Assembly (NCBI RefSeq): GCF_014854695.1
Contig: NZ_CP027557.1
Span: forward strand, 3,782,001-3,846,000
Origin: Rhodococcus rhodochrous
GTDB lineage: Bacteria; Actinomycetota; Actinomycetes; Mycobacteriales; Mycobacteriaceae
Direction of reading: 5' to 3'
DNA length: 64,000 nt
This document shows, one piece after another, positions 1 to 64,000 of the stretch. The position numbers were made by a program, and so were the translations under genes. Position 1 is the stretch's first letter; each line of letters starts with the position of its first letter. The notes beneath the pieces were generated by a model. It saw nothing but the letters and a program-made list of their open reading frames with translations. It was not told the DNA's origin and made no database searches.

Positions 1-244
<244 letters not shown>

Positions 245-1048
245 TCAGCGATCGAAGGTCACCGTCACCGGTGCATGGTCGGACCAACGCTGGTCGTAGC
301 TCGCTGCGCGTTCGACGCGGGCCTCGGTTGCGCGGGCCGCCAGGCCCGGGGTCACGAGGTGGTAGTCGATGCGCCAGCCTGCATCGGTGTCGAATGCCTT
401 GCCGCGGTACGACCACCACGAATAGGGGCCAGCGACGTCGCCGTGGAGGTCGCGTACCACGTCGCGCCAGCCGGCCTCGAGGAGGTCGCCGACCCACGCG
501 CGCTCCTCGGGCAGGAAGCCGGACTTCTTGACGTTGCCCTTCCAGTTCTTGATGTCCCGCTCGGTGGGGGCGATGTTCCAGTCGCCGCACACCACCATGT
601 CGCGACCTGCGGCCGTCACCGCGGCGTACCGCTCGGCGAGGTAGGTCGCGAAGCTCTTCATGAAGTGTTCCTTCTCGTCCTGCTTCGGCGTCTGCGCTTC
701 ACCGGTCGGCAGATACAGGCTCCCCACCGTCACATCGCCGAAGTCGGCCTCGATGTAGCGGCCGGCCGACGCGAACTCGTCGACGTCGAATCCGACGCAG
801 ACCGCGTCCGCCGGTACGCGCGAGAGGATCGCCACCCCGGCGCGGCCCTTGGCCGAGGACTCCGCGCCGACGCAGTGCCATCCGGCCTCGAGTGCCGGGG
901 CGATCGCGGCGTGGAACTGCTTCTCGGTGGCCCGCACCTCCTGCAGGCACACGATGTCGGCGGCCGACGAGGCGAGCCAGTCGACGAGACCCTTGGCTGC
1001 GGCTGCGCGCACGCCGTTGACGTTCACGGTGGTGATCACGAGAGGCAC
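245..1048 (-). CDS. Exodeoxyribonuclease III family AP endonuclease (paralogue 1)
   Basis: A 267-residue endonuclease/exonuclease/phosphatase-fold protein that would cut DNA at abasic sites in base-excision repair. Visible family motifs are TVNVNGVR at the start, LQEVRAT (catalytic Glu), GDWNIAP (the GDFNIAP-type loop with the catalytic Asp), SWWSYRGKAFD, WRIDYHLVTP and the C-terminal SDHAPVTVTF with the Asp-His pair. I chose the GTG at 1048 because the conserved fold begins immediately after it (PLVITTVNVNG); upstream in-frame codons carry no family similarity. It is adjacent to trpS on the same strand, 75 bases apart. A second paralogue lies at 30890-31804, so the two may differ in substrate or growth phase. 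Family is certain; the choice between xthA and exoA naming is not. Confidence 0.9.
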   Translation of the reverse strand: MPLVITTVNVNGVRAAAAKGLVDWLASSAADIVCLQEVRATEKQFHAAIAPALEAGWHCVGAESSAKGRAGVAILSRVPADAVCVGFDVDEFASAGRYIEADFGDVTVGSLYLPTGEAQTPKQDEKEHFMKSFATYLAERYAAVTAAGRDMVVCGDWNIAPTERDIKNWKGNVKKSGFLPEERAWVGDLLEAGWRDVVRDLHGDVAGPYSWWSYRGKAFDTDAGWRIDYHLVTPGLAARATEARVERAASYDQRWSDHAPVTVTFDR

Positions 1049-1219
1049 CGGGTCACCGTAGCCGACGCCGGCGACGCGACTGCCCCACTGTGGGAGAAGC
1101 CTCCCGTGAGGATGGTTCACCCCACGACCGGACGTTCCACAAGACGGATCAGGAAGACCAATTTCTCTCATCCAACGGAACACATCAACAATATTCCAGG
1201 GCAAATGCTTCATTGATCC

Positions 1220-1250
1220 ATTCTACGGATTGCCTGAACCGTTCTACGGA
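1220..1250. promoter_or_regulatory. Repeated TTCTACGGA half-sites before the IclR operon
   Basis: The nonamer TTCTACGGA occurs at 1221-1229 and again at 1242-1250, exactly 21 bases apart, about two turns of the helix. The first copy sits in a weak palindrome with ATCC and GGAT arms. Both copies lie just upstream of the IclR-type gene that starts at 1266, a usual place for an autoregulatory IclR operator. Assignment as the operator is inference from position and spacing. Confidence 0.45.
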
Positions 1251-1265
1251 CCTAGAGTGACTCGC

Positions 1266-2042
1266 ATGACACAGGCATCGACGGTCACCGGAGCCGACGG
1301 CGGCGTGCGAAGCGTCGCCCGCGCGTTCGATCTGCTCAGCGCTTTCGACGCCGAGCATCCGATCCGGACGCTGCGCGAACTCGTCGAGATCACCGGGCTC
1401 CCCAAGTCGACGGTGGTGCGCCTCCTGGGCACCCTCACCACGCAGGGGATCGTCGCCACCCGCGGTGACTCGACGACCTACAGCGTCGGCCCCGCCTTCC
1501 TCCGCTGGATAGGTCTGGCCGACGCGATGTGGGAGATCGGTGCCGAGGCACGGCGATCGATGACGGAACTGCGCGATCGCTGTGGAGAGACCGTCAACGT
1601 CTACATCCGACAGGACCTGCACCGCCTCTCCGTCGCTCAGGTCGAGGGCACGACGACGGTCCGCAGCGTCGTCCAGGTGGGCGCGCAGTACCCGCTCGTC
1701 GTCGGCGCCGCCGGCCGGATCCTGCTCGGTGGCTGCCCGGACGACGTCCTCCAGGCTCTCGCCGAGCAGGAGGGCACGACGAGCACGGCGGACCTGAGGT
1801 CCGAGGCCGCCGGAGCGCGGGAGGCGGGTTACGCCATCACCCACGGCGATCGGGAGCTCGGCGCTTCCGCGGTCGCCGCGCCGATCCTGTCCGCCGACGG
1901 CCGTGTCATCGCAGCCCTGTCGATCAGTGGCCCCACGTCGCGCTTCACCGCCGACCGGGTCGCCGCCTATGTCGATGCCGTAACCGACACCGCCCGGCAG
2001 ATCAGTGCTGCCGGGCTCGGAACCGTGGAGGCCTTCCTGTGA
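1266..2042 (+). CDS. IclR-family transcriptional regulator
   Basis: A 258-residue cytoplasmic regulator. The N-terminal winged helix-turn-helix spans roughly residues 12-75 (SVARAFDLLSAFD, then LRELVEITGLPKSTVVRLL as the recognition region). The C-terminal IclR effector domain follows, with a GAAGRILLG-type segment and AAPILSADGRVIAALSISGP near the end. I prefer the ATG at 1266 to an in-frame ATG at 1230, because 1230 would add a poorly conserved tail overlapping the repeated half-sites. Its stop overlaps the GTG of the next gene by four bases, so it is co-translated with the CoA-transferase and aconitase-like genes. IclR proteins usually sense small organic acids, so it probably controls the catabolic genes it is fused to. 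Confidence 0.92.
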   Translation: MTQASTVTGADGGVRSVARAFDLLSAFDAEHPIRTLRELVEITGLPKSTVVRLLGTLTTQGIVATRGDSTTYSVGPAFLRWIGLADAMWEIGAEARRSMTELRDRCGETVNVYIRQDLHRLSVAQVEGTTTVRSVVQVGAQYPLVVGAAGRILLGGCPDDVLQALAEQEGTTSTADLRSEAAGAREAGYAITHGDRELGASAVAAPILSADGRVIAALSISGPTSRFTADRVAAYVDAVTDTARQISAAGLGTVEAFL

Positions 2043-3241
2043 CCACAAACCTTCTCGAGGGCGTGCGCGTCCTCGACATGACCAACGTTCTGGCCGGCCC
2101 CTTCGCGGGTTACCAACTGGCCCTGCTCGGCGCGGATGTCGTCAAGGTGGAGACCGCCGGCAGCGGCGACCTGGCCCGCCAGCTCGGCGCCGATCCCGAC
2201 CTCAGCGCCGAATACATGGGGGTGTCCTTCCTCGCCCAGAACGCCGGCAAGCGCTCGGTCACGGTCAACCTCAAGACCGAAGGTGGCAAGAAGGTCTTCG
2301 AGCAGCTACTCGCGGACGCCGACGTGCTGCTCGAGAACTTCCGCCCGGGCGTGCTCGCCCGCCTCGGCTTCGACTGGGAACGCCTGCACGAACTCAATCC
2401 GCGCCTGATCTACTGCGCTGTCTCGGGATTCGGCGCCACCGGCCCGATGAGCAGCCGACCCGCCTACGACCAGGTGGTCCAGGGACTGTCCGGCATCATG
2501 AGCGTCACCGGCGACACCGAATCCGCGCCGCTGCGCGTCGGATATCCCGTCTGCGACAGCTTCGGCGGTATGGCCGCGGCCATGACGGTGTGCGCCGCCA
2601 TCGTCCGCCAGCGACAGACCGGGCAGGGCGCGTATCTGGACACGTCGATGCTCGACGCGGCCATCACCTCGATGGGCTGGGTGGTCTCCAACCATCTGGT
2701 GACCGGCAAGGAGCCGGTACCGATGGGCAACGAGAACATGACCTCGGCGCCGTCGGGTGCGTTCCGGACTGCCGACGGTGTCCTCAACATCGCAGCGAAC
2801 AAGCAGGAACAGTACGAGATCCTGTGCACGGTGCTCGGCCGCGAGGAGCTCGTCACCGACCCCCGTTTCGTCACCCGCGAGGACCGCAAGCGCAACCGCG
2901 AGATCCTGCGCGACGAACTGGAGATCTCGCTCAAGGAGAAGACGGCGGCCGAGTGGGACGAGATTCTGCTCGACACCGGCGTTCCTGCTGCGCCCGTCGC
3001 TCCGGTGTCGGAAGCGCTGCGCTCGGATCAGATCCGCCACCGCGGGTTGATCTCCGAACTGGATGTGGCGGCCGGATCCGGCACCGTCCAGGTCCTCGGT
3101 CTGCCCACGCACGTCGACGGTGAGTCGGTCCGTCCCGATACTGCACCGCCGACGCTCGGAGAGCACACCGACGAGATCCTCCGCGAGATCGGTTTCAGCG
3201 ACGAGCAGATCACCCGCTTCCGGGAAGAAGGCGCGGTATGA
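2039..3241 (+). CDS. CaiB/BaiF family (class III) CoA-transferase
   Basis: A 400-residue enzyme expected to move CoA between a CoA-thioester and a free carboxylic acid through an aspartyl-CoA intermediate. The family start (LLEGVRVLDMTNVLAGPFAG, ALLGADVVKVE) and the RPGVLARLGFDW and GFGATGP segments are all present, and a typical catalytic-Asp region follows GYPVCDSFGGMAAAMTVCAAI / GQGAYLDTSMLDA. The GTG start at 2039 gives the normal family length and overlaps the IclR stop as GTGA; its own stop overlaps the next start as ATGA. This coupling to an aconitase-type hydratase suggests activation of a branched or unsaturated di- or tricarboxylate. The true substrate cannot be read from the sequence. 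Confidence 0.9.
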   Translation: MTTNLLEGVRVLDMTNVLAGPFAGYQLALLGADVVKVETAGSGDLARQLGADPDLSAEYMGVSFLAQNAGKRSVTVNLKTEGGKKVFEQLLADADVLLENFRPGVLARLGFDWERLHELNPRLIYCAVSGFGATGPMSSRPAYDQVVQGLSGIMSVTGDTESAPLRVGYPVCDSFGGMAAAMTVCAAIVRQRQTGQGAYLDTSMLDAAITSMGWVVSNHLVTGKEPVPMGNENMTSAPSGAFRTADGVLNIAANKQEQYEILCTVLGREELVTDPRFVTREDRKRNREILRDELEISLKEKTAAEWDEILLDTGVPAAPVAPVSEALRSDQIRHRGLISELDVAAGSGTVQVLGLPTHVDGESVRPDTAPPTLGEHTDEILREIGFSDEQITRFREEGAV

Positions 3242-5874
3242 CGACCGATCCCTTCCGCTCTCTGACCGCGCTGCCGGTCGCGGACGAGGCCGGCACTCCC
3301 CTGCACTACTACAGCCTGGCCGAGGCCGAAGCGCACGGCGCCGGACCGATCTCCGACCTGCCGTGGTCGCTGAGGACGCTCGTCGAGGGCATCCTGCGTC
3401 ACCAGGGTCATCCGCAGGCGCTGCCCGAGCACGTCCACGCCGTCACCCGCCGCGACGAGACGGCCGCTATCCCGTTCTTCCCGGGTCGCGTGCTGTTCCA
3501 GGACGCCTCGGGCATCCCGGTGCTGGCCGACATGATCACCCTGCTCGAACGTGCCCGGGCCGAGGGTCTGGACACGTCCGCACTGGAACCGGCGCTGCCC
3601 CTCGACCTGGTCGTGGATCACGCACTCGAGGTGGACGAATACGCGAATCCCGAAGCGGCACTTCGCAACATCGATCTGGAGTACGAGCGTCACCGCGATC
3701 GGTACCGCTTCCTGCGCTGGGCGCAGGACCGGCTTCCCGACCTCCGGGTCGTGCCTCCGGGGCTCGGCATCTGTCACCAGCTGAACCTCGAGGTCCTCGC
3801 ACCGGTCGTGACCACGACCGAATCCGAATCCGAGGGCCGTCACGTCGCAGCGTTGGACAGCCTGGTCGGCACCGACTCGCACACCACGATGATCAACGCT
3901 CTCGGCGTCACCGGCTGGGGCGTCGGCGGCATCGAGGCCACCGCCGCCGCCCTCGGGCAGGCCGTCATGATCCGCGTGCCCCGCGTCGTCGGCATCGAGC
4001 TCACCGGACGTCTCGCCCCCGGGGTGTTCGCCTCCGATCTCGCCCTCACCCTCGCCGAGAAGCTGCGCGCACTGAACGTCGTCGGCGCCGTCGTCGAGTT
4101 CCACGGTCCGGGCCTGGAGGCATTGTCGGTGCCCGACCGCGCAACCGTCGCCAACATGGCACCCGAATACGGGGCGACGATGGCGTGGTTCCCCGCCGAT
4201 CGCCGGACGATCGAGTACCTGGCCGCAACGGGCCGCTCCCCCGAGCGTGTCCGGCTCGCCGAGCAGTACCTGAGAGCCCAGGGTCTGTTCCGCACCCCGA
4301 GCAGCCCGGCACCCCGGTTCGAGACCGGTCTGTCGATCGACCTCGGGAGCATCACCACCACCCTCGCCGGACCGTCCCGGCCGCACGACGCCTTGTCGCC
4401 CGCCGAGGTTCCGGCCTCCCGCGGCGAGAGCGGACCGCTCGATGGCGACATTGCGATCGCCGCGATCACCAGCTGCACCAACACGTCCAATCCCCGATCG
4501 CTGGTCGCAGCGGGTCTGCTGGCGCGCAACGCCGTCGCGGCCGGTCTGCGTCCGCCGGCCTGGACGAAGACGTCGTTCACGCCCGGCTCGCGGGCGGCCG
4601 CCGATCTGTTGGCCTCGGCGGGTCTGCAGGACCACCTCGACCGGCTCGGCTTCCAGGTCGCGGGATTCGGATGCGGCACCTGCATGGGCAATTCCGGGCC
4701 GCTCAGCCCGGCCCTGTCCGGAGCCGACCGGGCGAAGGACACCGCGCTCGCGGCGGTGCTGTCGGGCAACCGCAACTTCACCGGACGCATCCACCCGGCC
4801 GTCGCACACGCCTACCTCGCCTCCCCCGCGATGGTCGTGGCCTACGCCCTCGCGGGCAACGTCCGCATCGATGTGACGAGCGAACCGATCGGGCGGGCCG
4901 AGAACGGCACCGACGTCACCCTCGCCGACCTGTGGCCCTCCGACGAGGAGATCGACGCGCTGCTGGCCGAGCACGAGGCCACCGCACTCGGGCGCGACGC
5001 GCACCGGGAGTTGACCACCACGCGCTGGCAGGAACTCGAGTACCCGCGCGGCGAGCACTACCGCTGGGACGGGGAGGCCGGCAGCATCCGTCGCCCGCCC
5101 TTCACCGACCCGGAGCTGACGTCTCCCACCCTCACGGGGGATCTGACCGCGCGGCCTCTGCTGGTCCTCGGCGATGCGGTCACCACCGACCACATCTCGC
5201 CGGTCGCACGGGTCCTGCCGGACTCCGCAGCAGGGCGTTGGCTCCGCGAGCGCGGTGTGGGCGACCGGGCGCTGGGCACTTTCAGCTCCCGGCGGCTCAA
5301 TCACGACGTCATGATCCGGGGTGGCTTCGCCAACACCCGCCTCGCAAATCTGCTCGTGCCCGAGAAGCAGGGTGGCTGGACGCGCACGGCACCCGGTGAG
5401 GAGCCGGTGCCCGTCCACGAGGCCGCCGAGTACCACCGCCGGCAGGGCACGCCGGTCGTGGTGGTCGCCGGTGAACTGTACGGCGCCGGATCGGCGCGGG
5501 ACTGGGCCGCGAAGGTCACTCGGCTGCTCGGCATCCGCGCGGTCCTCGCCCGTAGCTTCGAACGCATCCATCGCACCAATCTGGTCGCGATGGGCGTCCT
5601 GCCGATCCAGTGGCAGGGACCCACCCCGGAGACCTTCGACGGCAGTGAGGATATCGACCTGATCGGACTGGCCGATCTCGGATCGACCACCGAGATCACC
5701 GTCCGGGTCCGCCGTGCGGGCGAGATCGCGTGGGAGGGCACGGCGCTCTGTCGGATCGACACTCCCCTCGAGTGGGAATGGCTGCGCGCCGGGGGTCTGT
5801 TCGGCCACCTGCTGACCGAGCAGACGGAGCGGCAGCGGGCAACGGAGCCCGAACCGGTGGGCGCACACCGGTAG
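3238..5874 (+). CDS. Aconitase A-family hydratase, divergent paralogue
   Basis: An 878-residue iron-sulfur hydro-lyase of the AcnA/IRP type. Landmarks in order: QDASGIPVLADM near residue 90, ICHQLNLEVL, LVGTDSHTTMINALG, SCTNTSNPRS with the first cluster cysteine, GFGCGTCMGNSG with the other two, TTDHISP, and the swivel domain with GELYGAGSARDWAAK and SFERIHRTNLVAMGVLPIQ. The catalytic serine and following arginine of the SSR motif are kept, but the middle Ser is Ala (SAR). In mitochondrial aconitase that second Ser helps bind substrate, so the substrate may not be citrate/isocitrate. It is the last gene of an operon with IclR and CoA-transferase genes, unlike the housekeeping TCA aconitase. 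A mesaconate-, itaconate- or methylaconitate-like substrate is possible; this is inference. Confidence 0.85.
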   Translation: MTTDPFRSLTALPVADEAGTPLHYYSLAEAEAHGAGPISDLPWSLRTLVEGILRHQGHPQALPEHVHAVTRRDETAAIPFFPGRVLFQDASGIPVLADMITLLERARAEGLDTSALEPALPLDLVVDHALEVDEYANPEAALRNIDLEYERHRDRYRFLRWAQDRLPDLRVVPPGLGICHQLNLEVLAPVVTTTESESEGRHVAALDSLVGTDSHTTMINALGVTGWGVGGIEATAAALGQAVMIRVPRVVGIELTGRLAPGVFASDLALTLAEKLRALNVVGAVVEFHGPGLEALSVPDRATVANMAPEYGATMAWFPADRRTIEYLAATGRSPERVRLAEQYLRAQGLFRTPSSPAPRFETGLSIDLGSITTTLAGPSRPHDALSPAEVPASRGESGPLDGDIAIAAITSCTNTSNPRSLVAAGLLARNAVAAGLRPPAWTKTSFTPGSRAAADLLASAGLQDHLDRLGFQVAGFGCGTCMGNSGPLSPALSGADRAKDTALAAVLSGNRNFTGRIHPAVAHAYLASPAMVVAYALAGNVRIDVTSEPIGRAENGTDVTLADLWPSDEEIDALLAEHEATALGRDAHRELTTTRWQELEYPRGEHYRWDGEAGSIRRPPFTDPELTSPTLTGDLTARPLLVLGDAVTTDHISPVARVLPDSAAGRWLRERGVGDRALGTFSSRRLNHDVMIRGGFANTRLANLLVPEKQGGWTRTAPGEEPVPVHEAAEYHRRQGTPVVVVAGELYGAGSARDWAAKVTRLLGIRAVLARSFERIHRTNLVAMGVLPIQWQGPTPETFDGSEDIDLIGLADLGSTTEITVRVRRAGEIAWEGTALCRIDTPLEWEWLRAGGLFGHLLTEQTERQRATEPEPVGAHR

Positions 5875-5884
5875 ACGAGTGGAT

Positions 5885-5920
5885 CGACGGGGACGTCCTC
5901 CGAGGAGGACGTCCCCGTCG
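5885..5920. terminator. Bidirectional hairpin terminator
   Basis: Perfect 17-bp inverted repeat: arms 5885-5901 and 5904-5920, core GACGGGGACGTCCTC. It lies between the convergent aconitase-like gene and the membrane-protein gene whose stop follows directly at 5921. There is no clear U-tract, as is common in this GC-rich group. Confidence 0.75.
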
Positions 5921-7135
5921 TCATGTCCGGTCCGCCGGAGCGACACGGGCGACGGTGCGCGCCCGCACGATCAGATGACGGAGCGGCGGGACGGACCCCT
6001 CCGCTCGACCGTTCCTCCGGCCACCGTCGAGCTCGGCGCGCCGCACCCGGTACCGCTCGCGCAACACCGCGGCGCGCAGGGCGGCGATGACACCCGGGAA
6101 CCGACCCCGACGGCCGACCCCGACGGTGCCGAGGAGCAGGACGGCGGCCGGCAGCACTATCCAGGCGTACAGGACGGCGGCGGAGGCGATCGCCTCGGCG
6201 ACGGCGTCCTCGTCGAGTGCCGCCCACACGATTCCCGCACCGACCACGACGTAGAGGGTGCCACCCAGGGCCGCGGCCAGGACCGCGCCGACGTATCGGC
6301 GGAGCAACCAGCAGCGGACCGTCCACAGCACGAGGACGACAGCCGTGAACATCGTGATCGCGGACGTGACCACCACGAAAGCGACGTCCGAGGAGTCCAG
6401 GAGGGGCCCGGAACCCGACTCGTCGTCGAACACCACGATCATGAGGAGCCCCGTCACCACCGTGACGACGGCCAGGACCGCGAGTTCGACGGCGAGCGCC
6501 GCGAAGGGGTGGCCGGCGACCCGCGGGTCGTCCGGTCGCAGCCTCGCCGCCGTGGCGAGCAGTTCGCGTCGGCGCAGCAGTGACGCCTCCCGGCGCAGAC
6601 GACGGCGGGCACCGACGCCGCGCTGGGTCGCGAGGAACAGATCCTGGCTGAGCACCACGATCACGAAGACCGCCGGGAACAGCAGCAGCGCCGCCAGATC
6701 CACGGAGTGCGGGAGGCCGTCGAGCAGCGCAGCGACGAAGGTCATCGTCGCCCCGACGCCGAACACCGACCCGCACAATTCGAGGTGTTCGAGGCGCAGC
6801 GCCTCGGTCGATCGGGACGAACCCTCGGCGGTGATGGCGGGGCCGAGCGACCACGCGATGAGATTGAGCGCAATGACGAGGGCGGCGAGCACCCCGAGGA
6901 CGGCGGCGGCCTCACCCATCGTGAGGGTGGTGAGCACGCCGCTGCGCACCGGCGTGGACCGGTCGTAGGCCAGTTCGTCGGTGCGGCGGGCGATCGCATG
7001 GATCAGGTTGGGGGCGAGGGCGACCGGCAGGTAGGCCAGCGCCGAGCCGAACATCAGCATCCACACCCGCGTCCAGAACCGTCGGCGGGCGTGCGCTCCG
7101 CCGCGGCCTTCGGAGTCGGTGGCAGTGGTGGTCAC
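5921..7135 (-). CDS. Polytopic membrane protein of unknown function
   Basis: A 404-residue protein that I do not recognise. After a short basic N-terminus (ARRRFWTR) it has a hydrophobic segment near residues 27-43, another at about 75-95, and further strong segments around 125-165, 215-235, 250-275, 280-305 and 315-335, so seven or eight membrane spans are likely. An arginine-rich loop (RRRLRREASLLRRRELLA) lies in the middle, and the C-terminus is basic and cytoplasmic-looking. No catalytic motif is visible. It is monocistronic, between two terminators, and convergent with the aconitase-like gene. The ATG at 7135 is the first start and is followed by a plausible polar leader. Confidence 0.7.
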   Translation of the reverse strand: MTTTATDSEGRGGAHARRRFWTRVWMLMFGSALAYLPVALAPNLIHAIARRTDELAYDRSTPVRSGVLTTLTMGEAAAVLGVLAALVIALNLIAWSLGPAITAEGSSRSTEALRLEHLELCGSVFGVGATMTFVAALLDGLPHSVDLAALLLFPAVFVIVVLSQDLFLATQRGVGARRRLRREASLLRRRELLATAARLRPDDPRVAGHPFAALAVELAVLAVVTVVTGLLMIVVFDDESGSGPLLDSSDVAFVVVTSAITMFTAVVLVLWTVRCWLLRRYVGAVLAAALGGTLYVVVGAGIVWAALDEDAVAEAIASAAVLYAWIVLPAAVLLLGTVGVGRRGRFPGVIAALRAAVLRERYRVRRAELDGGRRNGRAEGSVPPLRHLIVRARTVARVAPADRT

Positions 7136-7222
7136 GGCCGTCCTCCTCCCGGGCCCTACGGTGATGCGACTGACAGTGGTACACGAAACGGTAGCCGGTG
7201 CCGGGAGTGCTCGGGAAACACG

Positions 7223-7253
7223 ACACGGGACGCCCGATTCGGGCGTCCCGTGT
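7223..7253 (-). terminator. Hairpin terminator downstream of icd
   Basis: Inverted repeat with 14-bp perfect arms (7223-7236 and 7240-7253, core ACACGGGACGCCCG) and a three-base loop. It lies 28 bases past the stop of icd on the reverse strand and upstream of the membrane-protein gene. Confidence 0.75.
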
Positions 7254-7280
7254 ACATGCTGTCGAGAACGGAGCGGAAGA

Positions 7281-8498
7281 TCAGGCGCGAGCCTTCTGCA
7301 GGTTCTCGTCGAGTGCGGCGAGGAACTCCTCGGTGGTCAGCCAGCCCTGCTCGGGGCCGACGAGCAGTGCGAGGTCCTTGGTCATCTGACCGGCTTCGAC
7401 GGTTTTGATGACGACGTCCTCGAGCTGCTGCGCGAACTCGATGACCTCGGGGGTGTTGTCCAGCTTGCCGCGGTGCTCGAGTCCGCGGGTCCAGGCGAAG
7501 ATCGACGCGATCGGGTTGGTCGACGTCGGCTTGCCCTGCTGGTGCTGACGGTAGTGCCGGGTGACGGTGCCGTGTGCGGCCTCCGCTTCGACGGTCTTGC
7601 CGTCCGGGGTCATCAGGACGGAGGTCATCAGACCCAGCGAGCCGTAGCCCTGCGCGACGGTGTCGGACTGGACGTCGCCGTCGTAGTTCTTGCAGGCCCA
7701 GACGTAGCCGCCCTCCCACTTGAGGGACGATGCGACCATGTCGTCGATGAGGCGGTGCTCGTAGGTGAGACCGGCGGCCTCGAACTCGGTCTTGAACTCC
7801 TCGTCGAAGATCCGCTGGAACTCGTCCTTGAACATGCCGTCGTAGGCCTTCAGGATCGTGTTCTTGGTCGACAGGTAGACCGGGTAGTTGCGCTGCAGGC
7901 CGTAGGAGAAGGATGCACGCGCGAAGTCCTGGATGGACTTCTTGTAGTTGTACATACCCATCACGACGCCGCCGTCCTCGGGGATCCGGCAGACCTCGTG
8001 CTGGATCGGCTCGCTGCCGTCCTCGGGCGTGAAGGTGATGGTGACGGTGCCCGGGCGGTCGACCTTGAAGTCGGTGGCGCGGTACTGATCGCCGAACGCG
8101 TGACGGCCGACGACGACGGGCTTGGTCCAGCCCGGCACCAGACGCGGTACGTTCGAGATGATGATGGGCGCGCGGAAGATGGTGCCGCCGAGGATGTTAC
8201 GGATGGTGCCGTTGGGCGACCGCCACATCTTCTTCAGACCGAATTCCTCGACACGCGCTTCGTCGGGGGTGATGGTGGCGCACTTGACGCCGACGTTGTG
8301 CTTCTTGATGGCGTTCGCCGCGTCGACCGTCACCTGGTCGTCGGTGGCGTCGCGGTGTTCCACGCCGAGGTCGTAGTACTCGAGATCCACGTCCAGGTAC
8401 GGGTGGATCAGCTTGTCCTTGATGAACTGCCAGATGATGCGGGTCATCTCGTCGCCGTCGAGTTCGACGACCTTACCTTCAACCTTGATCTTGGACAT
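7281..8498 (-). CDS. icd: NADP-dependent isocitrate dehydrogenase (homodimeric type)
   Basis: A 405-residue TCA-cycle enzyme converting isocitrate to 2-oxoglutarate with reduction of NADP. It is the short eukaryote-like form, equivalent to M. tuberculosis Icd1, not the ~740-residue monomeric form. Visible motifs include [12 protein letters not shown] at the start, [28 protein letters not shown] (substrate-binding Ser-Asn and Arg), the metal-binding region [20 protein letters not shown], and [12 protein letters not shown] for NADP binding. The ATG at 8498 follows an AGGAGG ribosome site in the reverse strand and starts MSKIKV as in the family. It is divergent from metX, as icd1 is from metC-metA in M. 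tuberculosis. Confidence 0.97.
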
Positions 8499-8753
8499 AT
8501 GCGCTTCGTGTCCTCCTAGGACGTTTCTGTAGGTCCCCAATCGACCGCACTTTGTGGGTGCGATCGCCGTCGGCTCGCGAGCAGCGAGCATGGCCGTGTC
8601 CACGTCCTGGACCGCGGCCAAACATGACAAGCGTACTGCTATTGCCGATGACCGCAAAGCGCCTCGTCCCACCCCCACGCCCTACCGACCGGTAACTTTC
8701 CTGCTGGTCAGGGATGTTCAGAGGGTGCATAGGACCCTGCGACGGAGAGTCGC

Positions 8754-8759
8754 TAGACT
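8754..8759 (+). promoter_or_regulatory. -10 element of the metX leader transcript
   Basis: TAGACT fits an actinobacterial -10 box. Transcription would begin about 7 bases later, immediately before the closing stem of the SAM-IV aptamer at 8769. No convincing -35 box is visible. Confidence 0.55.
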
Positions 8760-8764
8760 GCCGG

Positions 8765-8868
8765 GAAAGTCATGAGTGCCAGCGTCAAGCCCCGGCTTGC
8801 TGGCCGGCAACCCTCCGACCGGGGTGGGGTGCTCCGGGTGATGACACGGTCGGTGGAACCCCACCGAC
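8765..8868 (+). ncRNA. SAM-IV riboswitch upstream of metX
   Basis: The segment matches the actinobacterial SAM-IV aptamer. The core begins GTCATGAGTGCCAGCGTCAA, continues with GCTGGCCGGCAACCCTCC, and ends GGTGGGGTGCTCCGGG then TGATGAC. The outer stem pairs GTCAT (8769-8773) with ATGAC (8841-8845). A following hairpin (GTCGGTGG at 8849-8856 with CCACCGAC at 8861-8868) corresponds to the extra 3' stem of this class. SAM-IV RNAs bind S-adenosylmethionine and turn down methionine synthesis genes. The downstream gene is metX, as expected. Assignment is by remembered consensus and should be solid. Confidence 0.92.
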
Positions 8869-8887
8869 AAGCCTGTTGTCGGGAGGA
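8849..8887 (+). promoter_or_regulatory. Putative expression platform of the SAM-IV switch
   Basis: Two hairpins compete here. GTCGGTGG/CCACCGAC (8849-8868) shares CCGAC at 8864-8868 with a second hairpin, CCGACAA (8864-8870) pairing with TTGTCGG (8876-8882). The second one ends inside the strong ribosome site GGGAGGA (8881-8887) of the leader ORF that starts at 8893. The two folds are mutually exclusive, so ligand binding could change access to this site. The direction of the switch is inference. Confidence 0.55.
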
Positions 8888-8892
8888 CTGAG

Positions 8893-8958
8893 ATGATGAT
8901 GTGCTGTCGCACGCAAGCCACGATCACACCTCCCATCACCGCCGGAAGGACACGATGA
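8893..8958 (+). CDS. Met/Cys-rich leader peptide of the metX operon
   Basis: A 21-codon ORF directly after the riboswitch, with a strong GGGAGGA site six bases upstream. It opens with three ATG codons, then TGC and TGT, so the peptide begins MMMCCRTQ, and it ends GRTR before TGA. Runs of Met and Cys codons in front of a methionine-biosynthesis gene suggest an attenuator that senses charging of tRNA-Cys or tRNA-Met; short poly-Cys leader ORFs with this role are known from mycobacteria. Its stop overlaps the ATG of the next small ORF (ATGA at 8955-8958). Which of the three ATGs is used is unclear. The reading frame is certain; the regulatory role is inference. Confidence 0.65.
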
Positions 8959-9017
8959 CCGACATCCGCAGCCGGCGCTGCCAGCCCACCGCGAGCCTCG
9001 AGGCGGTCATCTCTTGA
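8955..9017 (+). CDS. Second small ORF linking the leader to metX
   Basis: A 20-codon ORF beginning [10 protein letters not shown] and ending EAVIS. Its ATG overlaps the leader-peptide stop (ATGA), and its TGA overlaps the TTG start of metX (TTGA), so translation could pass from leader to this ORF to metX by termination-reinitiation. It has no ribosome site of its own beyond AAGGA inside the leader. In M. tuberculosis metC lies at this place, so the ORF could be the trimmed ends of a deleted metY/metC, or simply a coupling device. I recognise no homologue. Confidence 0.45.
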
Positions 9018-10141
9018 CGGCGGGCACCGAGCGGCGTCGCGTCGAACTGCCCCCGTCGGACGGACGCCTCGACACCATCGACATCGGCGATCTCGCGCTC
9101 GAGAGCGGCGAGACGCTGCCGAACGTCACGATCGCCGTGCAGAGGTGGGGCGAACTGTCCCCCGCCCGCGACAACGTGGTGCTCGTCGAACACGCCCTCA
9201 CCGGCGACTCGCACGTCACCGGCCCCGCCGGACCGGACCATCCGTCCCCCGGTTGGTGGTCGGGCATGGTCGGCCCGGGCGCTCCGATCGACACCGATCG
9301 CTGGTGCGTGGTCTCGACGAACATCCTCGGCGGGTGCCGCGGCTCCACCGGCCCCGGCAGCACCGCACCCGACGGCAAGGCCTGGGGATCCCGCTTTCCG
9401 CTGATCACCGTGCGCGACCAGGTGGCGGCCGAGGTTGCGCTGCTCGACAGGCTCGGCATCGACGTCCTCGCCGCCGTGACCGGCGGGTCGATGGGCGGCA
9501 TGCGCACCCTGGAGTGGATCATCGCGTACCCGGAGCGGGTGCGGGCGTCGCTCGTCCTCGCCACCGGTGCCCGCGCGACCGCCGACCAGATCGGCACCCA
9601 GAGCGCGCAGATGGCTGCCATCTCGGCCGACCCCGACTGGCAGGGCGGCGACTACTACGGCACGGGGCGGCGTCCCGAAGCCGGGCTCGCCATCGCCCGG
9701 ACCATCGCGCACCTCACCTACCGGACCGAACTCGAACTCGACACGCGCTTCGGGAATCTCCCCCAGGACGACGAGGACCCGTGGCGCGGCGGCCGGTACG
9801 CCGTGCAGAGCTATCTCGAGCACCAGGCGCGCAAGCTCGTCGCGCGCTTCGATCCCGGTACCTATGTGGTGTTGTCCGACGTGATGAACCGGCACGACGT
9901 CGGGCGCGGACGCGGCGGCGTCGAGGCCGCACTCGCGTCCACCCCGGTCCCGACGATCGTCGCCGGCGTCGACTCCGACCGGCTGTATCCGCTGCGCCTG
10001 CAGCAGGAGATCGCGGATCTGCTCCCGGGATCGGGCGACCTGCGTGTGCTCGTCTCCCGCGACGGGCACGACGGATTCCTCACCGAGGCCGACGAGGTCG
10101 CGAAGCTCCTCGTCGAACTGATGAAGCTCGCCGAGGGCTAG
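9014..10141 (+). CDS. metX: Homoserine O-acetyltransferase
   Basis: A 375-residue alpha/beta-hydrolase-fold enzyme that acetylates homoserine with acetyl-CoA, committing it to methionine synthesis. Family motifs are [34 protein letters not shown], the nucleophile elbow [13 protein letters not shown] (Ser near residue 157), and the acid and base of the triad in VDSDRLYP and GHDGFL near the C-terminus. The TTG at 9014 is favoured because it overlaps the upstream small ORF stop and precedes the conserved region at normal spacing. The partner gene metC/metY is not adjacent. The stop overlaps the stop of the convergent DUF3017 gene. Expression is probably under SAM-IV control. Confidence 0.95.
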
Positions 10142-10422
10142 TCGGTTCCCAGCGGGTCGATCGACGCGGCGAGCGCCACGACGATTCCGCCGACGACCAT
10201 CATCGAGACGACATCGAACGTCTTGCCGCGTACCGCGAGGACACCGACCTTGTCCTCGTCGAGAGCCCAGCGGAACAGGCCGGCGAGGATGGTGGCGCCG
10301 CCGAAGACGAACGCTCCGCGTCGCCACCGGTCGGCGATCACCAGGATCACCGCTGCCGCGATCACCAGGGTGACCGCGAGCAGCGGCAGGTTCAGACGCG
10401 TGAATCGCAGAGCCTGAGCCAT
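10138..10422 (-). CDS. DUF3017 small membrane protein
   Basis: A 94-residue protein with three hydrophobic segments: about residues 12-29 ([18 protein letters not shown]), 37-52 and 70-86. Length, topology and position beside folD match the DUF3017 family (Rv3355c next to folD Rv3356c in M. tuberculosis). No function is known. It is transcribed with folD, 26 bases downstream of it, and its stop codon shares bases with the convergent metX stop. Confidence 0.85.
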
Positions 10423-10448
10423 CTCGTCTCCCGGGGTCGTCGACCCGC

Positions 10449-11312
10449 TTATCGGGGCGCGAGCTGCTCGGCCCGCTCCACGACGTTGGTCAGGAGGAAG
10501 GCGCGGGTCAGCGGTCCGACGCCACCGGGGTTCGGGGACACGAAGCCCGCGACCTCGCGCACGTCGGCGGCGACGTCGCCGCGCAGTCCGTCCTCAGTGC
10601 GGGAGACACCCACGTCCAGCACCGCGGCGCCGGGCTTGACCATGTCCGCCGTCACCAGGCCGGGAACACCTGCGGCTGCGACGATGATGTCGGCGCGACG
10701 CACCTCTGCAGCGAGATCACGGGTGCCGGTGTGGCAGAGGGTGACCGTCGCGTTCTCCGAACGACGGGTCAGCAGCAGACCGATCGGGCGACCGACGGTG
10801 ACGCCACGACCGACCACCACCACGTGCGCGCCGGCGATCTCCACGTCGTAGCGGCGCAGCAGGTGGATGATGCCGCGCGGCGTGCAGGGCAGCGGAGCCT
10901 CCTTGCCGAGCACGAGCCGGCCGAGGTTGACCGGGTGCAGTCCGTCGGCGTCCTTGCCCGGATCCATGCGCTCGAGCGCCGCGTTCTCGTCGAGATGCTT
11001 CGGCAGCGGGAGCTGCACGATGTAGCCGGTGCAGGCGGGATCGGCGTTGAGCTCGTCTATCGCCTCGAACAGCTGCTCCTGGGTGATGTCGGCGGGCAGA
11101 TCCTTGCGGATCGACGTGATGCCGACCTTCGCGCAGTCGTTGTGCTTGCCGCGCACATAGGCCGCGGATCCCGGATCGTCGCCGACGAGGATCGTGCCGA
11201 GGCCGGGCGTGACGCCCTTGGCCTTCAGCGCATCCACGCGGACCTTCAGGTCCTCGAAGATTTCGTCGCGGGTTGCTTTGCCGTCCAGGATCGTCGCAGT
11301 CACGTCGTTCAT
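10449..11312 (-). CDS. folD: Bifunctional methylenetetrahydrofolate dehydrogenase / methenyl-THF cyclohydrolase
   Basis: A 287-residue cytoplasmic one-carbon enzyme that interconverts 5,10-methylene-, methenyl- and 10-formyl-THF with NADP. Motifs: [20 protein letters not shown] (catalytic Tyr and Lys region), [28 protein letters not shown], and the nucleotide-binding [14 protein letters not shown], with [17 protein letters not shown] near the end. The ATG at 11312 overlaps the stop of the upstream WS/DGAT gene by four bases (ATGA); a start at the GTG three codons in is also possible. Confidence 0.96.
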
Positions 11313-12784
11313 TCTTCCAGGCGCCCGTCCGGCGTCGAATCGCGGCCGGTACCGGAAACCGTCCGGGCGCCCGGAGGCAGGCAGTCCCGGGACAGTTCCG
11401 CAAAGGCCTCGGCGAGATACCGCTCGTACTGCCCGGGGTCGGGCATGCAGGAGTCCGATACCAGAAAAGACAAGGTGAGAACCTCGCCGAGCGACGTCAC
11501 GGAGTGGACGAGACCATAGTTCCGGTTGAGCATCGGAGTACCGATCGCCTCGACGGCGGGACTGTCACCGAAGCGGAGACTCTCGACCGGCCCGCGGGGC
11601 ACGTTCGTCACGGTGGTGTTGGCCAGCGGCACCACGTCTCCCGTGGGCCCCACCCGCCTGCGGTGCGCTCGTCGGATCGTCATCGCCAGGTCGAACGCGG
11701 GCGATGCATCCACCGCTGCAACGGAGGCAGCCGACTCCGGACGCCGGATGCGCTGTTTCTCGAGAGCGGCCGACTCGTGGACTCGGCGGAGTCGCTCGCG
11801 CGGATCCGTCCGGTCGATGTGCAGGTCGACATACATGAGCGTGACCTTGTTCTCCGACTCCGTTCCCGCCCCGTCTCGGAGCGATCCCGGAACGATCGCC
11901 GCCGGCGAGTCGGCGGGAATCTCCTCGTAGGACGCGAGGTAGGCGCGAAGTCCGCCCGAGACGACCGTCAGGAGCAGGTCGTTCACCGAGGTGTCCGTGG
12001 CGCGCGCGACGGCACGCACCTCCGGCAGCGGCATACGGACGATGCCGAGCTGCCAGGGACCGCCGGCGTCGGTGTCGAAGCGGGTGCGGGGACGTTGCGG
12101 CCGGGGCGTGGTGATCTCCCCCGAGGCGGTGAGACCACCCAGCGCTCGTCGAGCGCGACGTGCTGCGACCAGGGCCGGGAGCATCCTCGCGTACCGGAAG
12201 GGCAAGGCTGCCGCCGCGCGGACCGTTCCGGGTACGGCGACAACTCGTCCTCCCGCCGAAGGGGTGGCAGACGGATCGTCGAGCAGCGCACGAGCGATCT
12301 CGACGGCTCCGAGCCCGTCGGTCACCGAGTGGTGCAGGAGCAGCGCGACGATCGTGGCGCCCTCGGGGAGGTCCTCGACGCCGCGAATATCGGTCAGGAC
12401 GTGCACTTCCCACGGCGGTGCGGACAGATCGAGACGGCGTTCCTTCGTCGACGCGAGCATCCGATGCAATTCGCTGCGCGAGGTCGGTCCGATCGTCTCG
12501 TACCGGACGTGGTCGTCCGGGTCGACGTCCGTCTCCACCCAGTAGGGGAAGTCGAGGTCCGCCGGCACGCGGTGCAGACGTCGGGTGAGCGCCGGTGTGC
12601 GATGCAGACGTTCCCCGATCCAGGTGACGGCGTCTTCACGGGTACGGATCGGAGCCTCGCCTGCCCGGGCGTCGAACACGTAGAAACTCACCATGGTCGG
12701 CGGCGGGGCTTCGGGGTCGGTGTCCCCCACGAAGACGTGGAGCGCATCCCGCGCGGCCAGTCGGATTCCGCGTCGGCGTGTCAT
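11309..12784 (-). CDS. Wax ester synthase / diacylglycerol acyltransferase (WS/DGAT)
   Basis: A 491-residue acyl-CoA-dependent acyltransferase of the WS/DGAT family, which makes storage triacylglycerols or wax esters at the membrane. The catalytic HHxxxDG motif is intact as HHSVTDGLG at about residues 151-159. Later family blocks include [17 protein letters not shown], a PGSLRDG segment, and [13 protein letters not shown] followed by [19 protein letters not shown]. Rhodococci typically carry many such paralogues. It overlaps folD by four bases, so the two are translationally coupled, which is an unexpected pairing. The ATG at 12784 precedes the conserved [11 protein letters not shown] start. 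Confidence 0.9.
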
Positions 12785-12952
12785 CGCGATGGTTCTCTCC
12801 CGGGTCGCCCGCTGCTCGTGCCTCTCGATTGAACCAGTTACCGCTCAGGGCCACATCCGATCGGAGATCCGCGTGACAAACGGCGCCGGCATCCGCGCTT
12901 GCGCTGCTGGAGGATTCGATGTTCCGACCCCGGCCGCACTGAACTTCTCCGC

Positions 12953-13567
12953 TCACATGACGGAATAGCCATCCGGCAGCGACGTCCGTCCGGTCAATGC
13001 CCGCAGCACGGTCGTACCGTCGCCGAATGCCAGCGCGATCCTTGTGGCGAGCAGGGTTGCCTCTTCGAGGACGTCGGCCGGAGGCTCGTAAGGGATACCT
13101 GCGGCAGCTGCGATGTCGAGACCGTGAACGGCGAGTTCGAAGGTGCGCGTCGGCAGATAGGAGTGCAACCGGATCCCCTTGTCCCCGATCACGCGGAGCA
13201 GACGGTCCTCGCCGGCACCGAGCCGGTCGATCACCGCGGTCGAGAGGGCATCGATCGTCGCCACCGGGTCGTCACCGAGGTCGGCACCGGCACGCCGTCC
13301 ACGTTCGACGATGTCGTCCGCGCCGAGGACCGAGGTCAGTTCCTTGACGTGGACGTAGTACTGCTCCGCGCTCGCGAGGTCCTCGGTGTCGGCGGGACCG
13401 TCCAGATAGGTCGTGACGGTCGTCAACGAGCGCGAGGTGTGGCCGATCAGCGCTCGGAGGTTCCATTCACCCAGGCCCGGACCGTCCCAGCGATCCTCCG
13501 GCACGGTACGGACCAGCTCCGAGAAGCTGCGTACCGCCGAGACGTACGTCGCTACCGGTGATCCCAT
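12953..13567 (-). CDS. DinB/MDMPI-like mycothiol-dependent enzyme family protein
   Basis: A 204-residue protein of the maleylpyruvate-isomerase N-terminal (DinB-like, four-helix) superfamily. It has WNLRALIGHTSRSL with the first metal-ligand His near residue 43, an acidic helix around DLASAEQYYVHVKEL, and ELAVHGLDIAAA with the second and third ligands near residues 150-153. These proteins bind a metal and often use mycothiol as a cofactor, though the substrate of this one cannot be told. It stands alone between the WS/DGAT gene and the GNAT remnant. Confidence 0.8.
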   Translation of the reverse strand: MGSPVATYVSAVRSFSELVRTVPEDRWDGPGLGEWNLRALIGHTSRSLTTVTTYLDGPADTEDLASAEQYYVHVKELTSVLGADDIVERGRRAGADLGDDPVATIDALSTAVIDRLGAGEDRLLRVIGDKGIRLHSYLPTRTFELAVHGLDIAAAAGIPYEPPADVLEEATLLATRIALAFGDGTTVLRALTGRTSLPDGYSVM

Positions 13568-13630
13568 GACATCTCCCGCAGTCGACCGAATATCGAACCC
13601 GACACGAGAATGAAAACACGCGTCCCCCGG

Positions 13631-13720
13631 CTACGCCGACGGTGTGAGCACGCGGGTCAGCGCGAATCGCTCGCGCAACGTGAATCCCAGGTTCTCATAG
13701 AGCCGCATGGCGGTCGTGTC
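13631..13720 (-). pseudogene. C-terminal remnant of a GNAT acetyltransferase
   Basis: The reverse strand encodes SDTTAMRLYENLGFTLRERF followed by about ten residues and a TAG. The N-x-x-A-M-R-LYENLGF pattern is the usual C-terminal acceptor-side motif of GNAT N-acetyltransferases. No start or acetyl-CoA-binding motif precedes it, because the frame runs straight into the 3' end of the aldo/keto reductase gene. It looks like what is left after a deletion or insertion replaced the rest of the gene. Confidence 0.7.
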
Positions 13721-14750
13721 AGAGACCGAGCCCGGTGCCGTGGACGCCGTACTCGTCGATGACGGCGAGTTCGTCCTCGGTGAGCGGCGGGAAGCTCAGC
13801 GCCTCGAGGTTGTGGTCGAGCTGCCAGGTAGAGCTCGCGCCGACGAGCGCCGAGGTCACCGCCGGCTGCCGGAGCACCCACTGCAGCGCCAGCTGGGCCA
13901 GCGACTGCCCACGCGACCGGGCGAGCTTGTCGAGTTCTGTGACGCGCTGCCGGTAGGTCTCGTCGATCACGTCCGGGGAGAGGAACGCGCTGTCCACCGC
14001 TCGCGCACCGTCCGGAATGGTCTCGAGATACTTGTCGGTCAGAAGTCCCTGTGCGAGCGGCGAATACACGACGAGGCCGAAACCGTCCTGCTCGGCCGCG
14101 TCGAGCAGACCGTTCTGCTCGATGCTGCGGTCGAAGATCGAGTAGCGCGGCTGGTGAACGAGTAGTGGGACGCCGGCTTCCCGCAGAAGTGTCGCGGCCT
14201 CGTGCGCACGATCCGGTTGGTAGTTCGAGATGCCGACGTAGAGCGCCTTCCCCTGCTCGACGGCGGAGACGAGTGCCCCGACGGTCTCCTCGAGCGGCGT
14301 CGACAGGTCCGGGCTGTGGCTGTAGAAGATGTCGACGTAGTCGGTGCCGAGATCACGCAGGCTGTGCTCGAGCGAGCCCAGCAGCGACTTGCGCGACCCG
14401 CCCTTCTGGTAGGGACCGGGACCGATCGGATTGCCGGCCTTCGTCGACAGGATGATCTCGTCCCGGTAGGGCGCGAGGTCCTTGCCGAGGATCCGGCCGA
14501 AGTTCTTCTGCGCGGCACGGTGCGGCGGACCGTACCGGTCGGCGTTGTCGAAGTGGGTGATGCCGAGGTCGAAGGCGTGGAGGATGATCTCCCGCTGCGT
14601 CTCGAAGGGGTAGTCGGTGCCGAACTTCTGCCACAGCCCGAACGAGAAGGCCGGCAGGTCGAGCCCGGACCGCCCCGAGCGACGGTAGGGAATCGTCTCG
14701 TAACGATTCTCGGCTGCGGTGTACGGGGTTTCGACGGTGCCGTGCGACAT
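13719..14750 (-). CDS. Aldo/keto reductase, YghZ-like (L-glyceraldehyde-3-phosphate reductase type)
   Basis: A 343-residue NADPH-dependent TIM-barrel oxidoreductase. It follows E. coli YghZ closely: YRRSGRSGLDLPAFSFGLW, FDNADRYGPPHRAAQKNFGR with the catalytic Asp and Tyr, ILSTKAGNPIGPGPY with the Lys, and DYVDIFYSHSPD with the His; VTSALVGASSTWQLDHNL near the C-terminus binds the cofactor phosphate. YghZ reduces small aldehydes and methylglyoxal. The ATG at 14750 gives the family length; an upstream in-frame ATG at 14798 would add 16 unconserved residues. Its 3' end abuts the GNAT remnant. Confidence 0.9.
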   Translation of the reverse strand: MSHGTVETPYTAAENRYETIPYRRSGRSGLDLPAFSFGLWQKFGTDYPFETQREIILHAFDLGITHFDNADRYGPPHRAAQKNFGRILGKDLAPYRDEIILSTKAGNPIGPGPYQKGGSRKSLLGSLEHSLRDLGTDYVDIFYSHSPDLSTPLEETVGALVSAVEQGKALYVGISNYQPDRAHEAATLLREAGVPLLVHQPRYSIFDRSIEQNGLLDAAEQDGFGLVVYSPLAQGLLTDKYLETIPDGARAVDSAFLSPDVIDETYRQRVTELDKLARSRGQSLAQLALQWVLRQPAVTSALVGASSTWQLDHNLEALSFPPLTEDELAVIDEYGVHGTGLGL

Positions 14751-14891
14751 CGGGCGGAGTTCGCCTTTCGGTTCCAGCGGAATTCGGGTCCACGCCACTC
14801 GATCACGGGCACTTCCGGACTGTCACCGGTTCCGCTCAGGCTGCGCACAATGATCCGCCGAGCGCCGGTGCACTGACGTCGACGGGTGGTT

Positions 14892-15608
14892 CTAATTCGG
14901 TGACTGCCAACGGTCCCGGCCATCCGAGCCGGGAGCGCACACCATCGGAGTCCCCTTGGTCGTGACTCCAGTGGCACCTGGGGTGGAACAGAACGAACCG
15001 CCGTGCACAGTGCCACCCGATTGCTGAGCAGGAGACGGAGGCGGCGTGTACGCAGGAGCGGGCGGGGGCGTGTACTGCGTCACCGGCGGCGGGGTGTACT
15101 CGGGCGTCGGGGGCGGCGTGTACTCCGTCGTCGCCGGCGGGGTGTACGCGGGAGCGGGCGGCGGGGTGTACTCCGTCGTCGTTTCCACGACGGTCGTTCC
15201 GACCTGGGGAACCAACGGCACCACGGCAGGCGAGTCGGAGGTCGTGGTGGGCGCCGATGTCGTCGTCCGGGGCGACGTTGTGGTGGGCTTCGCCGTCGTC
15301 GTGGTCGGAGCCGCCGAACTGCTCGTCGTGGACACCACCGAGGTGGTTTCCGTCTTCGGTTCCTCCTCACCGACAGCGGCGCCGAGCGCGACGAGTCCGA
15401 CGAGGCCGGCGCCGAGCACCCACGGCCACTTGCGCCGCTTCTGCCCGCCTCCGGCAGGAGGATTGCCACCCTGGCCGACAGCCCCGAACACCTGTGTGGG
15501 GTCGCCGCTGCCCTTGGGCCTGGTCTGGTTCGTCCACTGCTGACCGTCCCAGTAGCGATCGATGGACGGGTCATAGGGGTCGGGATGCCAACCGGCAGGA
15601 GGATTCAT
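14892..15608 (-). CDS. DUF2510 membrane protein with proline-rich octapeptide repeats
   Basis: A 238-residue protein. The N-terminus is a DUF2510 domain (PAGWHPDPYDPSIDRYWDGQ, QWTNQTR), then a basic stretch KRRKWPW, one membrane span at about residues 62-80, a Ser/Thr-rich linker, and a run of tandem octapeptides starting YTPPP or YTPPA (six copies near residues 145-192). The C-terminus has two cysteines in FCSTPG and PMVCAPGSDGRDRW, a tail shared with many secreted actinobacterial proteins. The likely topology is DUF2510 inside and the repeat and Cys tail outside. Function is unknown. Confidence 0.8.
   Translation of the reverse strand: MNPPAGWHPDPYDPSIDRYWDGQQWTNQTRPKGSGDPTQVFGAVGQGGNPPAGGGQKRRKWPWVLGAGLVGLVALGAAVGEEEPKTETTSVVSTTSSSAAPTTTTAKPTTTSPRTTTSAPTTTSDSPAVVPLVPQVGTTVVETTTEYTPPPAPAYTPPATTEYTPPPTPEYTPPPVTQYTPPPAPAYTPPPSPAQQSGGTVHGGSFCSTPGATGVTTKGTPMVCAPGSDGRDRWQSPN
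15046..15195. repeat. Coding tandem repeat (24-bp units) in the DUF2510 gene
   Basis: About six 24-bp units, each with a GGCGTGTACTC- or GGGGTGTAC-like core on the + strand, encode the YTPPPxxx octapeptides on the reverse strand. Copies differ mainly at the last three codons, so the array is old enough to have diverged but could still change length. Confidence 0.8.
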
Positions 15609-15751
15609 GCTCGATCCGTTCTGAGGAATGCGTTCCGCAGAACGTCGCCGGTACCGATCGGTTTGTTACACCGACAATTCGGAACCTCACCGAGGCAGGT
15701 GGAAGGGGCGTGCGAGCCGGGACACACAGTGCCGACTTGTTAACCTGCATC

Positions 15752-16216
15752 GTGTTCAGAGTGATGTTCCACGAGCCGCGCATTCCCCCCAACACCGGCA
15801 ATGCCATACGCATGGTCGCCGCGACCGGCGCGGAACTGCACCTGGTGGAACCACTCGGTTTCGACCTGTCCGAGCCGAAGCTGCGCCGCGCAGGCCTCGA
15901 CTACCACGACCTCGCGTCGGTCACCGTGCACAGCAGTCTCGACGCCGCATGGGCGGCGCTGGCCCCCGAGCGGGTGTTCGCGTTCACCGCGCACGGCACG
16001 TCGAGCTACGCGGAGATCGAGTACCGGGCCGGCGACGTGCTGTTGTTCGGACCCGAACCGACCGGGCTGTCGCCCGAGGTGCTCGCCGACCCGCACATCA
16101 CCGAGCAGATCCGTATCCCCATGCTGCCCGGGCGGCGTTCGCTGAATCTGTCGAACGCCGCAGCCGTCGCCTGTTACGAGGCGTGGCGACAGCACGGTTT
16201 CCCCGGAGGGTTTTAG
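15752..16216 (+). CDS. trmL: tRNA (cytidine(34)-2'-O)-methyltransferase
   Basis: A 154-residue SPOUT-class enzyme that 2'-O-methylates the wobble base of tRNA-Leu species using SAM. The whole family signature is visible: RVMFHEPRIPPNTGNAIRM, LHLVEPLGFDLSEPKLRRAG, LDYHDLA, VLLFGPEPTGLSPEVL, IRIPMLPGRRSLNLSNAAAV near the knot. The GTG at 15752 places MFRVMFHEP at the family start; an in-frame ATG at 15764 would cut into the conserved first strand. Its stop overlaps that of the convergent rhodanese gene by four bases. Confidence 0.93.
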   Translation: MFRVMFHEPRIPPNTGNAIRMVAATGAELHLVEPLGFDLSEPKLRRAGLDYHDLASVTVHSSLDAAWAALAPERVFAFTAHGTSSYAEIEYRAGDVLLFGPEPTGLSPEVLADPHITEQIRIPMLPGRRSLNLSNAAAVACYEAWRQHGFPGGF

Positions 16217-16521
16217 GCGCCGCTCTCCACCGGACGACCCGAGCGGGCCCATCCGTCGGTGCCGCCCGCGACGGACACGGCGTCGACACCGCGACCGGCG
16301 AGATACTGCGCGGCCTGCAGGCTGCGGCCACCCACGGCGCAGACGACGTAGACGGTGCCCTCGGTGGGGATCTCGTCGATCCGCGCGACGAACTCGCTGA
16401 GCGGGATGTTCGTGACGCCGGGTACGCGCACCTGGGCGTATTCGTCGCGTTCACGCACGTCGATGACGGTCGCCCCGTCGGTGAGCGCGGATTCGAGTGC
16501 GGCCAGGTCGACCTCACGCAT
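16213..16521 (-). CDS. Single-domain rhodanese-like sulfurtransferase
   Basis: A 102-residue rhodanese. The domain starts with TVIDVRERDEYAQVRVPGV and has the active-site loop VVCAVGGRSLQAAQYL, where Cys near residue 71 would carry the persulfide, ending with VAGGTDGWARSG. It could donate sulfur or detoxify cyanide or polysulfide. It overlaps the upstream DUF4349 gene by eight bases and is therefore co-translated with it; the functional link is unclear. Confidence 0.9.
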   Translation of the reverse strand: MREVDLAALESALTDGATVIDVRERDEYAQVRVPGVTNIPLSEFVARIDEIPTEGTVYVVCAVGGRSLQAAQYLAGRGVDAVSVAGGTDGWARSGRPVESGA

Positions 16522-17371
16522 CGCTGTCGGTCCTCTCGGTATCGGGCGTCCCGGTGGTTCCGGACGAACGTCCCCGTCGGGTGATGAGCCGGATGACCAG
16601 GTAGAGGACACCTGCACACACGAACAGGAACGCCACCCACGGTAGCGCGGCGCCGATACCGACCACCGCTGCCCCCAGCGCGGCCCACAGACTGTTCCAT
16701 CCCGCGACCAGCCCGTCCCAGAAACTGTCCTGCTCGGAGGGAAGACGATCGGTGGTGATGTCGACGGTGAGCGTGGACAGTTCGATCCGGTCGCCCAGCT
16801 GACGTCGCTGCGCCTCGAGACTGTCGAGTTCGGCTTGTCGTTCGGCCAGCGCGGTCTCTGCAGCGATCAGCGCTTCGACGTCCGCCGACGACTCGAGCAG
16901 CGCGCGCAGGCGGTCCACCGAGGCCCGCAACGCACCCACTCGGGCTTCGAGGTCGGTGTACTGCATCGTCACGTCGTCGCGAGTGGTGCTCAGGCTGGTG
17001 ACTCGGCCGAGCGTGCGGATCTCGTCGACGACCTCGTCGAGTCGGTCGGCGGGCACCCGCACCGTGAGCACGCTGCTCGCCTCGGGTTGCTCGGTGAGCG
17101 AGTCGACGCGCCCACCGGCCTCCTCGACGACCGTCACGACCCGGCGGCCCGTCGCCACGGGATCGCCGGCATCCATCTCGAGGTAGCCGGTGACGACCTC
17201 CTTGCGGTCGGACTCCTCGACGGGTTGCGACTCGCGGAGACCGCCGTCGACGATCGCGGGTGCCGAGATCGCAGGCGCGGAGGCCGAGGAGCCCTCGCCT
17301 CCCCCACCCTCGTCGCAGCCGGTGACGACCAGCGCGAACAGAGCCAACGACACCAGCGACAGGCGTTTCAC
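16514..17371 (-). CDS. DUF4349 lipoprotein
   Basis: A 285-residue envelope protein. It begins with a lipoprotein signal (VKRLSLVSLALFALVVTGC, lipobox VTGC with the Cys at residue 19). A DUF4349 domain follows: VATGRRVVTVVEEAGGRVDS, VLTVRVPADRLDEVVDEI and MQYTDLEARVGALRASVDRL, with a coiled coil around residues 135-195. A membrane span (LPWVAFLFVCAGVLYLVI) and a basic tail close the protein. The GTG at 17371 is chosen because the signal peptide begins there. It lies directly downstream of dnaE2 (11 bases). Confidence 0.85.
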   Translation of the reverse strand: MKRLSLVSLALFALVVTGCDEGGGGEGSSASAPAISAPAIVDGGLRESQPVEESDRKEVVTGYLEMDAGDPVATGRRVVTVVEEAGGRVDSLTEQPEASSVLTVRVPADRLDEVVDEIRTLGRVTSLSTTRDDVTMQYTDLEARVGALRASVDRLRALLESSADVEALIAAETALAERQAELDSLEAQRRQLGDRIELSTLTVDITTDRLPSEQDSFWDGLVAGWNSLWAALGAAVVGIGAALPWVAFLFVCAGVLYLVIRLITRRGRSSGTTGTPDTERTDSDA

Positions 17372-17382
17372 ACTCGGCGATG

Positions 17383-20300
17383 CTAGCGAAAGTCGCGTGA
17401 TCTGCTCGGCATTCGCAGATCCATGGCTTCGAGATGGTCGGCGAGGAGCGTGACCACCCCCTCGGCATTCTGGAGTCGGCCGCGAACGAGCAGGGCGGGA
17501 GCCGTGTGGGCCACGGTCCGGTAACGCGCCCACAGACCGACCGAGCACACCACGTTCACCATTCCGGTCTCGTCCTCGAGGTTGAGGAAGGTGACACCGG
17601 CGGCGGTCGCCGGTCGCTGCCGGTGGGTCACGGCCCCGCCGACGAGGATGCGTGTCCCGTCGGGGACCTGCAGCAGGTCCGCGGCCGGGATCACCCCGAG
17701 TTCGTCGAGCCTCTCGCGCAGGAACTGCGTCGGATAGCTGTCGGGCGAGATTCCCGTGGCCCAGACGTCGGCGGCGGCGAGTTCGAGAGCGCTCATGCCC
17801 GGCAGGGCCGGAGCCGGCACCGTCCCGATCCCAGGAAGCCGGCCGGGGCGTTGTGCCGCCGCCGGAGCCGCACCCCAGAGGGCTTCGCGGCGGGTGACAC
17901 CGAACGAGGAGAACGCTCCCGCGGTGGCCAGTGCCTCGACCTGCGCGGTGGTGAGACCGACGCGGGCGGCGAGGTCGGCGGGCGAGGTGTACGGGCCGTG
18001 GGCACTGCGTTCGGTCACGATGCGTTCGGCGAGGTCGTCGCCGATGTGCCGCACCGTCGCCAGGCCGAGCCGGACCTCTCGCCCTTCGTTCTCGAGGGTG
18101 GCGTGCGCGAGGCTCGCCCCGATGTCGGGGCCGTGGACGACCACACCGTGACGGCGGGCATCGGCGACCAGCGATTGCGGCGAGTAGAAACCCATCGGCT
18201 GAGCACGCAGCAGACCCGCGCAGAACGCTGCGGGATGGTGCAGTTTGAACCACGCCGAATAGAACACCAGCGAGGCGAAGCTCTGCGAATGACTTTCGGG
18301 GAAACCGAAATTCGCGAAGGCGTAGAGCTTCTCGTAGATGCGGTCGGCGACGTCCCCCGTGATGCCGTGCAGGTCCCGCATGCCCTGATAGAGGCGTCCC
18401 CGCAGACGCTCCATCTTCTCCGTCGACCGTTTCGATCCCATGGCGCGACGCAACCGGTCGGCCTCCGCCGCGGTGAATCCCGCGGCGTCGACGGCCATCT
18501 GCATGAGCTGTTCCTGGAAGAGCGGAACACCGAGGGTGCGTTCGAGGGCCTTCTCGAGGCACGGATGGTCGTAGGTGACGGGTTCGAGACCGTTGCGCCG
18601 CCGGATGTAGGGGTGCACCGAACCGCCCTGGATCGGGCCGGGCCGGATGATGGCCACCTCGATGACCAGATCGTAGAAGCAGCGCGGCTTCAACCGCGGC
18701 AGAGTGGCCATCTGCGCCCGCGACTCCACCTGGAAGACACCCACCGAGTCGGCGCGGCACAACATCTCGTAGACCCCCGGCTCGGAGAGGTCGAGGTGCG
18801 CGAGATCGACTCGGATGCCTTCGTGTTCGTCGACGAGGTCGATCATGTAGTGCAACGCGGAGAGCATGCCGAGGCCGAGCAGATCGAACTTCACGAGACC
18901 CGCTGCAGCACAGTCGTCCTTGTCCCACTGCAGAACGGTGCGTCCTTCCATTCGCGCCCATTCGACGGGGCACACGTCGGCGACGGGCCGGTCGCAGATC
19001 ACCATGCCGCCCGAGTGGATGCCGAGATGCCGTGGGAGACCTTCGATCTGTTCGGCGAGATCGAGAACCGTCTCCGGGATCCGTTCGTCGGTCTCTACCC
19101 GCACCCCACCCCACCGGCCGATCAGCTTGCTCCACGCGTCCTGCTGTCCCTGCGAGTATCCGAGAGCACGGGCCATGTCGCGGACGGCGGAACGACCGCG
19201 GTAGGTGATGACGTTCGCGACCTGCGCCGCATTGATGCGGCCGTACTTGCGGTAGACGTACTGGATCGCCTCCTCGCGCCGGTCGGATTCGATGTCGAGG
19301 TCGATGTCGGGTGGGCCGTCGCGTTCGGGCGACAGGAAGCGTTCGAACAGCAGCTTGTTGCCGACGGGGTCGACGTTGGTGATGCCGATCGCGTAGCAGA
19401 CCGCCGAGTTGGCGGCCGATCCTCGTCCCTGGCAGAGGATGTCGCTCCGCTTGCAGAAGTCGACGATGTCGTGGACGACGAGGAAGTATCCCGGGAATCC
19501 CAGCCGGCCGACGACGTCGAGTTCGTGTTCGATCTGCCGATAGGCGTCGGGGCGGCGCTCGACCGGACCGTAGCGGCGACGCGCCCCGTCGTAGGTGAGT
19601 TCGCGCAGCCAGGTGAACTCGGTGTGCCCGTCGGGAACATCGAAGGGCGGCAGTTTCGGGGCGACGAGACGCAGATCGAAGGCGCATTCACGACCGAGTT
19701 CGGCGGCATGGTGCACGACACCCGGAAAGGCCTCGAACAGCCGCGTCATCTCCTCCCCCGACCGCAGGTGCCCGCCTCCGGTCGGGGGGATCCGGCCGAC
19801 GGCGTCGTCGAGGCTCTGCCGGTCGGAGATCGCCGCCACGGCCATCGCCAGACGTCGCCGATGGGGATGCGCGAAGTGCGCCGCCGTGCTCGCGATGCAC
19901 GGAATGCCATGTCGCGCGGCAAGTTCGAAGAGGGCTGCGTTGCGTTCGTGGTCGTCGGGATATCCGTGACGGGTGAGTTCGACGGTCACGCGGTCGGCAC
20001 CGAACCGGTCGACGAGATCGAGCAATGCTGCTTCGGCGGCGGGGATCCCGCCCGTGGTGAGCGCCTGTCGCAGGTGCCCCCGACGACAACCGGTGAGGAT
20101 CTGCCAGTGCCCACCGGCGGCGTCGGTGAGCGCGTCGTAGTCGTACCTCGGGTTGTTCTTCTCCCCTCCTGCGAGGTGGGCGTCGGCGATCTGCCGCGAC
20201 AGGCGTCGATAGCCCTCCTGACCGCGGGCGAGGACGAGCAGGTGCGCATCGTCGAGGCCCAGCTCGGCTCCGAAGACGGTGCGGATGTCGAGTTCGCGTG

Positions 20301-20634
20301 CGGCTTCGGCGAATCGCACCGCCCCGTACAGTCCGTCGTGGTCGGTCACCGCGAGGGCCTCGAGTCCGAGTCGTGCCGCCTCCTCGGCGAGTTCCTCCGG
20401 CGTGGAGGCACCGTCGAGGAAGCTGAACGCAGAGTGGGCGTGCAGTTCGGCGTAGGGCACGACCGGCCCTTGTGGACGTCGGACCCGCGCCTCGTACTCG
20501 GCGCGGGTGCGCGACCACGCCGGGCTGTCGCTCCCGTCGCCGGGATGTTCGGCATCGCGACGGGAAGTGCCGGGTCGTCCCGAGAGCACACGTTCCATCT
20601 CCGACCAGGTCGGCGGACCGTTTCCCCATCCCAC
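17383..20634 (-). CDS. dnaE2: Error-prone DNA polymerase III alpha subunit (mutasome catalytic subunit)
   Basis: A 1083-residue family C polymerase that performs mutagenic translesion synthesis after DNA damage together with ImuA' and ImuB. The N-terminal PHP domain is clear (YAELHAHSAFSFLDGASTPE, TDHDGLYG). The polymerase active-site aspartates lie in PPDIDLDIESDRREEAI. Further blocks are GRGSAANSAVCYAIGITNVD and the C-terminal OB-fold ending near RPATAAGVTFLNLEDETGMV. The GTG at 20634 gives VGWGNGPPTWSEMERVL, matching the mycobacterial DnaE2 start, and lies 28 bases from a LexA-type box. The partner genes imuA'-imuB sit about 12 kb away, so the cassette is split. Confidence 0.96.
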   Translation of the reverse strand: MGWGNGPPTWSEMERVLSGRPGTSRRDAEHPGDGSDSPAWSRTRAEYEARVRRPQGPVVPYAELHAHSAFSFLDGASTPEELAEEAARLGLEALAVTDHDGLYGAVRFAEAARELDIRTVFGAELGLDDAHLLVLARGQEGYRRLSRQIADAHLAGGEKNNPRYDYDALTDAAGGHWQILTGCRRGHLRQALTTGGIPAAEAALLDLVDRFGADRVTVELTRHGYPDDHERNAALFELAARHGIPCIASTAAHFAHPHRRRLAMAVAAISDRQSLDDAVGRIPPTGGGHLRSGEEMTRLFEAFPGVVHHAAELGRECAFDLRLVAPKLPPFDVPDGHTEFTWLRELTYDGARRRYGPVERRPDAYRQIEHELDVVGRLGFPGYFLVVHDIVDFCKRSDILCQGRGSAANSAVCYAIGITNVDPVGNKLLFERFLSPERDGPPDIDLDIESDRREEAIQYVYRKYGRINAAQVANVITYRGRSAVRDMARALGYSQGQQDAWSKLIGRWGGVRVETDERIPETVLDLAEQIEGLPRHLGIHSGGMVICDRPVADVCPVEWARMEGRTVLQWDKDDCAAAGLVKFDLLGLGMLSALHYMIDLVDEHEGIRVDLAHLDLSEPGVYEMLCRADSVGVFQVESRAQMATLPRLKPRCFYDLVIEVAIIRPGPIQGGSVHPYIRRRNGLEPVTYDHPCLEKALERTLGVPLFQEQLMQMAVDAAGFTAAEADRLRRAMGSKRSTEKMERLRGRLYQGMRDLHGITGDVADRIYEKLYAFANFGFPESHSQSFASLVFYSAWFKLHHPAAFCAGLLRAQPMGFYSPQSLVADARRHGVVVHGPDIGASLAHATLENEGREVRLGLATVRHIGDDLAERIVTERSAHGPYTSPADLAARVGLTTAQVEALATAGAFSSFGVTRREALWGAAPAAAQRPGRLPGIGTVPAPALPGMSALELAAADVWATGISPDSYPTQFLRERLDELGVIPAADLLQVPDGTRILVGGAVTHRQRPATAAGVTFLNLEDETGMVNVVCSVGLWARYRTVAHTAPALLVRGRLQNAEGVVTLLADHLEAMDLRMPSRSRDFR

Positions 20635-20661
20635 TCCGGCACCTCCTCGACCGATCCAGTA

Positions 20662-20677
20662 TCGCACATGTGTTCGA
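20662..20677 (-). promoter_or_regulatory. LexA (SOS) box upstream of dnaE2
   Basis: TCGCACATGTGTTCGA matches the actinobacterial SOS box TCGAAC-N4-GTTCGA with one mismatch. It lies 28-43 bases upstream of the dnaE2 start. A second inverted repeat, TCGAAC-N5-GTTCGA at 20673-20689, overlaps it but has a five-base spacer. Confidence 0.75.
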
Positions 20678-20749
20678 ACGAGACGTTCGAACACGCGCAG
20701 TTCTCGTCGCGACACGCCGGGAGTCGGCGACGAGAACTGCACGATCGAC

Positions 20750-20800
20750 TGCAACCAGGGGGTTGCATCACGGGCCAGCAAGTGCAACCCTGGAGTTGCA
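20750..20800. promoter_or_regulatory. Two palindromic operators before the SRPBCC-ArsR operon
   Basis: Site 1 is TGCAACCAGGGGGTTGCA (20750-20767), with perfect seven-base arms. Site 2 is TGCAACCCTGGAGTTGCA (20783-20800), with perfect six-base arms. The centres are 33 bases apart, three helical turns, and the second site ends 22 bases before the SRPBCC start. The ArsR-type repressor encoded at the end of the operon is the likely ligand. Confidence 0.75.
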
Positions 20801-20821
20801 TTCCCATCGAAGGAGGCAATC

Positions 20822-21280
20822 ATGACCGACGAACTCGACCGCATCGAACGCGACATCACCATCGACGCCCCCGTGGACCGGGTGTGGACACTCGTGGCCG
20901 AACCCGGCTGGTACATCAACGACAACGAGTGGACCGAGCACCGCCTCGAACACGACGGAGATCTCACCACCGTGCACGATCCGGTCCACGGCGCCTTCGT
21001 CTTCCGCACCGTGACCCTCGACGAACCGCACTACGCGGCCTTCCGCTGGCTCGCCGACCACACCGATCCCGACAGCCCGTCGACCCTCGTCGAGTTCCGG
21101 CTCACCGCCCTCGACACCGACACGACCGAATTACGCGTCACGGAAACCGGATTCGACTCCCTGCCCGGCGACGCGAGCGAACGCCGCACCCGCTTCGAGG
21201 AGAACTCCCGGGGCTGGACCACCGAACTGGAGATCGCCAAGCACCATCTCGAGAAGGACGGAAGCGTTGCCCGACGCTGA
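20822..21280 (+). CDS. SRPBCC (AHSA1-like) domain protein
   Basis: A 152-residue single-domain START/Bet v1-like protein. The opening (IERDITIDAPVDRVWTLVAEPGWYINDN) and the closing helix with DSLPGDASERRTRFEENSRGWTTELEIAKHHLE are typical of the AHSA1 group, which binds hydrophobic ligands. An AAGGAGG ribosome site precedes the ATG at 20822. It overlaps the ArsR gene by 14 bases; SRPBCC-ArsR pairs are common in actinobacteria, but their ligand is unknown. Confidence 0.88.
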   Translation: MTDELDRIERDITIDAPVDRVWTLVAEPGWYINDNEWTEHRLEHDGDLTTVHDPVHGAFVFRTVTLDEPHYAAFRWLADHTDPDSPSTLVEFRLTALDTDTTELRVTETGFDSLPGDASERRTRFEENSRGWTTELEIAKHHLEKDGSVARR

Positions 21281-21599
21281 GTTCTCCGCCGACCTGCATC
21301 CCGTCTTCGCGGCCCTGGCCGACGACACCCGGTGGCGCATCCTGCAGCGACTGGGCCGATCCCCGGCGTCGGCGTCCGGGCTCGCGGCCGAGTTCACGGT
21401 CTCCCGTCAGGCCATCGCCAAGCATCTGGCGGTGCTCGAACGGTGCGGTCTCGTGACCTCCGAGCGCGCCGGACGGGAGATCCGCTTCTCCGCCGTCGGA
21501 TCGCGGCTGAGCGCGGTCGGGCGTGCGATCGACGCCGTGGGGGCAGGCTGGGACCGCCGCCTGTCCGCGATCAAGAAGGCGGCCGAACGGCCTCAGTAA
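21267..21599 (+). CDS. ArsR-family winged-helix repressor
   Basis: A 110-residue regulator. The fold runs from VFAALADDTRWRILQRLG through the recognition helix VSRQAIAKHLAVLERCGLV and the wing ERAGREIRFSAV. No cysteine pair for metal sensing is visible, so it is not a classical metal-responsive ArsR; it belongs to the group paired with SRPBCC proteins. Translation probably starts at the TTG at 21267, inside the end of the SRPBCC gene, after GGACGGAAG. It probably represses its own operon through the two palindromes upstream. Confidence 0.88.
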   Translation: MPDAEFSADLHPVFAALADDTRWRILQRLGRSPASASGLAAEFTVSRQAIAKHLAVLERCGLVTSERAGREIRFSAVGSRLSAVGRAIDAVGAGWDRRLSAIKKAAERPQ

Positions 21600-22498
21600 C
21601 CCGCGTTCGGATCGACCCGGGCGATCAACTCCTCACCCGCGGCGAACCGGCGTACGTTCTCCTCGAGGGTCGGCGCGAACGTCTGCGTCAGCCGGCTGCG
21701 CGTATTGGCGATGTGCGGTGTGATCACGGCGTTGTCGAGATCCCACAGCGGATGACCGTCGGGCAACGGTTCGGGATCGGTCACGTCGAGGACCGCCCCG
21801 GCGATCGCACCGTCCCCGAGCGCCTTCACCAGCGCGTCGGTGTCGACGAGGTTGCCCCGCGCGACGTTCACGAGCCACGCCGACCCGGGCATCGCCGCGA
21901 GCGCGGCGGCGTCGACGAGATGATCGGTCTCGGCGGTCGCGGGTGCGGCGACGACGAAGTGATCGGCCATCGACCACACCTCCGACGTGCGGTCGGCCGG
22001 CAGCGTGACCTTCGCGCCGTCGACGGGACGGCCCGAACGATTGACCGCGACGACGGACGCGCCGAGGGCATGCAGGCGCGGGATCATCGCCCGGCCGATA
22101 CCGCCGCATCCGACGATGGCCACGGTCGAGCCGTGGAGGGTCCGCACCCGCGGGTCGAGAACGTCCTTGGTCCACCGCTTCGCGGCAACCGAGGCGTGGA
22201 ACTGCCGCAACCCCACGAGCAGCGCTCCCACCGCGTACTCGGCCACGTTGTCGGCGTACACACCGGACGCATTCGCCCACAGCCGGCGGTCGTCGATCAC
22301 GCCCGCCCGGAAGAACGGTTCGATACCCGCGTAGGTGAGCTGCACCCAGCGCACCCGGTCGGGCAGATCCGGGAATTCCTCGGCGCTGCCGTCCCACACC
22401 AGGGCGTCGGCCTCGTCCAGTTCGGAGAGGGTTCCACCGCCGGAGACGATCGCGGCGGCGAGGTGTTCGTCGTGGCCCGGTCCGAGATGAATACGCAT
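21593..22498 (-). CDS. D-isomer-specific 2-hydroxyacid dehydrogenase
   Basis: A 301-residue NAD(P)-dependent dehydrogenase that would interconvert a 2-keto acid and a D-2-hydroxy acid. The cofactor fold has VAIVGCGGIGRAMIPRLHALG, followed by VVAVNRSG. The catalytic set is the Arg in LVNVARGNLVDTDAL, the Glu in DVTDPEPLPDGHPLW, and the His in NAVITPHIAN. The protein is at the short end of the family. Its 3' end overlaps the convergent ArsR gene by seven bases; its 5' end is divergent from the YCII/ECF42 pair. Substrate is unknown. Confidence 0.88.
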   Translation of the reverse strand: MRIHLGPGHDEHLAAAIVSGGGTLSELDEADALVWDGSAEEFPDLPDRVRWVQLTYAGIEPFFRAGVIDDRRLWANASGVYADNVAEYAVGALLVGLRQFHASVAAKRWTKDVLDPRVRTLHGSTVAIVGCGGIGRAMIPRLHALGASVVAVNRSGRPVDGAKVTLPADRTSEVWSMADHFVVAAPATAETDHLVDAAALAAMPGSAWLVNVARGNLVDTDALVKALGDGAIAGAVLDVTDPEPLPDGHPLWDLDNAVITPHIANTRSRLTQTFAPTLEENVRRFAAGEELIARVDPNAGY

Positions 22499-22533
22499 GC
22501 CGCGACCCTAACCTCGAATCGTTCGCGGAGGGA

Positions 22534-22560
22534 TGTCGAGAATCCGGAAGCGGCTCCGTC
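22534..22560 (+). promoter_or_regulatory. Candidate ECF42-type promoter
   Basis: TGTCGA at 22534-22539 is followed after 17 bases by CGTC at 22557-22560. This matches the -35 and -10 elements reported for ECF42 sigma factors, and it lies about 50 bases before the DGPF-protein gene that accompanies the ECF42 gene. Autoregulation is therefore likely. Confidence 0.65.
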
Positions 22561-22610
22561 TCCTCCATGAACGCGGCCACAATGGGCCGTACCGCACGGA
22601 GGAGAACATC

Positions 22611-23018
22611 ATGGCCAAGTACCTGCTGCTCAAGCATTACCGCGGCGCCCCGGCAGCGGTGAACGACGTACCCATGGATCAGTGGGAGCCGGACGAGGTG
22701 TCGGCCCACATCCGGTACATGCAGGATTTCGCCGCCCGTCTCGAGAGCACCGGCGAGTTCGTCGACGCGCAGGCGCTCTCCCCGGAGGGCACCTTCGTCC
22801 GCTACGACGGTGAGGGACGTCCCCCGGCCACCGACGGGCCGTTCCCGGAGACGAAGGATCTCATCGCCGGGTGGATGGTGATCGACGTCGACAGCTACGA
22901 CCGGGCACTGGAACTGGCCGGCGAACTGTCGGCCGCGCCGGGAGCCGGCGGGAAGCCGATCCACGAATGGCTCGAGGTGCGACCGTTCATGTCCGAACCG
23001 CCGACCGTCACGGAGTAG
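22611..23018 (+). CDS. YCII/DGPF-domain protein
   Basis: A 135-residue protein of the YCII superfamily. It starts MAKYLLLKHYRG and carries the hallmark ATDGPFPETKDLIAGWMVIDV (DGPF motif) around residues 80-95. DGPF proteins are the typical neighbours and targets of ECF42 sigma factors. A GGAGGAG ribosome site lies upstream of the ATG at 22611, and the ECF42 gene starts two bases after the stop. Biochemical role is unknown; the fold resembles small ferredoxin-like enzymes with a His-Asp pair. Confidence 0.9.
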   Translation: MAKYLLLKHYRGAPAAVNDVPMDQWEPDEVSAHIRYMQDFAARLESTGEFVDAQALSPEGTFVRYDGEGRPPATDGPFPETKDLIAGWMVIDVDSYDRALELAGELSAAPGAGGKPIHEWLEVRPFMSEPPTVTE

Positions 23019-23020
23019 AC

Positions 23021-24160
23021 GTGGACGAGGCGTTGCTGCGCACGCTCGTCCCCACGGTGATCGGCATCCTCGTCCGCCGCGGAGCGGATTTCGCGTCGGC
23101 CGAGGATGCCGTCCAGGACGCGCTCGTCGAAGCCCTGCGGGTGTGGCCGGAGGATCCGCCGCGCGACCCGAAGGGCTGGCTGGTCGCGGTGGCGTGGCGC
23201 AGATTCCTCGACACCGTGCGCGCCGACGCGTCCCGTCGACGCCGCGAGATCCTCGTCGACGCCGAGCCCCGGCCGGGGCCGGGCACACCGGTGGACGACA
23301 CGCTCGCGTTGTACTTCCTGTGTGCCCACCCGTCGCTCACGCCCGGCTCGGCGGTCGCGCTCACCCTGCGTGCCGTCGGCGGGTTGACGACCCGGCAGAT
23401 CGCGCAGGCCTATCTCGTTCCGGAAGCGACGATGGCCCAACGCATCAGCCGGGCCAAGCGCACGATCGCGGACGTCCGGCTGGATCGGCCGGGCGATGTC
23501 GCGACGGTGTTGCGGGTGCTCTATCTCGTGTTCAACGAGGGCTATTCGGGTGACGTCGACCTGGCCACCGAGGCCGTCCGGCTCACGCGCGGGCTGGCAG
23601 CGGTGATCGACCACCCCGAGGTGTCGGGTCTGCTCGCGCTGATGCTGCTCCATCACGCCCGGCGAGCGGCGCGCATCCGGCCGGACGGCAGTCTCGTTCC
23701 CCTCACCGAACAGGATCGCAGCCTGTGGGACACGCGTCTGATCTCGGAGGGCGTGGAGATCCTGCAGGCCGCGCTCGCCCGCGACCGGCTCGGCGAGTTC
23801 CAGGCGCAGGCCGCCGTCGCCGCCCTGCATGCCGACGCGCGTACCGCGGAGGAGACCGACTGGGTGCAGATCGTCGAGTGGTACGACGAGCTCCTGCGGT
23901 TCACCGACAACCCGGTGGCCCGTCTCAACCGTGCCGTCGCGGTCGGTGAGGCCGACGGACCCCACGCCGGTCTCGCAGCAATGGCCGAGCTCGACCCCAG
24001 CCTGCCCCGGTACACGGCGGCCGCGGCGTATCTCCACGAACGCGCCGGCGACACCGCGACGGCGGCCCGGCTCTACGCCGAGGCCGCGCACCTGGCGACC
24101 AGCGTGCCCGAACGCGACCATCTCGTGCGGCAGGCGGCACGCCTGCACAGCGTTTCCTGA
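23021..24160 (+). CDS. ECF42-group RNA polymerase sigma factor with TPR-like C-terminal extension
   Basis: A 379-residue sigma factor. Region 2 (ASAEDAVQDALVEALRVWP, then PKGWLVAVAWRRFLD) and region 4 (GLTTRQIAQAYLVPEATMAQRISRAK) occupy the first ~165 residues. A ~200-residue extension with DUF6596 and TPR-like helices follows: VFNEGYSGD, LTRGLAAVIDHPEVSGLLALM, NRAVAVGEADGPHAGL, then YLHERAGDTATAARLYAEA. This architecture plus the adjacent DGPF gene defines the ECF42 group, which has no anti-sigma factor and is thought to be regulated by the extension. The GTG at 23021 is preferred because it follows the YCII stop directly. Confidence 0.92.
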   Translation: MDEALLRTLVPTVIGILVRRGADFASAEDAVQDALVEALRVWPEDPPRDPKGWLVAVAWRRFLDTVRADASRRRREILVDAEPRPGPGTPVDDTLALYFLCAHPSLTPGSAVALTLRAVGGLTTRQIAQAYLVPEATMAQRISRAKRTIADVRLDRPGDVATVLRVLYLVFNEGYSGDVDLATEAVRLTRGLAAVIDHPEVSGLLALMLLHHARRAARIRPDGSLVPLTEQDRSLWDTRLISEGVEILQAALARDRLGEFQAQAAVAALHADARTAEETDWVQIVEWYDELLRFTDNPVARLNRAVAVGEADGPHAGLAAMAELDPSLPRYTAAAAYLHERAGDTATAARLYAEAAHLATSVPERDHLVRQAARLHSVS

Positions 24161-24234
24161 GGTTCCGTCAGGGTTCTCCCCCACCACGAAATCCGGTGCC
24201 ACGCCGGATGTGCCGACGGTGCGGGAGAACGAGC

Positions 24235-25764
24235 ATGGGTGTCGTGAAACTCCTGGTGCGTCTGCTCGCCATACCCTTCGTGCTCTTCATCGCGTTCGTG
24301 GCGGTCATCGGTGGCCTGGCCGTCCACGCGTGGACCACGCGCGCGCTCGACACCACCGGACGCGTCGACTTCGACACCGCCCTGCGCATCCCTCCCGTCG
24401 AGTCGGGCACCGTCGACGCCGACGGCACGCGCGTGTTCGACCTGACCATGCGGCGCGGCACGACCGACCTCGGGCACGGCCCCGACACCCGGACGTGGGG
24501 CGTGAACGGCAGCTATCTCGGACCCACCCTCCGCGCCGTGCGCGGAGAGAACGTGCGCGTGAACGTCACGAACGAGCTCGGCGAGACGAGCACGATGCAC
24601 TGGCACGGCATGCACCTGCCCGCGGCGATGGACGGCGGACCGCATCAGCCGATCGAGCCGGGAACGACGTGGTCGCCGTACTGGACCGTCGATCAACCGG
24701 CCGCGACCCTCTGGTACCACCCGCACCTGCACGGTTCCACCGCCGCGCACGTGTACCGGGGTGTCGCGGGCATGTTCCTGATCGACGAGCCCGGCACGTC
24801 GCCGCTCCCCCACGACTACGGGGTCGACGACATCCCCCTCATCGTCCAGGACCGGAAGTTCGACGGTGACCAACTCGACGACAGCAACGCGATCTTCGCC
24901 GATGTCGGCACGCTCGGCGACGAGATCCTCGTCAACGGCACACCGCGGCCGTTCCTGGACGTCGCTACCGAGACGGTCCGGCTCCGGGTGCTCAACGCGT
25001 CGAACGCGCGCGTCTACAACTTCTCGTTCGACACCGGGATGCCGTTCCTCGTCGTCGGCAGCGACGGTGGTCTGCTCGAGGAGCCGCGGGCCGTCCGCAG
25101 TCTCCAGTTGTCGCCGGGTGAGCGCGCCGAGATCGTCGTCCGGCCGGAAGCAGGTTCGAGGCACGTGCTGCGCAGCACCCCGCCCGAGCTGAAGGCCGGC
25201 TTCTGGCAGGACCGCTTCTCCGGTGGCGACGACCGCATGGACGTCCTCGAGCTGCGGGCGGCACCCGTCCTCAGGTCGTCGGCCGCGATCCCGGAGAGAC
25301 TGACCACCCTTCCGGAGCTCGGGGAACCGAGCAGCACCCGCCGCATCGACCTGACCTCGTCGACGACCATCAACGATCGCGAGATGGACATGGGCCGGAT
25401 CGACGAGGTGGTCGTCGCCGGCACCACCGAACTCTGGGAGGTGCGCAACGTCAGCGGCACGATCCACAACTTCCACATCCACGACGTGCAGTTCGAGATC
25501 CTCGGCATAACCGGGGTGAGTCCTGACCATCCGTCCCTGGCCGGTCGCAAGGACACCGTCTTCGTCCCGCCGGCGGCGACCGTGCGTCTGCTCGTTCCGT
25601 TCGGTAGCCACACCGATCCGGCGATGCCGTACATGTACCACTGTCACCTGCTCAAACACGAGGACAGCGGCATGATGGGACAGTTCGTGGTGGTCGGCGC
25701 CGACGAGGTGCACGACGTGACGCAGGCGGCCGGCACGGCCCACCATGCCCACGACGGCGGGTGA
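24235..25764 (+). CDS. Membrane-anchored multicopper oxidase
   Basis: A 509-residue laccase-like oxidase. All four copper-binding blocks are present: MHWHGMHLP near residue 122, WYHPHLHGSTAAH near 162, HNFHIHDVQFE near 412, and the type 1 site HCHLLKHEDSGMM near 470. It would oxidise Cu(I) or phenolic substrates at the outer face of the membrane. The N-terminus is a single hydrophobic span (VKLLVRLLAIPFVLFIAFVA) with no twin-arginine motif, which is unusual because such oxidases normally leave via Tat. The ATG at 24235 is 74 bases after the ECF42 gene and could be read through from it. Confidence 0.92.
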   Translation: MGVVKLLVRLLAIPFVLFIAFVAVIGGLAVHAWTTRALDTTGRVDFDTALRIPPVESGTVDADGTRVFDLTMRRGTTDLGHGPDTRTWGVNGSYLGPTLRAVRGENVRVNVTNELGETSTMHWHGMHLPAAMDGGPHQPIEPGTTWSPYWTVDQPAATLWYHPHLHGSTAAHVYRGVAGMFLIDEPGTSPLPHDYGVDDIPLIVQDRKFDGDQLDDSNAIFADVGTLGDEILVNGTPRPFLDVATETVRLRVLNASNARVYNFSFDTGMPFLVVGSDGGLLEEPRAVRSLQLSPGERAEIVVRPEAGSRHVLRSTPPELKAGFWQDRFSGGDDRMDVLELRAAPVLRSSAAIPERLTTLPELGEPSSTRRIDLTSSTTINDREMDMGRIDEVVVAGTTELWEVRNVSGTIHNFHIHDVQFEILGITGVSPDHPSLAGRKDTVFVPPAATVRLLVPFGSHTDPAMPYMYHCHLLKHEDSGMMGQFVVVGADEVHDVTQAAGTAHHAHDGG

Positions 25765-25893
25765 ACCCGGTCACGTCCGGCAGGGCCGGGAATGGATCCT
25801 TGCCCACCCCTGTTGAGGAGTGTGGATCGGCGCGTCGCGTACGCCCCGGAGCCAATGAGAAACCGCCTTCGTGGAATACCGTCCGGCTGGAGC

Positions 25894-25909
25894 CACGTTG
25901 CGCAACGTG
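25894..25909. promoter_or_regulatory. Perfect 16-bp palindrome upstream of the MMPL gene
   Basis: CACGTTGCGCAACGTG is a perfect palindrome in the 285-base gap between the oxidase and the MMPL transporter, about 140 bases before the transporter start. Its form fits a dimeric repressor such as a TetR or MarR protein, but no regulator gene is adjacent. Apart from this, the gap shows no ORF or clear promoter. Confidence 0.5.
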
Positions 25910-26049
25910 CCGTGAGGCATCCGGCGCGTCGGTCCACCTTCTTCCTCCCCTGATCTCGCGGCCGTTCCGGCCGAGCAGGGTGAAGCCCTCCCACTCCACG
26001 CCAGTACAGTTGCCGATCGTCACAATCGTCAGCGGAACCGGGAGTGGGC

Positions 26050-28173
26050 ATGAGTCGCTGGGCCGAGATCGTCGTCACCAGGAGCCGATGGGTACTGGCG
26101 ATCGTGCTGCTCGTCGTGCTCTTCGCCGGCGCCTGGGGCGTCGGGATCTTCGGCAAGCTGACCGGCACGGGCTACTACGACCCGAACAGCGAGGCCGTCG
26201 AGGTCGAGCAGATCATCTACGAGAACTTCGGGTCGCAGGCCGCGGACATCATCGCGCTCTACACCGCACCCGAGGGACGCACGGTCGACGGCATCCGTCC
26301 CGACATCGAAAGAACCCTCGCCGAGTTCCAGGACGCCGTCCCCGCCGAGTCGATCCAGACCTACTGGACCGCTCCGCCGCCGATGAACCAGCTGCTGCTG
26401 TCGACCGACCAACGCAGCGTGGCTGCCTCGATCACGCTCGGCGCGAACTCCGGGCTCACCGCCGCGAGCTTCCCCGAAGCCCTCGACCTGCTCGAGGTGC
26501 CCGGCGTGGAATCGCAGTTCGCCGGCAACACCGTGGTCGCGATCGAGTTCACCGACACCCTGGAGAGCGATCTCGTCCGGTCCGAGCTCATCGCGGTGCC
26601 CATCACGCTGGTGCTGCTGGTGTTCATCTTCGGCGGGGTGATCGCCGCCGCGGTCCCGGTCTTCGTGGGTGTGCTCGCGATCTTCTCGTCCCTCGCCACC
26701 CTGCGTCTGCTGTCGAATTTCACCGAGGTGTCGTCGTACGCGCTGAACATCACGTCGCTGATCGGTCTGGGCCTGGCGATCGACTACGGCCTGTTCATCG
26801 TCAGCCGCTACCGCGAGGAACTCGCGGCCGGTTCGGACGTCACCTCGGCGGTCAAGCGGACGATGTCCACCGCCGGTCACACCGTGATGTTCTCCGCTGC
26901 CCTGCTGATCTGCGCGTTCGCGGGCATGCTCGTCTTCCCGCAGACGGTGCTGCGGTCGCTCGGCCTCGGTGCCATGGCCGCCGTCCTCGGTGCCGCCGTC
27001 CTGTCGCTGACCGCGGTTCCCGCGCTGCTGACGATGCTCGGCCACCGCATCAACGCGTGGACCTGGGACCGTGAGACCTCCACCCGCGCCGAAGCGCGGG
27101 CGCGTCGTTTCTGGGGCGGGGTCGTCCGCAAGGTCGTGCGCCGTCCCGCCCTGATCGCGGTGGTGATCACCGGCGGTCTCCTCGTACTCGCGTCGCCTGT
27201 GTTCGAAGCACGGTTCGGGGAGATCGAATACACCGCGCTGCCCGAGGACAGCCAGGCCCGCGCGGCCACCCAGACCCTGCTCGACGAGTTCCCGAGCACC
27301 GGCAACGGCGCCACACTCGTCCTGCGCGGCGAGAACGGGCAGGCCCCGGACAGCACTGCCGTGCGCACGGTGTCCACCGAGGTCGCCAAGGTCGACGGCA
27401 TCTCGCAGACCGTCATCGTCGGGCAGGAGTCCGACGTGGTGGTCCTGCAGGGCCTCTACGCGCAGGGCGTGGACGGCACCGCACGGGCGAGCGAGATCAC
27501 CGGCGAACTGCGCGCCCTGGACGTGCCGGACGGCACCGATCTGCTCGTCGGCGGTGGCCGGGCCCTCGTCGACGACGCCAACCAGGCCGTCTCGGATTCG
27601 CTCCCCTGGATGATCACGATCATGGTGCTCTCGACCCTGGTGCTGCTGTTCCTGGCATTCGGGTCGGTGGCACTACCGATCAAGGCCGTGCTCATGGCGG
27701 CACTGAGCCTCGCCGCGACCTTCGGTGTGCTGACCTGGGTGTTCCAGCTGGGCCACGGTGCTTCGTGGCTGCACGTCGTTCCCGCGGCGATGGAGCCGAC
27801 CTTCGTCGTCCTCATCCTCGCCGTGGTGTTCGGCCTGTCGACCGACTACGAGGTGTTCCTCATGTCGCGCATGATGGAGGCCCGCGCGGCCGGAGCGAGC
27901 ACGGTCGAGGCCGTCGAATACGGCATCGCCCGCACCGGACGTGTCGTCACCGCCGCCGCACTGCTGCTGATCGTGGTCACCGGGGCCTTCACCATCTCCG
28001 GCCTGTCGATCATGCGGTTCCTCGGAGTCGGCATGATCGTCGCGCTCATCATCGACGCGACGATCGTGCGCATGCTGCTCGTGCCGTCGCTGGTCAAGCT
28101 CATGGGTGAGGCCAACTGGTGGGCACCGGCGTGGATGAAGCGCGTGCACGCGAAGGTCGGACTGGGGCATTAG
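26050..28173 (+). CDS. MMPL-family RND transporter
   Basis: A 707-residue inner-membrane exporter, proton-driven. Two repeats each have a large extracytoplasmic loop and a group of spans. Conserved membrane carboxylates occur in the paired motifs GLAIDYGLFIVSRYREEL (first half, near residue 240) and GLSTDYEVFLMSRMMEARAAG (second half, near 600). About 11-12 spans are predicted, beginning with WVLAIVLLVVLFAGAWGVGIF. Such proteins export lipids, siderophores or drugs; the short length and lack of a lipid-synthesis neighbour favour a generic exporter. The ATG at 26050 follows GGAG; a GTG two codons upstream is an alternative. Confidence 0.92.
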   Translation: MSRWAEIVVTRSRWVLAIVLLVVLFAGAWGVGIFGKLTGTGYYDPNSEAVEVEQIIYENFGSQAADIIALYTAPEGRTVDGIRPDIERTLAEFQDAVPAESIQTYWTAPPPMNQLLLSTDQRSVAASITLGANSGLTAASFPEALDLLEVPGVESQFAGNTVVAIEFTDTLESDLVRSELIAVPITLVLLVFIFGGVIAAAVPVFVGVLAIFSSLATLRLLSNFTEVSSYALNITSLIGLGLAIDYGLFIVSRYREELAAGSDVTSAVKRTMSTAGHTVMFSAALLICAFAGMLVFPQTVLRSLGLGAMAAVLGAAVLSLTAVPALLTMLGHRINAWTWDRETSTRAEARARRFWGGVVRKVVRRPALIAVVITGGLLVLASPVFEARFGEIEYTALPEDSQARAATQTLLDEFPSTGNGATLVLRGENGQAPDSTAVRTVSTEVAKVDGISQTVIVGQESDVVVLQGLYAQGVDGTARASEITGELRALDVPDGTDLLVGGGRALVDDANQAVSDSLPWMITIMVLSTLVLLFLAFGSVALPIKAVLMAALSLAATFGVLTWVFQLGHGASWLHVVPAAMEPTFVVLILAVVFGLSTDYEVFLMSRMMEARAAGASTVEAVEYGIARTGRVVTAAALLLIVVTGAFTISGLSIMRFLGVGMIVALIIDATIVRMLLVPSLVKLMGEANWWAPAWMKRVHAKVGLGH

Positions 28174-28213
28174 ACCGCAGAGCGGCCGGGTCATCAGACC
28201 GCAGGGCGGCCGG
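28172..28213. repeat. Short direct repeat after the MMPL gene
   Basis: AGACCGCAGAGCGGCCGG (28172-28189) is repeated as AGACCGCAGGGCGGCCGG (28196-28213), 17 of 18 bases the same and 24 bases apart. The first copy starts within the MMPL stop codon. It lies between two convergent genes; each copy can also form a small GC hairpin (CCGC/GCGG), so it may add to termination. Confidence 0.6.
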
Positions 28214-28225
28214 TGTTCGGGGTCG

Positions 28226-29104
28226 CTACAGCGGCGTGATCGTCGTCGCGACGACGGGACGCGCCGGCTTGGCCGCGGCACCGCAGCTCGCCGGCCGGGC
28301 CGGTAGTTCCGAGGTCTCCACCCGGACCCGCCATGCCCGGCCGTCGTGATGGCGCACGATCGGCTCGTCCCCGTCCTCGACCGTCACGGCGTCGATCGCG
28401 AACTCGTCGATCGCCTCGCGCACCGCGATCTCGGCGGCCTGCCCGGCCGCACCCCAGGTGCTGCGACCCCGCAGACCGGCCGCGTGGACCTGTCCCTTCC
28501 CGGCGTCGCGGACCGCGGCGAGACTGTCGTCCTCACCGAGCCGCCCGTAGGTGTAGCCGGTGGGCAGCATGATCATCGACGGCGCGAAACGGTGTCCGCC
28601 GGTGTGCGAGCACTCCCACACGTCCTGCCCGAACTCGGCGGTCAGAGCGGCCGCGATCGGGCGCCCCAGCACAGCGCAGCACCGGTCCCTCTTGCCGTGA
28701 GCGCACACCAGGGCGATCGGGTCCTGCACGGCGGCGCCGATGCCGGGGGCCGGACCTGCGACCACGCGGGGGACGATGTCGAGCAGCTCGGCCGGCTCGG
28801 TGATCTCGAGCCGCTCGCACCAGGTGTTCTCCGGTTCCGTGCGGGCCAGCAGGACGGTTCGGGTCTCCCGCACCACGTCGCGGCCGGGTCTCCGGATGAA
28901 CAGGATCCGCACATCCGCGGCCTTCGCCCGGGCGGACAGTTCGTCCGACAACTCGGCGCCGAGGGCGGTGCCGTCGAGCACGTCGCGGCCCCAACCCGTC
29001 GGCACCTCGAGGCACACGTAGCCGGGCGCGGTGGCTGCCGTTCCGGGCAGCGGCTCGTCGAGCGCGGACAGTGCGGAACAGGTGGGGGCGGAGATGGTGG
29101 TCAC
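28226..29104 (-). CDS. Sucrase/ferredoxin-like family protein
   Basis: A 292-residue protein of the sucrase/ferredoxin-like (thioredoxin-fold [2Fe-2S]) family. Diagnostic blocks are VCAHGKRDRCCAVLGRP, with clustered Cys residues near 150, and WECSHTGGHRFAPSMIMLP followed by TGYTYGRL. The early CSALSALDEPLPGTAA segment is also shared by the family. Despite the name, no sucrase activity is supported; the Cys arrangement suggests an iron-sulfur or redox role. The GTG at 29104 begins VTTISAPTCSAL. Confidence 0.85.
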   Translation of the reverse strand: MTTISAPTCSALSALDEPLPGTAATAPGYVCLEVPTGWGRDVLDGTALGAELSDELSARAKAADVRILFIRRPGRDVVRETRTVLLARTEPENTWCERLEITEPAELLDIVPRVVAGPAPGIGAAVQDPIALVCAHGKRDRCCAVLGRPIAAALTAEFGQDVWECSHTGGHRFAPSMIMLPTGYTYGRLGEDDSLAAVRDAGKGQVHAAGLRGRSTWGAAGQAAEIAVREAIDEFAIDAVTVEDGDEPIVRHHDGRAWRVRVETSELPARPASCGAAAKPARPVVATTITPL

Positions 29105-29159
29105 GCGGACATTGTGGCCCGGACACCCTCGCGGCGGCTCGGCACCCCGTGGTGACGGG

Positions 29160-29684
29160 TCAGCCGCGGCGCAGTCGACGCAGTGCCACACCACTCCACA
29201 TCCGCAGGAATCCCTGCGACAGGTACGCGAAGCTGCCCAGTGCCAGCACCCACTTGGTGACGCTGACGGTCGAGGCGGCCCGGACCGTCCGGTCGTCGAT
29301 CCGGGTGCGCTGATCCAGCAGGTACAGGCCGACGATGTTCTCGACGTAGTCCCCCGCCGCGGCGACGACCGGCGCCGCCATCAGGATCCGACGCGTACTC
29401 GGCGACAACGGGCGGTGCTCGTCGAGTGATCGTGCGCCGGCCCGCAACGCGATCGCGAAGGTCGCCGGGTGGACCATGTCCCAGTAGTAGTGCTCCCGGT
29501 AGCGCTCGATCTCCTCGGGGCCGAGATCGTCGAGGATCTTCCGGTACTTCGCGGCCGAGAAGGTGGTCTGGACGGTGCCCACTGTCGGGGCCGTGGAACC
29601 GAGAACCCGACCGATGTTCGCCTGGGACACGAGGAAGATGGCGGCAGCACCGATGAGGACGCGGTCGGCCCGGGTGAGTGTCAT
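29160..29684 (-). CDS. Small polytopic membrane protein, unknown
   Basis: A 174-residue protein with hydrophobic stretches near residues 8-22, 72-82, 101-112 and 135-155. A charged loop in between includes EEIERYREHYYWDMVHP, and a conserved-looking DYVENIVGLYLLDQR follows the third stretch. The pattern resembles uncharacterised four-span membrane proteins; I cannot assign a family. It is divergent from the alcohol dehydrogenase gene. Confidence 0.7.
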   Translation of the reverse strand: MTLTRADRVLIGAAAIFLVSQANIGRVLGSTAPTVGTVQTTFSAAKYRKILDDLGPEEIERYREHYYWDMVHPATFAIALRAGARSLDEHRPLSPSTRRILMAAPVVAAAGDYVENIVGLYLLDQRTRIDDRTVRAASTVSVTKWVLALGSFAYLSQGFLRMWSGVALRRLRRG

Positions 29685-29734
29685 GCTCGTGATGCTAGGG
29701 GCAGAGAATCCGCGACCCTACGGAAGGGAGACCC

Positions 29735-30841
29735 GTGCAGATCACCGGAGCAGTCCTGGAGGAGATCGGACGTCAGCGGCGGTACGAGGAGTCCACTCCG
29801 CTCAGCGTGGACCTTCTCGAACTCGACCCACCGGGACCGGGTGAGGCGCTGGTCGAGATCGAATGCGCCGGTGTGTGCCACTCCGATCTGTCCGTGGTCG
29901 ACGGCAACCGGCCTCGCCCGGTGCCCATGCTGCTCGGGCACGAAGCGGCCGGACGCATCGTCGAACTCGGTGACGACACCACCGGATTCTCCGTCGGCGA
30001 GCGGGTCGTCATGACCTTCATGCCCCGCTGCGGTGAGTGCGAGGGCTGCGCGAGCAACGGCATCCGCCCCTGCATCCCGGGATCGGCCGCGAACGCTGCG
30101 GGAACCCTGCTGTCGGGCGCCCGGCGGCTGCACCGCGACGGGAACGACGTCCACCACCATCTGGGAGCATCGGCCTTCGCGACCCACGCCGTCGTCGACA
30201 CGCGGTCGCTCGTCGGTGTCGGCGACGACGTCCCCGCCGAGGTCGCCGCGCTGATGGGCTGCGCCGTGCTGACCGGTGGCGGTGCGGTCGTCAATGCCGC
30301 TCGTCCTCAGGCCGGGGACACGCTGGTCGTCGTCGGTCTCGGTGGAGTGGGGATGGCCGCGCTGCTCGTGGCGCTGGCCCACGACGACGTCACCGTGATC
30401 GCCGTCGACACCTCCCCCGACAAGCGCGACACGGCCCGTTCGCTGGGAGCCCGACACGTCCTCTCACCGGACGAGGCCGTCGAGCAGGGCGTGAAGGCAC
30501 GGCTGGTCATCGAGGCCGCGGGGAGCGTGCCCGCGCTCGCCACGGCGGTCGCGCTCACCGGACCGGGAGGCACCACGATCACCGTCGGACTGCCCGCCCC
30601 CGACGCCCGGCTCGAGATCTCGCCCACCGCTCTCGTCGGCGAGGGCCGCTCACTGGTGGGCAGCTATCTCGGATCCGCCGTCCCGGCCCGGGACATCCCC
30701 CGCTTCGTGGACATGTGGCGCGAGGGGCGACTGCCGGTCGAGCGGCTCGTCACCGACCGTCTGCCGCTGGGCCGGATCAACGAGGCGATGGACGCCCTGG
30801 CCGACGGAACCGCCCTCCGCCAGATCCTCACCATGGACTGA
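29735..30841 (+). CDS. Zinc-dependent medium-chain alcohol dehydrogenase
   Basis: A 368-residue NAD(P)-dependent dehydrogenase oxidising primary alcohols or hydroxymethyl adducts. The catalytic zinc ligands are in GVCHSDL (Cys48) and LGHEAAG (His69/Glu70). The structural-zinc loop RCGECEGCASNGIRPC has four cysteines. The cofactor motif is VVGLGGVGMAALLVAL, followed by AVDTSPDKRDTARSLGA. The GTG at 29735 is followed by an N-terminal strand typical of class III-like enzymes. Substrate is not readable from sequence. Confidence 0.9.
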   Translation: MQITGAVLEEIGRQRRYEESTPLSVDLLELDPPGPGEALVEIECAGVCHSDLSVVDGNRPRPVPMLLGHEAAGRIVELGDDTTGFSVGERVVMTFMPRCGECEGCASNGIRPCIPGSAANAAGTLLSGARRLHRDGNDVHHHLGASAFATHAVVDTRSLVGVGDDVPAEVAALMGCAVLTGGGAVVNAARPQAGDTLVVVGLGGVGMAALLVALAHDDVTVIAVDTSPDKRDTARSLGARHVLSPDEAVEQGVKARLVIEAAGSVPALATAVALTGPGGTTITVGLPAPDARLEISPTALVGEGRSLVGSYLGSAVPARDIPRFVDMWREGRLPVERLVTDRLPLGRINEAMDALADGTALRQILTMD

Positions 30842-30862
30842 TCACGAGCCCACACATCAGGT

Positions 30863-30911
30863 TCAGATGTCGTAGTCCACGACGGTGACTCAGATGTCGT
30901 AGTCCACGACG
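30863..30911. repeat. 22-bp direct duplication of the exonuclease III 3' end
   Basis: A 22-bp sequence starting TCAGATGTCGTAGTCCACGA occurs at 30863-30884 and again at 30890-30911. The right-hand copy contains the last codons and stop of the exonuclease III gene (VDYDI and TGA on the reverse strand). The left-hand copy lies just downstream of the gene. It is a local duplication of a gene end. Confidence 0.85.
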
Positions 30912-31804
30912 ACCGGCGCGTGATCGCTGATCCTTCGGTCCGGTGCCGGATCGCGGTCGGTCCCTGCGGAGATCGCGGTCCGGGCCAGTTGCGGCGTGGC
31001 GAGGTGGTAGTCGATCCGCCACCCGGAATCGGAGGCGAACGATTCCCCCAGCCACGACCACCACGAGTAGGGACCGTCGACCTCGGGATGATGCCGGCGG
31101 ACGACGTCGACGAGCGTGCGCGGTGACAGCAGCGAATCGAACCAGGCGCGTTCCTCGGGCAGGAAACCCTCGGCCTGCCCGCGACGCCGCCAGTTGCGCA
31201 CGTCGTAGCGTGTGTGGGCGACGTTGAAATCACCCATGATCAGGAACTCGCGCCCCTGGGCGCGCGCCGCGAGCCGGCTACGGGTCAGCTGCCGGGCGAA
31301 GGCCGACAGGAACCGCATCTTGCGCTGGTAGCGCACCCCGCCGTCCGGTTCGTCGCGCATGCGCCCGGGCTTCTGGAGGTGCGCCGGGAGCCCACCCTTC
31401 GGCAGGTACAGCGACGCCACGGTGATCGGTGCGTCGGCGAGATCGACCTCGACGTACCGCCCCTCGTGGGCGAATTCGGACAGTCCGCGTGCCAACGCTC
31501 CCCGATCGAACTCGATCCGGTCGACGTGTTCCTCACCGGGAAGTCGCAGCAGTGCGGTGCCGCTCCAGGTGCGCACGGCGGCGGGTTCGTGCAGGGTCAG
31601 GATCCCGACGCCGTTGCGGCCGGGAAGGGTGCCCTCGTCGTAGGCGAGGTGGTACTTGCCGAAGACACCCTGCGGGATCGCAGCCGCCGGAGCGCGTACC
31701 TCCTGCAGGGCCACCACGTCGGGGTTGCGTTCACGCAGCCAGTCCTCGAATCCGCGGCGCTGTGCGGCGCGGATTCCGTTGATGTTGAAGGTCGCGATGC
31801 GCAC
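30890..31804 (-). CDS. xthA: Exodeoxyribonuclease III family AP endonuclease (paralogue 2)
   Basis: A 304-residue member of the same fold as the gene at 245-1048. Motifs: RIATFNINGIRAAQRRGFEDW, VALQEVRAP, the GDFNVAHTRYD loop, SWWSWLGESFASDSGWRIDY and SDHAPVVVDYDI at the end. It is ~37 residues longer than paralogue 1, with a basic insertion before GDFN. The GTG at 31804 is used because MRIATFNING is the family N-terminus. It lies downstream of the alpha/beta hydrolase and imuB on the same strand, so it may share SOS-related transcription with imuA'-imuB; that link is inference. Confidence 0.92.
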   Translation of the reverse strand: MRIATFNINGIRAAQRRGFEDWLRERNPDVVALQEVRAPAAAIPQGVFGKYHLAYDEGTLPGRNGVGILTLHEPAAVRTWSGTALLRLPGEEHVDRIEFDRGALARGLSEFAHEGRYVEVDLADAPITVASLYLPKGGLPAHLQKPGRMRDEPDGGVRYQRKMRFLSAFARQLTRSRLAARAQGREFLIMGDFNVAHTRYDVRNWRRRGQAEGFLPEERAWFDSLLSPRTLVDVVRRHHPEVDGPYSWWSWLGESFASDSGWRIDYHLATPQLARTAISAGTDRDPAPDRRISDHAPVVVDYDI

Positions 31805-31815
31805 GATCGTCCAGT

Positions 31816-32592
31816 CTAGGCAACCGATCGATCCGTGAGGAACGGGACGACGGCCGCTGCGAAATCGCGGGCACGGTCGCGGTGGATGCTGTGCCCGCAG
31901 CCGATCTCCTGCACGGAGGCCGAAGGCAGTGCCTCGACTGCCGCCGTCAGCAGTTGCGGGTCGACCATGCTGCCGCGCCGCACTCCGCGCAACAGCAGGG
32001 TCGGTGCGGCGAGGGACGGAAGGTGCTGCCACCACACCGGATTCGGCGTGTGGAACTGGGCGACGACCGACGGCGTCATCGAGCGGTCGAAGGCGGTGAC
32101 CGCGCGAGGGTTGAGCGCCATGCTGGTCGCGGCGTGCCACAACTCCACCGGAGTCGGACGGTGGGCCGGCACCTCCGGAACGGGATCCCCCTCCCGCAGC
32201 GGCAGGGGTGTCTCCTCGAGGACCAGTCGCCGGACGAGTCCGGGATTCTGTTGCGCGACCAGCGATCCCACGTGCCCACCGAGCGAGTGCCCGACGAGAT
32301 CGACGGTCTCGACACCGAGGTGGGCACACAGACCGGCGACGTCGGCGGCGAACTCGCCGAAACGATACGAGGCTGCCCGGCCGCTGCGTCCGTGTCCGCG
32401 CAGGTCGACGGTGATCACCCGTCGGCCCGCCTTCACCAGGGCTCCGGCGAACCGGGTCCACGTGCGCCCGTCGCCGCCCATCCCGTGCACCAGCAGGACG
32501 GGCACGGAACGGGCGGCGGCAGCGGACGGTGCGAACTCGCGATATGCGAGGGCGACCCCGTTCGGCGCGGCGGTGAGGACCGGAGATCTCAT
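31816..32592 (-). CDS. Alpha/beta hydrolase
   Basis: A 258-residue hydrolase. The fold shows VPVLLVHGMGGDGRTW (oxyanion region), VDLRGHGRSG, the nucleophile elbow DLVGHSLGGHVGSLVA (Ser near residue 103), and a C-terminal His in GCGHSIHRDR. No specific subfamily can be named; esterase, lactonase or C-C hydrolase are all possible. It sits between imuB and xthA on the same strand with gaps of only 11 and 15 bases, so the four genes may form one transcript. Confidence 0.88.
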   Translation of the reverse strand: MRSPVLTAAPNGVALAYREFAPSAAAARSVPVLLVHGMGGDGRTWTRFAGALVKAGRRVITVDLRGHGRSGRAASYRFGEFAADVAGLCAHLGVETVDLVGHSLGGHVGSLVAQQNPGLVRRLVLEETPLPLREGDPVPEVPAHRPTPVELWHAATSMALNPRAVTAFDRSMTPSVVAQFHTPNPVWWQHLPSLAAPTLLLRGVRRGSMVDPQLLTAAVEALPSASVQEIGCGHSIHRDRARDFAAAVVPFLTDRSVA

Positions 32593-32607
32593 GATGCTCG
32601 AGCCTAC

Positions 32608-34188
32608 TCAGTCGTAGACGCCCTCCACCCGCCAGCCGTCGGCACCGAAGAACACCAGCAGGGCCCGTGATTCCTCGAGCAGCACCTGCAGACGGGCGGC
32701 GCACCGGGCGACGGCCGGGTCCCACCAGTACTCGTCCACCGGCCACGGACCGGCCCATCCGATCACCGTCCAGCTGCGACTTCCCCATCGCAGCCGAGCA
32801 GGTGACCCGCTGAGCAGTCCGCGCTCGGTCACCGAGACCGGATTCCCCACGTCGTCGTCCAGCCGGATCGCGGGAGGTGTGTGCAACACCAGCGCGGGAG
32901 CGGGGGGCGGGAGCCGGCCCGGCCACGGTGCGTCCGGGTCGGAGTGCGGGATCGCCTCGTCGCCGACGGGCACGAGGACGATCCGTTCGGCGGGTCCCCG
33001 GCCACCACCGAGCACGCCGATCCGGACGGCGTCCCCACCGAGCAGGCCCTGCACCCGGACGAGCGCCCGACGTGCCCGTTCGTCCTCGTCGCCGACACCG
33101 CCCCACAACCCGAGTTGCAGCGCACCGGCGGCCACGACCTCGACCGGTTCGAGGCGCAGCAGCACGATTCCCGCCGTGGGCCGGTTGGTGTTGCGGCCGG
33201 TGAGCCATCCGTCGAGCTGCCATCGCACACGATCGGCCGTGCCCTCGGGGGTGAGCGGCTCGGCGCAGCGCCAGGTGCGCGCGCGTTCCTCACCGGCCCC
33301 GGTGCGGGCCGTCACGAGCAGTCGCGTGCACGCGACTCCCGCTGCGGCGAGCCGGGTGTGGAGCAGTTCGGCCAGTGCGCGACCGGCGAAGGCCGCGGCG
33401 TCGACCCGTTCCACCGGCGGGTCGCAGGGCTGTTCGACCGTCAGGTCCGGAGGGATCGGCCGTCCCGACGGGGGACGTTCCGGCAGGCCCCGTGCGCTCC
33501 GGTGCGCAGCCACGACGTCCGCGTCGAAGCGTGACGCCACATCGATCGAGGACAACGCGGCGAACGCTCCGATGGTGCGGATACCGAGACGGCGCAACAG
33601 ATCCACCGTGTCGGCCCGCCGAGGAGCCGCCAGCGCCGGTTCCACCGCGAGATACGAGACGGGCAGCGGCGCCAGGAACTCGGCGCCCCTCCCCGTCGGG
33701 ACCAGCGCGTTCCGGCGCGCGGCGAGGACCGCGGTGGACAACTCGTCGGCGACACCGACCTGGCATTCCACGCCGGTCGCCGCGACCGCGTCGATCAGGG
33801 CCTCCGCGGCGGCCTCCTCCGAGCCGAACCACCGGATCACACCGCGCGCGGCGAGGATCACCAGACCCGGGCGCAGCACCTCCACGCCCGGGGCCACCGC
33901 ATCGATCGCGGCCACCACCGCCTCGAACGTCCGCGCTTCCAGGTCGGGATCCGAGCGGGCCACATGCAGTTCCGGGCAGCGGGCCTGCGCCTCACGTCGT
34001 CTCAGACCGCGCCGGACACCCGCGGACCGCGCCGAGGCCGAGCAGGCGACGACACGATTCGCCGAGACCACCGCCACCGGGACGGTCGCGGGCAACTCCG
34101 CGGCGGTGGCGGCGGCGACCGCGGGCCAGTCGGGGCACCAGAGGGCCACGACCCGCGCGGGCGCCCGTCGAGAGGACGAGTCGTTCAC
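32608..34188 (-). CDS. imuB: ImuB, Y-family polymerase-like mutasome adaptor
   Basis: A 526-residue inactive Y-family polymerase homologue that links DnaE2 and ImuA' to the beta clamp. The N-terminus (RVVALWCPDWPAVAAATAAE, VVACSASARSAGVRRGLRRR) matches the palm/finger region, but the acidic catalytic residues of true Y polymerases are not kept. LLRRLGIRTIGAFAAL is the helix-hairpin-helix region. A clamp-binding motif is visible as QLGLWGG near residue 360. The start is the GTG at 34188, overlapping the imuA' stop as GTGA. Confidence 0.93.
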   Translation of the reverse strand: MNDSSSRRAPARVVALWCPDWPAVAAATAAELPATVPVAVVSANRVVACSASARSAGVRRGLRRREAQARCPELHVARSDPDLEARTFEAVVAAIDAVAPGVEVLRPGLVILAARGVIRWFGSEEAAAEALIDAVAATGVECQVGVADELSTAVLAARRNALVPTGRGAEFLAPLPVSYLAVEPALAAPRRADTVDLLRRLGIRTIGAFAALSSIDVASRFDADVVAAHRSARGLPERPPSGRPIPPDLTVEQPCDPPVERVDAAAFAGRALAELLHTRLAAAGVACTRLLVTARTGAGEERARTWRCAEPLTPEGTADRVRWQLDGWLTGRNTNRPTAGIVLLRLEPVEVVAAGALQLGLWGGVGDEDERARRALVRVQGLLGGDAVRIGVLGGGRGPAERIVLVPVGDEAIPHSDPDAPWPGRLPPPAPALVLHTPPAIRLDDDVGNPVSVTERGLLSGSPARLRWGSRSWTVIGWAGPWPVDEYWWDPAVARCAARLQVLLEESRALLVFFGADGWRVEGVYD

Positions 34189-34961
34189 CGGACCGCTTTA
34201 CGGAAACGCCCGTCCTCCAGCCGATTCCGCTCTTCGCTCGCCCACTCGACGGCACTGCGGTCGGCGCACACCTCCACGCGGGTGGCGCGCGGAGGGAACG
34301 CACGCCCGTGCGCCCGGACCGACAGGCGAGTCGCGCACAACCGGTCCCGGCCGGGACCGTCCACGCCCCGATAACCGTCGATCCGCGCCTCCAGTCGCAC
34401 GTGGGCACCTTCCCAGCGACCGTCCGTGACCACGAGGACGGACTGCTTGCTCCGCGCCCGGGCGGCGACCGCACGAGCGCGGGACGGCGGCACCGATGCC
34501 CCGCCGAGTCCCAGCACCACCAGGTCGATCCCGTCGAGCAGCACCGCGGCGATCTCCACGGGATCCGGTCCGGGATCGGGGATCACGGCCAGCCGGTGCA
34601 GGTGGGCCCCCATCTCCGCGGCGGCGAGCAGACCCAGCCGACGCTGACCGATCACGGCGGCGTACCCGCCCGAGGCCGTCACGGACGCGAGCATCCCGAG
34701 GAGAAGGGAGGTGGCCCCCGACACCGAGACGACGCTGCCGCGCACCAATCCGCCCTGGGGCAACAGTTCCGCGAGCGGTGCCGGGACGGGCAGGATGCGG
34801 CCGGAGGGGGCCTCGACCCGGCCTCGCGCGACGGACGGGACCTCGCCCCGCGCCGGCACTGCCGCGATACGACGTCGCAACGCTTCGATCCGCTCCGCGC
34901 GACCCGCTTCCTCGTCGTCCACCGGAAATTCGGCCACCTCGCCCACTGTCACCCCTGTCAT
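34185..34961 (-). CDS. imuA': ImuA', mutasome accessory protein
   Basis: A 258-residue RecA-like protein without a proper Walker A loop, as usual for ImuA'. It has a hydrophobic nucleotide-fold strand (GSVVSVSGATSLLLGMLASV), HLHRLAVIPDPGPDPVEIAA and a Walker B-like DLVVLGLGGASVPPSRARAV. It interacts with ImuB and DnaE2 in mutagenic translesion repair. I take the ATG at 34961; an in-frame start at 34997 would add 12 residues. A LexA-type box lies 67 bases upstream. Position next to imuB with a four-base overlap supports the call. Confidence 0.9.
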   Translation of the reverse strand: MTGVTVGEVAEFPVDDEEAGRAERIEALRRRIAAVPARGEVPSVARGRVEAPSGRILPVPAPLAELLPQGGLVRGSVVSVSGATSLLLGMLASVTASGGYAAVIGQRRLGLLAAAEMGAHLHRLAVIPDPGPDPVEIAAVLLDGIDLVVLGLGGASVPPSRARAVAARARSKQSVLVVTDGRWEGAHVRLEARIDGYRGVDGPGRDRLCATRLSVRAHGRAFPPRATRVEVCADRSAVEWASEERNRLEDGRFRKAVR

Positions 34962-35027
34962 CCGCCTGCCGCCTGACACACACGACCGGCCGACCACGGG
35001 GAAGTCGTGGCCCGGCTCGCACTCTAT

Positions 35028-35043
35028 TCGAACATACTTTCGA
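35028..35043 (-). promoter_or_regulatory. LexA (SOS) box upstream of imuA'
   Basis: TCGAACATACTTTCGA matches TCGAAC-N4-GTTCGA with a single mismatch. It lies 67 bases before the imuA' ATG, in the 211-base divergent region shared with the Ser/Thr kinase gene. Confidence 0.8.
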
Positions 35044-35159
35044 TCTTCATCAAGTAGAACCGACCCGAATCCTTCCCGTCAAGCCGGAAGCACCGCCCCC
35101 GACGGTGACTACAGTGCAGCTCACACGTTCTTCGGCCGGGGCGAACACCTCCGATCGAC

Positions 35160-35175
35160 TACTCTCGATCGAGTG
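35160..35175 (+). promoter_or_regulatory. -10 box of a probable leaderless kinase transcript
   Basis: TACTCT at 35160-35165 lies seven bases upstream of the GTG at 35173, and no ribosome site is visible. This spacing is typical of leaderless transcripts in actinobacteria, where transcription starts on the initiation codon. Confidence 0.45.
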
Positions 35176-36369
35176 GCGGAGCAGGCATGGGCAGGACGGG
35201 CCGTAGGGCCGGATCACTTGGTGGCCGGTCGATATCGGCTCGACTCCAAGCTCGGCGGTGGCGGCATGGGTGCCGTCTGGCTCGCCCGCGACAACCGTCT
35301 GGGCCGCGACGTCGCCGTCAAACAGGTGATCTCCACCGCAGACCTCGATCCCGACGAGGCCGAGGATCTCCGCCGCCGCGCGCTCCGGGAGGGCCGGGCC
35401 GCCGCCCAGCTCGCCCACGAGCACGCCATCTCGATGTACGACATGGCTCTGCACTACGGCGAACCGTGGCTCGTCATGGAGCACTTGCCGTCCCGCAGCC
35501 TGGCGCAGGTGATGAACGTCGTCGACACTCTCCCGCCGTACGTGGTGGCGCAGATCGGCGCGAACGTCGCCGACGCCCTGACCGCCGCGCACGCCGCCGG
35601 GATCGTCCACCGCGACGTCAAGCCCGGCAACATCCTCATCGCCGAACGCGGCCGCGACGCCGGCATCGTGAAGATCAGCGACTTCGGCATCGCCCGCGCG
35701 AAGGGCGACAACGACCCCGACGGCGTGATCATCGGCACCCCCGCCTATTTCGCGCCCGAGGTCGCACGCGGCAACGACCCCACCGAGGCCAGCGACGTCT
35801 TCTCGCTCGGCGCCACCCTCTACACCGCGGTGGAGGGGCAACCGCCCTTCGGTTTCGAGACCGACTCGATCGCGTTGCTGCACCGGGTCGCGCGGGCGGA
35901 GATCATCATGCCCACGCACACCGGTCCGCTCACCGAACCCCTGCTCGAGATGCTCCAGCCCGATCCGGCGCGACGCCCGACGATGGCGCAGGCGCGCGAT
36001 CTCCTCGCCCGCGTGGTCCTCGGACCGGGCGGATCGGCGGCGGCCCTGCGCGGCCGTCCCATCCAGAACGAGGACGGCACGATCCCGTCGTGGGCACAGC
36101 GTTCCGCGCACTTCACCGAACCCGCACGCCCCCGTGGTTCCTTCGTCGACCGTCCCCTCGGTGCGGCGGCTCAGGCCACCGGTGGTCCGAAGAAGTCGGC
36201 GAAGGGTTTCGCCCCCGCGGATCTGCTCGACCGTCTGCTCCCGAAGGGTCCCGTGCCCGACAACCCGCAGGACCGCATCGTCGCCTATGCGCCCCTGGCG
36301 ATGGCGGCGATGGTCGCGGTGATCCTGGTGGCGCTGCTCGTCGCCGTCATCATCGCGCTGGTCGTCTGA
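35173..36369 (+). CDS. Transmembrane Ser/Thr protein kinase
   Basis: A 398-residue Hanks-type kinase. The catalytic domain occupies about residues 13-275: LGGGGMGAVWLARD (P-loop), DVAVKQV (ATP-binding Lys), HRDVKPGNILI (catalytic loop), ISDFGIARAK (metal-binding Asp) and GTPAYFAPEVARG. A ~95-residue linker and one C-terminal span (APLAMAAMVAVILVALLVAVIIALVV, near 372-397) follow. There is no extracellular sensor domain and no PASTA repeat. The short tail outside suggests sensing inside the cell or via partners. It is convergent with the EsrR-like regulator gene and 14 bases from it. No specific Pkn orthologue can be assigned. Confidence 0.88.
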   Translation: MAEQAWAGRAVGPDHLVAGRYRLDSKLGGGGMGAVWLARDNRLGRDVAVKQVISTADLDPDEAEDLRRRALREGRAAAQLAHEHAISMYDMALHYGEPWLVMEHLPSRSLAQVMNVVDTLPPYVVAQIGANVADALTAAHAAGIVHRDVKPGNILIAERGRDAGIVKISDFGIARAKGDNDPDGVIIGTPAYFAPEVARGNDPTEASDVFSLGATLYTAVEGQPPFGFETDSIALLHRVARAEIIMPTHTGPLTEPLLEMLQPDPARRPTMAQARDLLARVVLGPGGSAAALRGRPIQNEDGTIPSWAQRSAHFTEPARPRGSFVDRPLGAAAQATGGPKKSAKGFAPADLLDRLLPKGPVPDNPQDRIVAYAPLAMAAMVAVILVALLVAVIIALVV

Positions 36370-36382
36370 ACCGACGTCACGC

Positions 36383-37069
36383 TCAGTCGATGCGGCGGCG
36401 GTGGGCCCACCGGGTCAGCGCGTTGCGGTTCGACTGCTGCGTCTTGCGCAACACGTTCGACGCGTGCGTCTCGACGGTCTTCACCGAGATCACGAGTTCC
36501 TCGGCGATCTCGCGGTAGGTGTAGCCGCGAGCGAGCAGGCGCAGCACCTCGAGTTCCCGGGGCGTCAGCGAGTCGAGCTCGGGATCGAGTGGCGGTTCCG
36601 GTGCGGCCGACCGGCCGGTGAACGAGTCGAGCACGAAACCGGCCAGACGCGGACTGAACACGGCGTCTCCCCCGGCGACCCGCCGGACGGCGTCGGCCAG
36701 ATCCGGCCCGGAGATCGTCTTCGTCACGTATCCGCGGGCGCCGGCGCGGATGACGGCGATGACGTCCTCGGCCGCGTCGGACACGCTGAGCGCCAAGCAG
36801 ACCGGCCCGTCCGGGATCCGCTGGAGGACGGCGACGCCGCCGCCGTCGGGCATGTGGACGTCGAGGAGCACGACATCCGGCTTGGTCGCCTCGATCCCGG
36901 CGACGGCCTCGGCGACTCCCCCGGCCTCGCCGACGATCTCCATGTCGGCCTCGCGCCCCAGTTCGGTGCGCACTCCGGAGCGGAAGACGGCGTGGTCGTC
37001 CACCAGGAAGACACGATAGGGACGGTTGTTCTCGGTGGCATCGGACGATGTCGCCGGAATCGAAGTCAC
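36383..37069 (-). CDS. NarL/LuxR-type response regulator of a PspC three-component system
   Basis: A 228-residue regulator. The receiver domain has FLVDDHAVFRSGVRTEL (acid pocket), VVLLDVHMPDG (phospho-acceptor Asp near residue 73) and RGYVTKTI (Lys). The C-terminal LuxR domain has LTPRELEVLRLLARGYTYRE and ISVKTVETHASNVLRKT. The start is the GTG at 37069, overlapping the kinase stop as GTGA. With the PspC-type histidine kinase and the divergent PspC protein it matches the EsrISR cell-envelope-stress system of Corynebacterium glutamicum, where EsrR is the regulator. Confidence 0.9.
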   Translation of the reverse strand: MTSIPATSSDATENNRPYRVFLVDDHAVFRSGVRTELGREADMEIVGEAGGVAEAVAGIEATKPDVVLLDVHMPDGGGVAVLQRIPDGPVCLALSVSDAAEDVIAVIRAGARGYVTKTISGPDLADAVRRVAGGDAVFSPRLAGFVLDSFTGRSAAPEPPLDPELDSLTPRELEVLRLLARGYTYREIAEELVISVKTVETHASNVLRKTQQSNRNALTRWAHRRRID

Positions 37070-38352
37070 TGTGTCTGCTCCTCGGGGTGGGGGTCGTTCA
37101 CCCCCCACTCTAAGGTCGACTCGGTGTCCTGTTCGCGTTCGGTATCCGTCCGGCCGGCGCGCGGCACATGGATGCGCACCTCGGTTCCCTTTCCGGGACT
37201 CGACTTCACGACCGTCCGGCCGCCGCGACGTTCGATGCGCGCCCGGATGGACTTGGCCAGACCCTGCCGATCGGCCGGTACTTCGCCGGGATCGAATCCG
37301 ACGCCGCGATCGCGCACGAACACGCTCACCTGATGCGGTTCCACCTCGGCGAAGAGGTCGACGCTGTCCACCCCGGCGTGCTTGGCGGCGTTGACGAGAG
37401 CCTCGCGGGTCGCGCCGAGCACGGCGGTCGCGGCCTCGGGGGTCAGATCGCTGTCGTCGGGCGCGACGTCGCCGACGATGACGGGTTGGACGGACAGACC
37501 GTACTGGTCCTCCACCTCACCGGCGATGGTGCGCAGCGTCTCGGCGAGCGAGGTGCTCGGCGTCTCGTCCCCACCGAACAGCCAGCGGCGCAGTTCGCGT
37601 TCCTGGCTGCGCGCCAGTCGCACGACCTCCTGCTGGTCGCCGGCCTGCTTCTGGATGAGCGCGAGGGTCTGGAGCACCGAGTCGTGCAGGTGCGACGCGA
37701 TCTCCTCGCGCTCCTCGTTGCGCACCCGGGCGGCACGCTCGGTCTCGAGGGCACGCCACATCCGGATCCACAGCGGCACCGACAGCAGGGCGGCACCGAC
37801 CAGCGTGACCACCACGGCGACCAGCGACGAGCGCAGCGCCGCGACGTCGACCTGCGCGATGACCATCACTCCGAGTCCGGTGACGACGAGGGTCAGGCCG
37901 CCGAGTACGCGGGCCCATGTGAGGACCGTCGGATGTGCGGGCAGACCGAGTACCGATCGGGGGCCTTCGACGTCGAATTCACGCCATACGAGCGCCGCAC
38001 CGACGACCACCACGACGATCGGCAGCACCACGCCTGCGGCACCACCACTGAACAGCCACGAAAGACCCACCGCCAGGCCGATACCCATGAAGGCGAGGCC
38101 GATGGCGCGGCGCCGTTCGGGGCCGGTGGGGCGATCGGTGTCGGAGCCCGGAGGCACGAACATCCACAGCAGGCCGTAGGCCGCGATCCCGAACCCGCCG
38201 AGGGCGGCGAGCACCGTGAACGCGACCCGCACCTTGGTGGCGTCGATACCGAGATGGTCGGCGACACCGCCGGCCACACCGCCCACGATGCGACCGCCCA
38301 CCCGCCGTTCGAGGCGGGGAACGGTCACGGGTAATCCAGGTACCGGTTGCAC
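37066..38352 (-). CDS. PspC-domain histidine kinase (EsrS-like)
   Basis: A membrane sensor kinase of about 428 residues. The N-terminus holds a PspC domain (RRVGGRIVGGVAGGVADHLG, then VRVAFTVLAALGGFGIAAYG). Several membrane spans follow, ending around residue 200. The HisKA_3 box is EEREEIASHLHDSVLQTLAL with the phospho-acceptor His. The ATPase domain has REALVNAAKHAG (N box) and VRDRGVGFDP (G1). The start is uncertain: the GTG at 38352 is chosen, with 38388 as an upstream alternative. The kinase-regulator overlap means strict co-expression. EsrS responds to lipid II-binding antibiotics in C. glutamicum; the same is inferred here. Confidence 0.88.
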   Translation of the reverse strand: MQPVPGLPVTVPRLERRVGGRIVGGVAGGVADHLGIDATKVRVAFTVLAALGGFGIAAYGLLWMFVPPGSDTDRPTGPERRRAIGLAFMGIGLAVGLSWLFSGGAAGVVLPIVVVVVGAALVWREFDVEGPRSVLGLPAHPTVLTWARVLGGLTLVVTGLGVMVIAQVDVAALRSSLVAVVVTLVGAALLSVPLWIRMWRALETERAARVRNEEREEIASHLHDSVLQTLALIQKQAGDQQEVVRLARSQERELRRWLFGGDETPSTSLAETLRTIAGEVEDQYGLSVQPVIVGDVAPDDSDLTPEAATAVLGATREALVNAAKHAGVDSVDLFAEVEPHQVSVFVRDRGVGFDPGEVPADRQGLAKSIRARIERRGGRTVVKSSPGKGTEVRIHVPRAGRTDTEREQDTESTLEWGVNDPHPEEQTQ

Positions 38353-38386
38353 ACCTCGATACTGGCACGGTGATCGCCGGCCCGGC

Positions 38387-38451
38387 ATCGGGGACGAACC
38401 CTGATGTCCGGGTTCCGATCGGCCCCTCGGAAATCAGGGTTGGTCCCTGAT
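38387..38451. promoter_or_regulatory. Paired 19-bp operators in the PspC-system divergent promoter
   Basis: ATCAGGGTTGGTCCCTGAT at 38433-38451 is an inverted repeat with seven-base perfect arms. Its reverse complement matches ATCGGGGACGAACCCTGAT at 38387-38405 in 17 of 19 positions. The centres are 46 bases apart. They lie between the kinase gene and the divergent PspC gene, so they are good candidates for EsrR-like binding sites controlling both transcripts. Confidence 0.75.
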
Positions 38452-38485
38452 GTGCCGCGCGCGGAAGCCCAGCAGGATGGGTGCC

Positions 38486-39955
38486 ATGGACACGAGGAGC
38501 TTTCAGGACCAGGTGGCGGACATGTGGCGGACCCGCCCCGTGCGTCTGCCGAAGGAGGGGCACATCGCGGGTGTGTGCTCGGGTATCGGAGCGCGCTACG
38601 GCGTCGATCCCGTGCTGATCCGTGTCGTCTTCGTCGCGTCGGCGCTGTTCGGCGGTGGCGGTCTCGTCCTCTATCTGGCCGCCTGGCTGATGTTCCCCCG
38701 TCACGGCGACCAGGTCTCTTCGCTCGAATCGCTCGTCGGGCGGGGTGCGAGCTCGGACTCGACCACCAAGGTCATCGTGCTCCTCGTGGCCCTGGCGATC
38801 GCGGCGGGTGCCATCGGACCGGTGGGTGCGGGTTCGGGCGGCTCCGGATTCATCGGAACGCTCCTGCTGCTCGGCGGCTGGTGGCTGCTCTATCAGCGGC
38901 GTCCCGAACCGCCGGTGCTGCCGGCGCCCGAGGGAACCTCCTTCCCCACCCAGGCGGCCTTTCCTCAGCCTCCGGTGACGAACGCGTACTGCTCCCCGTG
39001 GGGCGCACACACCGGGGCATGGCACATGCAGGCGGGTCCGGCGGCCACGACGACACCGAGCGGGGAGGCGACCCCGCCTGCGCAGGCCACCGACGCGACG
39101 GAGGTCGTGGACACCACCCCGGCCTCGGGCACCGACACCCCCGCCTCGGGCACCGACGCCACAGCGCCCACCGAGACGACGGAGAGGAAGACGTCCCCGA
39201 TGCCCGACCTACGCAAGGACACCGACCGCAAGGACACCGACGTTCCGCTCCCGGGTGTCGACGAGCTCTCGCCCCACCGTTCGGCACCGCCGGCATGGGA
39301 TCCCCTCGGGGTCGCCCCGTTCGCATGGGATCTGCCCGAACCGGCACCGAAGCACGAACCCGCGATCGTCACGAATCGACGTTCGCGTCTGACCACGACG
39401 GTCCTCGGCCTGGCCGTGATCGCCGCTGCGGTGACCGGCGCGCTCGGTGCCGCCGCCGACCTGGCCTGGGTGACCCCCGCCCGGGTGGGTGCCGTGGCCC
39501 TCGCGGTCGTCGGTCTGGGCCTGCTGATCGGCGCGTTCCTGCACCGCGGTCACGGACTGCTCGTCGTCACCGGTCCCCTGCTCGGATTCGTCGTTCTCGC
39601 CTCGATCGCCGGCCCGGTCGACACCTCCAACTGGGGCGACCGGACCTGGGCTCCGACCAGTACCGATCAGCTCGAGTCCGAGTACAGCTTCCAGTTCGGG
39701 GCGATGACCCTCGATCTGCGGGGACTCGAACTCACCGAGGACCGCACGGTGCAGGTCGATGGCCGGTTCGGCAGCGTCGAGGTGCTGTTGCCGGAGAACC
39801 TGGACGTCCGCGCCGACTGCACGGTCGGCCCCGGTGAGATCAGGGGATGCCCCGCCCCCGGCATCGACGGCGGCGCCGACGGAGTCGACGACGGGCCGGT
39901 CCTGGACCTGAACGCGAACATGGAATTCGGATCTCTGGAGGTGCGTCGTGGCTGA
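38486..39955 (+). CDS. PspC-domain membrane protein (EsrI-like)
   Basis: A 489-residue membrane protein. A PspC domain lies at residues 18-75 (RLPKEGHIAGVCSGIGARYG, VLIRVVFVASALFGGGGLVL). Two more spans follow, then a long Thr/Ala/Pro-rich linker (~150-270), four further spans (~300-375), and a C-terminal LiaF/YvqF-like beta domain (FQFGAMTLDLRGLELTEDRT, VDGRFGSVEVLLPENL). In the C. glutamicum system EsrI inhibits the EsrSR pair until stress. The ATG at 38486 has AGCAGG upstream; 38477 is an alternative. It overlaps the next small membrane protein by eight bases. Confidence 0.88.
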   Translation: MDTRSFQDQVADMWRTRPVRLPKEGHIAGVCSGIGARYGVDPVLIRVVFVASALFGGGGLVLYLAAWLMFPRHGDQVSSLESLVGRGASSDSTTKVIVLLVALAIAAGAIGPVGAGSGGSGFIGTLLLLGGWWLLYQRRPEPPVLPAPEGTSFPTQAAFPQPPVTNAYCSPWGAHTGAWHMQAGPAATTTPSGEATPPAQATDATEVVDTTPASGTDTPASGTDATAPTETTERKTSPMPDLRKDTDRKDTDVPLPGVDELSPHRSAPPAWDPLGVAPFAWDLPEPAPKHEPAIVTNRRSRLTTTVLGLAVIAAAVTGALGAAADLAWVTPARVGAVALAVVGLGLLIGAFLHRGHGLLVVTGPLLGFVVLASIAGPVDTSNWGDRTWAPTSTDQLESEYSFQFGAMTLDLRGLELTEDRTVQVDGRFGSVEVLLPENLDVRADCTVGPGEIRGCPAPGIDGGADGVDDGPVLDLNANMEFGSLEVRRG

Positions 39956-40181
39956 TCACGAAACCGGAACACACACCGAGGATCGGACCGAGTGCACCCG
40001 CAAGGGACCGTCGCTCCTGCTCCTGCTCGCCGCACTGGCAGCGCTGGTCGTGAGCGGATGGGCCATGATCGGGCCGTTCTCGGTCGAGTTCCTCGCCGCC
40101 GTCGACCTCGGATGGGTCCTGGTGGGCGCGGCCCTGTTGATCGGAGCGGTGCTGGTCTTCCTCCCCAACCGCCGGAGGTAA
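39948..40181 (+). CDS. Small two-span membrane protein downstream of the PspC gene
   Basis: A 77-residue protein with spans near residues 22-40 (SLLLLLAALAALVVSGWAM) and 52-72 (LGWVLVGAALLIGAVLVFL), an acidic and polar N-terminus and a basic tail. Its GTG start lies inside the end of the EsrI-like gene, so it is co-translated. It may be an extra component of the stress system. I recognise no named family. Confidence 0.75.
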   Translation: MADHETGTHTEDRTECTRKGPSLLLLLAALAALVVSGWAMIGPFSVEFLAAVDLGWVLVGAALLIGAVLVFLPNRRR

Positions 40182-40197
40182 CCCCCCCATCTACGCG

Positions 40198-40230
40198 ACG
40201 TCCCCCGGACCTGATCGGTCCGGGGGACGT
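40198..40230. terminator. Hairpin terminator between the PspC operon and guaA
   Basis: Inverted repeat with perfect 14-base arms (40198-40211 and 40217-40230, ACGTCCCCCGGACC) and a five-base loop. It separates convergent transcripts. Confidence 0.8.
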
Positions 40231-40261
40231 TCGTCGTCTCACCGCTCCCGGCGAGTGAGGA

Positions 40262-41836
40262 TCACTCCCACTCGATCGTTCCCGGGGGCTTGCTCGTCAC
40301 GTCGAGCACCACTCGGTTGACCTCCGCCACCTCGTTGGTGATGCGGGTGGAGATCCGCTCGAGAGTCTCGTAGGGCAGGCGCGTCCAGTCGGCGGTCATC
40401 GCGTCCTCGCTGGAGACCGGACGAAGCACGATCGGGTGGCCGTAGGTGCGGCCGTCGCCCTGCACGCCCACGCTGCGGACGTCGGCGAGCAGCACGACCG
40501 GGCACTGCCAGATCTGTCCGTCGAGGCCGGCGGAGGTGAGCTCTTCGCGGGCGATGGAGTCGGCACGACGCAGGATCTCGAGGCGTTCGCGGGTGACCTC
40601 ACCGATGATGCGGATACCGAGGCCGGGGCCGGGGAACGGCTGGCGGCCGACGATCTCCTCGGGCAGGCCGAGCTGACGTCCGACCGCGCGCACCTCGTCC
40701 TTGAACAGCAGGCGCAGCGGCTCGACGAGCTCGAACTCGAGGTCCTCGGGGAGTCCACCGACGTTGTGGTGGCTCTTGATGTTCGCGGTGCCGGAGCCGC
40801 CGCCGGACTCCACGACGTCCGGGTACAGGGTGCCCTGCACGAGGAACTTCACGGTCTCGCCCTTGTCGGCACCCTCGCCGAGCACCTCGGAGACCGCGCC
40901 CTCGAAAGAACGGATGAACTCGCGGCCGATGATCTTACGCTTGGTCTCGGGGTCGGTGACGCCGGCGAGCTCGCGCAGGAAGGTCTCGGACGCGTCGACG
41001 GTGACCAGACGGGCACCCGTCGCGGCGACGAAGTCCTTCTCGACCTGCTGCCGTTCGCCCTCGCGCATGAGGCCGTGGTCGACGAACACACAAGTCAGAC
41101 GGTCGCCGATGGCGCGCTGCACCAGCGCGGCCGCCACGGCGGAGTCAACGCCGCCGGACAGGCCGCAGATGGCACGACCGTCGCCGATCTGCTCGCGGAC
41201 CTGCTCGACGAGCGCGTCGGCGATGTTCGCTGCGGTCCAGTCGCCCGGGATTCCGGCGATGTCGTGCAGGAACCGGCTCAGCACCTGCTGGCCGTGGGGC
41301 GAGTGCAGCACCTCGGGGTGGTACTGGACACCGGCGAGGCGACGGGCGCGGTCCTCGAACGCCGCGACCGGGGCGCCGGCGCTGGTGGCTGTGACCTCGA
41401 AGCCCTCGGGAGCCTCGGTGACGCCGTCGCCGTGGCTCATCCAGACGGGCTGCGTCTCGGGCAGGCCGTCGTGCAGCACACCGCCGGAGACCGACAGCTC
41501 GGTGCGGCCGTACTCGCGCGAGCCGGTGTGCGCGACCGTGCCGCCGAGCGCCTGCGCCATCGCCTGGAAGCCGTAGCAGATGCCGAAGACGGGGACGTCG
41601 AGATCGAACAGCGTGGGATCGAGACGCGGTGCGCCCTCCTCGTACACGCTGGCGGGGCCACCGGACAGCACCACCGCGCGCGGGTTCTTCGCCGCGATCT
41701 CCTCGACACCGGCCGTGTGGGGCACGACCTCCGAGTAGACGTTGGCCTCACGAACGCGCCGAGCGATCAGCTGCGCGTACTGAGCTCCGAAATCGACGAC
41801 GACGACCGGTCTGGACTGCTGGCTTTGCGACGACAC
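40262..41836 (-). CDS. guaA: GMP synthase (glutamine-hydrolysing)
   Basis: A 524-residue enzyme converting XMP to GMP with ATP and glutamine. The class I amidotransferase domain has [31 protein letters not shown] (nucleophile Cys) and [10 protein letters not shown] (His/Glu). The ATP-pyrophosphatase domain has the P-loop [14 protein letters not shown]. The dimerisation domain includes [17 protein letters not shown] and ends [12 protein letters not shown]. The start is the GTG at 41836. It is 67 bases downstream of choD with a hairpin in between. Confidence 0.97.
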
Positions 41837-41849
41837 CCGAACAGTCTAA

Positions 41850-41881
41850 GCGGCCGCGCCGGGTGTTCCCGACGCGGCCGC
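41850..41881 (-). terminator. Hairpin between choD and guaA
   Basis: GCGGCCGCG (41850-41858) pairs with CGCGGCCGC (41873-41881), with an inner CGGG/CCCG stem. It is the likely 3' end of the choD transcript. Confidence 0.6.
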
Positions 41882-41903
41882 TCATCCGATCACTTCCGGG
41901 TCG

Positions 41904-43628
41904 CTACGCGACGCCGCTGTGTTTGACCTCGACGACCGGCAGTCGCAACGCACCGGGTGCGTCGACGGGCACCACGGGGTTCTTCGGTTCGATCGGCGCG
42001 ATACGACGGTAGGGCTGTCCCTGCTCGGGACGCTGGTCGTCCTCACCCTTGTTGGGCCACAACGATGCAGCGCGTTCGGCCTGCGCCGCGATGGTGAGCG
42101 AGGGATTCACGCCGAGGTTCGCGGAGACCGCGGCGCCGTCGACGACGCTCAGCGTCGGGTAGCCGTGGACGCGGTGGTACGGATCGATGACCCCGTGGTC
42201 GCGATCGGATCCGATCACGGCGCCGCCGAGGAAGTGTGCGGTGAGCGGAATGTTGAAGATCTCACCCCACGTGCCGCCCGCGACACCGTCGATCTTCTCG
42301 GCGATGCGGCGTGTGGCCTCGTTGCCGGCCGGGATCCAGGTGGGATTCGGCTGCCCGTGTCCCTGTTTGCTGGTGACCTTGCGGCGGCCGAACAGACCCT
42401 TGGTCGTGTAGGTGGTGATGGAGTTGTCGAGGTTCTGCATCACCAGCGCGATGATGGTGCGCTCGCTCCACCGATGCACCGAGAGCATCCGCAGCATCTT
42501 CACGGGGTTCCGTACGACCTGCCCGAGGAACTTCACCCAGCGCGGGGTGCGTCCGTCGCCGTCGGTCATGAGGGTCTGCAGCAGGCCCATCGCGTTCGAT
42601 CCCTTGCCGTACCGCACGGGTTCGATGTGCGTGTCGGGGGTGGGGTGGAACGACGAGGTGATCGCGACACCCTCGGTGAGCTTCAGATCGGGGTCGATCC
42701 TCATCTTCCCGGCACCGACGATCGATTCGGAGTTGGTGCGGGTCAGTTCGCCGACCTTGTCGGACAGTTCGGGCAGCGCACCGGTGTCCTTGAGGTGGTG
42801 CAGCAGGTGCTGCGTGCCCCACGTTCCGGCAGCGAGGACGACGTGCGCGGCCGTGTAGGTGCGCCGCCGCTTGCGGACCCACGCGCCGGTGCGTTCGGTG
42901 ATCACGTCCCAGGTGCCGTCGGCGGCCTGACGCAGATCGGTGACGGTGGTCAGCGGGACGATCTCGGCTCCCGCTCGCTCGGCGAGACCCAGATAGTTCT
43001 TCACGAGGGTGTTCTTGGCGCCGTGGCGGCATCCCGTCATGCACTCGCCGCACTCGATGCAACCGGTGCGGTCGGGGCCCACGCCGCCGAAGTAGGGGTC
43101 GGCGACCGTGCGGCCGGGTTCGCCGAAGAACACACCCACGGGCGTCTGGATGAAGGTCTCGCCGACTCCCATGTCGTCGGCCACCGACTTGATCACCTTG
43201 TCGGCGTCGGTCATCCGGCCGTACTGCACCACGCCGAGCATCCGCTTCGCCTGGTCGTAGTAGGGGCTCAGTTCGTCCTGCCAGTCGGTGATGTGCGCCC
43301 ACTGGCGGTCCTCGAAGAACGGCGCCGGAGGCTTGTACAAGGTGTTCGCGTAGTTCAGCGACCCGCCGCCCACGCCGGCACCGGCGAGGATCAGGCAGTC
43401 GCGCAGCAGGTGCACTCGCTGGATGCCGAAGCAACCGAACTTCGGCGCCCAGAGGAAGCGGCGCAGGTCCCAGCTGGTCTTCGCGAAGTCGGCGTCGGCG
43501 TAGCGGCGGCCGGCCTCGAGAACGCCGACCTTGTAGCCCTTCTCCACGAGGCGCAACGCCGTGACGCTCCCACCGAAACCCGATCCGACGATCAGGACGT
43601 CGTAGTCCGTGACCCGTTGCTTACCCAT
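41904..43628 (-). CDS. choD: GMC-family oxidoreductase, ChoD (cholesterol oxidase-like)
   Basis: A 574-residue FAD enzyme matching mycobacterial ChoD (Rv3409c) in length and position next to guaB3-guaB2. The FAD-binding start is YDVLIVGSGFGGSVTALRL, with GVLEAGRRY, AGAGVGGGSLNYAN and the C-terminal GVNPSLTIAAQAERAA. A Cys-rich block, GCIECGECMTGCRHGAKNTL, near residue 190 is conserved in this subfamily and looks like a ferredoxin-type cluster site. The family was named for 3beta-hydroxysterol oxidation, but the role of ChoD-type proteins in sterol metabolism is debated. Confidence 0.88.
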   Translation of the reverse strand: MGKQRVTDYDVLIVGSGFGGSVTALRLVEKGYKVGVLEAGRRYADADFAKTSWDLRRFLWAPKFGCFGIQRVHLLRDCLILAGAGVGGGSLNYANTLYKPPAPFFEDRQWAHITDWQDELSPYYDQAKRMLGVVQYGRMTDADKVIKSVADDMGVGETFIQTPVGVFFGEPGRTVADPYFGGVGPDRTGCIECGECMTGCRHGAKNTLVKNYLGLAERAGAEIVPLTTVTDLRQAADGTWDVITERTGAWVRKRRRTYTAAHVVLAAGTWGTQHLLHHLKDTGALPELSDKVGELTRTNSESIVGAGKMRIDPDLKLTEGVAITSSFHPTPDTHIEPVRYGKGSNAMGLLQTLMTDGDGRTPRWVKFLGQVVRNPVKMLRMLSVHRWSERTIIALVMQNLDNSITTYTTKGLFGRRKVTSKQGHGQPNPTWIPAGNEATRRIAEKIDGVAGGTWGEIFNIPLTAHFLGGAVIGSDRDHGVIDPYHRVHGYPTLSVVDGAAVSANLGVNPSLTIAAQAERAASLWPNKGEDDQRPEQGQPYRRIAPIEPKNPVVPVDAPGALRLPVVEVKHSGVA

Positions 43629-43748
43629 GGAACCTCCAGCGACGAGAGTTGTTACCGGCCAGTATGCACCTCGGCGGTGTGACTACAGGCACATCTGAGA
43701 CTCTACCCGTTACGTGGAGTTGCACGAAAACAAAGGGTGAGAAATGCC

Positions 43749-43790
43749 GATGGCCGGTCACCGCGTCCTGCGACGCTGTGACCGGCCATC
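43749..43790 (-). terminator. Hairpin downstream of guaB3
   Basis: GATGGCCGGTCAC (43749-43761) pairs perfectly with GTGACCGGCCATC (43778-43790); an inner GCGTC/GACGC stem extends it. It lies 20 bases past the guaB3 stop. Confidence 0.8.
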
Positions 43791-43810
43791 GGGATGTACC
43801 GGGAAGGTCC

Positions 43811-44944
43811 TTATCCGCGGACCGACAGACCGACCTTCTGGAATTCCTTCAGATCGGAGTATCCGGCCTTCGCCATCGATCGACGCAGACCACCCACGAG
43901 ATTGAGCGAACCGGAGGGGTCGTCGGAGGGGCCGAACAGCACCCGGCCGAGGCCCGGTCGTCCGTCCTCGGCGATCCGGACCGCAGCGCCGCGCGGCATC
44001 GACGGATGCCCGGCCACGGACGGCCAGTACCAACCCTTGCCTGCGGCCTCCTCGGCGAGAGCCAGGGGCGCGCCGAGCACCACCGCGTCGGCGCCGCACG
44101 CGATCGCCTTCGCGAGGTCGCCGGCGTTCTCGATGTCGCCGTCGGCGAGCACGTGGACGTAGCGGCCCCCGGTCTCGTCGAGGTAGTCGCGCCGGGCCGC
44201 AGCCGCATCGGCGATGGCCGTGGCCATCGGGATACCGATGCCGAGCGAAGAGGACGTGGTGGTCGCCTGCTTCGTGGAGCCGAAGCCGACGATGACACCG
44301 GCCGCACCGGTGCGCATCAGGTGCAGCGCGGTGCGGTGGTCGCTGACGCCACCGGCGATGACCGGCACGTCGAGCTCCGAGATGAACGTCTTGAGGTTCA
44401 GCGGCTCGTCCTCACCGTGGGCCACATGCTCGGCCGAGATGATGGTGCCCTGGACGACGAGGAGATCGATGCCCGCCTTCACGAGCTCGGGCGTGAGCGC
44501 GCGCGCGTTCTGCGGGCTGACGCGGACCGCGGTGGTGACACCCGCATCCCGCACCTGTGCGACGGCCGCGGCCAACAGATCGCCCTGCAGCGGAGCCGCG
44601 TGCAGTTCCTGCAGGTAGCGGACGGCTGCGCGCGGATCCGTGCTCGCGATCTCCGCGAGACGGGCGACGACGGCGTCGACATCGGCATGACGACCCCACA
44701 GGCCCTCGCCGTTGATGACGCCGAGACCGCCGGCCTTGCCCAGCTCGATCGCGAAGGTGGGCGACACCAGCGCGTCGGTGGGGTGCGCCAGCACCGGGAT
44801 GTCGAAACGGTAGGCGTCGATCTGCCAGGCCGTCGACACCTCCTTCGACGAACGCGTCCGGCGCGACGGGACGATGTCGACGTCGCCCAGCTCGTACGTA
44901 CGTCGGGCCGTGCGACCCATGCCGATTTCAACGAGGTCGCGCAC
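43811..44944 (-). CDS. guaB3: GuaB3-family IMP dehydrogenase-related protein
   Basis: A 377-residue IMPDH/GMPR-fold TIM-barrel protein. It lacks the CBS pair of true IMPDH and lacks the catalytic Cys: where GuaB2 has [12 protein letters not shown], this protein has GFGSTKQATTTSSSLG. Other barrel elements remain (VPVIAGGVSDH, RRDYLDETGGRYVHVLADGD). Actinobacterial GuaB3 proteins share this loss. Some distant cyanobacterial GuaB3 proteins act as GMP reductases, but the missing Cys argues that this one is non-catalytic or uses another mechanism. It lies 71 bases downstream of guaB2 on the same strand. Confidence 0.92.
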   Translation of the reverse strand: MRDLVEIGMGRTARRTYELGDVDIVPSRRTRSSKEVSTAWQIDAYRFDIPVLAHPTDALVSPTFAIELGKAGGLGVINGEGLWGRHADVDAVVARLAEIASTDPRAAVRYLQELHAAPLQGDLLAAAVAQVRDAGVTTAVRVSPQNARALTPELVKAGIDLLVVQGTIISAEHVAHGEDEPLNLKTFISELDVPVIAGGVSDHRTALHLMRTGAAGVIVGFGSTKQATTTSSSLGIGIPMATAIADAAAARRDYLDETGGRYVHVLADGDIENAGDLAKAIACGADAVVLGAPLALAEEAAGKGWYWPSVAGHPSMPRGAAVRIAEDGRPGLGRVLFGPSDDPSGSLNLVGGLRRSMAKAGYSDLKEFQKVGLSVRG

Positions 44945-45015
44945 GCGCGCCCCTTTCTCCTCTTGGACGATGCTCCCGTCCTACTCGGAACGAGACCCTG
45001 CTGCGAACGCGAAAA

Positions 45016-46662
<1,647 letters not shown>

Positions 46663-46799
46663 TCATGTTATCTGTTCGGAGGAACAAGCTCGGCTCCCAC
46701 CCTGTTCCCCGATGTTCCTCACATCACCCCGTGTGATTTCACGGCGTGTCCCCTGGCGACCGCTGGCGCAGACCCCCTCGTTCTGCGTACCGTGGAGTC

Positions 46800-47210
46800 G
46801 TGCGTGATCAGTTGCCTCCCGGACTCCCACCGGACCCGTTCGCAGGAGACCCCGACGATCCGTCCGCAGCACTGGACGCGATCGAGCCGGGCCAGCCCCT
46901 GGATCCTGCGGAGCGGCTCGCGGTGGAAGAGGACCTCGCAGACCTGGCCGTCTACGAGGCGCTGCTGGCTCCCCGCGGCGTCCGCGGACTCGTGGTGTGC
47001 TGCGAGGACTGCCACCAGGACCACTACCACGACTGGGACATGCTGCGAGCGAACCTGCTGCAGCTGCTCGTCGACGGCACCGTCAGACCGCACGAGCCGG
47101 CCTTCGATCCGTCCCCCGACGCCTACGTCACCTGGGACTACTGCCGCGGCTACGCGGACGCGTCCATGAACGAGGCTCTTCCCGTCGACCCCTACGGTCT
47201 GGATTCCTGA
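46800..47210 (+). CDS. DUF5319 family protein (Rv3412-like)
   Basis: A 136-residue acidic protein, the same length and position as M. tuberculosis Rv3412 (between guaB2 and rsdA-sigD). The central CCEDCHQDHYHDWDMLRANL cluster of Cys and His residues suggests metal binding, and the end contains TWDYCRGYADASMNEAL. The GTG at 46800 is followed by the proline-rich LPPGLPPDPFAGD. It is divergent from guaB2. Function is unknown. Confidence 0.85.
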   Translation: MRDQLPPGLPPDPFAGDPDDPSAALDAIEPGQPLDPAERLAVEEDLADLAVYEALLAPRGVRGLVVCCEDCHQDHYHDWDMLRANLLQLLVDGTVRPHEPAFDPSPDAYVTWDYCRGYADASMNEALPVDPYGLDS

Positions 47211-47251
47211 CCGACCGTTCCCCACGCGGACCACGCATCACGTCACTTCCA

Positions 47252-47299
47252 CGAACGACCCGGGCCCGACAGCACATGCTGCCGGGCCCGGGTCGTTCG
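47252..47299. terminator. Long hairpin terminator between convergent DUF5319 and rsdA genes
   Basis: CGAACGACCCGGGCCCG (47252-47268) pairs with CGGGCCCGGGTCGTTCG (47283-47299) without mismatch; the loop holds a small CAGCA/TGCTG stem. It would serve both strands. Confidence 0.85.
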
Positions 47300-47305
47300 G
47301 TACTT

Positions 47306-48388
47306 CTAGCCGCCTTCCGAAGTGGTCACGGACCCCGGAGTGAAATCTGCTCCCGGTCCGTCCTGCGTCGACCGCGGCGACGACGCAGTCGTGGTGGGTG
47401 CAAGGGTCGCGGACTCCGACGTCGCCGGCGGCGGCGGTTCGCTCGGCGGAGGTGACGGCTGCGTGCTGGAGGACGGCGGCGGCGGCGCGGGCTGCGACGG
47501 CGTGGACGTGGCGGACACCGGAGGCGGCGCCTGCAGAATGGTCGAATCCACGGTCGTCGACGACGTGGGCGGGGCGGTGGTGCCCGTGTCGGTACCCGTT
47601 GTGGGAGCGGGCTGCTGCCCTTCCGTGCCGGGCGTCGTGACCGGCGGGGGCACGACGGCACCGGGAACCACCGGTGCCTCGGGTGCCACCGGCGCTGCCG
47701 GCGGCGGAGGCACCTGCGGCACCAACCGGCCGAGCTCCTCGGCGAGGCGTTGCGCCCAGTCGCCGAGCGCATCGCGCTCCTCTGCGTCCCGGACGTCGCC
47801 CGAACGGGACTCCGCGGACGTCAGCAACTCGCGTGCTTCTTCCGTGTGGCCCTCGGCGATGAGTTGTTCGGCACGTTGCAGGGTCGATGTGGTGTCGATC
47901 CGGGCCTCGGTGGATTGCGCCTGCTCACTGAACACGACCTGCTTGACGCCCCACAACGGGTCGCCGGGCTCGGCGCCGTAGGACACCGCGGTCGCGCTGC
48001 CGATGGCGACGGCGACGAGCGCTGCTGCACCTGCGAGCGGACGGAGCAACCGGAGTTGCCCCTTCGATCTCGGGCGCAGAGGGGTGACCTCCGGGGTCGG
48101 AGCGAGCGTTTCCCGCGTCCCCAGTTCGCGATGGACGGCGGCGACCACTTCGTCGAGGTCGGGGCCGGCGGGCATCGGTTCGGCGAGGATCTCTGCACGC
48201 CAGTCGGCAAGCAGCGTGGCGAGTTCGTACTCCTCGGTGTCCTTCGTCTCGACGAGCCCGTTACCGGAGATCGCATCGATCAGCGCGTCGTCACGACGCA
48301 CGGCGGCAAGGTCCACGGAAGTTTCGTCGTCGGGAAACTCGTCGTCGAAGCCGTCGCCCGAGAAACGCCCCCTACCCATTCCGCTCAC
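47306..48388 (-). CDS. rsdA: Anti-sigma-D factor
   Basis: A 360-residue single-span membrane protein. The N-terminal cytoplasmic ~110 residues (VDLAAVRRDDALIDAISGNG, YELATLLADWRAEI) form the SigD-binding region. One span lies near residues 118-137 (AGAAALVAVAIGSATAVSYG). Outside are a helical DUF-like part with AEQLIAEGHTEEARELLTSA and a long Pro/Thr/Ser-rich tail. RsdA holds SigD inactive until cleaved. The start may be the ATG at 48388 or 48379; either way it overlaps sigD. Confidence 0.9.
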   Translation of the reverse strand: MSGMGRGRFSGDGFDDEFPDDETSVDLAAVRRDDALIDAISGNGLVETKDTEEYELATLLADWRAEILAEPMPAGPDLDEVVAAVHRELGTRETLAPTPEVTPLRPRSKGQLRLLRPLAGAAALVAVAIGSATAVSYGAEPGDPLWGVKQVVFSEQAQSTEARIDTTSTLQRAEQLIAEGHTEEARELLTSAESRSGDVRDAEERDALGDWAQRLAEELGRLVPQVPPPPAAPVAPEAPVVPGAVVPPPVTTPGTEGQQPAPTTGTDTGTTAPPTSSTTVDSTILQAPPPVSATSTPSQPAPPPPSSSTQPSPPPSEPPPPATSESATLAPTTTASSPRSTQDGPGADFTPGSVTTSEGG

Positions 48389-48950
48389 CTGCTCTCGTGA
48401 CTTCCTTCTTGAGTCTCGCGATGGCCCGGTGCTGGGCCACCCTGATCGCTCCTGCAGTACTACCGACCGCTGCGGCCGTCTCCTCGGCCGACAATCCCAT
48501 GACGAGACGGAGGATGAGGATCTCGCGCTGCTTCTCCGGCAGGATGCCCAGCAGCTGCTTCATCTGCCGGCCCGCCTCGGAGTTGATCGCGTATTCCTCG
48601 GGGCTGTCGTCGAGCGACATCACCTCCGGCACATCCGCCACGGGTTCCGCGCGGTTGCGGGCCGCACTGCGGTGCGCGTCGGCGACCTTGTGAGCAGCGA
48701 TCCCGTATACGAACGCCATGAAGGGGCGGCCTTGGTCCTGATATCTCGGCAGAGCGGTCATCACGGCCAGGCACACCTCCTGTGCAACGTCGTCTGCAGA
48801 GAGCTGGCCGCGCTCTGCAGATCCGACCCGTGCGCGGCAGTACCGCACGACGAGGGGCCGGACACTTGCAAGAACCTGAGCGAGAGCCGCCCGGTCGCCT
48901 TGCGCAGCCGCAGCAACCGCGGAGTCCAACTCCTCACCCATAACAGTCAT
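48372..48950 (-). CDS. sigD: ECF sigma factor SigD
   Basis: A 192-residue ECF sigma factor. Region 2 has LSADDVAQEVCLAVMTALPR and FVYGIAAHKVADAHR, and region 4 has LPEKQREILILRLVMGLSAE, followed by TAAAVGSTAGAIRVAQHRA for the -35 element. It is followed by rsdA with a 17-base overlap. M. tuberculosis SigD controls ribosomal and stress genes in late exponential growth and starvation. The ATG at 48950 is the first start; Met4 is an alternative. Confidence 0.93.
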   Translation of the reverse strand: MTVMGEELDSAVAAAAQGDRAALAQVLASVRPLVVRYCRARVGSAERGQLSADDVAQEVCLAVMTALPRYQDQGRPFMAFVYGIAAHKVADAHRSAARNRAEPVADVPEVMSLDDSPEEYAINSEAGRQMKQLLGILPEKQREILILRLVMGLSAEETAAAVGSTAGAIRVAQHRAIARLKKEVTRAGERNG

Positions 48951-49078
48951 CGATTGCGCAAGTCCTGGCGTTACAGACGGCACCACCCCCCCGGGCGGGC
49001 TTCCACCTGACCGTGGAACACCCCCAGAGTAACTACAACGACCGACCGGTCGGGTCACCCCCCGCGCGCGAATGGAAC

Positions 49079-49990
49079 TCAACAGGCAGACGAGGTCACG
49101 AAGCGACCCCCATGCCCCCTGATCACGGTCGCGCAGAAGTCACGGACGCGTCCCGCGTCGAGATCACGGCCGGGTGCCGCATCGTCGTCACGGACGCGAC
49201 CCGCATCTCTCCCTGCCCCCAGCCCGTCGAGGAGCATCGCCGCGGCCCATTGCAACGGGATCAGTCCGTGTTCCTCCGCACGCGCGAGGACGTCGGCGGC
49301 CAGGTCCATGGCCGGACCTTGGTCGGGCAGTCCGGTCAGAGAGGCCGACCGCACGAGGTCCGACTTCACGGAGTGCCGGATCGATCCGAATCCGTCCGCA
49401 AGTTCCACCGCGCGGTCCGCCTGGCTGCGCGCACGGGTGAAGTCGCCTGCCGCGAGAGCGGATTCGGCCCCGACCCATGCGAGACGGATCCGCTGTCGCA
49501 CGAAGGCCTTCTCCCCCGCTTCCGATTCGGCAGCGTCGAGAGCGGCTGCGCATCGGTCGAGGAGCGACCCGCACACCGCGAGACGGCCCCGCCCGAGCGC
49601 ATCGGCCGCCAACCCCGTGGCGGCGTCGCACTGTGCAGCGACAGTGTTCCCGGAGCCGATTCGCAGCGACCCCGCCTCGGCGAGAGCACGTCCGTCCAGG
49701 ACGGCGGCGGCGCGATGTCCGCCCAACTGACGGAGAAGGGAGGCCTCGGTGCTCGCGCCGAACGACGACCACACTCCTCCGGTTCCACGCACTCGGGCCA
49801 GCTCGGCCCGCGCGGCGGCGTAACGCCCCTGCCCACCGAGCGCGACGGCCCGCAACCAGTTCTGTTCGGGTCCGTGCGCCGCAGGGAGCGGATGTGCCCC
49901 CGGGGTCGGGCCGAAGGCCGCGGCGACCAGGATCGCGTGACGGTCGGACGGTGTCGGTGCCGTGTGCCGGCGGGCGTCGGAATGTGCCAT
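49079..49990 (-). CDS. Rv3415c-like helical repeat protein
   Basis: A 303-residue protein of unknown function at the position of Rv3415c, between sigD and whiB3. It is Ala- and Arg-rich with TPR-like pairs of helices: WLRAVALGGQGRYAAARAEL, RLAWVGAESALAAGDFTRAR and ALDAAESEAGEKAFVRQRIR. Its C-terminal 50 residues are polar with repeated GRVRD motifs. The ATG at 49990 starts MAHSDARRH; longer upstream frames extend into the AT-rich leader region and are unlikely. Confidence 0.75.
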   Translation of the reverse strand: MAHSDARRHTAPTPSDRHAILVAAAFGPTPGAHPLPAAHGPEQNWLRAVALGGQGRYAAARAELARVRGTGGVWSSFGASTEASLLRQLGGHRAAAVLDGRALAEAGSLRIGSGNTVAAQCDAATGLAADALGRGRLAVCGSLLDRCAAALDAAESEAGEKAFVRQRIRLAWVGAESALAAGDFTRARSQADRAVELADGFGSIRHSVKSDLVRSASLTGLPDQGPAMDLAADVLARAEEHGLIPLQWAAAMLLDGLGAGRDAGRVRDDDAAPGRDLDAGRVRDFCATVIRGHGGRFVTSSAC

Positions 49991-50164
49991 CGCGGAATCA
50001 TCGCACCAGCGGATACCGGCGATACGCGGGGCTCCGGGCCGACGCCGGGCATTTGCCGGAGAGAAATTATCACCGTGAGCGCAAATAGTCTCGATGATTG
50101 GAACGCAGGGATGCGCAGAAGACATTTCCGAACATTTTGTTAAACATCGCGTTAAAACATGCGC

Positions 50165-50270
50165 GGTGCATGTAGGGTGTCGCCCCTGCTCTCCGAGCCC
50201 GGGTCGGAGCCACATCAGGCCGCCGAAAGGCCGGGTTACCAGCGAGTAAAGGACCTTCTACCCACATCGG
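50165..50270 (+). ncRNA. Candidate structured leader RNA upstream of whiB3
   Basis: TGTAGGGT (50170-50177) can pair with ACCCACA (50260-50266) with one bulged A. Inside are CTCCGA/TCGGAG (hairpin near 50191-50209) and a GGCC/GGCC hairpin with loop GCCGAAA near 50219-50233. An AT-rich promoter-like segment lies just upstream. It resembles a riboswitch-type layout, but I could not match it to any known class. Confidence 0.35.
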
Positions 50271-50393
50271 GAGCGGAGAATACCGCGGATCGCCCCCACC
50301 CGCAGCGCACAGGCACGACTCCTCACGAAAGTAAATATTTCCGCGGTTAAATCTTGGCCGTTCGGTTATGGACTATCCCACTCATCGAAAATA

Positions 50394-50423
50394 TTGACGA
50401 CGAATCGATACAGATCCTACGGT
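50394..50423 (+). promoter_or_regulatory. Candidate proximal whiB3 promoter
   Basis: TTGACG (50394-50399), an 18-base spacer and TACGGT (50418-50423) resemble sigma-A-type -35 and -10 boxes. Transcription from here would give an untranslated leader of about 85 bases. Confidence 0.5.
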
Positions 50424-50514
50424 GAGTTTGTTTGATTCGGATCACAGCGGGAATCCCGATGTGTCCACGGTCCGCTCGCACAACTCACGCGAGCTTGCTG
50501 CAAAGGAGTGCCAC

Positions 50515-50808
50515 ATGCCTGCACCACACACACTGCCCGGCCCCAACGCGGACCTCTGGGATTGGCAGATGCACGGTAAGTGTCGTGGTGTGGACTCCTC
50601 GGTGTTCTTCCATCCCGACGGAGAGCGCGGTCGTGCCCGCGCCCAGCGGGAGAACCGCGCGAAGGAGCTGTGCCGCACCTGCCCCGTGCTGGCGCGTTGC
50701 CGCGACCACGCCCTCGCCGTCGCCGAGCCGTACGGCATCTGGGGCGGCATGTCGGAGACCGAGCGGGAGATGTACACGAGGCAACGACGGCGGAAGGTCG
50801 CTGTGTGA
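50515..50808 (+). CDS. whiB3: WhiB-family iron-sulfur regulator WhiB3
   Basis: A 97-residue redox-responsive transcription factor binding a [4Fe-4S] cluster. The four cysteines are Cys23 (HGKCRGVDS) and the trio in ELCRTCPVLARC. The GIWGGMSETERE turn and basic RRRRK-like tail are typical of WhiB DNA and sigma contacts. In mycobacteria WhiB3 controls lipid synthesis and redox balance with SigA. An AAAGGAG site precedes the ATG at 50515. Its placement between the Rv3415c-like gene and groEL1 matches M. tuberculosis. Confidence 0.93.
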   Translation: MPAPHTLPGPNADLWDWQMHGKCRGVDSSVFFHPDGERGRARAQRENRAKELCRTCPVLARCRDHALAVAEPYGIWGGMSETEREMYTRQRRRKVAV

Positions 50809-50857
50809 GGCGGTCACCCGCCCCGTGATGACGCCGTCAGGTCGTGACCATGTCGAC

Positions 50858-50907
50858 ACGACCGGGACGGTACGACCGGGACGGTACGACCGGGACGGTA
50901 CGACCGG
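50858..50907. repeat. 14-bp tandem repeat after whiB3
   Basis: The unit ACGACCGGGACGGT is repeated three times without change (50858-50899), followed by eight bases of a fourth copy. It lies in the noncoding gap between whiB3 and the terminator of groEL1. Perfect copies suggest recent expansion. Confidence 0.85.
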
Positions 50908-50940
50908 AGGCCGGTTGGAGGAGATGCGTCGATACGACGA

Positions 50941-50978
50941 AGGCCCCGCAGGGAATGCGAACATTCCTTGCGGGGCCT
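50941..50978. terminator. Bidirectional terminator between whiB3 and groEL1
   Basis: AGGCCCCGCAGGGAAT (50941-50956) pairs with ATTCCTTGCGGGGCCT (50963-50978), with one G-U pair and a six-base loop. Confidence 0.85.
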
Positions 50979-51067
50979 CGCTGTATTCGTGCCGTCCGGA
51001 ACGACTTTCACGTCCGGCTCGACCTACGGACCCGCCGGGCGGCGGGTCCGCGGCCCTGACCGGTCGC

Positions 51068-52687
<1,620 letters not shown>

Positions 52688-52765
52688 CTACTCCTGGACT
52701 CGGATGTTCCCCAACGTATTCCGCCCCGGGTCCGAAACGGGACACCGGGGCGGAATGCAAGCGGC

Positions 52766-53068
52766 CTACTTGGCGACGACAGCCAGGACGTCGCGCGCAG
52801 ACAGGATCAGGTACTCCTCGCCGGCGTACTTGATCTCGGTTCCGCCGTACTTGCTGTAGATGACGACGTCGCCTTCCTTGACGTCCAGCGGGATGCGCTT
52901 GTCGCCATCTTCGTCCCAGCGGCCGGGGCCGACGGCGACGACGGTGCCCTCCTGGGGCTTCTCCTTCGCCGTGTCCGGGATGACCAGGCCGGAGGCAGTC
53001 GTCGTCTCGGCCTCGTTGGCCTGGACGAGGATCTTGTCCTCGAGCGGCTTGATGTTCACGCTCGCCAC
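52766..53068 (-). CDS. groES: Co-chaperonin GroES (10 kDa)
   Basis: A 100-residue co-chaperonin that caps Gro[22 protein letters not shown] is the family start, the mobile loop is near [20 protein letters not shown], and [20 protein letters not shown] precedes the end. The GTG at 53068 gives VASVNIKPL, as in mycobacteria. A CIRCE element lies ~130 bases upstream. Confidence 0.96.
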
Positions 53069-53197
53069 GATGAGCCCTCCACTTTCAGGGGTAATGAGGT
53101 CCGAGAACCGGTGTTCTCGAACACGGGTGTGTTCAGTCATCACGGTGACTCCGCACGCGTCCCGTCGTCGCGGGTGCCGGGCCGGCGCTCGGTGTCA

Positions 53198-53224
53198 CTA
53201 GCACTCTATACACGCGAGTGCCAG
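53198..53224 (-). promoter_or_regulatory. CIRCE element (HrcA operator) of groES-groEL1
   Basis: CTAGCACTC (53198-53206), nine bases, then GAGTGCCAG (53216-53224). This matches the CIRCE consensus TTAGCACTC-N9-GAGTGCTAA in 15 of 18 arm positions. It implies HrcA-mediated heat-shock control. The rest of the 311-base gap between groES and the Hsp70-like gene shows no further gene. Confidence 0.9.
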
Positions 53225-53379
53225 CGCTCAAGGGCAACGGGTGCAAACACGCCGACCTGCGTCGAACCCGGCGTCATGTTACGGTTGAATAACGGAAACC
53301 CATGAGCGTGATCGTTCGGTGACCTCAGCCGAGGTAGGCCCTGGACGCCTGGTCGTCGATCACGCACGGAAGGTGAACA

Positions 53380-55101
53380 ATGCCCACGTCGCTCGGCATC
53401 TCCGTCGGCGCCTCCGGCGTCGGCTCGGCCCTGCGCGTCGATGCTGCACACGCGCCCACAACGGAATTCCGCAGACTCGCCTCCGAGTCCCAGCCCGGGC
53501 GCGATCTCGGAGATCTCGTCTTCGACGCCGTCTCGCTCACGTCTCCTCGCGGAACCGCCCGCGGAGCCGACAGTCCCGACATCATCACAGTCGCATACCG
53601 CACCGAGGAACAGGCGAACGAGATCCGCACGGCCGCCGAGCGGACGGGCCACATGGTCCGCCTCGTTGCGGAGACCACCGCCGCCCTCGAATACCTCTAC
53701 ACCGTGGGGGTCCGTCGCGAACCCGGCGCGATCGCGCTCGTGGACATCGGAGCCACCGGCACGACCGTCTCCGTCCTCGACCGCGCGACCGGCACCCTGC
53801 TGCGGTCCGCACGCACCGAGACCGTCAGCGGCGACGCCCTGACCGCACGTGTGCTCGATCATGTCCGCAACGCCACCGAGCGGATGCGCACCCGGCGGCA
53901 GATCGACCCCGGCCTGCTGGCGGCCCGGTGCCAGGGCGCCCAGGAGGCACTCTCCTCGGCGACGACGACCCGCATCGACATCGCCGAGGCCGGTCCCGAC
54001 GCGACGGTCACCCTCACCCGAGCGCAACTGGACGAACTGACGACCGATCTCGCCGACGAAGCGGCGGCGTTCACGCGGCGCATCTGCTCGAGCACCGATC
54101 CGGTTCCCGAGACCATGGCCCTCATCGGAGGCGCGGCCGCGTCCCCCGTCCTCGCCGCGGCGATCTCGGCGGAGTTCGACGGCGAGATCGTCACCGTCCC
54201 CGAACCGGGAGCGGCTGCCGCGATCGGTGCGGCGCTATCGGCCGATTCCCCGTCCTCGGTCGGATACACCGTGGTCGGTGCCCTGTCGCGCACCAGCAAC
54301 CGATCCTCGGGTCGTGTCTCCGGTGCGGTCGCCGGGCTCCTGGTGCTCAGCGCGATCATGGCCGGCTTCGCCACCCAGCACTTCACCGAACGAGACAGCA
54401 GCGACGCCCAGGTGTCGCCGCGTTTCACGAGCGGCGACGTCCCCACGCAGGAGGCCGGTCCCGGCGGGTCGGCCGTCCCGTCCCACGACCCGCCGCCCGA
54501 ACCCGTGACGTCCCGGAGCACCCAGGACGCACCCGCGCCCACGACGGTTCCCTGGCCGTTGCCGACCGTCGAGCACACCGTTCCGTCGACCCAGGATCCG
54601 TGGCCCACCGCGCCCGAGTCGTCGAGCACCACCGTGACACCCACGCCGATCGATCAGGTGCCGACACCCGGGTCGACAGCGGAGGAAGAGTCCGACACGG
54701 ACCGACCGTTCACGTCGCCGGATTCCGAGACCGCACCGAGGCCCGATCCGGACTCCACGGCTCCGGACACCACCGCTCCGGACACCACAGCTCCGGACAC
54801 GACGGCTCCCGACACCACCGAGCCGACCACGCCGCCGGAGACGACGAGCCCTGCGCCCACCGATCCGGAGACGACCGAACCGAGCACCGGCGTGAGCCCG
54901 ACCCCCCCGTCGACCACATCGCCGACCGAGACGCCGTCCGCGTCGCCCACCGGCGCATATCCGACCGACGTGTCCTCCACGATCGCGTCCGTCACGGAGG
55001 AGAGCACGACCGTGCCGTCCACCGGACAGACCACGACGGGCGACACGACCACCGGGGAGACCACCACCGGATCCGGAACCTCGGAGATCGCCCCCACCTA
55101 G
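53380..55101 (+). CDS. Membrane-anchored Hsp70/actin-like protein with Thr-Pro-rich tail
   Basis: A 573-residue protein. Residues 1-290 look like a degenerate Hsp70/actin ATPase fold: LGISVGASGVGSALRVD (phosphate 1), ALVDIGATGTTVSVLDRATG (phosphate 2) and LIGGAAASPVLAAAISAEFD with EPGAAAAIGAALS (adenosine). One span follows near 310-328 (VAGLLVLSAIMAGFA). The remaining ~245 residues are Thr/Pro/Ser/Asp-rich, with four TAPDT repeats near 465-485, and would lie outside. No substrate-binding domain is present. It faces groES across the CIRCE region, which suggests a chaperone or envelope-stress role. The ATG at 53380 follows GGAAGG. Confidence 0.75.
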   Translation: MPTSLGISVGASGVGSALRVDAAHAPTTEFRRLASESQPGRDLGDLVFDAVSLTSPRGTARGADSPDIITVAYRTEEQANEIRTAAERTGHMVRLVAETTAALEYLYTVGVRREPGAIALVDIGATGTTVSVLDRATGTLLRSARTETVSGDALTARVLDHVRNATERMRTRRQIDPGLLAARCQGAQEALSSATTTRIDIAEAGPDATVTLTRAQLDELTTDLADEAAAFTRRICSSTDPVPETMALIGGAAASPVLAAAISAEFDGEIVTVPEPGAAAAIGAALSADSPSSVGYTVVGALSRTSNRSSGRVSGAVAGLLVLSAIMAGFATQHFTERDSSDAQVSPRFTSGDVPTQEAGPGGSAVPSHDPPPEPVTSRSTQDAPAPTTVPWPLPTVEHTVPSTQDPWPTAPESSSTTVTPTPIDQVPTPGSTAEEESDTDRPFTSPDSETAPRPDPDSTAPDTTAPDTTAPDTTAPDTTEPTTPPETTSPAPTDPETTEPSTGVSPTPPSTTSPTETPSASPTGAYPTDVSSTIASVTEESTTVPSTGQTTTGDTTTGETTTGSGTSEIAPT

Positions 55102-55141
55102 GCGGAGCGCCCTCCTCGGGCGACGGATCGGTCGGGAACGG

Positions 55142-56218
55142 TCAGGCGACGACCTGCGACACCGACACCGACAGGCCCGGATCCGTCGCAGCGCCCAGCG
55201 AGGACGGCTGCGCCCCCGCGGCGATGAGATGCGCGCCCAGCGACGCGATCATGACACCGTTGTCGGTGCACAGCTTCGGTCGCGGCACACGCAGGGTGAT
55301 ACCCGCGGCAGCGCACCGTTCCTCGGCGAGCGCGCGCAACCGGCTGTTGGCGGTCGCTCCACCACCGAGGACGAGCGTGTCGACACCGAGATCCTGGGCG
55401 GCCCGCACGGCTTTCATGGTGAGCACGTCCGCCACCGCCTCCTGGAAACCCGCAGCAACATCGGCGACCGGCACCGGTTCGCCCGCACGTTCCTTCGCTT
55501 CGACGAAGCGGGCCACCGCGGTCTTGAGACCGGAGAACGAGAAGTCGTGACGCGCGTCGCGCGGACCGGTCATGCCCCGCGGGAACACGACTGCGGTGGG
55601 GTCGCCCTGGCGGGCCAGCCTGTCGACCTCGGGACCGCCGGGATAACCGAGCCCCAGCAGTCGCGCGACCTTGTCGAAGGCCTCCCCGGCGGCGTCGTCG
55701 ACGGTGGTGCCGAGTTCGACGATGGGCTTGCCGAGATGTTCGACGTGCAGCAGGTGGGTGTGACCACCGGAGACGAGCAGCGCCACGCAGGGCGGCATCG
55801 GTCCGTGCTCGAGGGTGTCGACCGCGACATGGCCCGCGAGGTGGTTGATCGCGAAGAACGGCACGTTCCACGCTGCCGCGTAGGCCTTGGCGGCGGCGAC
55901 ACCGACGAGCAGTGCTCCCGCGAGTCCCGGACCGATGGTCACGCACACCGCGTCCGGCTTCTCGATCCCGGCCTCGTCGAGGGCGCGCCGCATCGTCGGC
56001 CCCATGGCCTCGAGATGGGCGCGGGATGCGATCTCCGGCACCACACCGCCGAAGCGGGCGTGCTCGTCCACGCTCGACGCCACGGCGTCGGCCATCAGCT
56101 CGAGGGTGCCGTCACCCACCCAGCGGACGATGCCGACACCGGTCTCGTCGCACGAACTCTCGATGCCCATCACGACGGGGCGCTCGGGCAGCTCGAATCG
56201 GGGGCTGGTGGTGCTCAC
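55142..56218 (-). CDS. tsaD: tRNA N6-adenosine threonylcarbamoyltransferase TsaD
   Basis: A 358-residue ASKHA-fold enzyme that transfers the threonylcarbamoyl group to A37 of ANN-decoding tRNAs. [19 protein letters not shown] opens the fold. The metal-binding His pair is in [14 protein letters not shown], with [17 protein letters not shown] after it. [20 protein letters not shown] and [16 protein letters not shown] are further family blocks. The start is the GTG at 56218, sharing bases with the rimI stop (GTGA). Confidence 0.97.
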
Positions 56219-56730
56219 GCCGGTGACTCCTCTCGCGGATCCGGACGACGCATCGTGTACGCGTCCGCGCCGCTCGGCTGGTAGTAACGCTTCCTGGTTC
56301 CGACGATCTCGAAGCCCTCGCGCCGGTACAGGGCGATCGCCGCGTCGTTGTCGGTGCGCACCTCGAGGAAGACCGGTCCTCCCCAGCGGTCGGCGACGGC
56401 CAGCAACTCCCCCAGGAGGGCTCCGCCGATCCCCCGGCGGCGCGCGGCGGGGTCCACGCCGATGGTGTGCACCTCGGATTCGGGTTCGATGGCCGTACCG
56501 AGTCGCGCGAGTCCCGCGTAACCGATCAGCCGGCCCTGCGGATCGCGTGCCGCGAAGTAGCGATTGTGAGGCGAAGCCAACTCCGAACGGAAGGCATCGG
56601 CGCTCCACGGGTCGTCGCCGGGGAACAGGATCTGTTCGAGTTCGGCGCAGCGTGGTGCGTCCTCCGGACGTAGCGCGTCGATGACGACCGCGTTCTCCGC
56701 GGCCGTGTTCTCCTCGGGTGTACTGGTCAT
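56215..56730 (-). CDS. rimI: Ribosomal protein S18-alanine N-acetyltransferase RimI-like
   Basis: A 171-residue GNAT protein. The acetyl-CoA loop is in [20 protein letters not shown], and the C-terminal acceptor part is [20 protein letters not shown] followed by [17 protein letters not shown]. In this cluster RimI is the usual neighbour of TsaB and TsaD; N-terminal alanine acetylation of S18 is the family role, though broader specificity is known. ATG at 56730 overlaps the tsaB stop as ATGA. Confidence 0.93.
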
Positions 56731-57395
56731 GCTCGGCGGTTCGCGGTCTCCACCGCGTCGGGGCGGCGCAGGTACAGGGGCACGAGCGGCTCCGGGGCGG
56801 CGCCCGCGCGCAGGGCGTCGGCGGCGACGATCACCAGGCCCGCCGGGGACGGCGTCTGCACGTCCACCGCCGGGAGGTCGAACAGCGCGACGTGCGACGG
56901 CGAGCCTGCCACCCGCACCGACGGCTCGGCGGGCACGTCGGCGGGCTTGCGCACCTCGGGTCCTTCGACACGGCAGCCACCGGAATAGCGTGCCCAGTAG
57001 ATCTCGCGACGACGGGCGTCGGTGACGACGAGCAGATCGTCGTCCGTACCGTGTTCCCGGTGGACGTCCGCGGCGATCGCGTCGAGGCTGCACACACCGT
57101 GCACGGGGATTCCGAGAGCATCACCGAAGGCTGCAGCGGTGGCCATGCCGACACGGAGACCCGTGAACGGACCCGGTCCGATGCCGACGACGATCGCGTC
57201 GAGATCGGTGGGTGCGGCGCCGGCCTCGGCGAGGCATTCGAGGATCTGCGGGGTGAGAACTTCGGCGTGCGCTCGCGGATTGTCGAGCACGCGCGCAGCG
57301 ACCGTCTCGGGCCGGGCATCGTCCCGACCGCGGTCGAGACGGACGACTCCCGAGGTCACGGCGGGGGTGGCGGTATCGACAGCGAGCACGAGCAC
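56727..57395 (-). CDS. tsaB: TsaB, tRNA t6A biosynthesis scaffold
   Basis: A 222-residue inactive ASKHA protein that scaffolds TsaD and Tsa[18 protein letters not shown] opens it, and [20 protein letters not shown] is the family signature. The GTG at 57395 puts the first strand at the start; in-frame sequence upstream lacks similarity. The stop overlaps rimI by four bases; tsaE ends 80 bases upstream. Confidence 0.94.
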
Positions 57396-57474
57396 GATGT
57401 ACCAGCTTACCCCGCGCGACCTGCCCGGTCGGTGCGCAGTGACGGAAGCCACCGGCATGCGGGGTGCCGGTGGG

Positions 57475-57963
57475 TCAGCCGACCCACTCCCACGCGGCAC
57501 GGCGGACGTCGGTGCCCGGGTCGCGCCGGAGCCGGACCCTCAGATGCCGTTCGGCGAGCTGCTCGACCAGGCCACCGCCCCATTCGACCACCACGACGGT
57601 GTCGGTCAGGTCGGTGTCGAGGTCGAGCGCGTCGAGTTCGTCGAGGGCGTTCGGTCCGTCGCCGAGACGGTAGGCATCGACGTGGACGAGCCCGACCGGT
57701 TCGCGTCCCTCCGGACTACCGGGACGGTGTTCACGGGCGATGACGAAGGTCGGGGAGGTCACGCGTCCCTCCACGCCGAGGCCGACGGCGATTCCGCGGG
57801 TCAGCGCCGTCTTGCCCGCGCCGAGCGGCCCGTCGAGCACGACGAGGTCGCCGGCCCGCAACTCGGCTGCCAGCCTGCGCCCGAACGCCTCGGTGTCCTC
57901 CACGGTCGGCAGTTCGATGCTCTGCGCCCCCACCTGCGGCCCACTCGATTGCGACTCACCCAA
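57475..57963 (-). CDS. tsaE: TsaE, tRNA t6A biosynthesis ATPase
   Basis: A 162-residue P-loop protein needed to turn over the TsaBD complex. Walker A is VVLDGPLGAGKTALTRGIA. TSPTFVIAREHR, LVHVDAYRLGD and TVVVVEWGGGLVEQL are conserved. The TTG at 57963 overlaps the end of the upstream hydrolase by eight bases. Some N-terminal residues (MGESQSSGPQ) are unconserved, so a later start is possible. Confidence 0.95.
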   Translation of the reverse strand: MGESQSSGPQVGAQSIELPTVEDTEAFGRRLAAELRAGDLVVLDGPLGAGKTALTRGIAVGLGVEGRVTSPTFVIAREHRPGSPEGREPVGLVHVDAYRLGDGPNALDELDALDLDTDLTDTVVVVEWGGGLVEQLAERHLRVRLRRDPGTDVRRAAWEWVG

Positions 57964-59014
57964 TTGCGATCTGCCTTCCGCTCGCTCCCTGCGTGAAACT
58001 CCGCTGGATCAGGCGATCGAGGGCACGATCGACCACCTCGGGGAACTCCAGCTGCACGAGGTGCCCGGCACCACGTACCCGCTTGAGTTCGACGTCGGGC
58101 AGTTCCTCCGCCAGCGCCTCGGAACTCGCGTACGGGATGACCATGTCGGCGTCGCCGGACAGCACCAGCACGGGCACGGTGCCCAGGACCGGAAGCGCCG
58201 CGGACTCGTCGTGCAGTTCGAGGGTGCGGAGGAAGTTGACGATGGTGAGCACCGACGTCTCGTCGAGCATCCGGTCGGACAACTTCACCAGGCGGGGGCT
58301 CACGACCGTGCCGTAGGACGCCGCACGCAGGATCGGTGTCACGACGGCACGGGCCGCGCCGCGCGCGAACTGCACGAATCCCGGTGCGGTACGCGCCGCG
58401 TACCGGAACGCGTCGATCACCGGGTTCTCGAGATTGCGTCCGATACCGGTCTTGCTCAGACCTGCCGCGGTGGTCGCCAGGAGCCCGACGCCGACGATGC
58501 GTTCACCGAACAGGTCAGGTCGCTGGGAGGCGAGGGCGATCGCGGTCATGCCGCCCATCGAGTGGCCCACGACCACCACCGGACCGGTAGGCGCGACCTC
58601 GTCGATCACCCGGCCCAGGTCACGGCCGAGCTGCGCGATGGTGCACGTCGCGGCACCGGAGAAACCGGATTCGCCGTGACCACGCTGGTCGTAGAAGACG
58701 GCACGCACGTCGCGTCCCCACTGTTCGCGCAGGTGTCGGTACTGCATGTGCCAGGACTGCATGCGCAGGCAGTATCCGTGGACGAACACGACCGTGAGCG
58801 GAGCCAGCGACGAGCCGCTCTCACGGACCACGAGCGGCACACCGTCCTCGGTGGTCACGATGCGGCGCGGGAGCCGGAGGATCTCGTCGAAGTCCTCGTT
58901 CTGATAGATCTCGTGGGCGGGCGCGCCCGCGGTCTTGACCGCGTACAGTCCCGCCGACGATGCGAGCGTCGCGAGGCTCGCACCGAGGAGTCCCATCCTG
59001 TTCACGAGGGACAT
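57956..59014 (-). CDS. Alpha/beta hydrolase between alr and tsaE
   Basis: A 352-residue hydrolase. It starts with a hydrophobic, signal- or anchor-like stretch (GLLGASLATLASSAGLYAV). The fold has LTVVFVHGYCLRMQSWH (oxyanion), FYDQRGHGESGFS, the nucleophile VVVVGHSMGGMTAIALA, DADMVIPYASSE (acid) and GAGHLVQLEFPE (base His). Lipase or esterase activity is likely, possibly in the envelope. The ATG at 59014 leaves a four-base gap to alr; a start at 59041 would overlap alr. It is inserted in the conserved alr-tsaE cluster. Confidence 0.87.
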   Translation of the reverse strand: MSLVNRMGLLGASLATLASSAGLYAVKTAGAPAHEIYQNEDFDEILRLPRRIVTTEDGVPLVVRESGSSLAPLTVVFVHGYCLRMQSWHMQYRHLREQWGRDVRAVFYDQRGHGESGFSGAATCTIAQLGRDLGRVIDEVAPTGPVVVVGHSMGGMTAIALASQRPDLFGERIVGVGLLATTAAGLSKTGIGRNLENPVIDAFRYAARTAPGFVQFARGAARAVVTPILRAASYGTVVSPRLVKLSDRMLDETSVLTIVNFLRTLELHDESAALPVLGTVPVLVLSGDADMVIPYASSEALAEELPDVELKRVRGAGHLVQLEFPEVVDRALDRLIQRSFTQGASGRQIAIG

Positions 59015-59018
59015 GACG

Positions 59019-60191
59019 TCACGCTCCCTTCGCTCCGACATAGGTCCGGACGGTCCGTCCGCCGATGCCGGTCACGATCTCGTAGTTGATCGTGTCCAGC
59101 TTGTCGGCCCAGTCCTGGGCGTTCGGTTCTCCATGACGCCCGTCACCGAAGAACAACGCCTCGTCGCCCTCGCTTACTCCTGCCCCGTCGGGGCCGAGGT
59201 CGACGACGACCTGATCCATGCACACGCGCCCGATCTGCGGGCACCGGCGCCCGCCGAGCTGCACCTCGATGCGCCCGCTGAGATTGCGGCGGATCCCGTC
59301 CGCATACCCCATGGGCAGCAGCGCCACCGTCGTATCCGCGGGAGCGGTCCAGGTGTGCCCGTAGGACACGCCGTCTCCCGCCTTCACCTTCTTCACCAGC
59401 ACCACCCTCGCCCGCACGGTCATCACCGGCCGGAAGCCCAGGTCGCCGAGTTCCGGGATCGGTGTCAACCCGTACATCGCAATTCCGGGCCGAACCATGT
59501 CGAATCGCAGGTCGGGACGGGTGACGGTGGCCGCGGAGTTCGACAGATGCACCACTTCGGGAGCCAGATGGTGCCGCCGCAGATCCGCAACGGCCTCGCT
59601 GAGCCGGTCGCGCTGCTCGGCGTTGCCCGGATGCTCGGGTTCGTCGCCGTGGGCGAGGTGCGAGAACGCTCCACGCAAGCGCACGACACCTTCGGCCTGT
59701 GCCCGGCCCAGGTCGCGCAGCATGTCGTCCCACTCGTCGGCGGCGACACCGTTGCGGTTGAGACCGGTGTCGACCTTGACCGTGACGGTCGCGGTGACCC
59801 CGACCTGCCGGGCCGCCTCGACGACGGCCGCGAGGTGGCGCGGCGAGGACAGGCCCAGTTCGACCCCGGCCTCGACGGCGGGAGCGAAATCGGAGTCGGC
59901 GGTGTGCAGCCACGACAGGATCGGCGCCTCGATACCCGCGGCGCGGAGTTCGAGTGCCTCGCCGAGCGTCGTCACACCCAGTTCGCGGGCACCTGCGGCG
60001 AGCGCGGCGCGCGCGACCGGCACGGCTCCGTGGTTGTAGGCGTCGGCCTTGACGACGGCCATGACCGCAGCCGGACCCGCGTACTCCCGGAGCGCTCGTA
60101 CGTTCTCCGCCACGGCGCCGAGATCGATGACGGCTTCGGCTTGGGGAAGGACGGTACGTGCAGGTCGCGGGGTGCGTTGGGTCGTGGTCAC
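59019..60191 (-). CDS. alr: Alanine racemase
   Basis: A 390-residue PLP enzyme that makes D-alanine for peptidoglycan. The PLP lysine is in [16 protein letters not shown] (near residue 49), and the catalytic Tyr of the other half-site is in [11 protein letters not shown] (near 280). [20 protein letters not shown] and [13 protein letters not shown] are further blocks. The GTG at 60191 precedes [20 protein letters not shown]. Alr is the target of D-cycloserine. Confidence 0.97.
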
Positions 60192-60249
60192 GTCTGTCGA
60201 TCCTGCCACTGTGCCGTCGAACGCCGACGTCGTGTCCCCGTGTGCCACG

Positions 60250-61701
60250 TCACGATTCGGCAATGTGGGTGCGCAGCAGACGAATCGAGTCGCCGATGCG
60301 GGAGAGGATCGCGCTCGCCGAGATCGGCGCCGCTCCGGGAGAATCCGGGTCCTGCGCAGCGAGATTCGCGGCGAGCGCATGGGCCCGAGCACCGGCCGCC
60401 GCGGCCAGGTCCACCGGCATGCCCGACGAGAGCAACGAGCCGATGACACCGGCCAGCACGTCCCCGGCGCCCGCGGTCGACGCCCACGACCCGCCCGCGT
60501 CGTTGACGAAGACGTGCCCGTCGGGTCGTGCCACGAGAGTCGCGCGGCCCTTGAGCAGCACGTGCACACCCCAGTCGGCGGCGAGGGAACGTACCGCCGC
60601 GACCCGGTCCGGTTCGGGACGCTGCCCGGTCAGGCGTGCGAATTCGCCGGCGTGCGGGGTGAGCAGGGTGGGCGCGGACCGGCCCCGCACGAGACCGGGT
60701 TCGCGGGCGAGGAGCGTGAGCCCGTCGGCGTCGACGAGCACCGGCAGGTCGGTGGCGAGGATGTCGCGCAGGTTCGCGCAGGCCTCGTCGTCGGTACCGG
60801 CGCCCGGCCCCACGACCCAGGCCTGCACTCGCCCGGTCTCCGCCACCGAGGGCGACACGACGACCTCGGGGAACCGCGCGAGCACCTCGGAGGCACCCGA
60901 TCCGGCGTAGCGCACCATGCCGGAGGTCGCAGCGACGGCCGCGCCCGTGCACAGCACACCGGCCCCGGGATACCGGGCGCTGCCGGCACGGATACCCACC
61001 ACGCCCTGGGAGTACTTGTCGTCCTCGGCGCCGGGCACCGGCCAGATCGCACCGATCTCGGACGGTTCCGCCGCGACCAGCCCGGCCGCCGGGAGTGTGA
61101 GTCCGATGTCGACGAGTTCGACGCGGCCGCAGCGCGCGGCGGCGAGCGCATGGACCGGCTTGTAGGCGCCGAAGGTGACGGTCACCGCGGCCGTGATCGC
61201 CGGTCCGTCGACGGCGCCGGTATCGGGATCGACACCGCTCGGGGTGTCGACGGCGATGATCGGCGCGGTGATCTCGTCCACGACCGCGGCCGCCGCCGGT
61301 CGTAGCGGGCCGCGCCCGGAGATGCCGACGATGCCGTCGAGCGCGAGGTCCGGGTCGCCGACGTGCTCGGGAGTCGCCTGAACGATCCGCCCACCGGCCT
61401 TCCGCAGTGCCCGCAGACCCGCGGGGTGCACCCGGTCGGGGTCGAGCAGCAGTGCCGTGACGGACACGCCGCGGTGGCGCAGGAAGGTTCCCGCCCACAG
61501 CGCGTCGCCGCCGTTGTCGCCGGATCCGACGAGCAGGCTCACCCGCCGACCGGCGATTCCACCGGTGCGTTCGCGCAGTTCGGAAGCCACGACCCGCGCG
61601 AGTCCGTACGCCGCGCGCCGCATGAGCGTCCCCTCGGGGAGGGACGCCAGCAGCGGGGCCTCAGCCGCACGGACCACGTCGGACGGGTGAAAACTGCGCA
61701 T
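60250..61701 (-). CDS. nnrD: Bifunctional NAD(P)H-hydrate epimerase / dehydratase
   Basis: A 483-residue fusion that repairs damaged NAD(P)H hydrates. The N-terminal epimerase half has [20 protein letters not shown] and [19 protein letters not shown]. The C-terminal ADP-dependent dehydratase half has [43 protein letters not shown] and [20 protein letters not shown]. Placement next to alr and glmS is as in M. tuberculosis Rv3433c. The ATG at 61701 starts [14 protein letters not shown]. Confidence 0.95.
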
Positions 61702-61745
61702 TGTCCCCCTACCCTGTCCCTCCTGCACCGGCGGCGGGTGGGCCG

Positions 61746-63611
61746 CTACTCGACGGTGACCGACTTGGCGAGGTTGCGGGGCTTGTCGACGTCGTAACCG
61801 CGGGCCTGCGCGACCTCCGCGGCGAAGACCTGCAACGGCACCGTCGACAACAGCGGCTGCAGCAGCGACGCCGACGACGGGATCTCGACGAGGTGATCGG
61901 CGAACGGCCGGACCGTCTCGTCGCCTTCCTCGGCGATGACGACGGTGACGGCTCCGCGGGCCTGGATCTCGCGGATGTTGCTGAGCAGCTTGCTGTGCAG
62001 CACGGCGCGGCCCTTCGGCGACGGCATGACGACGATGACGGGCAGCCCGTCCTCGATCAGCGCGATCGGGCCGTGCTTGAGCTCACCGGCGGCAAAACCC
62101 TCGGCGTGCATGTACGCCAGTTCCTTGAGCTTGAGCGCACCCTCGAGCGCGACCGGGTAGCCCACGTGCCGACCGAGGAACAGCACGGCCGGCGAGGCCG
62201 ACAGCTCCCGCGCCAGCGCCCGCACCGGCTCCATGCCGGTCAGCAGCTCGGCAATCTTCTCCGGCATCGCCGCCAGGTCCTGGTATTCGCGGGCCACCTC
62301 GTCCGGATACTTCGTGCCGCGCGCCTGCGCCAGCGCCAGACCCACGAGGTAGTTCGCGGCCATCTGCGCCAGGAACGCCTTCGTCGACGCCACACCGATC
62401 TCCGGGCCGGTACGGGTGTAGAGCACCGCGTCGGCCTCCCGCGGGATCTGCGCGCCGTTGGTGTTGCACACCGCCAGCACCCGCGCCTTCTGATCCTTGG
62501 CGTGCCGGACCGCTTCGAGGGTGTCGGCGGTCTCCCCCGACTGCGAGATCGCCACGACCAGCGTGGACCTGTCGAGCACCGGATCGCGGTAGCGGAACTC
62601 CGAGGCCAGCTCGACCTCGACGGGCAGGCGGGTCCAGTGCTCGATCGCATACTTGGCGACCAGGCCCGAGTGGTACGAGCTGCCGCAGGCGACGACGAAC
62701 ACCTTGTCGATGTCGCGCAGTTCCTGATCGGACAGGCGCTGCTCGTCGAGCACGATGCACCCGTCGACGAAGTGACCGCGCAACGTGTCGGCCACCGCGG
62801 CCGGCTGCTCCTCGATCTCCTTGAGCATGAAGTAGTCGTGGCCGCCCTTCTCGGCGGCGGCGAGATCCCAGTCGATGGTGAACGGACGCGTCGCCACGTC
62901 GGTGTTGCCGTCGAAGTCGGTGACCTCGTAGGAGTTGTTCGTGATCACCACGACCTGGTCCTGCCCGAGCTCGACCGCCTCCCGGGTGAACTCGATGAAC
63001 GCCGCGACGTCCGAGGCGATGAACATCTCACCGTCGCCGACCCCGACGACCAGCGGCGTCGACCGACGCGCCGCGACGATCGTGCCCGGATGATCCGCGT
63101 GGGCGAAGACCAGCGTGAACGCACCCTGCAACCTGCGCAGCACACTGCGGGCGCTGTCGACGAAGTTGCCCGCCGTCGGGCCCTCGGCGTAGGCGCGGGC
63201 CACCAGGTGCACCGCGACCTCGGTGTCGGTGTCGCTGGCCAGCTCCACACCCGACTTCTCGAGCTCCTCACGCAGCGGCGCGAAGTTCTCGATGATGCCG
63301 TTGTGCACCACCGCGACCTTGCCGGTCGCGTCGCGATGCGGGTGCGCATTGCGGTCGGTGGGACGACCGTGGGTGGCCCACCGGGTGTGCCCCATCCCCG
63401 CGGTACCGGCGAAGTGCTCCTCGCCGATCTCGGCGAGCTCGGCCTCCAGATTGACCAGCCGCCCCGCCTTCCGCTCGACGGCCAGAGCACCCTTGCCGTC
63501 GAGGATGGCGATTCCCGCCGAGTCGTAACCCCGGTACTCCATCCGCCGCAGCGCTTCCACCACGACGTCGAGAGCACGACGGTGCCCGACATAGCCCACG
63601 ATTCCGCACAT
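61746..63611 (-). CDS. glmS: Glutamine-fructose-6-phosphate aminotransferase (isomerising)
   Basis: A 621-residue enzyme that makes glucosamine-6-phosphate for peptidoglycan and mycothiol. The class II amidotransferase domain begins directly at MCGIVGYVGHRRALDV with the N-terminal Cys nucleophile, and has GMGHTRWATHGRPTDRNAHP. The two SIS domains carry VVACGSSYHSGLVAKYAIEH, VVAISQSGETADTLEAVRH and GRHVGYPVALEGALKLKELA. The end is KPRNLAKSVTVE. No glmS ribozyme is seen upstream, as expected outside Firmicutes. Confidence 0.97.
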   Translation of the reverse strand: MCGIVGYVGHRRALDVVVEALRRMEYRGYDSAGIAILDGKGALAVERKAGRLVNLEAELAEIGEEHFAGTAGMGHTRWATHGRPTDRNAHPHRDATGKVAVVHNGIIENFAPLREELEKSGVELASDTDTEVAVHLVARAYAEGPTAGNFVDSARSVLRRLQGAFTLVFAHADHPGTIVAARRSTPLVVGVGDGEMFIASDVAAFIEFTREAVELGQDQVVVITNNSYEVTDFDGNTDVATRPFTIDWDLAAAEKGGHDYFMLKEIEEQPAAVADTLRGHFVDGCIVLDEQRLSDQELRDIDKVFVVACGSSYHSGLVAKYAIEHWTRLPVEVELASEFRYRDPVLDRSTLVVAISQSGETADTLEAVRHAKDQKARVLAVCNTNGAQIPREADAVLYTRTGPEIGVASTKAFLAQMAANYLVGLALAQARGTKYPDEVAREYQDLAAMPEKIAELLTGMEPVRALARELSASPAVLFLGRHVGYPVALEGALKLKELAYMHAEGFAAGELKHGPIALIEDGLPVIVVMPSPKGRAVLHSKLLSNIREIQARGAVTVVIAEEGDETVRPFADHLVEIPSSASLLQPLLSTVPLQVFAAEVAQARGYDVDKPRNLAKSVTVE

Positions 63612-63739
63612 GCCTAGCAGGGTACTGGTCGACCCCCGCCCGGGAACAACACACCGGTGAGCCCGTACACGTGCATCGGGGCACGCCGTCCGGTACGCAC
63701 CGACCCCGGCGGGCAGCGCCATCCGCTAACGTTCAGGCC

Positions 63740-64000
63740 GTGGCGGCGAACCCCAAGAAACTGGCTCAGGAACTCTCCCGGCGCGGCCCGCACTCGGTGC
63801 TGCGCGGCGACCTGGCGCTCGCCGGTCAGCCGGGTGTCGTGTACACCCCCGCGGAAGGCTTCGACCTGCCCGCGATCGCGTTCGGGCACGGCTGGCTCAC
63901 TGGGGTCACGAAGTACACGAAGCTCTTCGAGCACCTCGCGTCCTGGGGAATCGTCGTGGGCGCGCCCAACACCGAGCGCGGACCGGTGCCGTCGGCGATC
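63740..64000 (+). CDS. Alpha/beta hydrolase-like protein, N-terminal part
   Basis: An 87-codon start of a gene running off the right edge. From the GTG at 63740 it reads AANPKKLAQELSRRG, then GDLALAGQPGVVYTPAEGFD and LPAIAFGHGWLTGVTKYTKL, with the HGW oxyanion-type turn of dienelactone- or chlorophyllase-like hydrolases, and later VVGAPNTERGPVPS. It is divergent from glmS. The nucleophile lies beyond the window, so the family is only probable. Confidence 0.75.
   Translation, partial: MAANPKKLAQELSRRGPHSVLRGDLALAGQPGVVYTPAEGFDLPAIAFGHGWLTGVTKYTKLFEHLASWGIVVGAPNTERGPVPSAI

Follow-up and report, generated by a model that had tools for sequence, protein, structure and literature searches.

What does a short open reading frame (ORF) that opens with methionine and cysteine codons do between a SAM-IV riboswitch and the methionine biosynthesis gene metX? 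The question is raised by a Rhodococcus rhodochrous locus within the window, i.e., the whole 64-kb stretch of DNA (64,000 nucleotides) analyzed here. A preliminary description proposed that the riboswitch and the upstream ORF (uORF) together provide two-input control of methionine synthesis, sensing the SAM level and the charging of both tRNA-Cys and tRNA-Met.

Organization of the metX leader

The elements of the window leader are as follows.

8754..8759, + strand: TAGACT, a -10-like hexamer, recognized by eye
8768..8879, + strand: SAM-IV riboswitch aptamer (RF00634, 99.6 bits)
8881..8886, + strand: GGGAGG (SD1), Shine-Dalgarno (SD) sequence of the uORF, from sequence
8893..8958, + strand: uORF, 21 codons, from sequence, translation, and relatives
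8902-8904 (TGC) and 8905-8907 (TGT), + strand: Cys codons of the uORF, from sequence
8911..8945, + strand: C-rich, G-poor, rut-like stretch (C 0.49, G 0.17) inside the extended uORF
8929..8934, + strand: CCTCCC, an anti-SD able to pair with SD1 (pairing probabilities, RNAalifold consensus, and pair counts with a slide control)
8946..8950, + strand: AAGGA, SD sequence of ORF2, from sequence and conserved in the genus alignment
8955..9017, + strand: ORF2, 20 codons, a metY fossil cistron by homology to the intact metY of locus L020
9014..10141, + strand: metX, homoserine O-acetyltransferase, TTG start (NF047917, 601.7 bits)

The aptamer matches the Rfam model over its full length (model positions 1-116; gathering score, 38; E value, 4.7e-17) and is the sole Rfam match at gathering scores within the window. 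By this covariance-model match it belongs to the SAM-IV class, for which SAM binding and lowered expression are predicted. Transcription would start at about 8765, judging from the -10-like TAGACT, which also precedes the aptamer in L020, L023-L025, L029, L030, and L036; a consensus promoter scan of the window leader found no promoter. The uORF starts 13 nt past the end of the RF00634 match with the codons ATG ATG ATG TGC TGT CGC. This order of aptamer, SD, and 21-codon ORF with three ATG codons followed by TGC TGT agrees with the preliminary description. The latter also placed the uORF in front of metX; metX does lie downstream, at 9014, but not directly so: the mini-ORF at 8955-9017, which that description lacked, intervenes. 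The uORF stop overlaps the ORF2 start (ATGA), and ORF2 in turn ends within the TTG start codon of metX (TTGA), an overlap likewise absent from it.

The metX product exceeds the cut-off of the MetX_acetyl_MTB family (475 bits), and its closest named relative is that of Rhodococcus gordoniae (94% over MetX) among the matches listed, from which records of the same genome were possibly left out. No SD is found 4 to 9 nt before metX, and a GAGG (9000-9003) lies 10 nt upstream. The divergent upstream neighbor encodes an NADP-dependent isocitrate dehydrogenase; the convergent downstream neighbors are a 94-amino-acid ORF without a family and folD. No intrinsic terminator (hairpin plus T run), as a Rho-independent attenuator would have, was found at positions 8500-9100.

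SD1 is able to pair with CCTCCC inside the uORF. Within the window's genus, this pairing has a probability of at least 0.99 in 11 of 14 metY-less loci (shuffled sequences, 0.64 to 0.77) and also appears in the RNAalifold consensus. In an alignment of 15 sequences, 88% of cells pair, compared with 52 to 77% in slid controls, and 7 cells are changed on both sides. Covariation support is modest, since part of the 126/216 covariation seen by RNAalifold arises because GGGAGG is shifted by one base. Across 76 loci compared with shuffled controls, SD1 was not sequestered above expectation (P = 0.61) and SD2 was slightly less paired than the shuffles (P = 0.013). General SD sequestration is thus not supported; the SD1 hairpin is exceptional solely within the window's genus.

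Cysteine codons and C-rich gaps behind SAM-IV aptamers

We examined 158 metX loci, comprising the genus loci, 80 named loci (the best 80 of 361), and 60 picked from another list. A regular expression located the aptamer in 140 of these, yielding 118 unique metY/metX-type SAM-IV leaders; the other 18 loci do not enter the uORF counts. An Rfam check of 18 loci picked among the located aptamers returned SAM-IV in all 18. Because the uORF rule demands an SD with a GAGG core, uORFs with weaker SDs (e.g., L177) are scored as none, and because many loci are related, the counts below are not independent.

An SD-led uORF was found in 92 of the 118 leaders, and 89 of these 92 carry Cys within the first 12 codons, often as MCCCRR*. 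Other typical peptides are MCCCCRR, MSCCRR, MCCCTG, MCRTCR, MCSCHE, MCCSR, and MRVVVMSCRA. At least two Cys residues in codons 2 to 7 occur in 69 of 92 uORFs but in 0 of 93 GGAGG-ATG sites found elsewhere in the same DNA (the full count of such sites was 94, one of which is itself a uORF). A single Cys says little, because at least one occurs in 31 of the 94 other SD-ATG sites (versus 83 of 92 uORFs). The Cys codons are mostly TGT (TGT:TGC, 188:20, versus 78:241 in metX; Fisher P = 1.7e-54, a descriptive value that ignores kinship). The pairing of aptamer and Cys-codon leader is thus real and conserved, with Cys kept while its neighbors change (MCCCRR, MCRTCR, MCSCHE, MCRDC). Comparison of leaders across relatives, a check that the preliminary description had suggested, recovered conserved Cys codons with synonymous TGT/TGC variation; the Met codons are not conserved.

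Outside the window's genus, a Cys uORF was present in 16 of the 24 family genera with a located aptamer. Seven of the 24 had no uORF by the rule at all located loci, and the remaining genus had a Cys-less uORF in one of two loci. A GAGG-led uORF is missing from 26 of the 118 leaders, including L124 (M. hubeiense); SAM-IV therefore works without a uORF. In genus code g29, L260 encodes MMCIHQAHSRRFVCRR* before metY, at about 71 to 122 nt past the aptamer core, and L223 has no uORF by the rule. In L099, L126, L173, and L178, which belong to lineages apart from the window clade, the end of the uORF and the start of metY share 4 nt; the resemblance to the window clade looks convergent.

SAM-IV was found in all 18 genomes of the window's genus, each with one met-type copy (L002 in the window; L020-L036 elsewhere), and all 18 met-type copies have an SD-led uORF. 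At least one TGT Cys codon is kept in 17 of the 18 uORFs (L034 has none). The double Cys emphasized in the preliminary description is less general, with a contiguous pair in 6 of the 18 loci, and in the window it is most readily explained by a recent change of AGC to TGC next to the TGT that is conserved. With a single Cys codon conserved across the genus, its members may sense cysteine weakly or in an altered way. The uORF of L031 contains a tandem repeat of an SCRAG unit with three TGT codons. The pattern of the window's leader form was found in 5 of 41 genomes searched, its own included, all within the genus. The other main SAM-IV copy of the genus genomes precedes a 437-amino-acid protein (in the window's genome), and in none of the 15 located copies of this kind does a short Cys uORF follow an SD. 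The remaining 3 of the 18 escaped location, and for 4 of the 15 the rule yielded no start behind an SD.

The gap following the uORF, defined as extending from its stop to 15 nt before the next start, has a characteristic composition. The next start was located in 85 of the 92 uORF loci (the other 7 were left out), and 68 of the 85 had a gap of the required length (at least 15 nt). In these gaps, C makes up 46% and G 21%, and C exceeds G in all 68. Among 101 other SD starts used as controls, C and G make up 33% and 34%, respectively, and C exceeds G in 40. C exceeds G in 6 of 17 metY leaders without a uORF and in 4 of 11 other SAM-IV leaders. The C-rich bubble thus goes with the uORF and not with SAM-IV. 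An excess of C over G is the makeup expected of a Rho loading site. The restriction of such gaps to uORF leaders suggests a Rho-dependent, tnaC-like attenuator in the ancestral-type leaders, a model favored by the position of the Cys codons in the short uORFs, a few codons from the stop and thus near enough for a stalled ribosome to shield the beginning of the bubble. The window counterpart (8911-8945) lies inside the uORF and hence would be translated; a stall at the Cys codons could therefore expose it and might lower, not raise, metX expression.

Several other readings of the uORF can be weighed against these data. The pattern GGAGG-N4-12-ATG-N0-6-TGYTGY occurs 18 times on both strands of the 6.09-Mb genome, window included (10 times when reversed), and chance matches do arise; one of the other own-genome matches, all of which were translated, sits within a long ORF (L241, MSCCRS...). 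Yet our arithmetic from the genome count gives about 2 in 10,000 per given 150 nt, and both position and Cys are conserved across genera, so that a chance ORF is hardly credible. Joint sensing of Met-tRNA and Cys-tRNA, as proposed in the preliminary description, could draw on the three ATG codons of the window. However, Met occurs just once in codons 1 to 8 of 72 of the 92 uORFs, the ATG triplet is present in 5 of the 18 genus loci, and any additional ATGs look like alternative initiation codons served by one SD; sensing through Met codons is rejected, and the joint version is very improbable. Scarcely better is the idea that the UGU run acts as an RNA element, unstructured or protein binding, and not as codons. 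The strong preference for TGT over TGC would fit it, but the Cys codons are in frame with an SD-led start, their spacing varies (MCRTCR, MRCRHC, MFSHRLCCSRR), and TGC occurs 20 times. Less easily set aside, although still unlikely, is an action of the uORF via its nascent peptide or via termination (Cys-Arg or Arg-stop, or the Streptomyces-like Arg-Met-Arg-stop) and not via Cys-tRNA supply. Arg is the last residue in 54 of 92 uORFs, Cys is followed by Arg, His, or Lys in 52 of 92, and six SAM-IV leaders of another family encode MSKRMR* or MSQRMR* with no Cys. Against it, peptides lacking Arg keep Cys (MCCCG, MCSDC, MCCSPP, MSCCCG), and Cys runs reach up to four.

The tiny conserved uORF of these six leaders (L247, L249, L250, L258, L261, and L271) reads GTGAGCAAGCGAATGCGNTAG (MSKRMR*, once MSQRMR*), sits about 80 to 96 nt past the aptamer core, and precedes another gene. 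By our reading, these leaders belong to one other actinobacterial family, which is Streptomyces-like. The motif CGAATG recurs in L243, L245, L262, and L265 (MCIRRMCCR*, MSCQRMPRR*, MNHHRMRR*, and MCRCRMTG...). uORFs behind SAM-IV may be general. Two back-to-back SAM-IV aptamers on opposite strands, about 100 nt apart, were also seen (G247:C16:1956-2073 [-] and 2175-2291 [+]).

A metY remnant between the uORF and metX

The origin of ORF2 is indicated by L020, which has an intact metY and the same leader as L083 (R. yananensis). The end of metY and the start of metX in L020 read TTTCGAGGCGGTCGCGTCTTGACGGCG, and the window counterpart reads CTCGAGGCGGTCATCTCTTGACGGCG; the start regions of the L020 metY and the window ORF2 match as AAGGACAC-(C)-GATGACCGACA. 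On this homology, ORF2 is a metY remnant of 20 codons. An intact metY is present elsewhere in the window's genome (C1:4978685-4979935, L157; NF005872, 848.5 bits); SAM-IV has no match at that gene, and the metY-metX operon is split in this genome. Within the genus, the ORF2 start region shows no variation in AGGA or in the TGA after it across 15 aligned loci. In the window, L023-L025, L029-L031, L035, and L036, the early stop of the uORF is gone and the frame runs on to a 4-nt overlap with the fossil; in L033 and L034, uORF and fossil are fused. Nocardia fossils are 32 to 108 codons long, with pieces of metY still visible (e.g., RLAVGIEDIPADLRAGFAAATT in L133).

The phase between fossil and metX was assessed in 44 loci chosen from the metY-less set plus L213 (L139 and L148 share their first 170 nt with another row). 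L113, L130, L137, and L153, which carry metY with a variant motif, had been taken out of that set. The fossil start was fixed first, without regard to its end, and then read to the stop, which avoids a built-in phase. Forty-two metY-less loci were testable, since L100 lacks a start for the fossil and L213 covers too short a part of metX. In 40 of the 42, the fossil ends in NTGA at the metX start; the phases are distributed 40:2:0 over 20 different lengths. From the phase kept at 20 lengths, we infer selection for a ribosome relay through the fossil. None of the 40 coupled loci has an SD 4 to 9 nt before metX; 13, including the window by sequence, have an SD-like tetramer 10 to 12 nt before it, and 27 have none. 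One exception, L144, has a fossil out of phase and an SD-like match at metX; the other, L032, shows no overlap, and its metX record seems to contain an indel. On a quick metX tree of 73 rows, 7 changes of metY state are required (no fewer than 5 if starred branches alone are considered), and we read these changes as losses.

In L100 (N. paucivorans), the fossil is gone, and a Cys uORF (MCCPLSVSK*) stops 4 nt before the GTG start of metX; this Cys leader may be coupled directly to metX. It lies at about 48 to 85 nt past the aptamer core.

Proposed control of the operon and relation to known systems

The reading that we favor, by a small margin of belief, is that SAM-IV gates a Cys-codon uORF as the first cistron of the methionine operon, with a Rho attenuator as the ancestral form and the fossil relay as a derived form. 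The riboswitch would control ribosome access to the uORF. The ancestral form would consist of a uORF such as MCCCRR*, a C-rich gap, and metY-metX, and would act as a putative Rho-dependent attenuator like tnaC. When cysteine is plentiful, the ribosome would complete the short uORF and depart, the rut-like gap would be exposed, and Rho would stop transcription. Under a shortage of Cys-tRNA, a ribosome paused on the Cys codons would shield the beginning of the gap, and transcription would continue. Bound SAM would deny ribosomes access to SD1, favoring the OFF state. In the derived window form, metY has been reduced to the 20-codon fossil, and the uORF, without its early stop, extends to the fossil start; ribosomes would be relayed from the uORF through the fossil to metX via the two stop/start overlaps. 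metX has no well-placed SD of its own, the GAGG lying 10 nt upstream, and the opening of SD1, held in its hairpin with CCTCCC, would govern the whole chain. For the broader statement, we put the chances as even: the SAM-IV leaders of Rhodococcus, Nocardia, and their kin would be Rho-gated attenuators responding to SAM and, through MCCC uORFs, to Cys-tRNA, and after metY loss an in-phase fossil would repeatedly have been kept solely as a relay to metX.

For the window clade itself, a substantial but lesser possibility is that the uORF serves as a SAM-gated translational relay only, with SD1 open or closed, and that cysteine sensing has been lost. Conservation of one Cys codon in the genus, its loss in L034, the extension of the uORF over ORF2 or its fusion with ORF2 (L033/L034), and the restriction of the SD1 hairpin to this genus all speak for such a loss; the TGT kept in 17 of 18 loci, the three TGT codons of the L031 repeat, and the second Cys codon gained by the window group speak against it. 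It is also conceivable, although improbable, that the window metX is initiated mainly from its own weakly placed GAGG and that ORF2 is a neutral leftover. A GAGG at a spacing of 10 precedes metX in several genus loci, and the window metX may have some independent initiation from it; the 13 coupled loci with an SD-like tetramer are in line with such starts. In the other 27, however, the overlap is kept with no SD-like match, and the phase is kept while fossil lengths vary widely.

The elements of the favored scheme are of known kinds. Tandems of a ppGpp riboswitch and a T-box likewise join a ligand aptamer to a sensor of tRNA charge but have no leader peptide, and in tnaC a ribosome masks a Rho site, as in our model, without an aptamer. 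Comparisons with the systems that follow are confined to the available portions of the papers cited. Mycobacterial polycysteine short ORFs share with the window uORF (TGC TGT) contiguous Cys codons in a short upstream ORF, and a cysteine-dependent ribosome speed has been proposed to set downstream expression (PMC9031893); those ORFs are leaderless, whereas the window uORF has an SD, stands behind a 112-nt SAM-IV aptamer, and precedes methionine genes, so that initiation is not leaderless. In Actinobacteria, the leader peptides with Cys codons proposed for cys operons and cbs (Seliverstov 2005, PMC1262725) also have a Cys run near the stop and no conserved terminator hairpin, with Rho suggested; they differ in serving other genes and, in the portion available, in having no riboswitch, and for methionine operons that portion reports no conserved RNA structure. 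The Mycobacterium tuberculosis metE and ppe2 leaders combine a B12 riboswitch with a uORF and an AUGA overlap, and at ppe2 uORF-dependent, AUGA-coupled translation by termination-reinitiation supports expression (PMC11260477); the ligand differs, and the portion available does not describe the uORFs as amino acid sensors. The Mbox-rv1805A-pe20 leader resembles ours in its translational platform with Rho and in a uORF that is the first regulated ORF, unlike ours in its Mg2+ aptamer and in a conserved uORF for which the accessible text gives no regulatory codon run (PMC12810186). uORFC-8-2 before cysS in Rhodobacterales has two tandem Cys codons, but UGC dominates, an intrinsic terminator is present, and no ligand aptamer appears in the part available (PMC8632094).

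No description of SAM-IV joined with a Cys leader was found among the literature matches listed; the preliminary description likewise knew of no such described system. As judged by titles and abstract openings among the matches listed, papers on coupling were found but none on metY-like gene fossils as coupling relays. As far as seen, the combination of aptamer and Cys uORF and the proposed fossil relay are new. In R. qingshengii IGTS8, MetY rises by log2 2.9 to 3.1 on dibenzothiophene versus sulfate, a change in which SAM and Cys effects are inseparable and which may or may not concern the MetY copy behind SAM-IV (PMC8557817).

If the proposed scheme is true, one leader computes with two signals of sulfur metabolism, SAM as the end product and cysteine as the sulfur amino acid, in 17 genera of this family within our samples (16 and the window's own), including biodesulfurizing and oleaginous rhodococci. 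A natural series, from MCCC-gap-metY through uORFs overlapping a fossil and uORFs fused to it to a uORF directly before metX (N. paucivorans), offers living relatives in which the contributions of Cys codons, Rho, and coupling can be told apart. As for the metY fossils, they would then be a clear case of translational coupling guarding a decaying gene remnant against loss of phase.
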